IMG/VR virus record: IMGVR_UViG_3300049217_000020
Span: 1-39,364 of that record
Strand: one strand, 5' to 3'
Length of the DNA stretch: 39,364 nt
Origin: a virus
Below, one piece after another: positions 1 to 39,364 of this stretch. The notes beneath the pieces are model-generated. The model had not been told where the DNA came from. It did no database searches and saw only the letters and a program-made list of their open reading frames with translations. Each line of letters starts with the position of its first letter. Within the stretch, counting starts at the first letter, position 1. The translations under genes and the position numbers were made by a program.

Positions 1-15
1 TCCGGCGGTGATTCA

Positions 16-2127
16 ATGAGCATAAAAAAACTTCTTCTTCTGGTTTTGTTGTTCGTCTTTTCCGTTCCGGCATTTGCTCAACAAAGCAACGGGACAGGCT
101 CAAATCCCGCCACGTATCAATCGCTTTCGCTTTTTGCGCAATCGACAAATTGCTCGGTTGCGGCAAGCTGTATTTGGGAGAAGCTTCCATCAAACGCCTT
201 GACAACTGCCGTAACACTTTCTGGAACGTTCAGTGTTGTCGGGACCGTGGAAGCTTCAGGCGATGGCGGAACCACGTTTCCCGTCACGCTTGGCACATGC
301 AGCGCCGCAGGGACAACGACATATTCAGTCGGCGGGTATACCGACATCCGTTGCAGGATCACGACGTATACAAGCGGGGTGGCAATAGCAACGATCAATA
401 CGACGGTTAATACGGGGCCGCAAGGGCCTGCGGGGCCTGCGGGAGGCGGAGGCAGCGCACCCACAGGAACCGTCTACGTCCCAAGTTCGACAGTCACGAT
501 TTCACCATTGAATGCGGCGTACGGCGGAATTGCCGATGCGACTACGTTGACGGTGGACCTATCCAGCGGGGGAAGCACGCTTGTGTCGGCAGGTCTATTT
601 ACACCTTCTTTTGTCGGGAAGGTTGTTTTCTGCATGTTTAATAATTTTGGCAACGATGCGTTGGCATTGACCACCGTAACAGGCTATACCGATTCAAGCC
701 ATATCACCGTAGCGGGAACAATCGTCAACGCATTTGCGGGCGCGTCTTGTGCGTTTGCAAGTCAGAATTTTGCGACGGCCTTAAACGCCGCTACAGCGGC
801 TCTTCCTCCTGGTGGAACGTTAGTTGTGCCTTGCGGTTATATGATTATCTCTGGAGCAGCTAGAATCTTCACCACCTTTACCAATGCCGGTTCCGGTCCT
901 GTGAACATTCAGGGCTGTGCGAACGAGGGTTCTCATTTTATTATGGACTACGCAACGATGAGTACAACATCGCAACCGGCCATCAGTATGCCTAATTTAA
1001 GCTTAGATAGTTGGTTTACTGATATGACCTTTGACACTGTAGGGTCGGGTAATTTTCAGCCGGGAGCTTCCATCCAAACCCTAATTAACCTCTCAGGCGG
1101 GCACGTTCAAAATATAGATGTGAATAATTGGAACTCTTCGGGAGGCTTCTGTTTCACGACCAACACAGATGGTTCGACTTGGCGCAATGTAACATCGTCA
1201 GTGGGGGGTTGTGATATTCCCTTACACCTATTCAATGGGTCAGTTACGCTGATTCAAGATGGTGTGCGTGGCATAGTTGGCGCGACAGCCTCTATAAAGA
1301 TTGAGGGCCAAGAAACTGGCGATTCTCTCATTGGCGGGAGGTATTTAAACGGAATTATCATCAATGGAGCTTCTGGTAATTCTAGCAACATAAATTTTTA
1401 TAACGTAACTGCGGGACCAGCAGCAAGTAATTGTAGCGTAAGTATGTTGACTAACTCTTCTCCAACACACGCTATCTGGACGGGTGGTTCTATTACGGCG
1501 GCTCTTTCAGGAAACTCTACGGGCGTCTGTCTTGCCTCTAATACATTTTTCCACTCTACCAATGCTGAAATAGATTCTGTAGGCACCGGCTTCGCTGTCA
1601 ATGCTTCCTCTGGTTCTGGGTTTTACGATAGTGGGACTTACTCTTTCATGACAGGAGCGGGGTTTTTTACTGGAGCTGGTTCCCTCAATGGCAAGTCAAC
1701 GCTCACAGGGTCAGCTTATACCAATGCTACGACATCGTTCACTAACGTAGTAGGTAGTACAGGTTCGGCCTTTCAGTGGTATGTTTTACCGAATCAAAAT
1801 TTAAACGTCACCTGCCATCTTTATTATCAAGCGGCAGCTACAGGCGGGTTGAACATCGAGTTTATCGGACCGGCAAGCCCCACGTCGGTGGTATATGGAT
1901 TGAATGATCCTAACGCGGCTACCACTTTCAATTCGTCGGTAGCCACATCGTACAGCACGTCTCTCGGTCAAGTCGTATCCACAGCCAGCACCAACTTCGA
2001 TGCAACTGTCACTCTTAGCGTTGTGAATGGAACAACGGGAGGGGCTGTAAACTTGCTGGCAAAGGCTAGTGCTAACGTGGCGAATGGTTTAACGATTCAA
2101 CCCGGAAGTTATTGTCAGTCTCAGTAG
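16..2127 (+). CDS. Tail fibre/tailspike-like beta-helix protein with Sec leader
   Basis: A 703-residue protein, probably a host-contact tail fibre or spike. Residues 1-22 look like a signal peptide: Lys-rich start, Leu-rich core and an AFA-Q cleavage site. A short collagen-like stretch, GPQGPAGPAG, lies near residues 134-143. From about 160 to 540 there are Gly/Ser/Asn-rich short beta repeats of the pectate-lyase-like beta-helix kind. The last 130 residues form a separate beta-rich domain of the sort found at phage fibre tips. It starts at the first ATG; the Shine-Dalgarno site is weak, but translation is probably coupled to an upstream frame through an ATGA overlap if the genome is circular. 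The next gene follows after 26 bases. No catalytic residues are identifiable. The fibre role is inferred from context and composition; the Sec leader is unusual for a virion protein. Confidence 0.75.
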   Translation: MSIKKLLLLVLLFVFSVPAFAQQSNGTGSNPATYQSLSLFAQSTNCSVAASCIWEKLPSNALTTAVTLSGTFSVVGTVEASGDGGTTFPVTLGTCSAAGTTTYSVGGYTDIRCRITTYTSGVAIATINTTVNTGPQGPAGPAGGGGSAPTGTVYVPSSTVTISPLNAAYGGIADATTLTVDLSSGGSTLVSAGLFTPSFVGKVVFCMFNNFGNDALALTTVTGYTDSSHITVAGTIVNAFAGASCAFASQNFATALNAATAALPPGGTLVVPCGYMIISGAARIFTTFTNAGSGPVNIQGCANEGSHFIMDYATMSTTSQPAISMPNLSLDSWFTDMTFDTVGSGNFQPGASIQTLINLSGGHVQNIDVNNWNSSGGFCFTTNTDGSTWRNVTSSVGGCDIPLHLFNGSVTLIQDGVRGIVGATASIKIEGQETGDSLIGGRYLNGIIINGASGNSSNINFYNVTAGPAASNCSVSMLTNSSPTHAIWTGGSITAALSGNSTGVCLASNTFFHSTNAEIDSVGTGFAVNASSGSGFYDSGTYSFMTGAGFFTGAGSLNGKSTLTGSAYTNATTSFTNVVGSTGSAFQWYVLPNQNLNVTCHLYYQAAATGGLNIEFIGPASPTSVVYGLNDPNAATTFNSSVATSYSTSLGQVVSTASTNFDATVTLSVVNGTTGGAVNLLAKASANVANGLTIQPGSYCQSQ

Positions 2128-2153
2128 CAAGCCCAGACCCGGAAAAGAGAATC

Positions 2154-3326
2154 ATGGTCATATTTGAAAAGTTGACTCCAAGGGAAAACCAAGTGGCGAA
2201 TCTGGTTTTGGAGTGCCTTTCCGATAAGGAAATAGCGCCAAAACTCAATATCACGGAGAGAACGGTGGCTTACCACATGGACCATATTTACAGGAAGTAT
2301 GGATTCGAGATTGGTCAAGATCATTCTCGCACCATGAGATCCAAGATCGTCCTGCGCCTGGCGAAGGCGGCCGGGGTCCTTGCGGCGTGTTTGATTCTGT
2401 GTGTGGTGCCAGCGCGCGCGCAGAACTCGGCGAAGCACTCGGCGACGATAACGTGGGATCAGCCAACTCAACCTACGGGCGAGGTTATTACCTCGACGAA
2501 CATCTACCGCGACTCGAATATGCTGGCAAACGTGCCCGTGGTTATGCCCGAGTATGTTGATTCCGCTGTGAATACCGGCGAAACTCACGCATATTCGCTT
2601 TCTAACGTCGATACGATGGGCGTTGAGAGTGCTCTCTCCGTTCCTCCAATTACCGTAACAATTCCGGGATCCGCTCCTCCGCCTCCCACATGCACGACCA
2701 TCGCGGTAGGATGCCGTATCTCAGTGAACTCTACGGCCAACATTCGAGCAACCGCGCCCAACAACGCCTTTGGAGCATTGCTTGGCACCGAGCCGGGGGG
2801 CGCTCTAGGAACCGTCACAATCGTTTCCACGGCGACCATACCGAATTGCTCGGGCTGCGTGTGGATTCAGGTGCACTTCGATACCTGCACAGGTGCGGCG
2901 CTAGTCGCTGCGAAATGCCAAGGGTACATGGGCAGCAACAACATGACGCTCGTCAATACGGCGCCGGTCGTCGCGGTCGCAATTACCCCTAAAACGGCCG
3001 CGCTGACAATCGGCCAATCCCAGCAATTCACGGCTGTGGTGACGAACGCTACCGATACAAGCGCGACGTGGAGCAGCGATGCTCCCGGGGGATTATTTGC
3101 GGCGTCAACGTCGGGCACATTTACGGTGACCGCTACCAGCAATGCGGATTCCACGAAATCGGCGACAGCTACAGTGACGGTGACTGCACCGGCACCAAAT
3201 CCCACGGTGAGCACATCAGGCAATATCATCACGCTTGTTCCGACGAACATTCCGCCGGGAACCGCCTACACATGCAGCATCGTGGTTGACAAAGTAACGG
3301 TAACTTGTTCAGGATTGACCCAATGA
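2154..3326 (+). CDS. LuxR-type HTH fused to a membrane/signal segment and FN3, SH3 and Ig-like domains
   Basis: A 390-residue protein with a surprising order of parts. Residues 7-52 are a clear GerE/LuxR-type HTH, opening LTPRE and carrying SDKEIAPKLNITERTV. Residues 61-89 are a basic, then hydrophobic stretch ending ARA-Q, which can be a signal peptide or an N-in transmembrane anchor. About 95-170 resembles FN3 (TITWDQP, IYRDS, GVESALS). About 187-267 resembles a bacterial SH3 domain, and 272-345 a BIG2 Ig-like domain (ITPKTAALTIGQSQQFTA). The ATG at 2154 follows GGAAAAGAG. An in-frame ATG at 2334 could start the secreted part alone, but its ribosome site is poor. The stop overlaps the next ATG (ATGA). 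Two readings are possible: a ToxR-like membrane regulator, or a secreted tail/surface protein with an upstream HTH extension. Confidence 0.7.
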   Translation: MVIFEKLTPRENQVANLVLECLSDKEIAPKLNITERTVAYHMDHIYRKYGFEIGQDHSRTMRSKIVLRLAKAAGVLAACLILCVVPARAQNSAKHSATITWDQPTQPTGEVITSTNIYRDSNMLANVPVVMPEYVDSAVNTGETHAYSLSNVDTMGVESALSVPPITVTIPGSAPPPPTCTTIAVGCRISVNSTANIRATAPNNAFGALLGTEPGGALGTVTIVSTATIPNCSGCVWIQVHFDTCTGAALVAAKCQGYMGSNNMTLVNTAPVVAVAITPKTAALTIGQSQQFTAVVTNATDTSATWSSDAPGGLFAASTSGTFTVTATSNADSTKSATATVTVTAPAPNPTVSTSGNIITLVPTNIPPGTAYTCSIVVDKVTVTCSGLTQ

Positions 3327-3634
3327 AACGCTGGCAGGACTTTCTCGACTCACTATCCACTAAAGGCGGCAATGTATTCATGCTGTTTACCTGCCTCTGT
3401 TTTCTTTACATGGTTTTGATTCACGTTGTGCACGATCAAAAAGACTCGATGCTCGTCAACGTTGTTCACGACATGGTAGTAGGTTTCGGCGGCGCTCTGC
3501 TTGGTGGATTAAGTGGAAGTTCCAGCAAGCAGCAAATGGTGGACAGGGTTGAAACAGCACTGAGTGGGCAAGCTCATCCACAAGTCATCATCTCCACGGA
3601 GCAACCGAATGGCGACAAGCCTGTTAAACCCTAA
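3323..3634 (+). CDS. Holin-like small membrane protein
   Basis: A 103-residue protein starting in an ATGA overlap with the preceding gene, with AGGA upstream. Residues about 17-37 (NVFMLFTCLCFLYMVLIHVV) form a strong transmembrane helix. A second, weaker hydrophobic segment rich in Val/Gly/Ala spans about 45-65. The C-terminus is polar and charged. Small size, two possible membrane segments and a place two genes before the lysozyme make a holin the best guess. No specific holin family is recognised, so an antiholin or another membrane accessory protein remains possible. Confidence 0.5.
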   Translation: MKRWQDFLDSLSTKGGNVFMLFTCLCFLYMVLIHVVHDQKDSMLVNVVHDMVVGFGGALLGGLSGSSSKQQMVDRVETALSGQAHPQVIISTEQPNGDKPVKP

Positions 3635-3908
3635 GCCCGAGTCGGGGCTGCGATTCGATTTGTCAATCAGCCTGGGGACCATTGTCCAGATTGCTACCAT
3701 CGTGGTGCTGGGAATTGTCGGGTACACCACGATCCAGAATAATCAGGAACAATTCAAGGCCGACCAGGCGCAGATGCGGATGCAGATCGACAAGCTGGCC
3801 GAGCGCGAGCAGTCATCGGCGGAACTGAGCGCACGCGAGGCAGCCATCATCGACACTGTGGAGCGGCGTATCGGGCGCATCGAGGCGGTTGAGGATCGGA
3901 GAAAGTGA
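3609..3908 (+). CDS. Membrane-anchored coiled-coil protein, spanin-like
   Basis: A 99-residue protein with ATG at 3609 preceded by CGGAG. It overlaps the holin-like gene by 26 bases, and its TGA ends one base before the lysozyme ATG. Residues about 20-40 (IVQIATIVVLGIVGYTTI) form one transmembrane helix. The remainder is a charged helix rich in Gln, Glu and Arg with heptad character, predicted as a periplasmic coiled coil. This shape (N-terminal anchor plus coiled coil, in a lysis cassette) resembles an inner-membrane spanin. No partner lipoprotein (o-spanin) was found nested or nearby, so the role is inferred from position only. Confidence 0.45.
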   Translation: MATSLLNPKPESGLRFDLSISLGTIVQIATIVVLGIVGYTTIQNNQEQFKADQAQMRMQIDKLAEREQSSAELSAREAAIIDTVERRIGRIEAVEDRRK

Positions 3909-3909
3909 C

Positions 3910-4320
3910 ATGGACATTATCAGCCAACTGAAGCGCGATGAAGGTACATCCCAATTTCCTTACAAGGACACCGCTGGAAAGCTCACGATAGGCGTGGGAC
4001 GCAACCTCTCTGATGTTGGCTTGTACCCCGATGAAATCGACTACCTGCTGACAGCGGACGTGGGGCGCGTGCGAGCAGCGCTATCACGCAACATTGGATG
4101 GTTTGGCGGACTCGACGTTGTGCGGCAGAGCGCCTTAATCAATATGGGATTTAATCTTGGAGTTAACGGGCTTCTCGGGTTCCCGAACATGCTGGCGGCG
4201 TTCGCGCGTGAAGACTGGAACGATGCGGCGAATGAGATGCTCGATTCGATGTGGGCGAAGCAGGTAGGCGACCGCGCACAACGGCTGGCAACGCAGATTA
4301 AGACTGGACAGTGGGTGTAA
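3910..4320 (+). CDS. Endolysin, T4-type lysozyme (glycoside hydrolase 24)
   Basis: A 136-residue muramidase predicted to cleave the MurNAc-GlcNAc bond of peptidoglycan at lysis. With ATG at 3910 (preceded by GGAG), the catalytic residues fall at Glu11, Asp20 and Thr26, the spacing of the T4 lysozyme triad: KRDEG, YKDT, LTIGVG. The C-terminal half has helices and a QSALINMGFNLG motif typical of the family. It is somewhat shorter than T4 lysozyme (164 residues). No signal peptide is present, so release would need the upstream holin-like protein. It is the last plus-strand gene before the convergent minus-strand block. Confidence 0.92.
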   Translation: MDIISQLKRDEGTSQFPYKDTAGKLTIGVGRNLSDVGLYPDEIDYLLTADVGRVRAALSRNIGWFGGLDVVRQSALINMGFNLGVNGLLGFPNMLAAFAREDWNDAANEMLDSMWAKQVGDRAQRLATQIKTGQWV

Positions 4321-4343
4321 TGTTCTCCGCTTGACTCCTCACC

Positions 4344-4437
4344 GCCCCCGCGAGCGCCTCACCTACGCTTGTGGGGGCCTCCCCATTTAACATTACGGCA
4401 ATGGCGGTTCAGGGTTTCAGCCCTTGCCGCCATCGCC
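4344..4437. terminator. Two hairpins between convergent genes, probable bidirectional terminator
   Basis: The first hairpin pairs GCCCCC (4344-4349) with GGGGGC (4373-4378) and, inside it, AGCG with CGCT. The second pairs GGCAATGGCGG (4397-4407) with CCGCCATCGCC (4427-4437) with one mismatch, plus an inner CAGGG/CCCTTG stem. They sit between the ends of the lysozyme and the first minus-strand gene. Neither is followed by a good T run on either strand, so intrinsic termination is likely but not certain. Confidence 0.5.
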
Positions 4438-4480
4438 TCGCCCGTCAGAACGATTCCCAGCGTTTTGACGGGATGTCGGT

Positions 4481-4843
4481 TTAGGCCCCCGGCACCGTTG
4501 TTGCCTGCGCCTTCACGATTGGCAGGGCCTCCTTGATCTTGTCGATAGCCGTTTGGTCGAGGCCGATGTTGGCGAGGTTTGTTTGCATTGCCGCATCGGT
4601 CGAACCAACTGCCGCGAACAGTTTTGCCATGCCGGCCTCGATGGCCGCCGCCACCTTTCCGGCGCCTGGATAAATCTGGTCGGCCAGCGCGTTCGCCACA
4701 TTCTCGATTGAATCGACTTCCGGGGCAATCTTCTGTTCCTGACTTGCGGCCCAATGGATTGCAGCCTTAAGTTTCGATGCCCCTGTGACGAAAACGTGTG
4801 CCACTTTGCCGAGGTCTGTTTCAATTACCGTTGCGATGCTCAT
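4481..4843 (-). CDS. Hypothetical helical protein
   Basis: A 120-residue protein of unknown function, last gene of the leftward block. It is rich in Ala, Ile and Lys and appears wholly helical (KLKAAIHWAASQEQKIAPEV, VAAAIEAGMAKLFAAVG). There is no signal peptide or membrane segment. The start is taken at the ATG at 4843 because GGAGG lies 8 bases before it. An in-frame ATG at 4858 overlaps that GGAGG (ATGGAGG), an arrangement also seen before two other early genes. A virion-associated or host-interaction role cannot be told apart from the sequence. Confidence 0.65.
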   Translation of the reverse strand: MSIATVIETDLGKVAHVFVTGASKLKAAIHWAASQEQKIAPEVDSIENVANALADQIYPGAGKVAAAIEAGMAKLFAAVGSTDAAMQTNLANIGLDQTAIDKIKEALPIVKAQATTVPGA

Positions 4844-4913
4844 GCGTGGTGCCTCCATTTTCAGATTTGTAGTTCTGATTCGTTAAACTTTTTCATGCGT
4901 CATGTAATACCAC

Positions 4914-5567
4914 TTAGTTTTTACTTCCAATATCTATTTCCCCCAGAATTTCTCGTTCCAGTGCTCCAAACTTGTCGTTTTCACGTTTCACGTTACCGAA
5001 TAAAGCCACCACCCAGAGACGTTCACCCTTCCACTTGTCGGGATTCATAGTTGCGTGCAATGTTCCCACGCTGCAAAGTTTAAGTGGCCCAGAGCTGTTG
5101 TGCGTGATTCCCGGTGCGGCTGGCTCTAATTCCGTTCCGCTATTACACGGCAATCCTTTTTTATCGGACTTCCAAAACGCGATTGCTGAGGAGCTATTCC
5201 AAATAGCTTCGAGTCGGCTGCGCTGTTTTTCTGTCCATTTAACAATCGTGGATTGAAAAACAGACATCCAATAACCGGAACTGGAACCGTCACCGAAACC
5301 TTGACCGGAACCGTCACTGGAACCGGAACTGTAACCGAAACCGTCACCGGAACCGGAACTGTAACCGAAACCGTAACCGGAACCGTCACTGGAACCGTAA
5401 CCGTAACCGCCGGAACCGTAACCGAAACCTTGACCGGAACCGTGACCGGAACCGGAACTGTAACCGAAACCGGAACTGGAACCGTCACTGGAACCGTAAC
5501 CGGAACTGGAACTGGAACTGGAACTGGAAAGTACCCACTCTGGCAATGATACGAATTTTAACTCCAC
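4914..5567 (-). CDS. Gly-X dipeptide repeat protein with conserved C-terminal phage domain
   Basis: A 217-residue protein. The start is a GTG at 5567 with GGGAGAAGG just upstream, overlapping the preceding gene by 10 bases. After a short lead (ELKFVSLPEWVLSS) comes a poly-Ser run. Then about 85 residues are almost entirely Gly alternating with Ser, Tyr, Phe, Asp or Gln (for example SGYGFGYSSGSGDGFGYSS). The C-terminal 115 residues form a globular domain beginning near YWMSVFQSTIVKWT and containing CSVGTLHAT, KWKGERLWVVALFG and GALEREILGE. I recognise that domain from phage hypothetical proteins, without a known function. The repeat resembles aromatic-Gly low-complexity segments. Function unknown. 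Confidence 0.75.
   Translation of the reverse strand: MELKFVSLPEWVLSSSSSSSSSGYGSSDGSSSGFGYSSGSGHGSGQGFGYGSGGYGYGSSDGSGYGFGYSSGSGDGFGYSSGSSDGSGQGFGDGSSSGYWMSVFQSTIVKWTEKQRSRLEAIWNSSSAIAFWKSDKKGLPCNSGTELEPAAPGITHNSSGPLKLCSVGTLHATMNPDKWKGERLWVVALFGNVKRENDKFGALEREILGEIDIGSKN
5269..5529. repeat. Imperfect hexanucleotide tandem repeat encoding Gly-X dipeptides
   Basis: About 43 consecutive hexamers of the plus-strand forms GGAACC, GTAACC, GAAACC, GTCACC and TTGACC run in phase through the gene at 4914-5567, interrupted once by a 3-base unit (GCC, around 5407-5412). Read on the minus strand they are GGTTCC, GGTTAC and GGTTTC: Gly-Ser, Gly-Tyr, Gly-Phe. Most variation is at one position of the second codon. 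Higher-order copies of 24-30 bases recur, so length change by slippage or recombination is likely. Confidence 0.9.
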
Positions 5568-5848
5568 GGGGCCTTCTCCCACTTGATTACAGCCTCTGGT
5601 GAAACTTCCGTTACCGATGTTACCTGCCGCACTTCTATGTCTACGGCGGGACCAATCCTGCAATTCGATGAAGGTCCGTGAGAAGCTAGGCCCATAAATC
5701 CGCGTAAATCGGTAGACCAATACACGCACAGTCTTCCATTTCGCAATTTAATTGTATCGCCGGATGTTTCGGTTGCGTAACCAAAAAATACGCCTTTATA
5801 AGCCGTTGTTACCAAAACAGCCCGCTCTTTTAGTGCCTTCTTCGACAT
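5558..5848 (-). CDS. Small conserved phage protein (DUF6948-like)
   Basis: A 96-residue protein with ATG at 5848 and a strong AGGAGG six bases upstream. It has a compact beta-rich pattern: AVLVTTAYKGVFFGYA, then RLCVYWSTDLRGFMGLASHG, then IGPAVDIEVRQVTSVTEV and a Trp-rich end. I recognise this pattern from phage and prophage small proteins grouped as DUF6948, which have no assigned function. It overlaps the next gene downstream by 10 bases and follows a membrane protein gene by 18 bases, so it is part of the leftward operon. Confidence 0.7.
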   Translation of the reverse strand: MSKKALKERAVLVTTAYKGVFFGYATETSGDTIKLRNGRLCVYWSTDLRGFMGLASHGPSSNCRIGPAVDIEVRQVTSVTEVSPEAVIKWEKAPWS

Positions 5849-5866
5849 TTTGATCCTCCTTTTAAT

Positions 5867-6556
5867 TTAAAATCCAATTGCCAATCGTACACTCCCTGTC
5901 CAACTCAGGATTGTCTTGATCGTGTTCTTGATTCCCCGAGCCGGAGCAAGTTCCCTGTGCGTGAATGCCGCTACGTCTGCCGATGTTGCCTCAAGGTTCG
6001 CGCTTGTTCCCGCAAGATGCTGTGATGTTTCAGCCATGCTTGAAATGGCCGGCCTCGCTGATTCCTCAAGGTCTGTGAATTTGCCGAGAATGGGCTTGAT
6101 GCCGGCTACTTCCTCGGTGAGGGCATTTTCAAGGGGAAGTATACCCCTAACATCACTATCGACAGAACCCAAAACCACATGACTATCATGGCCAATGCCA
6201 CGAACGGCGCTATCCGTAGAACCCAGAACAGCCACCACATTCGGTAGGATATTTGCATTGAGTTGTGTCAGCGCCCCTTTCTTTCCGTTTAGGTTCAGGT
6301 CCGTGTGGATGACCAGATCGTGAATGTCGGCGGTGGTCTTGCGTGTCTCTTGGAGCTGGGCGTCGAGATGCGCCTGCTCGGATGCGATGCCGGTTAGCGT
6401 GCCGCTTGTCAGAGCTTGCACACTCATGGCGAGGCTTTCGGAGGACTTGGCTACTCGCATAGCGTCGGCGTGGATGTCTTTCTGCAGGAAGCCCAGCAAT
6501 ATGATCAGCGCGACCAGCCAGCAAGCCTTGAATTCGCGGTACTGGTTTTCGTTCAT
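5867..6556 (-). CDS. Membrane-anchored helical protein
   Basis: A 229-residue protein whose ATG overlaps the stop of the preceding gene (ATGA). Residues about 12-25 (CWLVALIILLGFLQ) form an N-terminal transmembrane helix. The rest is a long, mostly helical stretch with repeated hydrophobic/Ser-Thr patterns: two related units GSTDSAVRGIG and GSVDSDVRGIL, and later LAGTSANLEATSADVAAFTH. This organisation resembles proteins with an inner-membrane anchor and an extended coiled-coil ectodomain. No family was recognised. It could act in superinfection control or host envelope remodelling, but that is only a guess. Confidence 0.65.
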   Translation of the reverse strand: MNENQYREFKACWLVALIILLGFLQKDIHADAMRVAKSSESLAMSVQALTSGTLTGIASEQAHLDAQLQETRKTTADIHDLVIHTDLNLNGKKGALTQLNANILPNVVAVLGSTDSAVRGIGHDSHVVLGSVDSDVRGILPLENALTEEVAGIKPILGKFTDLEESARPAISSMAETSQHLAGTSANLEATSADVAAFTHRELAPARGIKNTIKTILSWTGSVRLAIGF

Positions 6557-6888
6557 AGCTTGCTCGCATTCTCGCTGATCAATTTTTCAAGCAAGGCTTG
6601 GGCCTCTTGGCTGCCGTCGTAGTCGCCACAGATGTTTCGCAACTTCAACGCTTCCCAAGATGTCTCTTCCGGCTCCCATTGACCCTCTAGGCCGTAGCAA
6701 GAACAGTGCGACCCGTTTACTTCCTGCAATTTACCGTTCTTTTCGAATATCACAAGCGAATCTCCGCAGTAGTGGCCATACCCGTACCACGCAAGGTGGA
6801 CTTTCGCCCCATCCAGTGCGTCTTTCGGGGCATAGTATTGCTCTATGACATCCTCGATTGATTTGAATTCCTGAATGTATTCGCTCAT
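6553..6888 (-). CDS. Hypothetical protein, Cys/Trp-rich, conserved in phages
   Basis: A 111-residue acidic protein. ATG at 6888 overlaps the TGA of the upstream gene (ATGA) and is preceded by GGGACG. Notable segments are EDVIEQYYAPKDALDGAKVH, WYGYGHYCGDSLVIFEKNGK and VNGSHCSCYGLEGQWEPEET. The region from GKLQEVNGSHCSCYGLEGQW is familiar from phage hypothetical proteins. It has no signal peptide or catalytic signature. The tight start-stop overlaps on both sides place it in one polycistron. Confidence 0.65.
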   Translation of the reverse strand: MSEYIQEFKSIEDVIEQYYAPKDALDGAKVHLAWYGYGHYCGDSLVIFEKNGKLQEVNGSHCSCYGLEGQWEPEETSWEALKLRNICGDYDGSQEAQALLEKLISENASKL

Positions 6889-7394
6889 CGTCCCGTGTTC
6901 CTTATCGTCAGCACAGTACCCACCACATGCACCGCCGTGTTCCCCGCCATCGACATCCACCAATATCGATGTGTGAAGTCGGGCCTGGCTCCGAATGCTA
7001 TCGCGGCGTCGGCTTCGCGCTTGGCCCGGTAACTGGCATAGGATGTTACGACGTAAAAGAACTCGTTCACAGCATAGTAGCGTCCCCTCGATGGATGAGA
7101 ACCGAGAAGAGGATTAATTTCTGTTACGTGAGCATCTTTCATGGCGTATAAGCTATTCTCATTGTCGGCGATGGTGGCAAACTGCGATACGATTGCCCAT
7201 GCCGTATAGGCTCGATCCGCGGTTCGATGCGGGACAGGCAGGTTCAGCCGGATGCGTGCGCCTGTCGTATCGTCAATCAATTTCACGTTGACGCGCGGTA
7301 TCGGCTTCTCGGGCAGCTCCGCGCATTTCAGCCCTTGCGGGCACTGGGCGTGGGCTGTGGTGGCAAGTGCGAGAATCAGGACGGCTAGTTTCAT
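6885..7394 (-). CDS. Secreted hypothetical protein
   Basis: A 169-residue protein with ATG at 7394, GGAG 9 bases upstream. Residues 1-16 (MKLAVLILALATTAHA) are a textbook signal peptide with AHA-Q cleavage, so the product should be exported. The mature part begins with two Cys (QCPQGLKC), continues with KPIPRVNVKLIDDTTGARIR and a Tyr/Ala-rich middle, and ends with a weakly hydrophobic WWMSMAGNTAVHVVGTVL helix that could insert in a membrane. It is the only early-region protein with a clear Sec leader. A periplasmic role such as superinfection exclusion is possible but unsupported. Confidence 0.65.
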   Translation of the reverse strand: MKLAVLILALATTAHAQCPQGLKCAELPEKPIPRVNVKLIDDTTGARIRLNLPVPHRTADRAYTAWAIVSQFATIADNENSLYAMKDAHVTEINPLLGSHPSRGRYYAVNEFFYVVTSYASYRAKREADAAIAFGARPDFTHRYWWMSMAGNTAVHVVGTVLTIRNTGR

Positions 7395-7407
7395 TTTTTG
7401 ATGCTCC

Positions 7408-7665
7408 TTAGTCAGCCAGGATTTGATGCTCACACATCGCAAGAAAGGAATCCCCGGTCAATCGCCTTGCATCATCTGGATGCACTTGGAAATACCGAGT
7501 CGTTGTTTTGCACAATGGATCAGGTCCCCACGGTTGCGCAACAAGCACTCGGACTCTAATGATCTCTCCGGCGTTGGGGCCGTATTTCGTTGAGCCGTGA
7601 GCTTCAACGATACTTCTTTCCGGCGCAATCCTCACGGGCTGCCAGTCCAGTTCATTCTCAACCAT
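7408..7665 (-). CDS. Hypothetical protein
   Basis: An 85-residue soluble protein. ATG at 7665 has GGGAGG 6 bases upstream. The middle (GEIIRVRVLVAQPW) is beta-like, and the end (FQVHPDDARRLTGDSFLAMC) is helical. No family recognised. It sits in the leftward operon with a 13-base gap to the secreted protein gene. Confidence 0.6.
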   Translation of the reverse strand: MVENELDWQPVRIAPERSIVEAHGSTKYGPNAGEIIRVRVLVAQPWGPDPLCKTTTRYFQVHPDDARRLTGDSFLAMCEHQILAD

Positions 7666-7680
7666 TGTGGGCCTCCCGGC

Positions 7681-8112
7681 TCAATCGTTCGATCTTTGCG
7701 CCAATTGCAGTTGCACCCACTCCAGAACTTTCGAGTAACGCTCTTCGGGCGTGTACGCGACACGCTCCCCGCCTTCGTAGCGGAAATCGAAGTAGGTGTC
7801 GTTCACCTCTACAACCTTCCAAGCGACCAGTCGAGGCATCCCGCACTCAACTCCAACTTCTTCCATCTCTGATTCCGGGTCAGACTTTGGCACGATTCTC
7901 CGATGTCGGGCCAACGCGCCTATCGCACAGACATCCTCCCCATTGTCAAACTCACCAGATACCAAGCGCTTGTCTGGTAACGCCAGCAATGCAGCCTCAA
8001 GCTCCCGCAAAGATTTTTGTCCGCCCCTGCCCATCAGTGAGCGGTTGCAGTTTCCTTGCCACAGTCCAAATTGACCGGGGAAATACTCTTGGTCTGTATA
8101 GCTAATCCTCAT
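7681..8112 (-). CDS. Conserved hypothetical phage protein
   Basis: A 143-residue protein with ATG at 8112, GGAGG 8 bases upstream. The features are YTDQEYFPGQFGLWQGNC, SLRELEAALLALPDKRLV and GEDVCAIGALARHRR. A later segment, YFDFRYEGGERVAYTPEERY, is followed by a C-terminal helix. This layout, with a helix of the ELEAALLALP type followed by DVCAIGALA, is familiar from phage and prophage hypothetical proteins. No function is known to me. The 8115-8116 junction with the upstream gene is nearly flush, supporting co-translation. Confidence 0.68.
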   Translation of the reverse strand: MRISYTDQEYFPGQFGLWQGNCNRSLMGRGGQKSLRELEAALLALPDKRLVSGEFDNGEDVCAIGALARHRRIVPKSDPESEMEEVGVECGMPRLVAWKVVEVNDTYFDFRYEGGERVAYTPEERYSKVLEWVQLQLAQRSND

Positions 8113-8115
8113 TCC

Positions 8116-8337
8116 TCATCCTCCCTTGGCGCGCAGATTCGTCCTCTTGAACTGAATCTCATCGTGTTCTTCGCACTCCCGACACATATAATGCCCGTCG
8201 CCATCACAGCGACCTCTACCGGAACCGTAATCGCATGGCACAAAAAACTCGCAGGGATATTTAGTATCCCGAATGTGGATAATCCCAACTACGTGCTCCG
8301 TGAATCGCGTTCCCCGCAGGAATTTATCATCCATCAT
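8116..8337 (-). CDS. Small Cys-rich putative zinc-binding protein
   Basis: A 73-residue protein. Three consecutive ATG codons (8340, 8337, 8334) follow GGGAGGG. The middle one has the best spacing and is used here; any of them may serve. The sequence has CEFFVPC, RCDGDGHYMCRECEEH, giving five Cys and several His that could form one or two zinc sites. It overlaps the 3' end of the methyltransferase gene by 11 bases in another frame. Function unknown. Confidence 0.6.
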   Translation of the reverse strand: MMDDKFLRGTRFTEHVVGIIHIRDTKYPCEFFVPCDYGSGRGRCDGDGHYMCRECEEHDEIQFKRTNLRAKGG

Positions 8338-9034
8338 CATTGCCCTCCCTCGGCGCGTCGGCCACACTTGCGAGATATTGGTGCATGATGTACTCGCTGT
8401 AGGCCGGAGGGATAGCTTCCGAACACTCCGCTATTGTCATCCAGTCAATTCTCATCGCCTCAAATCCCCATTTCTGCGGCAGTACCACGCCAATCGGCTC
8501 ACCCCGCGTTGCTTTGGATTTCGCATAATGCCGTTTCTCTTGCGCTATATCACGAACCTTCGCGCCATATACACCGAGAGTTTTTTCTCCGTGCTGGCAA
8601 ATGTGTCCGCCCGTAACGTGAAAATTAGACTCGAAATAACGGTGGCGCCTTAGTTGGAATCCATTCGATTGTAGGCCGAAATGACTTCCACATAACATCA
8701 CGGCATCTAGTAGTGGTGCACCAAACACATTTTCAATTACCCACGAATTTCCGGAACTTTGCAGAAGTTGCCGCACGGGTTCGATAAGAGCTGGATGTGG
8801 ACGCCTGTTCTTCATGGTCTTTAGAGCGCAGTAGTGTTGGCACGGCGGACTCGCCCAAATGAAATCGAATCCTTCCAGCGCGTACGTCATAGCGTCAGTC
8901 TGCACGAACGTGAACGGATACCTCGGCTGCGGCTTGATGTCCACGCCGACAATCTCGGCATCAGGACACGCGCGATGTAAGCCCATCGCCGCACCACCCG
9001 CCCCGCAGAACAAATCCAGAATCCGCATCCTCAT
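8327..9034 (-). CDS. DNA (cytosine-5) methyltransferase
   Basis: A 235-residue enzyme predicted to transfer a methyl group from S-adenosylmethionine to cytosine C5. Motif I is LDLFCGAGGAAMG (residues 6-18), motif IV with the catalytic Cys is SPPCQ (62-66), motif VI is ENV (101-103) and motif VIII-like RRHR is at 129-132. A C-terminal motif X-like segment reads IPPAYSEYIMHQYL. It is shorter than typical bacterial Dcm-type enzymes, so the target-recognition region between motifs VIII and X is small. No restriction endonuclease is nearby, so this is an orphan enzyme, probably for evading host restriction or marking phage DNA. ATG at 9034; a second ATG six bases on is also possible. Confidence 0.92.
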   Translation of the reverse strand: MRMRILDLFCGAGGAAMGLHRACPDAEIVGVDIKPQPRYPFTFVQTDAMTYALEGFDFIWASPPCQHYCALKTMKNRRPHPALIEPVRQLLQSSGNSWVIENVFGAPLLDAVMLCGSHFGLQSNGFQLRRHRYFESNFHVTGGHICQHGEKTLGVYGAKVRDIAQEKRHYAKSKATRGEPIGVVLPQKWGFEAMRIDWMTIAECSEAIPPAYSEYIMHQYLASVADAPREGNDDG

Positions 9035-9062
9035 TTCTCATCATCCCTCGGCTTCAGTTTCT

Positions 9063-9422
9063 TCATTCCGCACGCTCCGTCTCTGGCTTGGCTAGCAGGG
9101 ATTCGAGTTCTTTGACAATTATAACCGCACGATCCTCCCAAAATGCATCTAACACGGACTCAATCCCATTTCTCAACCGCGCAATCTCGGCTTTTAACGG
9201 CTTTGTGGCTGCGTCGAGGTCGGATTGGGAGAAAGTTGGTTTGGTGGTCTGTGTCGCAGGAACGCACTCCCCTTCGTGTCCGCGTCTCAGTCGGCAGTAA
9301 GAAAACGGCGAGACATATTTCCCACACATCAGACGTCTAGCGGACTTCTCTGTATTGCGATGAACCGGACACGTTAAATCATATCCATTATGACAAATGC
9401 AGTTTGATGCGTTTTGGCTCAT
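9063..9422 (-). CDS. Hypothetical Cys-rich protein with C-terminal helix
   Basis: A 119-residue protein starting in an ATGA overlap with the preceding gene. The N-terminal half carries Cys/His groups (CICHNGYDLTCPVH, MCGKYVSPFSYCRLRRGHEG) suited to zinc binding. The C-terminal half (SDLDAATKPLKAEIARLRNG and beyond) is a predicted coiled coil. No family recognised. It may pair with the neighbouring coiled-coil/zinc protein at 9419-9961, which has the parts in reverse order. Confidence 0.6.
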   Translation of the reverse strand: MSQNASNCICHNGYDLTCPVHRNTEKSARRLMCGKYVSPFSYCRLRRGHEGECVPATQTTKPTFSQSDLDAATKPLKAEIARLRNGIESVLDAFWEDRAVIIVKELESLLAKPETERAE

Positions 9423-9961
9423 GACTTCCTCCTCGCTTCGAGTTCGGAGTGCCTTGGGCAGAATTCCGTGTCAGTCACAATCGCCGAATCTTTTAAGTCT
9501 AGGTGCATTTTACATTCATCACACGTCGCGTCGTGCTCCTCCAACCTCGCCTGAGCCTTCACCCGTTCCAGCGCGGAGGATTGCTGGTCCGATCTCAATT
9601 TCCCGAGGTTATCAATAATAGACTCTTTCGTCTGCACGCACCCTGAATGAAAATCAACATCATCGGCAGCATGACATCGGAATTGAGTAGCCTTAGCCGT
9701 TTTAATTGCCCTCTCCAACGCTGCCGCCTCTGCCGAGTCACGCTCGCGGGTCAGGCGCTCGATTTCCACATCATTCTCTTCGATTATTTCATCAGCCTGT
9801 ATTGCGATGCTTCTCCAATAGGCAACGTCGGCTTTGTGGGCGTCGATCTCGGCTTTATATTGTCGCTCGCACCTTGACCATGCTGTAGCAGCTACATTGT
9901 ATTCACTCATGGTGGTGTTTCGACCTTCCATGTGCTGTTCAAACGTCAACGGCTCACTCAT
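9419..9961 (-). CDS. Coiled-coil protein with C-terminal zinc-like motif
   Basis: A 180-residue protein, ATG at 9961 with GGAG 8 bases upstream. Residues about 30-140 are a highly charged helix (ADEIIEENDVEIERLTRERD) consistent with a coiled coil. The end contains HDATCDECKMHLD and TEFCPRH, a likely C4/C3H zinc site. It is translated just before the gene at 9063-9422 through an ATGA overlap, suggesting a joint complex. Function unknown. Confidence 0.62.
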   Translation of the reverse strand: MSEPLTFEQHMEGRNTTMSEYNVAATAWSRCERQYKAEIDAHKADVAYWRSIAIQADEIIEENDVEIERLTRERDSAEAAALERAIKTAKATQFRCHAADDVDFHSGCVQTKESIIDNLGKLRSDQQSSALERVKAQARLEEHDATCDECKMHLDLKDSAIVTDTEFCPRHSELEARRKS

Positions 9962-9964
9962 CGG

Positions 9965-10339
9965 CTATGCTCCTTGCTGCGCTACTCTCTCCCGATTCTT
10001 TTTCGCCTGGCGACACATCGCCCAGCGTTTCTGGTCCTTGCGAGTGCACGCCATACATCTGTAATTAAACATCGATAACCTGCTCTCTGGCGCATCGGTT
10101 GGCTTGTGGCATTTCGGGCACAGCTTGTGCGTTGGTTCGGGTCCCGGCGCTTTTATCCGCCCGGCTACGCGGAAGCACCCCGGCACCGGACAGCGCATGT
10201 AGCTTTCGCGCTTTATGATTTCATCGCCGCCTGCAATGACAACCTGCACGCCTTCGCCGCGCTTTGCGTGGTACTTCTCGCGCGGTCCCGCCGGCGTTAC
10301 CAGCACCATTGGGACCGCGACGTGGATGGGGCAGTTCAT
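9965..10339 (-). CDS. Zinc-ribbon protein
   Basis: A 124-residue protein. An open frame extends upstream to 10477, but it overlaps the neighbouring gene; the ATG at 10339, five bases past that gene's stop, is preferred although its ribosome site is weak. Three metal-binding groups are visible: CPVPGC, CPKCHKP and CMACTRKDQKRWAMC. The first half (MVLVTPAGPREKYHAKRGEG) is basic. The C-terminus (RQAKKNRERVAQQG) is a basic helix, so nucleic-acid binding is plausible. No specific function recognised. Confidence 0.55.
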   Translation of the reverse strand: MNCPIHVAVPMVLVTPAGPREKYHAKRGEGVQVVIAGGDEIIKRESYMRCPVPGCFRVAGRIKAPGPEPTHKLCPKCHKPTDAPESRLSMFNYRCMACTRKDQKRWAMCRQAKKNRERVAQQGA

Positions 10340-10343
10340 GGGA

Positions 10344-11186
10344 CTAGACGACCTCAACCTGCGGCTCTTCGGCCTCGTCGCCCAAAGTTTTAAATCTTCC
10401 GGCACGCTCCAGACTGCTAACCGAAAGAAAAAACTTGCGAGCAAAATTAGCCTGCTGTTTCGTGACCCACCCGGCATTCTCCACTACTGGAACCCAGCAC
10501 GGTTTCTTCTGGGTTTGGTCATAAAACGATGTGATTTTATATCGGCCAGCAAACAGGTCGAGACGCGGAACGCGAAGCGCGTAAAGCCGATTCAGATACC
10601 TTGCGGCCTTTAGCGCACTTACCTTCGCGCCCCACACAACCCAATCATCCGCAGTGAAAGGCTTTTCCTCGTCGGTGGAAACGAGCGCGTGATAGGTTAG
10701 AACTTCATCGCATTCGGGGTGTACGCCTTGTTTCCATGTTGACAAAATGCACTTGGCGCAAACGCCTCCAGGCTCACCCTCGCCCCTATTTCCATCCTCG
10801 CTGCGGCACAAAACCCCTCCACCATCTTCCATCGGGCGCATATAGAGCCTCTTCGGGAGGCTCATCAAAGGCACGATATAAATTTTGTTGCCGTAATTCT
10901 CCCGCGTGAGGCCGTTGTAAAACATTCCCGGCTCCAGGCCCTCGATGTACGCCGATTCGTTCTGCTTGTCAACGGCAGCGGACATTTGCTGCGCAAGCAT
11001 TAGCCTTGCGATGGCAATATCTTTTGGACGCATCGACTCCACGCCCAGCGCGGCGTGTTCCTGCATCAGATAATCCGGCACGGCTTCCATGAGGCCGCCA
11101 GGCTCAACCTTTACCAGCTCATCTGTCGGCTGCTGGCGCAATTCGATTTCATCCTTCTTCTGAATTTTTGTTCCCGGCTTATTCAT
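10344..11186 (-). CDS. Putative ssDNA-binding/recombination accessory protein
   Basis: A 280-residue protein. ATG at 11186 overlaps the preceding gene by 8 bases. It resembles, in layout, phage proteins thought to bind single-stranded DNA. An acidic lead is followed by RPKDIAIARLMLAQQMSAAV and GLEPGMFYNGLTRENYG, then a beta-strand IYIVPLMSLPKRLYMRP. A zinc-like cluster CAKCILSTWKQGVHPEC comes next, followed by beta-strands of an OB-like core. The acidic C-terminus (LGDEAEEPQVEVV) is a common property of SSBs. Position next to helicase and nuclease genes agrees with this. Identification is by pattern only, so a general replication accessory role is the safer statement. Confidence 0.5.
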   Translation of the reverse strand: MNKPGTKIQKKDEIELRQQPTDELVKVEPGGLMEAVPDYLMQEHAALGVESMRPKDIAIARLMLAQQMSAAVDKQNESAYIEGLEPGMFYNGLTRENYGNKIYIVPLMSLPKRLYMRPMEDGGGVLCRSEDGNRGEGEPGGVCAKCILSTWKQGVHPECDEVLTYHALVSTDEEKPFTADDWVVWGAKVSALKAARYLNRLYALRVPRLDLFAGRYKITSFYDQTQKKPCWVPVVENAGWVTKQQANFARKFFLSVSSLERAGRFKTLGDEAEEPQVEVV

Positions 11187-11406
11187 TCACTTTTTCCTGT
11201 TCTGGCGCATCTTGCGCCGGAGGAATTTCTGCCGCTTTTTCGAGAGGCAGAGCTGCTACAACCTTGACTTGCAGATGTCGGATGTTTGAGTTCGACTCTT
11301 CCCCGTAAGGAAGCGAGTAGAGGAGAGAATTCCTGATCGCTTGATTATCATTCAGAGCTTCCACCTCATACACAAAACTGATCGCTACGCGATACCTTTT
11401 ATTCAT
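11179..11406 (-). CDS. Small hypothetical protein
   Basis: A 75-residue protein, ATG at 11406 with GGAGG 9 bases upstream. The N-terminal part (RYRVAISFVYEVEALNDNQA) is a beta-alpha pattern, followed by a second strand IRHLQVKVVAALPL and an acidic tail. The early segment resembles small phage proteins that modulate host factors, but no family can be named. It overlaps both neighbours by 8 bases. Confidence 0.6.
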   Translation of the reverse strand: MNKRYRVAISFVYEVEALNDNQAIRNSLLYSLPYGEESNSNIRHLQVKVVAALPLEKAAEIPPAQDAPEQEKVNE

Positions 11407-11959
11407 TTTCCGATCCTCCGTTTTGAGCTTGAGTTGGTTCGTTCTTCTTGCCGTACAGCTTGGCCTTCGTGTAGAACGTCAATTTCACCCACGGCGCGAA
11501 CTGCTTGGGCACAGGCTTGCCATCGACCATAGCCTTCATAACCTGATCGCGCACCAAACTGTCGCGGGTCTTTGCGTTGAGAGTCTTCATCTTGCGGATG
11601 TCGAGGCGGTTCTCCCACTTGCGGTAGGCGTCGATGGCTTCCGGGGTGTCGAGCTTGCCGATGTAGACGCCTTCATCGAGGGCGCACTTCATTCCGCTGT
11701 CGAATTCGATGGATTCTAGGTTGGAGTTCTCGAAGGCGGCAACGATGAGTTGGCTCAGGGCTTCGAGCGTTACATTGTAATGCTTGATATCCGATTCCAG
11801 TGTGTCCTTTCTATCAGAAATCTTCTTCATTTGCCGCGCAAGTTCGGCTGGAGCGAGATTCCCATACAACCTTTTTTCCTCATCCACGACAGCCTGAAAG
11901 CTTACTTCCGGTTTCCACGAATCGATCTTGTGTTTTAGAGGTTTCCACTTGCTCGCCAT
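11399..11959 (-). CDS. Hypothetical replication-region protein
   Basis: A 186-residue protein. The ATG at 11959 has GGGAGG 9 bases upstream; an ATG at 11968 abuts the GGAGG and is less likely. It is mostly helical: SFQAVVDEEKRLYGNLAPAE, RQMKKISDRKDTLESDIKHY, then ALSQLIVAAFENSNLESIEF and a basic C-terminal half (KWENRLDIRKMKTLNAKTRD). It precedes the SSB-like gene. It could be a recombination or replication accessory factor, but no family is recognised. Confidence 0.6.
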   Translation of the reverse strand: MASKWKPLKHKIDSWKPEVSFQAVVDEEKRLYGNLAPAELARQMKKISDRKDTLESDIKHYNVTLEALSQLIVAAFENSNLESIEFDSGMKCALDEGVYIGKLDTPEAIDAYRKWENRLDIRKMKTLNAKTRDSLVRDQVMKAMVDGKPVPKQFAPWVKLTFYTKAKLYGKKNEPTQAQNGGSENE

Positions 11960-11985
11960 TTGATTCATCCTCCCTGCTTCGGAAA

Positions 11986-12195
11986 TTACGATTTTTGGGA
12001 ATTGTTGTCGAGTGTTAATTTACATTTTACGCAGGTGCGGAAGTGCGTCACGCGCGAGGCGATGAATTTTGCCGCGCAGTCTTCGGTTGAATCGTAGGCG
12101 ATGGCGTGGCCGTCGCGCTTCATCGCGCCTACATGCGCGAGTATTGCCGGTTGACTACTTTCGGTGGTGTCGGTGATGCCGATGGGGAAGATCAC
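11986..12195 (-). CDS. Small hypothetical protein
   Basis: A 69-residue protein. The open frame extends upstream to 12342, but the GTG at 12195 forms a GTGA overlap with the preceding stop and has GGAGG 4 bases upstream, which decides the start. It reads IFPIGITDTTESSQPAILAH, then AIAYDSTEDCAAKFIASRV, ending in FRTCVKCKL, half of a zinc knuckle. Function unknown. Confidence 0.58.
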   Translation of the reverse strand: MIFPIGITDTTESSQPAILAHVGAMKRDGHAIAYDSTEDCAAKFIASRVTHFRTCVKCKLTLDNNSQKS

Positions 12196-12428
12196 AGTCC
12201 CTCCGCCTTGAGCCGTCGATGTACTTCCTGCTTGCTGATTTTTACCGTTAATTGCCTTGCTACTTCTCCGTAACTCAGGCCCATCCCGCGCAGCATTCGC
12301 GCTTCTTTGGCGATAATGTGCCATGTGGAGTCTTGGTGGCACTTCATCAGGCCGTTAAGCGAGTAGCGGCGGTTTGCGGGGCCTACTTTCGTGCCGCAGG
12401 TGCAGGTGATTTTGTTCACAGTCTCCAC
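12192..12428 (-). CDS. Small HTH protein with N-terminal Cys pair
   Basis: A 78-residue protein beginning at GTG 12428. An alternative GTG at 12419 forms a GTGA overlap with the upstream stop, and neither has ideal spacing to its ribosome site. The N-terminus has CTCGTKVGPANRRYSLNG and MKCHQDSTWH, with Cys/His that could bind zinc. The C-terminal half (MLRGMGLSYGEVARQL, ISKQEVHRRLKAEGL) is a helix-turn-helix, so DNA binding is likely. It could regulate the early operon. Confidence 0.6.
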   Translation of the reverse strand: METVNKITCTCGTKVGPANRRYSLNGLMKCHQDSTWHIIAKEARMLRGMGLSYGEVARQLTVKISKQEVHRRLKAEGL

Positions 12429-12604
12429 ATCCTCTCAAGCTCAGTCACTGTATCGAGCCTTTCTTCCGGCCACAACCTTGACAGCAACACCAGATGCTCG
12501 GCGGTGCGGCGCATGATGGCCGATGATTGACACGTTGCGCATCTGCCGTGCTTGTCGGCTTCGACTACGGCTTCACAATCCATGCAGAAGTGAAGGTTAC
12601 TCAC
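12416..12604 (-). CDS. Small zinc-ribbon protein
   Basis: A 62-residue protein starting with GTG 12604, GGAG 7 bases upstream, overlapping the helicase gene end by 8 bases. The N-terminus carries CMDCEAVVEADKHGRCATC, a standard C4 zinc ribbon. The C-terminal half is helical (RTAEHLVLLSRLWPEERLDT). Many phages carry such ribbons next to helicases. Its role is unknown. Confidence 0.62.
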   Translation of the reverse strand: MSNLHFCMDCEAVVEADKHGRCATCQSSAIMRRTAEHLVLLSRLWPEERLDTVTELERMWRL

Positions 12605-14105
12605 GTTCCAGCTCCTTTCGCCAGCGGCTCGTGGTCCATCGTCCCATTTCCTCTCGGGCTTTCAGGCCTGCCAAATTAATGTGATCCAGTGTTCTTTGGC
12701 CGTCAGGTCCAACAGCAAGAATGTCGGTGAACATTACGGCATCACCCGCCTGCGCCGGACCCATCGGCCTGTCTTTCGACTGCTCGTAAGTTCTCAAATT
12801 GCGATCTGCTGAAAGACGGTACACGGTCGATGATGCGGACATATCGAGTGCAATTCCCCCAGCCTGGGGCTGCGCGACCATCACCGTCTTGCAATCGAAC
12901 TTGCCGATGTTCTCGCTTCGGAATGCTTTTTCGGCAATCAGGCGCTCGGCCTTGTTTTGTGAGCCATGAATCTGATACACCTTCACGCCCAGCGACTCCA
13001 GCTTTTTTGCCAGCCGTTCCCGTTCGTTAATCCATCGGCACCACGCGATAATTGCCGGTTCATTGCTGCCCATTATTTGTTCTACTACGTAGTCAATCTT
13101 CTCGCTGCTGAAGTCCCGCACAGGATCGCCATACTCGAAGCCGCCCAAATGCCCGCTGCATATCTGCGCCAGGCGAAGCAGCCGGACGCCTGCATTCGGT
13201 GAAATGTAGGTATCGCCTTCATCAAGCTCGATCAACAAATCTCTTTTCAATTGCTGATACATCTTCCACGTGGGACGCGACAACTCCACTTCCGCAAAAC
13301 TCTGAATTTCCGGCACATTGCACAGTTCGGGGCAATCCTTGCGCTCGCGGCGCAGACAGTAGGGTTTTAGAATGTCGGATAATTTTTCGTAGTCCTTCCA
13401 GCCAATGCGGCGATGGACGGTCTTGTAAAATGGTTTTTTGGGGTTCTTGCTTAGATTTATTTTTTCCGCTGGTCCCCACTTAGAAAAACGATGTGAAAAC
13501 GATGTAAAGTTCTTGTACCGCTTCTCCAGGATTCCGTTCAAAATATTAAACTGCGACCAGTACCGATCCGGCGTTTCGTCCGATCCATTCAACATGACGA
13601 CCCGCGAGCACGCATCGCGTATCTTCTTGATTGCTTTCGATTGCTGCGAATTTCGGTTGCCGAGAGCCGCTGCCTCGTCGAACACGCCCAAAAACCGGAA
13701 GCCTTGCATGCGCTTAATCAGGTCCTCGCAATGATCTTCCTTTCGGATGTATTCGTAATTGGTGACAATCCAGATTATTTCATCGTTCTCATCGCTCCAA
13801 AGTTCACGCAGTTTCCTGTGATAGTTCACTGTCCGGTTGCGCTTCCACGAGTACAGCTTTATCTGCCCCATCTGGCAGTCGCCCCACACACCGCGTGCTG
13901 CTACCGGGCCAACGATCAGTACGGCGTCGATAAGATTGTTGTCGCGCAACACGCACGCGGCATCGACTACCTGTCGTGACTTGCACGTTCGCGGCTTGTC
14001 GCCCAGGTAGAATGCTTCGTTGCGCACCAGCGCCCGCACGCCTTCGAGTTGATGCTTGTACGGAGGCGGGTCCTGGCGAAATTTTGATGGATCGAATTCG
14101 ATCAA
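12597..14105 (-). CDS. SNF2/superfamily 2 DNA helicase-like ATPase
   Basis: A 502-residue protein resembling phage SNF2-type helicases used in replication or recombination. The start is a TTG at 14105 with AGGAG 6 bases upstream. Motif II is FDEAAAL (142-148), motif III-like LNGSDETP follows, and the C-terminal RecA-like lobe contains AIIAWCRWINERERLAKKLE, VYQIHGSQ and motif VI-like YEQSKDRPMG (440-449). The motif I equivalent reads DKPRTCKS (36-43): the Gly expected before Lys is Cys. That would weaken ATP binding unless tolerated. Neighbouring genes encode a VRR-NUC nuclease and an SSB-like protein, a common phage grouping. Confidence 0.85.
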   Translation of the reverse strand: MIEFDPSKFRQDPPPYKHQLEGVRALVRNEAFYLGDKPRTCKSRQVVDAACVLRDNNLIDAVLIVGPVAARGVWGDCQMGQIKLYSWKRNRTVNYHRKLRELWSDENDEIIWIVTNYEYIRKEDHCEDLIKRMQGFRFLGVFDEAAALGNRNSQQSKAIKKIRDACSRVVMLNGSDETPDRYWSQFNILNGILEKRYKNFTSFSHRFSKWGPAEKINLSKNPKKPFYKTVHRRIGWKDYEKLSDILKPYCLRRERKDCPELCNVPEIQSFAEVELSRPTWKMYQQLKRDLLIELDEGDTYISPNAGVRLLRLAQICSGHLGGFEYGDPVRDFSSEKIDYVVEQIMGSNEPAIIAWCRWINERERLAKKLESLGVKVYQIHGSQNKAERLIAEKAFRSENIGKFDCKTVMVAQPQAGGIALDMSASSTVYRLSADRNLRTYEQSKDRPMGPAQAGDAVMFTDILAVGPDGQRTLDHINLAGLKAREEMGRWTTSRWRKELERE

Positions 14106-14114
14106 CGCATACTC

Positions 14115-14495
14115 CTAAAAAAATACAGCAATCTTCCGCGCTGTTTCTTCAAACGTCATTGGCTCAAGTTTTGCCCACTCCGCACGCTCGGAGGCAGGGA
14201 ACAGGTAGCACCGCCGCTCGCGTTTGTTCCAGTTATCGAAGCGAACGACCAGATACCAGCCGTTCAGGTTCAAGCATCGGTGCAGTTGAATGGGCTTGAA
14301 TATCGTTTTTTTTATATCTTTCACTTCGCACCACGTCGTTCGCGTTGTGTTCCCCGGAAGTGGAGTCGAAACGCTGAAATCCGGGATGCCGGAACTCATG
14401 GGATTCATGTGCTTAATGACCTCATCCGTTTTCCCGTTCTGGCGCAGCTCGCGCACGCGAGCCAGTAGTTCGCATGTAAATTTCGATTCCTTCAA
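14115..14495 (-). CDS. VRR-NUC type nuclease
   Basis: A 126-residue PD-(D/E)xK nuclease, probably acting on branched DNA such as Holliday junctions. Conserved residues are visible in order: an N-terminal helix, SGIPDFSVS (the Gly-x-Pro-Asp motif), WCEVKD (the Glu-x-Lys motif) and a Gln-His pair (IQLHRCLNLNG). The start is a TTG at 14495, which overlaps the preceding stop (TTGA) and has GGGAGG 5 bases upstream. It lies directly before the SNF2-type helicase gene, and the two are commonly linked in phages. Confidence 0.85.
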   Translation of the reverse strand: MKESKFTCELLARVRELRQNGKTDEVIKHMNPMSSGIPDFSVSTPLPGNTTRTTWCEVKDIKKTIFKPIQLHRCLNLNGWYLVVRFDNWNKRERRCYLFPASERAEWAKLEPMTFEETARKIAVFF

Positions 14496-14800
14496 ACATT
14501 CCTCCCGTATCTTTCAATTCGCTCCCGCCAGTCAAGATGCTCTTGCGACATGCTCGGCGGGTATAGCTTGACACCTTTCGCTACTTCGTACCCCTCCGAT
14601 AGCTCGCTCTCAATTGGTCCTTTATCTCCACCACGTAAAAATGAGATAGCTTCCTGCTTCACGCCTCTTAACTCAGCCAGCATTGCCGCTTTCTGCTGAG
14701 GCGTTGCGCCAGCGGGCGCGGTGAATAGCAGGCGCTCGCCGTCGAGTGTGATGGTTGCGCCCTGGGCGCGGAGGTTATCTAAGATATTTTTCGCGTTCAT
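14492..14800 (-). CDS. TubC N-terminal docking-domain-like protein
   Basis: A 102-residue protein. Residues 3-55 match the pattern of the TubC N-terminal docking domain, known from nonribosomal peptide and polyketide synthases: ILDNLRAQGATITLDGERLL, FTAPAGATPQQKAAMLAELR, then a KQEAISFLRGG helix. The C-terminal half is charged and ends in WRERIERYGRN. Phages often carry this domain alone near replication genes, where the docking role is unproven. The ATG at 14800 has only a weak ribosome site and lies inside the end of the preceding gene. Confidence 0.72.
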   Translation of the reverse strand: MNAKNILDNLRAQGATITLDGERLLFTAPAGATPQQKAAMLAELRGVKQEAISFLRGGDKGPIESELSEGYEVAKGVKLYPPSMSQEHLDWRERIERYGRNV

Positions 14801-15056
14801 CTCTTACGCCCTTCCGCAACGCGGCAACGACTACATCATCACTATACAGTGCGACACACACGCAGCCTTCCACATAAGCGACAATAACTTCATCCGCCCT
14901 ACACGATAGCGCCGCGTGCTTACTCCAGAATTTACAATTCATTAGCGATTCTTTGCAGATCTCGACGTCTTCCAGAAACTTCAGCGCCTTAATCTGCACT
15001 TCGTTGCCGAAGATCAAGGGTGGTTCTAGCGCGGCCCAGGCTTCTTTAATTTTCAT
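14775..15056 (-). CDS. Hypothetical protein
   Basis: A 93-residue protein. ATG 15056 is chosen because GGGAGG lies upstream (10 bases) and the overlap with the preceding gene is then only 11 bases. The sequence (KIKEAWAALEPPLIFGNEVQ, ALKFLEDVEICKESLMNCKF, ADEVIVAYVEGCVCVALYSD) suggests a small alpha/beta fold with five Cys. No family recognised. Confidence 0.55.
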   Translation of the reverse strand: MKIKEAWAALEPPLIFGNEVQIKALKFLEDVEICKESLMNCKFWSKHAALSCRADEVIVAYVEGCVCVALYSDDVVVAALRKGVRDEREKYLR

Positions 15057-15321
15057 CGCACAATATCCTCCCATGTACAACTTCATGATGATTGCGTTCC
15101 TCGGACGTTTCGAACGCCTCGCAGCACACGTCGCACCTGTGCTTGAAACTCTCGCGGATCGTTCGCTCGCGCTCCTTCATCAGCAGCGCGGAAGTCTCGG
15201 CGATGATGGTGTCGTACTGCTCGACCGTGATTTCCATGACGTGCCACATCACCTCGCAGTCGCAGGTTTTGGAAATGATGTGCTTGATTTTTTGTGACAG
15301 GTCGAATGGGGAGAGTTTCAT
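15046..15321 (-). CDS. Small protein with C2H2-type zinc finger
   Basis: A 91-residue protein with ATG 15321 after AGGAGG, 4 bases between. A helical first half (FDLSQKIKHIISKTCDCEVM, VEQYDTIIAETSALLMKERE) is followed by CDVCCEAFETSEERNHHEVV-H, a near-classical C2H2 finger with Cys-x2-Cys, 12 residues, His-x4-His and the aromatic residue in place. C2H2 fingers are rare in phage proteins, though small ones are known. DNA binding is possible. It starts in an ATGA overlap with the small gene upstream. Confidence 0.65.
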   Translation of the reverse strand: MKLSPFDLSQKIKHIISKTCDCEVMWHVMEITVEQYDTIIAETSALLMKERERTIRESFKHRCDVCCEAFETSEERNHHEVVHGRILCDEN

Positions 15322-15452
15322 TTTCCCTCCTTTCTCGCGGCGCGGAATTTCTTGCAGCGGCAGAACTTCGCGGTCTTTGAATCGCAATACAGGCAGTCGC
15401 CTTCGCCTTTTCGGTGGTGGATTTGCGGATGGCCGCAGAGGCATTTTTTCAT
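15318..15452 (-). CDS. 44-residue Cys/His-rich microprotein
   Basis: A 44-residue protein: MKKCLCGHPQIHHRKGEGDC, LYCDSKTAKFCRCKKFRAAR, KEGK. ATG 15452 has GGAG 6 bases upstream, and the stop overlaps the next ATG (ATGA). The spacing Cys-x-Cys-x-His, His-His, Cys-x2-Cys, Cys-x-Cys is a pattern familiar from phage and actinobacterial mini-zinc proteins. The basic tail suggests nucleic-acid binding. An ATG at 15464 is in frame but less well placed. Confidence 0.65.
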   Translation of the reverse strand: MKKCLCGHPQIHHRKGEGDCLYCDSKTAKFCRCKKFRAARKEGK

Positions 15453-15480
15453 GTTAATCTCCATATTAATAAAAAGTTGA

Positions 15481-16095
15481 TCACGCCTTCATCTCTGGGA
15501 CCTTCAATTTTGCGCGACAGATGTCAGCGCATTTGACTTGCATTTGTTTTTTAGCGTCGGAGTCGGCGTCGGCGGCGGCGGTGACGTAGGCGGCGTAGGC
15601 GGCGACGTCGGCGGCGTGGGTGGCGAAGGCCGCGGCGTGGGCCGCGTAGGCGGCGACGTCGGCGGCGTGGGCGGCGGCGTGGGCCGCGTAGGCGGCGACG
15701 TAGGCGGCGACGTCGGCGGCGTGGGCCGCGTAGGCGGCGACGTCGGCGGCGTAGGCGGCGTAGGCGGCGTAGGCGGCGTAGGCGGCTCTTACCTGACCGA
15801 TAGTCGCTTCGCCCATCGCCCATTTTCTCGCCGTTTCAACTGCAACTCGCGGCACCTGATCTTTGGGGTATTTCTTTTCAAAGATTGGCAGCGCCAATTC
15901 CGCGCAATCGCAAGCGGCGATAACTACATCCTGCTGCGTCGGCCAACCATCCTTTCCGACCATCTTGCCGCACAGCCACAACATCCAGTCGCCGCGCTCG
16001 CACTCTGCCCACGTTGTTTTCAGATCGCGATTACCGCGCCACACTACTGCGCCTTCACACGCATGAAGCGAGTTCAGAAGTTCTGTTAATGTCAT
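15481..16095 (-). CDS. Imm5-like protein with Ala-rich repeat
   Basis: A 204-residue protein. The N-terminal 100 residues (TLTELLNSLHACEGAVVWRG, GDWMLWLCGK, CAELALPIFEKKYPKD, VAVETARKWAMGEAT) resemble the Imm5 immunity-protein pattern known from polymorphic-toxin loci and phages. Then comes a run of about 75 residues built from AAY, AAH and AADV units, followed by a short Cys-containing end (KCADICRAKLKV). ATG 16095 is preceded by GGAGG at 8 bases; an in-frame ATG 15 bases earlier makes the alternative ME-GKT-M. No toxin partner is present. It may be an antitoxin-like or host-takeover protein. Confidence 0.68.
   Translation of the reverse strand: MTLTELLNSLHACEGAVVWRGNRDLKTTWAECERGDWMLWLCGKMVGKDGWPTQQDVVIAACDCAELALPIFEKKYPKDQVPRVAVETARKWAMGEATIGQVRAAYAAYAAYAAYAADVAAYAAHAADVAAYVAAYAAHAAAHAADVAAYAAHAAAFATHAADVAAYAAYVTAAADADSDAKKQMQVKCADICRAKLKVPEMKA
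15565..15790. repeat. Imperfect tandem repeat encoding Ala-rich Y/H/DV triplets
   Basis: On the plus strand the sequence alternates GGCGGC with GTA, GTG or GAC(G), giving units such as GGCGGCGTA and GGCGGCGACGTCGGCGGC. On the minus strand this is Ala-Ala-Tyr, Ala-Ala-His and Ala-Ala-Asp-Val, in phase with the gene at 15481-16095. Copies are near identical, so expansion by slippage is likely. Confidence 0.88.
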
Positions 16096-16112
16096 TGTCT
16101 TGCCCTCCATTT

Positions 16113-16328
16113 TTACCTCAACCCGAAAATGTACATCATCAGCAACGCTCCGGCTGCTGCGGCGGTGCAGATGAATCCGGCGATGGCGAACATCACGCGG
16201 TGGTCCCATGATTTTTTGTCTCCGTGGCGCGTGCCTCCGCGCACGAATGTGCAATCATTGCAATGGCGGAACGGAATTTCCATCCGCCCGTCGGCGCATG
16301 TTTTACATCTGCGGATGTAGGTTTTCAT
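16113..16328 (-). CDS. Zinc-ribbon membrane protein
   Basis: A 71-residue protein starting in an ATGA overlap with the preceding gene (16328). The N-terminus carries CKTC and HCNDC, a C4-type ribbon. Residues about 44-67 (VMFAIAGFICTAAAAGALLM) form one transmembrane helix, with only GLR left after it. An N-in, membrane-anchored zinc protein is predicted; such small proteins can alter host envelope or division functions, but no specific function is known here. Confidence 0.62.
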   Translation of the reverse strand: MKTYIRRCKTCADGRMEIPFRHCNDCTFVRGGTRHGDKKSWDHRVMFAIAGFICTAAAAGALLMMYIFGLR

Positions 16329-16582
16329 GGCAGCACCTTCACGAGTTCGCCGATGTCCGCCATGTAGAAAAAGCGGGTGCGGGAGACCCGAGTTGATCCG
16401 CCTGGTACGGATGGATGTGCGCTGCAGTACCGCGCCCAAAAACCGCCCAGAGCGATGCGGCTGACTATTCCGATTTCGTCGGTGTGCGGTCCCCAGCTTA
16501 CGAATTGCCCGATCTTGACTTTCGCGCGTTCGGTTTGTGTGTTCAGGCCCTTTGCAATTTCAAATGACGCTTCTTTGTTCAT
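16325..16582 (-). CDS. Hypothetical protein, first gene after a strong promoter
   Basis: An 85-residue protein with ATG 16582 and GGAGG 8 bases upstream. An in-frame ATG at 16597 precedes it in the ATGGAGG arrangement. The middle looks beta-rich (VKIGQFVSWGP, EIGIVSRIALGGFWARYCSA), SH3-like in pattern, and the end is basic then helical. It lies just downstream of a TTGACA/TAATGT promoter, so it is probably transcribed early and strongly. No family recognised. Confidence 0.6.
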   Translation of the reverse strand: MNKEASFEIAKGLNTQTERAKVKIGQFVSWGPHTDEIGIVSRIALGGFWARYCSAHPSVPGGSTRVSRTRFFYMADIGELVKVLP

Positions 16583-16604
16583 TGGGTTGCCCTCCATGCG
16601 TATT

Positions 16605-16633
16605 ACATTACAGCTTTTTGGTTTTTGTGTCAA
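16605..16633 (-). promoter_or_regulatory. Sigma70-type promoter, leftward
   Basis: Minus-strand -35 TTGACA (16628-16633), 17-base spacer and -10 TAATGT (16605-16610). The predicted start lies near 16597-16599, at or next to the ATGGAGG before the next gene, so the transcript leader would be extremely short. It would drive 16582 down through the rest of the leftward operon. Confidence 0.75.
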
Positions 16634-16673
16634 GGGGAAAGATAGTGTGTGTTTATATGGGTATTTTTAAGAT

Positions 16674-16772
16674 TTATCCTTTGCGGGGCCACTTTTCGCC
16701 AAGCATCAAATGAATCGATAGCTCGATTATATTTCCATGAAACTCACTTACCAGTTCAGTTAAGTTAGACAT
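16674..16772 (-). CDS. 32-residue microprotein
   Basis: A 32-residue frame starting 7 bases after the primase-helicase stop, with an AGGAGG 3 bases before the ATG at 16772. It reads SNLTELVSEFHGNIIELSIH then LMLGEKWPRKG, an amphipathic helix with a basic end. It is followed by the promoter at 16605-16633. The ribosome site and the tight placement support it, but it is short enough to be chance. Confidence 0.45.
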   Translation of the reverse strand: MSNLTELVSEFHGNIIELSIHLMLGEKWPRKG

Positions 16773-16779
16773 ATTCCTC

Positions 16780-18654
16780 CTATTCATCTCCCGGCTCGCG
16801 CAGTGGAATGATTTTGTATAAATGCCGACTGCCGATCTGGTCGTACGTCACTTCAGCCCGAGCCGCCGCACGCTGGACTACTTTTTTATTCCAGCCCTGC
16901 TTTTCAGCTTCGGCATAAATCACGGAACAAAATTCCTGGCCTTCGTTCTTATTAAGACGCTCGCGCATCCATAGTGTGCATTTACCCACCTTGCTTTTCT
17001 CAGGGTCGGTGTCGCGCTGCATTACTTCATCGGCATCCTTGTCGCTCACTCCCATCCACTTGATTTTGGGCAAACTGCTCTGCACGTTCCGAATCGAGAA
17101 ATCCACGCCCACGGAGCGATACTTCAATCCCGACTTGTTGGCTTCGGACACCACGTTCAATTTTAAATTGAGCATCAATCTCGTCAGTTTCTCCGCGTCT
17201 TCCGTGTCTTTCATAAATCCCCACACGGCACGCGGAACCGCCGCCAATGCTCCGGCTCCCGACAATCGCTGCAACGATGTCTGCTCCGTTTTCTTGTTGA
17301 AATGGTCAATTGAAATGATTGACACCTTCACTCTTTCGGCCATTTCCTTTAACTCGGTCAATACCCATCGGATTTCTTCCTCGGCGTTCTTTTTCAACTT
17401 GCCGAGATAACTTCCCAGCGGATCGATGATCACAAGCTTAATCTCAGGATGTTCGGCGAGCTTGGTTTCCAGCGCCTTTAAATCCTCATCGAGCGCAATC
17501 CTTCGCGTGCTTTGATTGCCGGTCTTTGCGCTGATTATTTTGGTTTTAGTGGCAAAGTGTACCTTTGAAAGATTTGCTTCTGCGGCCATCAATCGAGGAA
17601 CTACCGTATCGCTTACATCATCTTCTGAAATTAACATCAAGACTTCTTGAGGGAGCCTCTCAACATCCGTCTCTGGCCACGGTCGCCCGGTTGTCAGTTT
17701 CGACACAACATCAATTGCCACGGTTGACTTCCCCACATCCGGCATTCCTACGAATACCGTGAGCTTGCCAAGCGGTATGCGGTGTTCCCACAGCCAGGTT
17801 AACGGCTCGGGAACGATGCTGTCCGCAGTCGCGGTTTCAATGGACGATGTGACTGCAATATCCGGCCCGTGCTGCTTCGCGTATTGCTCATAAATGCTTT
17901 TTACTTTTTCAATCACATACGCTTCCGTGTGAGGAGGATTGAATCTGGTATTCAATCCAAGACATGCAGCTATAGCCTCATCTAGCGTGTTTCCTTTGCG
18001 ATTCATTATTCCGGCAAGGGAAACGATTGCCGCCGTGCGAGAGCCTGGACCTATTTTCCCTTCGCGCGTTCCCGGGCTTGCGGCTTGCTCAACAGCCTCT
18101 ACTCGAAACACCTCAAAATCATCGACGTTATAGCGGATATCCCAATCGCATTCCAGTATCTCAACCTTGCGCGGCGGATTGTATTTGTAGTTCATTGAAC
18201 CAGGCACGCGCAAAATTCGAGCAATTTCCGCTGCCGATCTATCAGCTTGGAGGGCGGCCATCAATCCTTTTAAGATTGGTTCACACCTCGGATCGTGCGC
18301 GTCGCACGGCTCCTTTAGGAGCCAGTAAACGTGATATCCGCCGCCTGAAAAGATTTTTATTGAAGGCTTGAATGGAAAATCAGCAATGATTTTATCTGCG
18401 TATTCGCGGGGAGTTTTTGAAAAATCTATATCAACCCAAAATGAAATTAGCTCTGAACAGCTTTCCTTCGCTCCATTCCCCTTAATTTTTCGAGTGCAGC
18501 ATCCAAAATAAATGTGGTGCTTGGATTTTTTATGCGCCACAATAAATTCATCCAAGAGTGTTTCGTCTCGGGTGAATATCCGACCGACGGTCGGAAGCGT
18601 CCGCAGCTCTATATCGCAAGACGTACCATCAAAAAACTTTTTTAGGAATTCCAA
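16780..18654 (-). CDS. Bifunctional primase-helicase
   Basis: A 624-residue protein, the likely replication initiator/primase. The N-terminal half is a primase-polymerase-type domain: SFWVDIDF with two acidic residues (D75, D77), then FSGGGYHVYWLL (102-113) and RILRVPGSMNYK (147-157). The C-terminal half is a RecA-like ATPase of the AAA_25/RepA type, with Walker A GMPDVGKST (303-311) and Walker B LVIIDPLGSYL (407-417). Such proteins prime and unwind DNA in phages and plasmids. Start is a TTG at 18654; only a weak AAAGG is seen upstream. It lies next to an iteron-like array, which supports an initiator role, and no DNA polymerase is encoded alongside it. Confidence 0.88.
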   Translation of the reverse strand: MEFLKKFFDGTSCDIELRTLPTVGRIFTRDETLLDEFIVAHKKSKHHIYFGCCTRKIKGNGAKESCSELISFWVDIDFSKTPREYADKIIADFPFKPSIKIFSGGGYHVYWLLKEPCDAHDPRCEPILKGLMAALQADRSAAEIARILRVPGSMNYKYNPPRKVEILECDWDIRYNVDDFEVFRVEAVEQAASPGTREGKIGPGSRTAAIVSLAGIMNRKGNTLDEAIAACLGLNTRFNPPHTEAYVIEKVKSIYEQYAKQHGPDIAVTSSIETATADSIVPEPLTWLWEHRIPLGKLTVFVGMPDVGKSTVAIDVVSKLTTGRPWPETDVERLPQEVLMLISEDDVSDTVVPRLMAAEANLSKVHFATKTKIISAKTGNQSTRRIALDEDLKALETKLAEHPEIKLVIIDPLGSYLGKLKKNAEEEIRWVLTELKEMAERVKVSIISIDHFNKKTEQTSLQRLSGAGALAAVPRAVWGFMKDTEDAEKLTRLMLNLKLNVVSEANKSGLKYRSVGVDFSIRNVQSSLPKIKWMGVSDKDADEVMQRDTDPEKSKVGKCTLWMRERLNKNEGQEFCSVIYAEAEKQGWNKKVVQRAAARAEVTYDQIGSRHLYKIIPLREPGDE

Positions 18655-18680
18655 TGTCGCCGAGCCTTTTCTCTTACGCT

Positions 18681-18724
18681 GCCGTGTGCCGGAGGCCCGG
18701 CGAAAGGTAACCGGCGAGCACGGC
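18681..18724 (-). promoter_or_regulatory. Structured 5' leader, possible attenuator
   Basis: In the minus-strand leader of the primase-helicase gene, GCCGTG pairs with CACGGC (18681-18686 with 18719-18724) and GCCGG with CCGGC (18688-18692 with 18711-18715). An alternative hairpin pairs 18688-18692 with 18697-18701. The two cannot coexist, which suits a regulatory leader between the promoter and the TTG start. No known riboswitch was recognised. Confidence 0.45.
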
Positions 18725-18745
18725 GCGTAAGTAATAGCGGTGCTC

Positions 18746-18774
18746 TTTATACCGGATTTACCTGACGAAGTAAA
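18746..18774 (-). promoter_or_regulatory. Leftward early promoter
   Basis: Minus-strand -35 TTTACT (18769-18774), 17-base spacer and -10 TATAAA (18746-18751). It lies about 90 bases upstream of the primase-helicase start, so it would produce the long structured leader described here. Pattern match only. Confidence 0.6.
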
Positions 18775-18886
18775 GGCGAATTGTGTTTTTCTGCGGGTGC
18801 GCAGAATAACTTAAATGGTCACGGGCTTAATGGCATTTCGGACATCGGGGCTTCATTCACCACCTCCAAGAAGTAAACGACAATTC

Positions 18887-19084
18887 TGTCCAGAGGGTGA
18901 GTGGGTGTCCAGGCAGAGGGTGGGTGTCCACGTGTCCACTGGCAGAGTGTGAGTGGGTGTCCTAGAGAGAGTATTACTATATAACACCTTATCTCCCACA
19001 CTCTTAGCGCAGGTGGACATCCTCTCCCACCCTTGGACTGGACAGCCTCCCACCCCTGGACAGGTGGACACACTCCCACCCTTC
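18887..19084. repeat. Iteron-like direct and inverted repeats, candidate origin or operator
   Basis: Left half: CAGAGGGTGAGTGGGTGTCC (18891-18910), a shorter copy (18914-18930) and CAGAGTGTGAGTGGGTGTCC (18943-18962). Right half: three units of the form TGGACA-N2-4-CTCCCACCC in inverted orientation (19012-19034, 19035-19057, 19063-19083). Between them is an AT-richer core (about 18965-18995, containing TATTACTATATAAC). It lies in the only large gene-free stretch (18655-19284) between divergent promoters and next to the primase-helicase. Origin or regulator-binding array are both possible. Confidence 0.65.
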
Positions 19085-19204
19085 GCGCGCGTGAGAGTCC
19101 AACCACTGATAAGCGCCGGCCTGGATGCAGTGGTTTAAGAGCTTCGATGGCTTCGATGGCTTCGCTTTTTCTTCAAACTATTTTCGGTGCGAAGTATAAA
19201 TCAC

Positions 19205-19233
19205 TTGACAAACTATCGAGTATGGCGTAATCT
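19205..19233 (+). promoter_or_regulatory. Rightward sigma70-type promoter
   Basis: -35 TTGACA (19205-19210), 17-base spacer and -10 TAATCT (19228-19233), about 50 bases upstream of the first rightward gene. It probably feeds the packaging and virion genes. Confidence 0.75.
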
Positions 19234-19284
19234 GTCTTTGCCGGTCGGGACTCCAACCCGAAATCAACTGGCAGGAGAAACCAA

Positions 19285-19533
19285 ATGAACATTCTGCCGC
19301 AATTGATCGGATCGCCGAAGCAAATAGCATGGGCTGAAAAAATTCGCGCAAAGCTGGTACGGGACAATGTTGGCAACGACACGCCTTCACTGGCTACCTG
19401 CCTGTCAATCACAAAAGCGTCATTCTGGATCGAAACTCGGAACATGAACTGGGTTCAGATGGGCATTGTGGCGGCTGGAATCGCGGACGGATACTGCTTA
19501 GCCGAATCTGTCGAAGTCGCCAGATCACTGTAG
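19285..19533 (+). CDS. Small conserved hypothetical protein, first rightward gene
   Basis: An 82-residue protein, ATG 19285 with GGCAGGAG upstream. The pattern GSPKQIAWAEKIRAKL near the start and ASFWIETRN in the middle is familiar from small phage and plasmid proteins of unknown function. The C-terminal half is helical and hydrophobic (MGIVAAGIADGYCLAESVEV). First in the operon after the promoter, so it may be expressed early and act as a regulator. Confidence 0.65.
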   Translation: MNILPQLIGSPKQIAWAEKIRAKLVRDNVGNDTPSLATCLSITKASFWIETRNMNWVQMGIVAAGIADGYCLAESVEVARSL

Positions 19534-19550
19534 ACCTCCGCCATGCGCAA

Positions 19551-19604
19551 CTCCGCGTAGGCGGAGCGTCCAGTCGATCACTGGTGCGGGTACGGAACCC
19601 CGCA
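19551..19604 (+). other. Two hairpins between the first two rightward genes
   Basis: CTCCGC-GTAG-GCGGAG (19551-19566) is a perfect 6-bp stem. A second, TGCGGG with CCCGCA (about 19585-19604), is followed by AATTTT and may attenuate transcription or mask translation of the small gene starting at 19612. Confidence 0.4.
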
Positions 19605-19611
19605 GAATTTT

Positions 19612-19776
19612 ATGGCTCGAAAATATACGATCAACCCAGCTAACCCGCCCGGGTGCAAGCCGGGCAACGTGGCAGAGCTCGCAAAGCGTGAGGGCATATC
19701 GCGTGCGGCTGCTTGGTATCGACTAAAGCGTGCGACGGGAAAACCTCGCGGTCGTCCCAGGAAGTTAAAGGTATAG
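19612..19776 (+). CDS. Small HTH protein with AT-hook-like tail
   Basis: A 54-residue protein: NVAELAKREGISRAAAWYRL forms a helix-turn-helix, followed by KRATGKPRGRPRKLKV, whose GRPRK core is an AT-hook-like basic motif. No good ribosome site precedes the ATG; the hairpin upstream may affect it. A DNA-binding regulator of the late operon is the natural guess. It ends 143 bases before the small terminase gene. Confidence 0.6.
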   Translation: MARKYTINPANPPGCKPGNVAELAKREGISRAAAWYRLKRATGKPRGRPRKLKV

Positions 19777-19839
19777 TTCCCATTTTTTACCCGTGTGCGA
19801 ATCTTTCTTTTCCCCCACATTAAAATTACCCTTGCAACC

Positions 19840-19870
19840 GGATCGCCATCGTGGTAAATAGTTTTGCGTC
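19840..19870 (+). promoter_or_regulatory. Weak promoter-like sequence before the small terminase gene
   Basis: TTGCAA, a 17-base spacer and TAAATA with an upstream TG lie in the 143-base gap before 19920. Only three of six -10 positions match, so support is low. The gap otherwise holds nothing recognised. Confidence 0.25.
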
Positions 19871-19919
19871 ACTCCGTTTCCGGTGAGGTCAAAAAAGTTT
19901 TTTAAACTGGAAAATAAAT

Positions 19920-20216
19920 ATGTTTAAAGGCCCAGGTCCAGGACGCCCCAAGGGATTACAAAACAAAGTAACGCGCGACGTGCAAGCATTTACCGCGCGT
20001 GTTCTGACCGCTTGTGGCGGCGAAGATGAATTAGCAAAGCAATTCCTTCACAGTGAAAATGAAGAAACTCGCCTAAAAATGTTTTCAATTCTCCTGTATT
20101 ACCGTTTCGGAAAGCCGAAGGAAACTCAGGACGTGCATGTCATGATTCATGACGAGCTTGGTCCACGAGTGGCGATGGCGAGAAAGGCAATCGCGGAAAC
20201 GGAGTTGGTGCAGTGA
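19920..20216 (+). CDS. terS: Terminase small subunit (probable)
   Basis: A 98-residue protein whose stop forms a GTGA overlap with the large terminase start. The N-terminus has a basic PGPGRPKGLQNKVTRDV motif and then a helical segment (LAKQFLHSENEETRLKMFSI) and YRFGKPKE. This combination is common in small proteins upstream of terminase large subunits that recognise DNA for packaging. The identity rests on pattern and position. Confidence 0.7.
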   Translation: MFKGPGPGRPKGLQNKVTRDVQAFTARVLTACGGEDELAKQFLHSENEETRLKMFSILLYYRFGKPKETQDVHVMIHDELGPRVAMARKAIAETELVQ

Positions 20217-21697
20217 GCGCAGCCGCTCAAATCAATTGGCAGGAAGAAGTTCTTCACGACATTGTGAGTTTCACTCACGATCCTCTGAAATTCGCGCTGT
20301 ATGCTTTTCCGTGGAAGCAGTCTGGCGATCTTGAATCCAGTGCAGGTCCGCACAAATGGCAGACTGAAATATTTAAACTCATTGGCAACCACCTCAAGAA
20401 CAAGGAAACAAGGCACAAGCCTCTACGTATCGCGGTTGCAAGTGGTAATGGAATTGGCAAGTCGGCATTTGTGGCAATGCTCAATGATTGGGCAATGTCA
20501 ACATGCGAGGATTGCAAGAGCGTGATTACCGCCGGCACGGGCGCGCAGTTAAAAACAAAAACGCACCCCGAGCTTGCGAAGTGGTATCGCATGTCGATTA
20601 ACGCGGACTGGTTTGACGTGAAGGCGCAAAGTATTACGATCAAAGACACAAAACACGCTAACACCTGGCGCACTGACTTGATTTCTTGGGACGCGCAGAA
20701 TCCAGACGCTTTCAGTGGAATGCATAACAAGCGCAAGCGTATTTTGATTGTGTTTGATGAGGCGAGCGCGGTCGCTCCGGTGATTTGGGATCGCATATCT
20801 GGAGCGTTGACCGACGAAGATACGGAAATTATCTGGATTGTTCTTGGCAATCCGACTGATAACCAAGGCCGCTTCGCCGAATGTTTTGGGAGCGACAAAT
20901 ACCGATGGCGCACCTTTCAAATCGATTCTCGAACGGTGGAGGGGACGAACAAGGAAGAGTTGGCGCAAGAGGTAGAAAAATATGGCGAGGATAGTGACTA
21001 TATCCGATGGCGTGTGCGAGGTGAATTTCCTCGTTCGGGTAGCTCTCAATTCATCGGCGGAGAGTTGGTATCCGCTGCAAGAAAATATAAGTCCGCAGGC
21101 CATGAGTCTTTGCCAAAAGTTCTTTCTTGCGATGTTGCAAGATTCGGAGACGATCAAACCGTCATAGGTCTGCGTCAGGGACGCAAGTTTGAAATCATGG
21201 GCAAGTATCGCGGAAAGGATACATCGCAAACCACAGACATCTTGGTCAGCATAATCGAGTCGCGCAAGCCGGACGCCATTGTCATTGATGGTGACGGAAT
21301 AGGCGGTGCGGTAGTGGATAATCTTCGCGCACTTGGTTATAAGGCACCGCGTCACAATCTGTTTGAATTTCATGGCGGCGCGGAGCCTGAAGACGCGAAC
21401 ATGTATTTCAACAAGCGCACTGAAGTGTGGGGTTGGATGAAGGCGTGGTTCGAGGCGGGATGTGAAATTCCTAACGATCCAGAGCTTGACAGGCAGGTAA
21501 CAGGCCCGCAGTTTTTCATCGCGCGAGGTAAGTCGCATCACGGAGCAGTGGCGCTGGAGCACAAGGACGATATGAAGAAGCGCGGCCTTGAGTCTCCCGA
21601 CTGCGCGGACTGCCTGGCGATGTCATTCGCGGTAAAAGTTTCAATGAAGCCGAAGCCGCAAGTTCAGCCGTATCGCCCAGCTTCGGCATGGAGTTAA
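20213..21697 (+). CDS. terL: Terminase large subunit
   Basis: A 494-residue packaging motor. Walker A is SGNGIGKS (77-84), Walker B RILIVFDEAS (176-185), and the coupling motif is LGNPT (211-215). The C-terminal RNase H-like nuclease shows acidic residues in SCDVARFGDD (Asp307), VIDGDGIGG (Asp359/361) and ESPDCADCLA (Asp463/466). It uses ATP to drive DNA into proheads and cuts concatemers. GTG start at 20213 with GGAG 8 bases upstream, coupled to the small subunit. Together with the downstream P22-like portal and coat, it marks the head-assembly module. Confidence 0.95.
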   Translation: MSAAAQINWQEEVLHDIVSFTHDPLKFALYAFPWKQSGDLESSAGPHKWQTEIFKLIGNHLKNKETRHKPLRIAVASGNGIGKSAFVAMLNDWAMSTCEDCKSVITAGTGAQLKTKTHPELAKWYRMSINADWFDVKAQSITIKDTKHANTWRTDLISWDAQNPDAFSGMHNKRKRILIVFDEASAVAPVIWDRISGALTDEDTEIIWIVLGNPTDNQGRFAECFGSDKYRWRTFQIDSRTVEGTNKEELAQEVEKYGEDSDYIRWRVRGEFPRSGSSQFIGGELVSAARKYKSAGHESLPKVLSCDVARFGDDQTVIGLRQGRKFEIMGKYRGKDTSQTTDILVSIIESRKPDAIVIDGDGIGGAVVDNLRALGYKAPRHNLFEFHGGAEPEDANMYFNKRTEVWGWMKAWFEAGCEIPNDPELDRQVTGPQFFIARGKSHHGAVALEHKDDMKKRGLESPDCADCLAMSFAVKVSMKPKPQVQPYRPASAWS

Positions 21698-21722
21698 TCG
21701 ATGAATATTTTCGAGGTTCCAT

Positions 21723-21815
21723 ATGGCGCAAATTAAAGGTTTCAAAGCCGCCCACAAAGCCGCGCAGGAAATGATGGCGAAGAAAAAAGGCGCAAAGAAG
21801 AAGGCGAAGAAGTGA
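21723..21815 (+). CDS. 30-residue Lys-rich microprotein
   Basis: A 30-residue peptide with GAGG 6 bases before ATG 21723: MAQIKGFKAAHKAAQEMMAK then KKGAKKKAKK. Its stop overlaps the next start (GTGA). The strongly basic tail suggests nucleic-acid or capsid-interior binding. Its placement right after terL and the ribosome site argue it is real. Confidence 0.6.
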   Translation: MAQIKGFKAAHKAAQEMMAKKKGAKKKAKK

Positions 21816-22162
21816 AAATCACCAAGCAAATGATGCGTGCAATCACGAAGGATAACTTTCTCACCAATTCCTTGACCCGAGCGATTGTAATCTGCGCACG
21901 GTCAGACAAGGAACTGCACACGGCATTTTTGCAGTTTGGCGCGATGATCGCATTTCGCCGCAGGTTTCTTCACAACGAATTGAATGAGTATGATAAGAAA
22001 ATAATCAAGCTCACGGAGTGGGCGCTTGACGAGTTTGGATTGCCTGGGGGCGATGATGCCTGGAAGAGCGAAGCTGTCGGACATTCTGCGAGCGCTAATG
22101 GTGCAGAATCGGGGAATGTTGTTTCCGAATGCCGGAAAGCCGCCTCAGGGCCAGTGCATTGA
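21812..22162 (+). CDS. Hypothetical protein, overlapping the next gene
   Basis: A 116-residue protein from GTG 21812. Residues 1-80 (MRAITKDNFLTNSLTRAIVI, LQFGAMIAFRRRFLHNELNE, KKIIKLTEWALDEFG) look like a real helical protein. The last 30, from about EAVGHSASANG, run in the frame adjacent to the next gene for 110 bases and look like a non-conserved extension. The next gene's frame is +1 relative to this one. Confidence 0.55.
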   Translation: MKITKQMMRAITKDNFLTNSLTRAIVICARSDKELHTAFLQFGAMIAFRRRFLHNELNEYDKKIIKLTEWALDEFGLPGGDDAWKSEAVGHSASANGAESGNVVSECRKAASGPVH

Positions 22163-22340
22163 TTGCAAGCGCGACATTCTGGCGATTGAACTTTATTCGA
22201 GGTGCCCAAATTGCGAGCAAAGCATGATATGCGTGGATTGCGTGGACGCTCACGATCATCTGCACAACTTGATCACGAAACCCACCGCGCGATTGAGTCG
22301 GGATTTGCAAGAGATTTTACGCAGCTCAAGCAGGAGTTGA
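22053..22340 (+). CDS. Putative B-box-like zinc-finger protein
   Basis: A 95-residue protein from ATG 22053 (a second ATG follows at 22056) with TGGGGGC upstream. A Cys/His cluster CIDC, 12 residues, CPNC, 5 residues, CVDC, then VDAHDHLHN has the spacing of a B-box-type zinc finger: Cys pairs, then two or three closely spaced His. This fold is normally known from TRIM-type eukaryotic proteins, but structure-level identity is only suggested by spacing. Its stop lies just before the GroES-like gene. Confidence 0.55.
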   Translation: MMPGRAKLSDILRALMVQNRGMLFPNAGKPPQGQCIDCKRDILAIELYSRCPNCEQSMICVDCVDAHDHLHNLITKPTARLSRDLQEILRSSSRS

Positions 22341-22345
22341 AGGAA

Positions 22346-22630
22346 GTGCCGGAGGCAATCAAGGATCGCGTGATTCTCGAATCGTTTTGCGACGACATGC
22401 GCGGCGCTCCAATTAATCTTGATTCGAGGATTGTGATACCAACGATGTACGCGGAGCCTTCGCGGTATTCGAAAGTTGTTTCGATTGGTCCGCTATGCAC
22501 TGAAACGCAGCCCGGAGAAGTTGTGATGACGGGACGATATCCTGCAAGCGCATGGAGTTTTGAGCACGAGGGGCGCGAACTAGTCAGCGTTAAAGAATCC
22601 GAAATTCTCGCAAAGATCGAGGTGAATTAA
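22346..22630 (+). CDS. GroES-like co-chaperonin
   Basis: A 94-residue protein starting at GTG 22346 (GGAG 10 bases upstream), after the upstream gene's stop; TTG 22337 overlapping that stop is also possible. Alignment by eye with E. coli GroES (97 residues): KDRVILESF near the start, then YSKVVSIGPLCTETQPGEVV and LVSVKESEILAKIEVN. These correspond to DRVIV, GEVLAVG...VKVGDIVIF and LIMSESDILAIVEA. Residues around 20-30 would be the mobile loop but do not match well. A co-chaperonin would help fold coat or tail proteins with host GroEL, as T4 gp31 does. The next gene starts in a one-base TAATG overlap. Confidence 0.75.
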   Translation: MPEAIKDRVILESFCDDMRGAPINLDSRIVIPTMYAEPSRYSKVVSIGPLCTETQPGEVVMTGRYPASAWSFEHEGRELVSVKESEILAKIEVN

Positions 22631-22929
22631 TGGCGAAGTCAGATGTAATGGCGAGCACGCATAAAGAGCGCAAGCAGAAGAAAGTTATCAGCCACATCGA
22701 GATTCATCCGGCAATGGATGGCGGCCATCGCGTCGAGACGCACCACACGCATTCGTTCGAACATCCGCCGACGGTGAAAGAGTTTGGCGGCCTTCACGAA
22801 GCTGTGGAAATTCCGAAGGGTCATGTTCTGCATCACGTCGCGCAGGAGATGGGCATTCCGACCAAAGTTGGACAGGTTGGCGCCGGCAGCGAAGAGAATG
22901 TTGAATCGAAGGAAGGTGAGTCGATATGA
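22630..22929 (+). CDS. Hypothetical His-rich protein
   Basis: A 99-residue protein starting in a TAATG overlap with the GroES-like gene. The N-terminus is Lys-rich (STHKERKQKKVISHIEIHPA), and then several His occur (HRVETHHTHSFEHPPT), followed by GHVLHHVAQEM. The end is acidic. The many His could bind metal. Function unknown. Confidence 0.6.
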   Translation: MAKSDVMASTHKERKQKKVISHIEIHPAMDGGHRVETHHTHSFEHPPTVKEFGGLHEAVEIPKGHVLHHVAQEMGIPTKVGQVGAGSEENVESKEGESI

Positions 22930-23174
22930 AAGAAGTCAACCTGATGCACGGTTACACGCGCCGCGAGCATGACGATGGTAGCGTGGAGTTTATCAAGACG
23001 CGCAAGGAGCCTTACGATGCCGTGGACGGAAGTAATGTCAAAGTGGAAGTCGGGCAGCTTGAAGTCGGGCAGCAAGAAGGGGCCGAAAGTAAAGAGCCGG
23101 AAACAAGCGATAGCAATCATGTTGTCGGAGAAGCGAGCAGCGAAGCGCGGCAAGAAAGATTACCAGAAGAGTGA
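22926..23174 (+). CDS. Hypothetical protein overlapping the next gene
   Basis: An 82-residue protein starting in an ATGA overlap. The first half (HGYTRREHDDGSVEFIKTRK) looks structured. The second half is acidic and low-complexity, read in the +1-shifted frame of the overlapping gene at 23035-23202. As with 21812-22162, the tail may be non-conserved. Confidence 0.5.
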   Translation: MKEVNLMHGYTRREHDDGSVEFIKTRKEPYDAVDGSNVKVEVGQLEVGQQEGAESKEPETSDSNHVVGEASSEARQERLPEE

Positions 23175-23202
23175 CGTTCACGCCTCAACATATGGGAGAT
23201 GA
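23035..23202 (+). CDS. Small basic protein (DUF6496-like)
   Basis: A 55-residue protein from ATG 23035 with GGACGGAAG upstream. SKWKSGSLKSGSKKGPKVKS then RKQAIAIMLSEKRAAKRG matches a short basic pattern recurring in phage proteins of unknown function (DUF6496-like). It overlaps the preceding gene by 140 bases in another frame. Its codon pattern and motif make it the more believable of the pair. Confidence 0.6.
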   Translation: MSKWKSGSLKSGSKKGPKVKSRKQAIAIMLSEKRAAKRGKKDYQKSDVHASTYGR

Positions 23203-23208
23203 AACGAC

Positions 23209-23685
23209 ATGACGCAAAGTGCGACACCTCAAGTAGCAAACATCATTCAAGGCCCGCGCGGCATTGGCGCTCGTGCAACCGGCGGCGCGTACACGCAGGA
23301 TTGTCAGCAGGACTTGGCGGACACGGACGCATTCCAGGGTGCTCCGATTCTGCTTTCCGGCACAACCGACGCGCTCGTGCCATTGAATAACAGCACCACA
23401 CTTGCGCACTCGCCGGGAAACTACATCGTGAAAACAGCCGGCGTAAATGCGATGACCATTCCAACGCCAACACCAGGTGTTGACGATGGCTTGAGTGTCA
23501 ACGTGTGGTCCGACACGGCAAATGCCCACACCATTACATGCGCAACGCAGGTGATTGCTGCCGGCGTGGCGCTCAAGACGACCATAACTTTTCCAGCGTT
23601 TCGTGGCGCTGGCGTTTCCCTGCGTGCGTTCAACGGCACATGGCAGATTATCGGTCAGGGCTTCACGGCAAACACACTGAGCTAA
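23209..23685 (+). CDS. Beta-rich hypothetical virion protein
   Basis: A 158-residue protein, ATG 23209 with GGAG 10 bases upstream; its TAA is followed at once by the portal ATG. The sequence is rich in Thr, Ala and Gly with alternating beta-strands (LLSGTTDALVPLNNSTTLAH, IVKTAGVNAMTIPTPTPGVD, TITFPAFRGAGVSLRAFNGT). This suits a capsid decoration or fibre-like protein. No direct family match. Confidence 0.6.
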   Translation: MTQSATPQVANIIQGPRGIGARATGGAYTQDCQQDLADTDAFQGAPILLSGTTDALVPLNNSTTLAHSPGNYIVKTAGVNAMTIPTPTPGVDDGLSVNVWSDTANAHTITCATQVIAAGVALKTTITFPAFRGAGVSLRAFNGTWQIIGQGFTANTLS

Positions 23686-25818
23686 ATGCCGAACACGTAC
23701 AACTCGGATGGCAAGACGTTTCTCGAACAGGCGCGGAACCGCTTCAAGTATTGCCTGGAGTCATGGGCCGACATTCGAGAAGAGCACGATATTGACTTGC
23801 GCTTCCTTGCCGGGGATTCATGGGATGAAACCGAGAAGCGCAAGCGCAAGCGCAAGCACATTCCGGCAATTCACCTGGACGAGTTGACGCAATTCTTGAA
23901 TCAGCTCGTCAACGATGTAAGACAAAACAAGCATGCGGTCAGCGTGCTTCCGAATGGAGATGGCGCAACGGATGCGAGTGCTAGATTACGCGCCGATTGG
24001 ATCCGCGGAGTTGAGTATCGTTCACAGGGGCAGACAGCCTACATCACGGCGTTTGAAGGCGCGGCTGGAGGATCGTATGGATTCTGGAAAATTGAAACCT
24101 TCTACGAAAGCGAAAAAAGTTTTAATCTATCGGCCCGCATCGTCCCCATCACAAATGCCAACACAATCATCTTCGATCCCGACTGCAAGAAGTACGACTG
24201 CTCCGACGCCGAAGATTGTTGGGAAATTGATTTCATTTCTCACGATGCTTTTCGGCGGCGTTACCCGAAAGCGGAAATCAGGACGTTCAGCGACGAAGTA
24301 AGGAATGTTGCTCCCGACTGGATCAAGCCCCAGCAGGTTCAGATTGCTTCCTGGTGGAAAGTAAAAACAGAAGAAGTGGTGTTATATCTGGTTGATGTTG
24401 ACGGCGGCCAGCCGGTTGTGATGCGTGAAGATGAGTTGCCCGAGAATTTCAACCGGAAGAAAATCCTCAAATCGCGCGATTATGAAGATCGCCGCGTCAT
24501 TCAGTACATCATGAACGGCGTGGAAGTGCTCGAAACAAACGATCCGCGCAATGGGAAGGGGTGGCCTGGGCAATGGATTCCAATCATTCCGGTATGGGGT
24601 AAGGAGCTATTTATCGATGAAGGCAGCGGATCGAAGAGAATGCTATTCTCTTTGATCCGCTTGGCGCGTGATCCGCAAAGGTTGCTGAATTATTACGCTT
24701 CACAGGAATTGCAGGAAGCGAAGAAGTCGCCACTCGTTCCCTACATGGGTCCGGTTGGAATGTTCTCGAATCAGCCGGAACAGTGGGATTCGATTAACGA
24801 TGAGCCGCGAGCGTGGGCCGAATATAGTTTGCCGGAAGGTTATCCGCCGGGCACAGAACCTAAGCGCGTGCCATTCGTTCCCAACTTCCAGCAATACGAA
24901 ATTGCGAAGGAGGCCGCCAGCCGCTCGATCATGAAAGCAATGGGCATTTCTCCGTTGCCTGAAGCCGCGCAACGCACGAATGAAAAGTCGGGCATTGCAT
25001 TGAAGCGCATTCAGGGCGAGCGAGAGCAAGGCTCATTTCATTTTATCGATAATTTTGACCGCTCGATTGTTTATTGCGGACGCCAGCTTGAGGATTTATA
25101 CGACAGAATTATTGACACGCCTCGTGACATTCCACTGAGCGCGGAAGATGGCACGCATTCAATGGGGCGTGTCAAGGACCCAAATAACCCGAAGAACAAG
25201 CAGGATAAGGGCGAGCATGAAGTCACAATTACCACAGGACCAAGCTTTGATTCGCAGCGCGAAGAAGCGGCGAACTTTGCCGACACGCTTGCAGGAGTGC
25301 AGGGAGTATTCCCTATTATTGGAGATTTGCTTGTTAAACTGCGCAATCTGGGACCAATTGGCGACAAGATTGCAGAACGGCTTACTCCACCGCAATTCGC
25401 CGGACAAGATGACAGCGTTCCTGCGACAGCTAAAGCAGCTCTCGCACAAATGCAGCAGCACGTCCAGCAACTTCAAGCCGTGATTCAGCAATTACAGCAG
25501 GAAAAAGCCGCGAAGATGGTTGAGAAGGACGCGCAATACCGGATTGCAGCATTGCAGGAAAACACGAAACTGGTTGTCGCGCAAGCCACGCTGCAGCACG
25601 AAAACGCGGAAACAATTCTTCAGGCTGAACTGGCAAAGATTCAGACGATTCTTGGTCAGGCGCACGAAGGAATCCAGAACGAGGCCGATCAGCAGCATCA
25701 ACACGATTTGATCGATCATCAGACGCAGGCGGATCAGGCGCTTGCATCGCATCAAGCTTCGCTTGAGCCGCCGCCCGAGGCTCAAGGTAGTGACACGCAA
25801 TCCGGGCAAGGAGCGTAA
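23686..25818 (+). CDS. Portal protein, P22 gp1-like
   Basis: A 710-residue portal (P22 gp1 has 725). Typical portal residues: an N-terminal DLRFLAGDSWDETEKRKRKR, the HLDELTQFLNQLVNDVRQNK helix and AFEGAAGGSYGFWKIETFYE. Then ANTIIFDPDCKKYDCSDAED and the C-terminal Gln-rich helical barrel-like extension (QMQQHVQQLQAVIQQLQQEK). It forms the dodecameric channel through which DNA enters and leaves the head. The Gln-rich helix continues to the end of the protein and probably forms the barrel and an internal tail. It directly follows the small beta-rich gene. Confidence 0.9.
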   Translation: MPNTYNSDGKTFLEQARNRFKYCLESWADIREEHDIDLRFLAGDSWDETEKRKRKRKHIPAIHLDELTQFLNQLVNDVRQNKHAVSVLPNGDGATDASARLRADWIRGVEYRSQGQTAYITAFEGAAGGSYGFWKIETFYESEKSFNLSARIVPITNANTIIFDPDCKKYDCSDAEDCWEIDFISHDAFRRRYPKAEIRTFSDEVRNVAPDWIKPQQVQIASWWKVKTEEVVLYLVDVDGGQPVVMREDELPENFNRKKILKSRDYEDRRVIQYIMNGVEVLETNDPRNGKGWPGQWIPIIPVWGKELFIDEGSGSKRMLFSLIRLARDPQRLLNYYASQELQEAKKSPLVPYMGPVGMFSNQPEQWDSINDEPRAWAEYSLPEGYPPGTEPKRVPFVPNFQQYEIAKEAASRSIMKAMGISPLPEAAQRTNEKSGIALKRIQGEREQGSFHFIDNFDRSIVYCGRQLEDLYDRIIDTPRDIPLSAEDGTHSMGRVKDPNNPKNKQDKGEHEVTITTGPSFDSQREEAANFADTLAGVQGVFPIIGDLLVKLRNLGPIGDKIAERLTPPQFAGQDDSVPATAKAALAQMQQHVQQLQAVIQQLQQEKAAKMVEKDAQYRIAALQENTKLVVAQATLQHENAETILQAELAKIQTILGQAHEGIQNEADQQHQHDLIDHQTQADQALASHQASLEPPPEAQGSDTQSGQGA

Positions 25819-25820
25819 AC

Positions 25821-26024
25821 ATGGCAAAGGGAATGAAGGACTCGAAGATTGGGCCTTCTGTGGAATTCGATATGACGCAGAAGAAGCGTGCGCAACACGA
25901 TTACACGTACGACAAAAACGAGCAATCGCCTTCTAAGGAAAAAGAGAAGCGCGGCGGCCATATTGAGTATATCGCAAAGAAATTGCACGGCAAAGACCCG
26001 TACTGCGCATCGCATAAGCTGTAA
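25821..26024 (+). CDS. Small charged hypothetical protein
   Basis: A 67-residue basic protein right after the portal gene (ATG 25821, GGAG-rich upstream). It reads KDSKIGPSVEFDMTQKKRAQ, YDKNEQSPSKEKEKRGGHIE, ending YIAKKLHGKDPYCASHKL. No family recognised. Placement in the head module suggests a virion role. Confidence 0.55.
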   Translation: MAKGMKDSKIGPSVEFDMTQKKRAQHDYTYDKNEQSPSKEKEKRGGHIEYIAKKLHGKDPYCASHKL

Positions 26025-26067
26025 ATCGACGTAAGCGGCTTCGTCCTCCGCAGAAAAGAGCATCACA

Positions 26068-27072
26068 ATGGCAACTGACGTTAAGACATTAACCGTGGAA
26101 TCGTCTCCCACGGATATTCTCGCCTCGATGAATTCAACGGAGCGCAAAGCCTGGCGCGAAACGGGCAAGACTCCTGAACTCAAGGACGTAAATGCGGAAT
26201 CGTCCACCGCGAAAGAAGCAGAAAAGCCGGAACAAAAAATTTCAGAATCAGCCGAGACAAAGACCGAAGCGGCAGCGGTCAACGCAGAGCCTTCAGTTTC
26301 TCGCGGTAAAAATGCGGCAACGCGGATACAGGAATTGCTTTCGGAGAACAAGAGGCTTGCATCCGAAGTCGAAAAACTCCGTACTCCTGTGCACGCTCCG
26401 GCGAAAACAGAGGAACCCGCCAAGCCTCGCCGCACCGATGTGGACGAAAAGACCGGACTTGCGAAATACGCAACCGACGATGATTTCCTCGAAGCTCGTG
26501 ATCAGTACGTGATGAAAATGGCAAGTCAGCAGACTCGCCAGGAGATCGCGAAGGAAGAGAATCAGCGCCGCATTGCCGAGATGAATAAGCTCACGCAGGA
26601 GAAATGGCAGAATTCGCTCAAGCTTGCAATTGAACGTCACGAGGATTTCAAAAAAGTATGCGAGATCGACAGCAAGGGCGCATTTCAGAACGCTGAATTG
26701 AAACTGATTAAATCAAACAGCGTGCTGGATGCGTTTATTCTGGACTCAGACCTTGGCGGCTCGATTTTGTATCACCTTGCGAAAAATCCCGGTGAAGTTG
26801 CGCGAATTGAAGCGATGAATGCATTTGCTGCCGCGCGAGAACTTACCAAGCTCGAAGACAAGTTATCCGGCGCACAGCCCACAACGCAATCCGCAGAGAC
26901 GAAAGAAGGCCCGAATCCGAAAGTATCAGGCGCACCTGCGCCAGCCGCCAATGTTGGCGGACGGGCTACCGCTCCTGTGGATGAAGAAGAAGCCGCTGTA
27001 AAGGCGGAAGACTTCCGGCGCTACAGGAAAGCGGCCAACGAGGCCGAATTCAGAGCCAGAAAAGGAAAGTGA
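26068..27072 (+). CDS. Scaffolding protein (probable)
   Basis: A 334-residue protein of the size of P22 gp8 (303), placed between portal and coat. It is acidic and helical (AATRIQELLSENKRLASEVE, FLEARDQYVMKMASQQTRQE, QRRIAEMNKLTQEKWQNSLK). The basic C-terminal segment (EDFRRYRKAANEAEFRARKG) agrees with a coat-binding end, as in P22. It would organise coat subunits into the prohead and be released on packaging. Identification is by position and composition. Confidence 0.75.
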   Translation: MATDVKTLTVESSPTDILASMNSTERKAWRETGKTPELKDVNAESSTAKEAEKPEQKISESAETKTEAAAVNAEPSVSRGKNAATRIQELLSENKRLASEVEKLRTPVHAPAKTEEPAKPRRTDVDEKTGLAKYATDDDFLEARDQYVMKMASQQTRQEIAKEENQRRIAEMNKLTQEKWQNSLKLAIERHEDFKKVCEIDSKGAFQNAELKLIKSNSVLDAFILDSDLGGSILYHLAKNPGEVARIEAMNAFAAARELTKLEDKLSGAQPTTQSAETKEGPNPKVSGAPAPAANVGGRATAPVDEEEAAVKAEDFRRYRKAANEAEFRARKGK

Positions 27073-27075
27073 GAA

Positions 27076-28314
27076 GTGCCGAATACATTCGCATTTCCGC
27101 AATGGGTATCCATGGATGCCCTGCGGTTTCTGCTCAACAAGCTCGAAGTTGCCAGCATTTTCAACACGGAATGGCAGAAGGAATTTGAACGAGACTTCCC
27201 GATTGGCAGCGTGACGCAGGTAAAGATTCCGCAATCTTTCCTGATTCGTGACGGCATGGGCTACAGCCCGCAGGCAATCAACCGGCTGACCACAACAATC
27301 AACTGCAACCAGATTTTGGGAGTTGATTTCGAGTGGGACAGCTTCGAACAAGCTCTGAACATGGAGCGTTCGAAAGAGGAAATCCGCAAGCAGTATCTTG
27401 AGCCTGCCGTCGCTCAGATGGCTCAGGAATGGGATTCCCGCGCCGCGCAGTTCGCTTATCAGAACACAAACAACGCAGTTGGAACGCTGGGCACCGATCC
27501 GAACACAGTTCAGATTTTTGCTCAGGCTCGTCAACGGTTGTTTGAACTCGCGTGCCCCCCGGGCGGAGAAAAGGCTCTGTGCATTCCGCCACAAGTCAGC
27601 ACTTCGATGGTTCCGGCCTTGCAGACGTTACTCAATCCGCAAGACGACATCTCGAAGCAATTCAAGGAAGGCTCGCTCGGCAAGTTGCATGGTTTCGATG
27701 TGTACGAGTGCATGTCGCTGTGGCGTCATACAGCCGGGACATGGGCCGCGCATGCGAACACCGTCAACACAGCCAACGTGAACAACGGCGGAAACCAGAT
27801 CGGCATTAACGCAACTGCGGCAGACACGGTGAATGCCGGCGATATTTTCACGATTGTCAACGTGAACCAGGTCAACCCGCGCACGCACCGATTCCTTTCT
27901 CCAATCGTGAAGCAGTTTGTCGTGCTCCAGCCCATCATTTTCGCGGGCGGCGGCGCGGCGGCTGATTTCCTGATTGTTTCTCCGGCGCTGTTCGGACCCG
28001 GCTCGCAGTATCAGAACGTGGATGCATTGCCGGTTAACGGCGCTGCAATTTCCGTCACGTTCACTTCCGGTCAGGCTGGCGCTCAGGCACTCGCTCTTCA
28101 CGGCGATGCGTTTGGGCTTGCTGGCGTAAAACTGGAAGAGCCGAAGGCGACTGAAATGACTTCACAGGCTCGCGATCCTGAAACGAAGATGGCGATCAGG
28201 TTCGTGCGAATGTTCGATCCCGTGCAGTCGAAGATGATCAACCGATGGGATTCCGTCGGCGGATTTGGCCAGCTTTACAGTGATTCATGTGCTGTAAGAA
28301 TTCTGTGTGCGTAA
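27076..28314 (+). CDS. Major coat protein, P22 gp5-like
   Basis: A 412-residue capsid protein (P22 gp5 has 430) beginning with GTG 27076. N-terminal PQWVSMDALRFLLNKLEVAS, then QKEFERDFPIGSVTQVKIPQ, and a C-terminal FDPVQSKMINRWDSVGGFGQ plus HGDAFGLAGVKLEEP are typical of the P22 coat family, an HK97-like fold with an insertion domain. The middle carries a beta-rich insertion (NNGGNQIGINATAADTVNAG) that may be the I-domain equivalent. It assembles the capsid. Confidence 0.9.
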   Translation: MPNTFAFPQWVSMDALRFLLNKLEVASIFNTEWQKEFERDFPIGSVTQVKIPQSFLIRDGMGYSPQAINRLTTTINCNQILGVDFEWDSFEQALNMERSKEEIRKQYLEPAVAQMAQEWDSRAAQFAYQNTNNAVGTLGTDPNTVQIFAQARQRLFELACPPGGEKALCIPPQVSTSMVPALQTLLNPQDDISKQFKEGSLGKLHGFDVYECMSLWRHTAGTWAAHANTVNTANVNNGGNQIGINATAADTVNAGDIFTIVNVNQVNPRTHRFLSPIVKQFVVLQPIIFAGGGAAADFLIVSPALFGPGSQYQNVDALPVNGAAISVTFTSGQAGAQALALHGDAFGLAGVKLEEPKATEMTSQARDPETKMAIRFVRMFDPVQSKMINRWDSVGGFGQLYSDSCAVRILCA

Positions 28315-28321
28315 AGGGAGA

Positions 28322-29197
28322 ATGAATACGACAATGAACACATTCAAAAAGAACTGCCTCAAAGTTGTACTCGCCCTTTTCGCTCTGCTGTGCGTTCCCG
28401 GTCTTTCGCACGCGCAGCAGAACCTACTCGTCCAAACCACGCTTTCCAGCGCCGTGTCCGCTCCATCGGCACCTGGAACGCCTCCCGTACCCTATGCTTT
28501 CGTGCAGCTCGCGTCCACGACAGGCATCACGGCCAACACTCTGAACTCTTCAACGACAATCAATGCTCAGAATTTTTGGGTGATTTACGTTGATCGGGAA
28601 GAGATGGCCGTCACGCAGGTAAACGGCACAACCTTGCAGGTCATTCGTGGCTATAACTCGACTCTTGCAACTAGTCACGTTAGCGGCACGATGGTCCTGT
28701 ACGGCAAAGCGTCTTGGTTCTACACATCGAATCCTGGCGCTGTTTACGCTCAAGGCGGAACAGAAGCGGTTTCAGGGGGATCAGCCTGCGTACAGTCGAC
28801 TGTGTTTGTCTCGCCTTGGGTCAACGTGCGTACTGGTCAGCAATGGATTTGCTCGACCGATACGCTTTCATGGGTGCCCGGATTCAATAACGGGTTCGGC
28901 GCTCTCGCCAACGTGCCTTCTGCCGGAACAGAAGCTTCCGTCGCCGGCACAAACGCTGTTCTTGGTCCGGTATTCGCCATCTCGGGAACAAACGCGATTG
29001 TGACATTCACTCCGCCTGTCGGTTTTAACAGTACCGCGGTCGGTGGAGGGTGTTTCACAGTTATTCCGAAGGGTGTATTTACGTGGACAGCCGCCGGAAA
29101 CATTTCTGTTCTTGGAACTGTGACGGCAATCACGCAGAACGTGTCGTTCTGCTGGAATCCTTACACTTCCAAATGGATTCCGAGCCGCGTAGCGTAA
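28322..29197 (+). CDS. Secreted-type structural protein after the coat gene
   Basis: A 291-residue protein from ATG 28322 (AAAGG 4 bases upstream); ATG 28334 would begin exactly at the signal peptide MNTFKKNCLKVVLALFALLC, ending SHA-Q. The mature part is beta-rich (VQTTLSSAVSAPSAPGTPPV, NFWVIYVDREEMAVTQVNGT, TLQVIRGYNSTLATSHVSGT) like phage fibre or decoration domains. Its place directly after the coat gene suggests a head-associated protein, yet its Sec leader suggests export. Confidence 0.68.
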   Translation: MNTTMNTFKKNCLKVVLALFALLCVPGLSHAQQNLLVQTTLSSAVSAPSAPGTPPVPYAFVQLASTTGITANTLNSSTTINAQNFWVIYVDREEMAVTQVNGTTLQVIRGYNSTLATSHVSGTMVLYGKASWFYTSNPGAVYAQGGTEAVSGGSACVQSTVFVSPWVNVRTGQQWICSTDTLSWVPGFNNGFGALANVPSAGTEASVAGTNAVLGPVFAISGTNAIVTFTPPVGFNSTAVGGGCFTVIPKGVFTWTAAGNISVLGTVTAITQNVSFCWNPYTSKWIPSRVA

Positions 29198-29258
29198 ACC
29201 TCCAACCGCTTCGGGCGCTGTGCGGGAAACAGCGCCCACTTAAAAGGGAGGCTTGGCA

Positions 29259-29594
29259 ATGTCAAACAGAAACGATTTCGAGTACGAAGAGTTCATGCGA
29301 TGGAAAGAAGCACGCGCTCGCCAGCACGCGCGTGTTGATGGCCCTGATCCGCAGCATCGCGGCGTGATTGATGCGAGCTACGTGCGCGGCATGGATGTTA
29401 AGGAATTCCCGAAAGTCGCGTACAGGCAGGATGCAAAGGAAAAGATGGGTTATCGGACGCGAGTGGTTGAATCCGCCGATGAGCAAGCCACAGCCGTCAA
29501 GAATGGATGGCTTGTCCAGACAAAAGACATTCACGCGCTTTTAGAAGGGTTGCTGAAAGAAAAAAATGGACTCGCGGCTGAGGCCGCAGCCTAA
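29259..29594 (+). CDS. Hypothetical protein
   Basis: A 111-residue charged protein. ATG 29259 has GGGAGG at 8 bases. It is helical (NDFEYEEFMRWKEARARQHA, GVIDASYVRGMDVKEFPKVA, DEQATAVKNGWLVQTKDIHA) and ends with LLEGLLKEKNGLAAEAAA. Its stop overlaps the next ATG by one base (TAATG). No family recognised. Confidence 0.6.
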   Translation: MSNRNDFEYEEFMRWKEARARQHARVDGPDPQHRGVIDASYVRGMDVKEFPKVAYRQDAKEKMGYRTRVVESADEQATAVKNGWLVQTKDIHALLEGLLKEKNGLAAEAAA

Positions 29595-30430
29595 TGCCGA
29601 TACTTCCGGCTGTTCCGCCGCAACCGCCTCCGGCGCCGCCGAACGTGACGACGTTTCAGACGATTTGTCAGAACGCGCTTTGGGAGATCAACGTTACCGC
29701 TCCCGGGGAGAATCCGTCAAACGATGAATTGGCGTTTGCGCTCGACAAGGCAAATCAAATAGCGGATAGCTGGAGTGCGCAGAAGGTCTATATCTATGCT
29801 TCGCAGCTTATTTCGCAAGCCCCAGCGCCGCCAAATGGCAATGGAGCGGCATTCCTGCTCGTTCCCGGGCTTGCTCCGCACACAGTAGGCCCGGCATGGG
29901 GCGGAGCACCTACGCTTCCGGTCCTAACCGAACGTCCCGTGCGAATCGCCAATGTAAACGTACTGCTGAACAATGTGACGCCAGTTGTGCGGTATCCGCT
30001 CACAAGACGAGATAAAGATTGGTGGGCAGGGCAGCGCGTGCAAGGGATTCAGACCAGCTTACCCACGGATTATTACTATCGCCCCGATTGGCCGCTTGGC
30101 TCAATCTTCTTCTGGCCCGTGCCGAATTATGCATATGGCGTGGAGTTGGAAATCGAGAGTGTCATAACCGGCGGCACATCGCTGCAAACCGTGTTTCAGG
30201 CTCCTCCAGGGTACGAACTGGCGATGACGTTGACGCTGGCCGAGTTGCTGTGCTCATCGTTTGAGAAGCAGCAGCCGTCTCCGATGCTTGTTGCATCGGC
30301 AATGCGTGCAAGGAACGCGGTGCAGGGGTTGAACAACCTGGCACCGCGAATGAGTCTTGATGATTTTGGACCGTCGTCGAGCGAGAAGCCGCGAGCATCG
30401 TTTAACTATTACACAGGAATGAGTAGATAA
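29594..30430 (+). CDS. Head-tail connector protein, P22 gp4-like
   Basis: A 278-residue protein. TFQTICQNALWEINVTAPGE, SWSAQKVYIYASQLISQA, TPVVRYPLTRRDKDWWAGQR, TSLPTDYYYRPDWPLGSIFF and PPGYELAMTLTLAELLCSSF follow the pattern of P22 gp4-like tail accessory factors. It is larger than P22 gp4 (166 residues). These bind the portal after packaging and close the head. The gene overlaps its neighbours by single bases on both sides. Confidence 0.8.
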   Translation: MPILPAVPPQPPPAPPNVTTFQTICQNALWEINVTAPGENPSNDELAFALDKANQIADSWSAQKVYIYASQLISQAPAPPNGNGAAFLLVPGLAPHTVGPAWGGAPTLPVLTERPVRIANVNVLLNNVTPVVRYPLTRRDKDWWAGQRVQGIQTSLPTDYYYRPDWPLGSIFFWPVPNYAYGVELEIESVITGGTSLQTVFQAPPGYELAMTLTLAELLCSSFEKQQPSPMLVASAMRARNAVQGLNNLAPRMSLDDFGPSSSEKPRASFNYYTGMSR

Positions 30431-31968
30431 TGGCACGTTTCGGATTAATTGGACCATCATACTCTTCGCAGTCGCTCAATGCCGACTGCCAGGTTACTAT
30501 GAATTGGTACACCGAAATTCTGGAGCAGGTAAACGGAAAGTCGGCAATGGTGCTCTATCCGACTCCCGGCGAGTCTGTTTTCGCGGCTCTGCCCGGGCAA
30601 CCTGTGCGCGGTCAGTGCGAAATTAACGGGCGAGCATTTGCAGTCTCGGGAACGAATTTCTGTGAAGTGTTTGCCAATGGCACTTTCAGCGTCATCGCTC
30701 AGACGGGTAACGATCTTTCAAATGTTTACATGGTTGCGAGTCCGCAGCAACTTGTTATTGTTTCCGCCGGTAATCTCTATGTTTATTGGCTGCAAACCAC
30801 GACAGGCGGAACGAATCCGCAGGTTGCAGGAACATTTAAGAAGATTCCGAATACCAATTTCACGCTTCCCGGCGGATCGATTGGTATTCCGCAGCAGGTG
30901 GAATACATCGATGGATTCTTCATTTTACTGATGCGGAATTCGCAGACAATTTATCTATCGACGCCGTTTGATGCGTCAACGTGGCCCGCTTTGCAATTTA
31001 TAACCGTGTCCGTATTCTCGGACAATGTGCAGTCGATCATCGCCAATCAGCGCCGATTGTGGGTGCTGGGTCGCAAGCGCAGCACTGTGTATTACGATTC
31101 AGGAAGCGCGAACATCTTCGATGTTGACCCAAGCGGAACGATGGAAACAGGGACAGCATCGACATCTGCAAGCGTGCGCCTCGATAACGCTGTGTTTTGG
31201 CTCGATCAGGATGAGAGAGGCTCTGGCGTCGTACGGCGAGGCGAAGGATACACACCGACGCGGGTTAGCAACCACGCCATCGAATTCGCAATGCAGGGCT
31301 ACCCGACAATCGCCGACTGCGTTGCTTACAGTTACCAGGATCAGGGACACGCGTTTGCTGTGTTCAATTTTCCCACTGCGAATAAAACATGGGTTTACGA
31401 TGTGGCGACAAACTCATGGCATGAGCGGTCATTCTTTAATTCGCAGACGGGTCTGCTTTCGATGCACAAGAGCCAGAATCATTCATTCGCGTTTGGCAAG
31501 CACCTGGTCGGCGATCCATTCAGCGGGAACCTGTATCAGTTGTCGATTAACACGCCAACCGATAATGGCGGGCCGATCAGGCGCATTCGACGTTCTCCGC
31601 ACATTTCGACTGAAAACAAGTGGACGTTTTACAATGAACTGATTCTGGATGTTGAGGCGGGGCTTGGGCCTCAGCCGCCATTGCTCGATGGCGCAGGGAA
31701 TGCTCGCGGGCCGCAGATCATTCTTCGCTGGTCGAAGGATTATGGGCATACGTGGAGCAACGAATACATGCTCGACGCTGGGCAAGCGGGACAATTCAAG
31801 CAGCGGTTGCGGAAATCGCGCATGGGTCGGGCGCGGGACATGGTATTTGAGATTTCGACTACCGATCCGATTCCGTGGCGAATCATTGAAGGGTACATTG
31901 ACGCCGATGGACCTGCCCCGATGAAGGCGAAACAGAGATTGGCGTCAACGTATGGGCAGGTAACTTAA
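30430..31968 (+). CDS. Tail accessory factor/packaged-DNA stabiliser, P22 gp10-like
   Basis: A 512-residue beta-propeller-like protein (P22 gp10 has 472). GPSYSSQSLNADCQVTMNWY, MVLYPTPGESVFAALPGQPV, RGQCEINGRAFAVSGTNFCE and the C-terminal GRARDMVFEISTTDPIPWRI are typical of packaged-DNA stabilisation proteins (Phage_stabilise family). It binds under the gp4-like ring and forms the hub for tail spikes or needle. Starts in a TAATG overlap. Confidence 0.85.
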   Translation: MARFGLIGPSYSSQSLNADCQVTMNWYTEILEQVNGKSAMVLYPTPGESVFAALPGQPVRGQCEINGRAFAVSGTNFCEVFANGTFSVIAQTGNDLSNVYMVASPQQLVIVSAGNLYVYWLQTTTGGTNPQVAGTFKKIPNTNFTLPGGSIGIPQQVEYIDGFFILLMRNSQTIYLSTPFDASTWPALQFITVSVFSDNVQSIIANQRRLWVLGRKRSTVYYDSGSANIFDVDPSGTMETGTASTSASVRLDNAVFWLDQDERGSGVVRRGEGYTPTRVSNHAIEFAMQGYPTIADCVAYSYQDQGHAFAVFNFPTANKTWVYDVATNSWHERSFFNSQTGLLSMHKSQNHSFAFGKHLVGDPFSGNLYQLSINTPTDNGGPIRRIRRSPHISTENKWTFYNELILDVEAGLGPQPPLLDGAGNARGPQIILRWSKDYGHTWSNEYMLDAGQAGQFKQRLRKSRMGRARDMVFEISTTDPIPWRIIEGYIDADGPAPMKAKQRLASTYGQVT

Positions 31969-32219
31969 TGTCAACGACAGGACAGCCTGTAGCGCCTCCG
32001 CCAGCGAGTACTGCAATCGTTGACAAGCAGGGGAATCTTACTCCGCCGTGGATTCAATGGCTGACAAGCATTTGGGATTCGGTTACCGGGCCAGCGCATA
32101 CCACGGCTCCGGCAACATCGGCGGCGAATGGTTACGCGGGGCAATTGGCTTATGATCAGAATTTTCTATATGTTTATGTGGGGAGTGCATGGAAAAGAAT
32201 TCCGCTGAACTCATTTTAG
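31968..32219 (+). CDS. Small tail protein, N-terminal head-binding-like
   Basis: An 83-residue protein in a TAATG overlap. It begins with a Pro/Thr-rich STTGQPVAPPPASTAIVDKQ, then NLTPPWIQWLTSIWDSV and AYDQNFLYVYVGSAWKRIPL. This pattern resembles adaptor/head-binding segments of short tail proteins in podoviruses. Its 3' end overlaps the acyl carrier protein gene by 31 bases. Confidence 0.6.
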   Translation: MSTTGQPVAPPPASTAIVDKQGNLTPPWIQWLTSIWDSVTGPAHTTAPATSAANGYAGQLAYDQNFLYVYVGSAWKRIPLNSF

Positions 32220-32410
32220 ATATCATCGCGGAAGTGGCGGATGTTCCGAAATCGGAACTGCGTTCCGATGCCACATTCGAGAAACTTGGAATGGATTCCC
32301 TAGATTTTATTCTTCTGATTCAGGAATTACGCGACAGGATAGGTCCGATCACGGATGAACAAGCAATGAAGATTGAATCGGTGGGACAGCTTTTGGAGGC
32401 TTTTTGCTGA
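32189..32410 (+). CDS. Acyl carrier protein
   Basis: A 73-residue protein with the ACP layout: acidic helical (LILDIIAEVADVPKSELRSD, ATFEKLG) then the phosphopantetheine attachment site MDSL (Ser37) and LDFILLIQELRDRIGPITDE, ending VGQLLEAFC. E. coli ACP has 77 residues and Ser36. ATG 32189 has GGGGAG 5 bases upstream and lies within the end of the preceding gene. If phosphopantetheinylated by a host enzyme, it could carry an acyl chain. The next gene, a GNAT, overlaps its stop by 7 bases, so the pair is translated together in the virion operon. Confidence 0.85.
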   Translation: MEKNSAELILDIIAEVADVPKSELRSDATFEKLGMDSLDFILLIQELRDRIGPITDEQAMKIESVGQLLEAFC

Positions 32411-32859
32411 CGTACCAAATCGAGCGATGGGCTGATTTTGTGAAGGATGGAAGGGAGTTGTTCCCTGAGCATTATAAGGAACTAGCCCGCGACCAAGACA
32501 AGATTAAGCTCGATATCAATGAAGATTTGTACGTGGACGCCGACGCGCGTGGAATAGGTCATATTGTCACAGTTCGCGATAGCGGCAAACTCGCGGGATA
32601 TACGATTCTTGGCCTTATGCCGCACTTGCATTACAAGAGTGCGGGGCTGATGGCGATGATCGACGTGTACTACCTGATGCCGAAATATCGCAAGGGCGGA
32701 ACGGGGGCAAAGATGATCATGTTTGCCGAATCAACATTGCGAAAGAAAGGCGTCACGAAGATTTATTTCAGCACGAAGGTTCATCAGAACAATGGCCCAT
32801 TACTCGAAGCAATGGGCTTCACGCATTCGGATGATGTTTACACGAAGGTGTTAATCTAA
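32404..32859 (+). CDS. GNAT-family acyltransferase
   Basis: A 151-residue protein from TTG 32404 (GGAGG upstream, 4 bases), CTG 32407 also possible. GNAT features are clear: a leading helix, beta-strands DLYVDADARGIGHIVTV and GKLAGYTILGLMPHLHYKSA, motif A YRKGGTGAKM (the acyl-CoA pyrophosphate loop, Arg-x-x-Gly-x-Gly), then helix FAESTLRKKGVTKIYFSTKV and GFTHSDDVYTKVLI. The variant with PHLHYK and YLMP is familiar from phage-encoded GNATs in structural regions. With the ACP directly upstream, the donor might be acyl-ACP instead of acetyl-CoA. The target is unknown. Confidence 0.85.
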   Translation: MLTYQIERWADFVKDGRELFPEHYKELARDQDKIKLDINEDLYVDADARGIGHIVTVRDSGKLAGYTILGLMPHLHYKSAGLMAMIDVYYLMPKYRKGGTGAKMIMFAESTLRKKGVTKIYFSTKVHQNNGPLLEAMGFTHSDDVYTKVLI

Positions 32860-33731
32860 TGGGCATCGGGACAGCAGTCGGCATCGGAGGAATTGCAGCC
32901 GGAGTAGGCGGCGCGGTTGCATCAACGTCCGCCGCTGGAACTCAAGCCGACGCCGCCAACAACGCCACGATTACTCAAGCTCAAGAGGCGCAGAACGCGC
33001 TTGATTTTCAGAAACAGGAATGGCAAACGCAGCAGACGAATGAAGCTCCATTCCTGCAAGCGGGGCAGCAGAGCATTGGCAACATTCAATCGGAACTGGC
33101 GCAAGGCAACAATGGTCCCTTTGCGCCGTGGACCGGGCAATTCACAGCGCCGACCGCCGAAGAAGCTGCGCAGACCCCGGGCTATCAATTCCAATTACAG
33201 CAAGGCGAGCAATCACTTCAGAATTCAGCAGCGGCGAATGGCGGACTGCTTACAGGTGGGGCACTGAAGGGGATTGATCAGTATTCTCAGGGACTTGCAT
33301 CGACGAATTACCAGAACACGTATCAGAACGCTCTGACACAATACCAGAGCGCGTACAACACGTTTCAGAATAATCAGGCGAACCTGTTCAATCGGCAAGC
33401 ATCGGTTGCCGGAATTGGTCAAACGACAGCGGGGCAGCTTGGCTCGCAAGGTCAGGCGGCAGCATCGAACGCTGGCAATATTAGCGTGAACCTGGGACAG
33501 CAGATTGGAAACAATTTGCAGAACGCGGGGGCTGCTACGGCGAGCGGATATGTGGGAGCGGCGAATTCATTGACGAGCGGAGTCAATGGAATCACTGGAG
33601 CAATGACGTTGCAGCAATTGCTTGCGGGACAGACTGGCGGATATAACGCTCCATTTTACGGATATACCGCTCCATTTTACGGGCCTACCGATCAGCAGCT
33701 TGGGTACGATCCCACGGGAGGTGCCGTCTAA
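32859..33731 (+). CDS. Ejection protein, P22 gp7-like (probable)
   Basis: A 290-residue protein starting in a TAATG overlap, very rich in Gln, Ala, Gly and Asn. Ala-rich hydrophobic N-terminus (GIGGIAAGVGGAVASTSAAG), then EAPFLQAGQQSIGNIQSELA and TPGYQFQLQQGEQSLQNSAA, as in gp7-like ejection proteins. A short repeat NAPFYGY-TAPFYGP occurs near the end. These proteins are packaged in the head and enter the host envelope with the DNA. Identification by pattern and position. Confidence 0.7.
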   Translation: MGIGTAVGIGGIAAGVGGAVASTSAAGTQADAANNATITQAQEAQNALDFQKQEWQTQQTNEAPFLQAGQQSIGNIQSELAQGNNGPFAPWTGQFTAPTAEEAAQTPGYQFQLQQGEQSLQNSAAANGGLLTGGALKGIDQYSQGLASTNYQNTYQNALTQYQSAYNTFQNNQANLFNRQASVAGIGQTTAGQLGSQGQAAASNAGNISVNLGQQIGNNLQNAGAATASGYVGAANSLTSGVNGITGAMTLQQLLAGQTGGYNAPFYGYTAPFYGPTDQQLGYDPTGGAV

Positions 33732-35293
33732 TGGCTTCCATTCCTTTGCCCTCTCTCAGCATTCGACCTCCCGAGAATCCGCTTGACCAGTACGCGAAAG
33801 CACTATCCGTGAAATCAATGATCGGCGGGCAGCAGATACAGCAGGAACAACTCAAGGGTGCGCAACTCGAAAACCAGAATGTGCAGCAGTCGATTGCCGA
33901 CCGCAATGCGATGACTCAAGCGTTGAAAGATTGGGATGGTCAGGATTTTAACGCGCTTCCATCCCTCGTTCTAAAAAACGGCGGTTCGGCCAATGCTGTA
34001 TTTGGATTGCGAAAGCAGATTCTCGACCAGAAGCAGACGCTATCGAAAATAGCTTCGGATGATGCCACGACAGGCAGCAAGAATCTTGAAACTATTATCA
34101 GCAAGCGCGACCAGATTGCCGGAAGCTTGGAATCGCTGGTTGATCCCAATTCCGTGTCAGACGATAATTTACACACCGAAGCCACAAAAACAGTTAACGG
34201 ATTGATGGCTTCGGGAATGATCGACTCTGAACATGGGCAGCAACTGCAAAGCGTTATTGACTCGACGAAGGACCCGAAGACGCTCCGCACAGGCATCGAT
34301 CATTATGCAAAGACTCAGATGGGCGCGAAGGCCCTTGCAGAGCAAGCCTTACAGCAAGCCAATAGCGGCAAGGCTGTAGCGGAGGCGAATCTCGCCAATC
34401 AAAAAGTGAAGCTGTATTCGAATACGAAGCCTGGAGACTTCGATCAACTGATCGATCAGCTTGTCCCCCCTGTGCAGGGAAATCCAAACTCGGACTTGAA
34501 TCAGCAAGCAAAAACAATGGCGAACGGCTTGCTTGCTCGCGGAGATTATGAAGGTGCTGCAAAGTCTCTTGAAAACATTCAGCATGTCGTCAATCAGCGA
34601 TCCGAAACAAACTTTGTGCAGAATCGTGAAGATTACAGGCAGGCGCTGAATCGCCAGGCAAATCAGTCCAATCAATTGCAAAAGAACGGCCTCGAACAAC
34701 TCGATAAAGTGTGGACCGATCCGCAGCACGGTTATACTCAGTTCCTGGCGCAGGCAAACGCGACAAAGACGGCGATTGCCGACGCGAAGGATGGAAACGA
34801 GCTTGCCGCATCGCTGGCACCGTTGATGACTGTTCTCGGAGTGAATAGCTTTGCCGGAGTCCATCGCATCAATCCTCAGGAGTATGAATCCGCCGGTCCT
34901 GGAGTCGGTAGCGTATATCGTCACATCAATACCGCGCTCGATAAAGCGGCGTCTGGAAAATTGAATCCGGATACCGCTTCTGAAATGGGCACGCTGATCG
35001 ATCAACTCATAAAATCGAAGTACGACTCGCTTCTTCCCGCGTCTCAACTCATCGCTAAAAATGCGGGACTTGATTCGACGAAAACCACCATTTTTGATAA
35101 GGATGGAAATCCGAACACGCTTGACAATGCCGCGAAGGGGGTTGTCGCGCCAAGGAATCCGGCGCAGCAAAACATAAACCCCCCAGCCGGAAAGACAACT
35201 GTGTACGACCCGGAAGGCACGCCGCACTTTGTTTTTTCCAATAAGGTGAATGATTTTCTGGCCGATCCTCAGTACAAAGGATGGCATCGCTAA
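33731..35293 (+). CDS. Ejection protein, P22 gp20-like (probable)
   Basis: A 520-residue Gln/Ala/Asn-rich helical protein starting in a TAATG overlap. It contains GGQQIQQEQLKGAQLENQNV, then charged helices (LNRQANQSNQLQKNGLEQLD) and a C-terminal Lys/Gly-rich region. Its size and place among the ejection-type genes agree with the second ejection protein of P22-like phages (gp20). No catalytic motif is visible. Confidence 0.65.
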   Translation: MASIPLPSLSIRPPENPLDQYAKALSVKSMIGGQQIQQEQLKGAQLENQNVQQSIADRNAMTQALKDWDGQDFNALPSLVLKNGGSANAVFGLRKQILDQKQTLSKIASDDATTGSKNLETIISKRDQIAGSLESLVDPNSVSDDNLHTEATKTVNGLMASGMIDSEHGQQLQSVIDSTKDPKTLRTGIDHYAKTQMGAKALAEQALQQANSGKAVAEANLANQKVKLYSNTKPGDFDQLIDQLVPPVQGNPNSDLNQQAKTMANGLLARGDYEGAAKSLENIQHVVNQRSETNFVQNREDYRQALNRQANQSNQLQKNGLEQLDKVWTDPQHGYTQFLAQANATKTAIADAKDGNELAASLAPLMTVLGVNSFAGVHRINPQEYESAGPGVGSVYRHINTALDKAASGKLNPDTASEMGTLIDQLIKSKYDSLLPASQLIAKNAGLDSTKTTIFDKDGNPNTLDNAAKGVVAPRNPAQQNINPPAGKTTVYDPEGTPHFVFSNKVNDFLADPQYKGWHR

Positions 35294-37035
35294 TGGGGAA
35301 AAATGATTATGGCCTTGAAGCGGCGAATGTCTCTACGCAGAACGCGTATGGGCTTGAGCCTGCTTCCGCGAATGGTCCTACAATCAGTCCCGGAAAGTCG
35401 TGGTCTGATATTTTCGCGGAAAGCGGCGATGCTCCTGCGATTACCGATGCGTTGGAAAAGCTCGGGCAAATGGCAAGCTTCACTCCGCAAGGCGAAAAAG
35501 AGCATCCGATTCAAGCAGCAGTAGGGCAGATGGTGGATAAGTTGAAAGGGTATCTTTTCGGTGGCGCTGTAAACAAGCAGAACAACATCGGCACAGGTGA
35601 GTACGGGATGCTCAACAATCCTGTTGCAGGCTTGGTGATGGCGGCTCCCGAAGATGAAACCATCAATCTCGTTCGAAACATTGCGAAGCATCCCGTGGAA
35701 GCCGCCAAAGCCGCTGTTAAATCGTTGTCGAGCACTGATGCAGGCCGCGCGGTAACACAAACACTCTCGCCCGAGATGGCCGCGACTCCAGTATCGATCA
35801 CACGCAGCGCGGGAACAACTGGCGGAGCGGCCACGACGCAAATCACCAATGAAGATGTTTTGCAGCACGCTGCCGATTTAGGATTAAAGATGTCTCCGGC
35901 TGAAGCATTGCAAACCGATTTCGCCAAAGGGCAGCAGACTCTCGGAGAAAGTGCGCCGATACGCGGAGCGAATATAAAGGCGGCAACCGCTGCGGACAGG
36001 TCAAAGCTTTCGGATGCGGTCGAAGAGTTTCAGGACAAGCTAGACCCTGCGCGATTGGGGTTAACTTCCGAGTCGGCAGGAGAGCATCTGCAAAATTCGG
36101 CGCAAATAGCTAAAGACGTGATGAAGGAAAACGTCAATAATGCTTACGATTCGGTAAAAGAGCAACAAGCGGATTTAGCCGGAGACGCGACCGGAAGACT
36201 TCGCAAACTGATTCATGATGAAAAATTCGCCAGACAGCCGAGTGCAGCTGTAGAACAGCCCGTGCTGCAAACAAGCGCGGCAAAATCGGCGCTTGATGAT
36301 ATTGAAGCAAGTCTTTCCGATCCTGCGATGCATGGCAGGCAATCGATTCAATCGTTGCGCAATCTTCGCACTAATTTTCTGGAAAAGGCCAATGCCTACG
36401 GTCAAAACGCTTTATCTGATAGTGGTCAGCGGATTTATAAGCTTGCGGCTTCTCAGGTGGATCGTTCCATTATGGATGCTGCAAAGGGAACGCCTTTCGA
36501 GGAAACTTTCCGGGCTGCGGGCGCTCAAAACGCGAAGCTTCAGGAGTTGTACAACCAGCCAGGATCGCCGCTTTATCGCATCCTTAACACTGATGATCCG
36601 GCCAAAGTTGCCGATGGAATCCTCAATCGAGGATCGGTCCATGAAATTGAAACATTGAAAGGCGAGAATTTTGATTTGGGGCCGCTTGCGAGGCAAGCCG
36701 TAGAGGATATAAAGAGCGGCGGTTATCGCATAACGAAAGACGGACTTGGCGGTTATCCCGATACTTTTCTGCGATCTTTGCTCGGTCCCGACCAAACTCG
36801 TGAATTGTATTTGAAGTCTGAACTAGCGCGAAGGTTAAGCGAAAACTACAACCCTTCAGGGACAGCGAAGATGTTGATGAGCGGATCGCAGTTTAATCCG
36901 AAAGTTGCTGTTGCTTCGCAAATCGCGGCCAGCAGGGCTGCGCGTGTAGACCCGTTATCGTTTTTACCGAAATCTCCAATAACCGGAGAGACTTTAGCCT
37001 CGCCGGAAGAATTGTTCAAGAGGCCATCGCCATGA
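35293..37035 (+). CDS. Ejection protein, P22 gp16-like (probable)
   Basis: A 580-residue protein from ATG 35293 (TAATG overlap); an in-frame ATG at 35281 is possible. Helical and Ala/Lys/Glu-rich (AVEEFQDKLDPARLGLTSES, FETFRAA-like regions), with several regions like LRTNFLEKANAYGQ and GGYPDTFLRSLL. No lytic transglycosylase signature is visible. It fits the third, largest ejection protein (gp16) of P22-like phages by position. It overlaps the next gene by 4 bases. Confidence 0.6.
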   Translation: MGKNDYGLEAANVSTQNAYGLEPASANGPTISPGKSWSDIFAESGDAPAITDALEKLGQMASFTPQGEKEHPIQAAVGQMVDKLKGYLFGGAVNKQNNIGTGEYGMLNNPVAGLVMAAPEDETINLVRNIAKHPVEAAKAAVKSLSSTDAGRAVTQTLSPEMAATPVSITRSAGTTGGAATTQITNEDVLQHAADLGLKMSPAEALQTDFAKGQQTLGESAPIRGANIKAATAADRSKLSDAVEEFQDKLDPARLGLTSESAGEHLQNSAQIAKDVMKENVNNAYDSVKEQQADLAGDATGRLRKLIHDEKFARQPSAAVEQPVLQTSAAKSALDDIEASLSDPAMHGRQSIQSLRNLRTNFLEKANAYGQNALSDSGQRIYKLAASQVDRSIMDAAKGTPFEETFRAAGAQNAKLQELYNQPGSPLYRILNTDDPAKVADGILNRGSVHEIETLKGENFDLGPLARQAVEDIKSGGYRITKDGLGGYPDTFLRSLLGPDQTRELYLKSELARRLSENYNPSGTAKMLMSGSQFNPKVAVASQIAASRAARVDPLSFLPKSPITGETLASPEELFKRPSP

Positions 37036-38363
37036 AAAAACTATTCCTTTTAGCGGCAATCTTCTTCCTGTGCGGATGTCCGCGAGCGAAGGCGCAAGTT
37101 CCTGTCACGCTCAATCCGTATCAGCGTCAGCAGTTCTTTGACGTGAACGGAAACCCGCTGAACGGCGGCTGCGTCTTCACATATTCCGCCGGAACCTCAA
37201 CGCCACTGGCAACGTATACGGACTACACGGGCCTTTTTCAGAACACGAATCCCGTCATCCTCGATTCTGCGGGTGAGGCTGTGCTGTGGCTTTCCGCGAA
37301 TGCCTACCGCCTCGTTCTGTACTCAAACGGAGGCGTGAACTGCGCCAGCGGCACGCAGCAATGGACGTTGGATTTTGTGACGCCTCCGCCGTTTCTTGCA
37401 GGAAACAATGCTTGGACAGGGAACGAAACGCACTCGGGGACGGAAACGTTTAACGCAGCGGTGGTGTTGAATGGCGGCGGCTCTTTGAATGGAACGATAT
37501 CCGGCTCGCCTAATTTTTCCGGCAATCCTACTTTTTCTGGAACTCCTTCATTCTCAAACAATCAATCTTTTCCTTCCGGGATAAGCACCGATACTATTTC
37601 CGGGACATTTACAAGCGGAGGAACGTTTAACATAACCGGCGCAAATGGCACAGGTGGTTTTGCCGGAGAGTCTGTAAACATAAACGGTGGAAATGGTAGC
37701 TCGACCGGAGGAGGCGGCGGGAATATCATCGGCACAGCAGGAAGCGCCGCAACGGCAAATTTCGCGGGCGGTCAAGTCGAACTGTTGAGTGGTTCCGGAA
37801 TGGGCACTGCTGCTGGTGGAGCAATATCCCGCACGGCTGGAACCGGAGGCAGTACGGCGGGGACCGGCGGAGCGATCATTGACACGGCTGGAACCGGAGG
37901 CGCTGGCGGCAATGGCGGTGATATTGACGAGTTTCCTGGCGCGGCTGGGGCCGGCGGAAATACTGGATCGTTTGTGATTGGCACGTCTGGGCGAATCAAG
38001 CTCCAAGTCAATGCGACGACGCAAGCACCCACGTGCATCTCCAGCGGAATTGGCGGTGCCGGAACGTGCACGCTCGCAAACTATTCTTCTGACTCGAGTG
38101 GACGCATAATCCTAACTCCCGCTGCCGGCGTAGCGGCGCTCGGTCTTATCACATTGACGTTCAATCAATCGATGGGTTCTCTCGGGTCGGTCTGTCAATT
38201 CATGCTAGATCAAGCAGGTACAGGGCAGTGGCCTACGACATCTGTAATCTTCGGCGACGCTGAAGGCACGTTTACAGCTACAGCCGACTGGAACACAAAC
38301 GGAGCGGCGCTCGTTGCGGGTTCAACATATGGAATCAAATATAGCTGCATGGGGCGACAATGA
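37032..38363 (+). CDS. Tail fibre-like protein, Gly-rich, Sec leader
   Basis: A 443-residue protein in an ATGA overlap. Residues 1-21 form a Sec leader (MKKLFLLAAIFFLCGCPRAK); the LCGC part also resembles a lipobox, and AKA-Q a normal cleavage site. Residues 25-95 are a tail-fibre-type domain: NPYQRQQFFDVNGNPLNGGC, TYTDYTGLFQNTNPVILDSA. The middle is a Gly/Thr/Ala-rich region with PE-PGRS-like short repeats (GTGGAGGNGGD), and the end is a beta domain. Surface/host contact is likely. Confidence 0.72.
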   Translation: MKKLFLLAAIFFLCGCPRAKAQVPVTLNPYQRQQFFDVNGNPLNGGCVFTYSAGTSTPLATYTDYTGLFQNTNPVILDSAGEAVLWLSANAYRLVLYSNGGVNCASGTQQWTLDFVTPPPFLAGNNAWTGNETHSGTETFNAAVVLNGGGSLNGTISGSPNFSGNPTFSGTPSFSNNQSFPSGISTDTISGTFTSGGTFNITGANGTGGFAGESVNINGGNGSSTGGGGGNIIGTAGSAATANFAGGQVELLSGSGMGTAAGGAISRTAGTGGSTAGTGGAIIDTAGTGGAGGNGGDIDEFPGAAGAGGNTGSFVIGTSGRIKLQVNATTQAPTCISSGIGGAGTCTLANYSSDSSGRIILTPAAGVAALGLITLTFNQSMGSLGSVCQFMLDQAGTGQWPTTSVIFGDAEGTFTATADWNTNGAALVAGSTYGIKYSCMGRQ

Positions 38364-39268
38364 GACTTCTCAAGCAATTAATTTTTTTGCTTATTATTCT
38401 GGCGTGCTCGCTTTCCGCGCACGCTCAGGGCGTGCGTTTCTCGTCTCAGGTAACGCAATCCGCGACGGTTGCCGGATTTCCTGGAGTGTTGATTACTCCT
38501 GCAAGTCCCATTATCGCGTTCTGCAATGCTCCGGCAAACGCTGTCCCGTGCACGAATAAAGCGACGACTTACACGGATGTGACTCTTGCGACGCCGTGCT
38601 CCACGTCCACACAGATTGTGCTTGACGGAACAACTTCGTGCGTATCTTCTCCCGATGCGCAGAATAATTGGGGTGTGTGGGTTGCTTCAGGTCAATACGC
38701 TTACACCATCACGATTTCTGGAGCGAACTTTGGGCCATACTATGTTACGGCGACGAGTAATGCAGGCTGGGCGTACCTGGGTACGCCGAATACATGGTTA
38801 GCATCACAGACTTTTAATAGTATCGCTGTTTTCAATTCCGGTTATGAGTTGGCAGCTAATGCGCCTATTGAGTCCGTAGAAGGAACCTTTTCAACTACGG
38901 CACCGGGCTGGGATATCTGCTATGGCGACTCTACAGCCCATGCCCTCGAATGCAGTTACAACGGGGGCAATTATGGCCCCGTAGGACGCATCATGAACTC
39001 CGCGTCCACGCCTTTGAATACGGGAGCACTGGCGGGTGCGGGATGCGAGCCCACCATAACTATCGGCGCATCGAACGCCACAACCAGTTCCCGCATCACG
39101 TGGAATTTCGCCACGGACCCGTCAAGCGTGGCGGGTTACGGTTCAGCTCCCGTCGCAGCTATTAAACTCGACGTATGGCCCACGAATGGATTTGTGAATT
39201 TCAGGCAATGCTCAGCGGTAGCCGTAACGCCTGGAGCGATAAGTATATTGTGGGATATTATTGGATGA
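38360..39268 (+). CDS. Tail-associated beta protein with Sec leader
   Basis: A 302-residue protein in an ATGA overlap. Leader MRLLKQLIFLLIILACSLSA ends AHA-Q. The mature protein is beta-rich with several Cys (FCNAPANAVPC, TPCSTSTQIVLDGTTSCVSS) and GVWVASGQYAYTITISGANF, like fibre or adhesin domains. Part of a run of such proteins leading across the window ends to the protein at 16. Function inferred from context. Confidence 0.68.
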   Translation: MRLLKQLIFLLIILACSLSAHAQGVRFSSQVTQSATVAGFPGVLITPASPIIAFCNAPANAVPCTNKATTYTDVTLATPCSTSTQIVLDGTTSCVSSPDAQNNWGVWVASGQYAYTITISGANFGPYYVTATSNAGWAYLGTPNTWLASQTFNSIAVFNSGYELAANAPIESVEGTFSTTAPGWDICYGDSTAHALECSYNGGNYGPVGRIMNSASTPLNTGALAGAGCEPTITIGASNATTSSRITWNFATDPSSVAGYGSAPVAAIKLDVWPTNGFVNFRQCSAVAVTPGAISILWDIIG

Positions 39269-39332
39269 TGTTCTTGGCTATATTTGCATCATTTGACTGC
39301 ATGGCAACGCATAATTAAATGGAGCATCCTCA

Positions 39333-39364
39333 ATGCCTGTTCTTGGAAGCAGCGCAAGCGGTTG
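39333..39364 (+). CDS. Start of a further tail-cassette gene, cut by the window end
   Basis: ATG 39333 with GGAG 8 bases upstream opens MPVLGSSASG. The frame is cut by the end. If the window is circular, it continues into bases 1-19 as CPAVIQ and stops in an ATGA overlap with the gene at 16, giving only 16 residues. Alternatively a longer gene is truncated here. Confidence 0.5.
   Translation, partial: MPVLGSSASG

Follow-up and report, generated by a model that had tools for sequence, protein, structure and literature searches.

In soil bacteria, a dedicated acyl carrier protein (ACP) gene lies beside that of the FeeM acyltransferase, and this cellular FeeL-FeeM system yields a small molecule. 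In polyketide synthases, GNAT-like loading domains are found next to ACPs and are proposed to load them from CoA, and in several cellular complexes ACP acts as a non-catalytic subunit. The GNAT fold recurs among enzymes that use acyl-ACP. FeeM-type N-acyl amino acid synthases are GNAT-fold acyltransferases of this kind (PMC8762209), and LuxI acyl-homoserine lactone synthases have the same fold, with the use of acyl-ACP or acyl-CoA differing among enzymes and switched between them (PMC4234381). HlyC/RtxC acyltransferases have a GNAT-like fold, take acyl-ACP as donor and acylate a membrane-acting protein encoded next door, and one acyl-ACP GNAT, ApxIC, is without CoA-binding elements (PMC8339906).

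Both components are known separately from phages. Phage ACPs are usually filed as auxiliary metabolic genes (PMC11705849, PMC8224337, PMC5463345), and an Acidobacteriota virus paper names an acyl carrier protein among the predicted genes with no role given (PMC11924767). Phage-encoded ACPs form phrog_5934, and the phage ACPs examined elsewhere have no recognisable acyltransferase neighbour. GNATs are likewise known at the locus studied here. The poorly understood P22 gp14 (DUF2824, PF11039) is encoded between gp10/gp26 and the ejection gene gp7, and T7 gp13 (PF11090, DUF2833) between gene 12 (tail) and the internal virion proteins; in Pseudomonas phage YA3 a DUF2833 gene at the same place is annotated as an acetyltransferase (PMC7326022). 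Furthermore, a same-locus GNAT occurs in cultured podoviruses, namely Vibrio ICP2 and other Zobellviridae, Pseudomonas PfAn1 and Xanthomonas PBR31, which have no ACP beside it; the matches showed 23–35% identity. In short-tailed phages a GNAT-like gene is common and widespread between the genes for tail closure and those for ejection, and in the literature searched we found no report of its modified target. Unlike P22 and T7, which have no ACP there, the phage described here carries an ACP gene directly before its GNAT gene.

The ACP and GNAT genes of the virion operon

The window analysed comprises all 39,364 bases of an IMG/VR virus record. Profile matches and gene order identified its right part as a P22-like morphogenesis operon, in the order portal, scaffold, coat, Hc3/gp10, an 83-residue gene, ACP, GNAT and three ejection-region genes. 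The scaffold profile score fell slightly short of the cut-off, and the second and third ejection-region proteins had no family match in profile searches.

23686–25818, + strand: P22-like portal protein of the operon (PF16510, 372 bits)
27076–28314, + strand: P22-like coat protein of the same operon (PF11651, 51.5 bits)
30430–31968, + strand: head closure Hc3 / P22 gp10-like protein (phrog_578, 320 bits)
31968–32219, + strand: 83-residue gene where P22 has gp26 (tail needle), overlapping the ACP start by 31 bases at its 3′ end
32189–32410, + strand: acyl carrier protein gene, 73 residues (PF00550, AF2 fold, Foldseek)
32297–32299, + strand: Ser37 codon TCC in the motif M-D-S-L-D, predicted 4′-phosphopantetheine attachment site
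32395–32399, + strand: GGAGG, ribosome-binding-like, inside the ACP gene and 4 bases before the GNAT TTG
32404–32859, + strand: GNAT-family acyltransferase gene, 151 residues, TTG start (PF00583, phrog_1249, AF2, PDB GNATs)
32859–33731, + strand: first ejection protein, corresponding in position to P22 gp7 (phrog_598 DNA ejection, 77 bits)
33731–35293, + strand: second ejection-region protein, P22 gp20 position (by position only)
35281–37035, + strand: third ejection-region protein, P22 gp16 position (by position only)

The initial annotation of this sequence had reported a 73-residue ACP with an MDSL site at Ser37 and a GNAT whose gene overlaps it by 7 bases, and these points were borne out. 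It had also placed the pair between the gp10-like and ejection genes, which is correct apart from its omission of the intervening 83-residue gene. The ACP ATG is overprinted on W-K-R-I codons near the 3′ end of that gene (window 32188–32219), and the same WKR overlap, at identical offset, was present in 10 of the 29 ACP-GNAT pairs collected below. The GNATs of three ACP-less phages (L018, L029 and L037) likewise start with M-E-T.

Both family assignments held, with profile scores above the cut-offs. The ACP scored 47.4 bits against PF00550 (PP-binding; curated cut-off, 20.8) and matched phrog_5934 weakly (20 bits); tblastn of the window ACP against cultured phages gave no match at E 1. Its AF2 model (pLDDT 89) formed four helices, with Ser37 as the first residue of helix II (37–50), and the best Foldseek matches of this model were solved ACPs (TM about 0.8–0.9). 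The GNAT scored 37 bits against PF00583 (cut-off, 20.7) and 52 bits against the phrog_1249 acetyltransferase profile, and its AF2 model had a pLDDT of 95.7. In a structural search with this model, PDB GNATs were retrieved at Z 15–16.5, headed by 1z4e (Z 16.5, 142 residues, 2.4 Å). The closest solved GNATs were acetyl-CoA enzymes, acting on polyamines, thialysine, aminoglycosides, glucosamine-6-phosphate and the N termini of ribosomal proteins. LuxI, FeeM and HlyC were absent from the top 50 structural matches, which does not exclude a relationship, and the window GNAT gave no Pfam match at E 0.1 to RtxC/HlyC (PF02794), LuxI (PF00765) or FeeM's Pfam family. LuxI enzymes also differ in serving signal synthesis, outside any virion operon.

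Recurrence and joint inheritance of the pair

When viral contigs were scanned for close relatives, neither the ACP nor the GNAT by itself retrieved anything, and relatives were therefore sought via Hc3. Hc3 scans of viral and genome contigs, supplemented by a few loci from the first GNAT scan and from phage records, yielded a non-redundant set of 61 intervals spanning Hc3 to the ejection gene, collected mainly via Hc3 and not via the ACP. A GNAT was present in 57 of these intervals and an ACP in 19, and all 19 ACPs lay directly 5′ of the GNAT. Scanning with a broader GNAT alignment added 10 viral contigs carrying the pair, two of which (L127 and L128) are close kin, and the ACP was missing there in just one virus. 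In total, 29 distinct viral contigs carried the pair, and in 29/29 it occupied the same locus as ACP followed by GNAT, overlapping or abutting, with the GNAT starting 0–58 bases before the ACP gene ends. The conserved adjacency on which the initial annotation had staked its proposal was thus found in every pair, and this recurrence, together with the profile scores and predicted folds, excluded chance.

Sequence conservation was concentrated at the attachment motif. Asp36 and Ser37 were the sole invariant columns in the 19-ACP alignment, in which mean column identity was 34%, and Asp-Ser-Leu or, once, Asp-Ser-Met was found in all 29 ACPs, indicating that the prosthetic group matters. PF00550 matched 18 of the 19 ACP homologues at E 0.01, and ACP dN/dS was 0.10–0.37 in the four locus pairs where it was computable.

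The pair was not found in cultured phages, and none of the papers searched, all of them open-licence, described a conserved ACP-GNAT cassette within a virion operon, so that an earlier report elsewhere is possible. No cryptic ACP was found upstream of the ACP-less GNATs, and hidden ACPs in those phages were rejected on this empty search. In two phages with a GNAT and no ACP, a small non-ACP gene of 82–83 residues (L013:4838–5089 and L073:8606–8854) overlaps the GNAT start by 4 bases. As 4 of the 11 genome-contig matches, including the pair-bearing L100, were binned to Acidobacteriota, these bacteria are plausible hosts, phage-contig binning being weak evidence. A host gene origin was rejected, since this GNAT type occurred only in the one phage contig among 396 Acidobacteriota genomes.

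Since a GNAT was found in 57 of the 61 intervals and P22 gp14 and T7 gp13 occupy the same spot, the GNAT is therefore the older and wider feature, and the ACP is an addition in one group known so far only from uncultivated genomes. The window GNAT did not match the DUF2824 profile. The C-type GNATs of relatives at this locus scored 16.7–24 bits against it (cut-off, 25) and matched GNAT profiles at similar scores, and P22 gp14 itself gave a weak but colinear match to them, so that the DUF2824 family seems to be part of the GNAT superfamily, with scores below the formal cut-off. The loci behind this tie are P22 gene 14 (L112:4912–5367) and the C-type GNATs of L020, L021 and L079. T7 gp13 was rejected as a sequence homologue of the window GNAT family, as neither Pfam searches nor profile comparison gave a match.

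The distribution of the ACP was then compared with two trees. ACP presence required 6 changes on the GNAT tree, compared with 11 for Hc3 and about 15 with shuffled labels; branch support was moderate, no more than 2 and 5 changes were forced by the starred branches, and the Hc3 tree was built quickly, for which reasons the comparison is read as good, not final. Individual loci illustrate the pattern. L029 has the Hc3 nearest to that of the window (74%), yet its GNAT is short and of a different type, and it lacks an ACP; L100 combines an ACP with an A-type GNAT, whereas its Hc3 sister L068 has a different GNAT and no ACP. The GNATs accompanied by an ACP fall into two types that are well separated, namely the A type and that of L012, L034 and L069. 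Furthermore, ACP and GNAT distances remained correlated given Hc3 (partial Mantel r 0.37, p 0.0006). As the ACP tracks GNAT type better than the phage backbone, the two genes are inherited and exchanged together as one cassette, for which these comparisons are good but not final evidence. The coupling of ACP and GNAT that the initial annotation had proposed is therefore well supported by adjacency, by the tracking of GNAT type, by the partial Mantel test and by the invariant serine.

These results bear directly on how phage ACPs are classified. The ACP could be a separate moron or auxiliary metabolic gene acting on host fatty acid synthesis or on ACP-regulated proteins, its GNAT neighbour being accidental, as the published filing of phage ACPs and the existence of other phages whose ACPs have no recognisable acyltransferase neighbour would suggest. 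With a GNAT abutting the ACP in 29/29 pairs and ACP presence following GNAT type rather than backbone, we regard this explanation as very unlikely, and a lone moron was rejected on the adjacency. Since phage ACPs are usually assigned an auxiliary metabolic role in host fatty acid synthesis, the pair would change that filing.

The same data also fit, in part, an explanation in which the GNAT acetylates a virion protein from acetyl-CoA, as an ordinary N-acetyltransferase would, and the ACP is a non-catalytic stabiliser or regulator, with holo-ACP or its acyl chain serving as a structural ligand. Most relatives keep the GNAT without an ACP, the CoA loop is retained (see below), and a stable complex would also yield constant pairing and correlated divergence. 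However, the sole invariant residues are the Asp-Ser of the attachment motif, which point to the prosthetic group beyond a mere surface, and we consider a purely structural ACP rather unlikely.

Acyl donor and direction of transfer

The reading that best accounts for the whole, and to which we give about an even chance, is that the phage ACP is the dedicated acyl-thioester partner of the GNAT; the overlapping genes and their joint inheritance argue that the ACP serves the GNAT. Under this partnership, the ACP and the GNAT would be produced together, the translation of their overlapping genes probably being coupled. Since no ACPS-family gene was found in the window record, the host AcpS would very likely add the phosphopantetheine at Ser37. 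By analogy with cellular enzymes, the ACP most likely then presents an acyl-thioester, from which the GNAT would move the acyl group to an amine late in infection, with FeeM, the acyl-ACP-using LuxI enzymes and HlyC as models. Because GNAT-fold users of acyl-ACP are known (LuxI, HlyC/RtxC and FeeM) and the ACP is linked to the GNAT, acyl-ACP is taken as the donor, a proposal that could go either way.

Several features of the GNAT count against an acyl-ACP donor. The window protein keeps R96, G98 and G101 of the CoA-type loop R-x-G-x-x-G, so that it may use acetyl-CoA; its loop, R-K-G-G-T-G, fits the pyrophosphate-loop pattern Q/R-x-x-G-x-G/A, and its homologues mostly have R-x-G-x-x-G. CoA-binding elements are lost in ApxIC, whereas the phage GNAT keeps its loop. 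Moreover, the nearest structures are acetyl-CoA enzymes, and GNATs of the same clade occur without an ACP (L001, L003, L082 and L105). The loop is one residue shorter in four ACP-linked GNATs, and no clear difference in loop or charge was found between ACP-linked and ACP-less A-type GNATs.

The initial annotation had proposed acyl transfer from the ACP through the GNAT to a target. The coupling stands, whereas acyl flow may run in either direction, given the CoA-type loop and the acetyl-CoA structural neighbours. Flow could be reversed, with the GNAT loading an acyl group from CoA onto the phage ACP and a host or phage enzyme then using the acyl-ACP; the retained loop and the acetyl-CoA-binding neighbours speak for this, and adjacency and serine conservation fit it equally well. 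However, a GNAT is far commoner at the locus than an ACP (57 versus 19 of 61), and loading an ACP therefore cannot be the GNAT's basic job; nor was any acyl-ACP consumer recognised among the window proteins scanned. On balance, loading of the ACP by the GNAT is unlikely.

Candidate acceptors and minor observations

For the dedicated-partner reading, the acceptor would most likely be a virion component or something met in assembly, given the GNAT's place at the P22 gp14 / T7 gp13 position; this is the weakest step of the mechanism. The data suggest that these phages supply an acyl-group carrier of their own, with which something is modified during particle building. An ACP beside a GNAT also hints at phosphopantetheine thioester chemistry, and a dedicated carrier offers a simple handle, since a label on the ACP could be followed to its destination.

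The virion setting also bears on whether a protein is modified at all. The acyl-ACP and the GNAT might instead make a small molecule, an N-acyl amino acid or N-acyl polyamine, in a FeeM-like manner and with no protein modification. Acetyltransferases of polyamines, thialysine and aminoglycosides are indeed among the nearest folds, and acyl-ACP is used by N-acyl amino acid synthases, FeeM among them, but the location within a virion assembly operon, at the position of P22 gene 14 and T7 gene 13, makes a small-molecule product highly improbable.

The ejection or tail proteins that the initial annotation had offered as acyl targets are possible but unsupported. We looked for a lysine marking the ACP-bearing phages in the 61-phage alignment of the first ejection protein and found none, which counts against the dedicated-partner reading. 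This protein has few lysines, and its lysine content is lower with an ACP. At column 229, lysine occurs in 19 of the 42 ACP-less phages and in 0 of the 19 with an ACP, which may be a lineage effect. The idea of an ACP-linked lysine in this protein was rejected, the single strongly associated column having lysine only in ACP-less phages. A more specific version, modelled on HlyC, would have the phage ACP, charged by the host, donate a fatty acyl group, which the GNAT would attach to an ejection or tail protein to ease that protein's entry into the host envelope. We hold it to be possible, if doubtful; were it true, a tailed-phage virion would be lipid-modified by enzymes that the phage itself encodes.

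Other genes drew attention during the analysis. In L001 (MW202796), a phage gene annotated 'ubiquitin' (89–334) precedes the GNAT by a few genes within the structural region. In the window, a 703-residue frame (16–2127) had no family match in profile searches, and a 257-residue protein on the minus strand (15481–16254) contains an Imm-5-like putative immunity domain (PF21805, 45 bits). Finally, a 404-residue frame (window 2112–3326) shows an odd pairing of an N-terminal LuxR/sigma-4-like helix-turn-helix with a C-terminal Ig-like phage structural domain.
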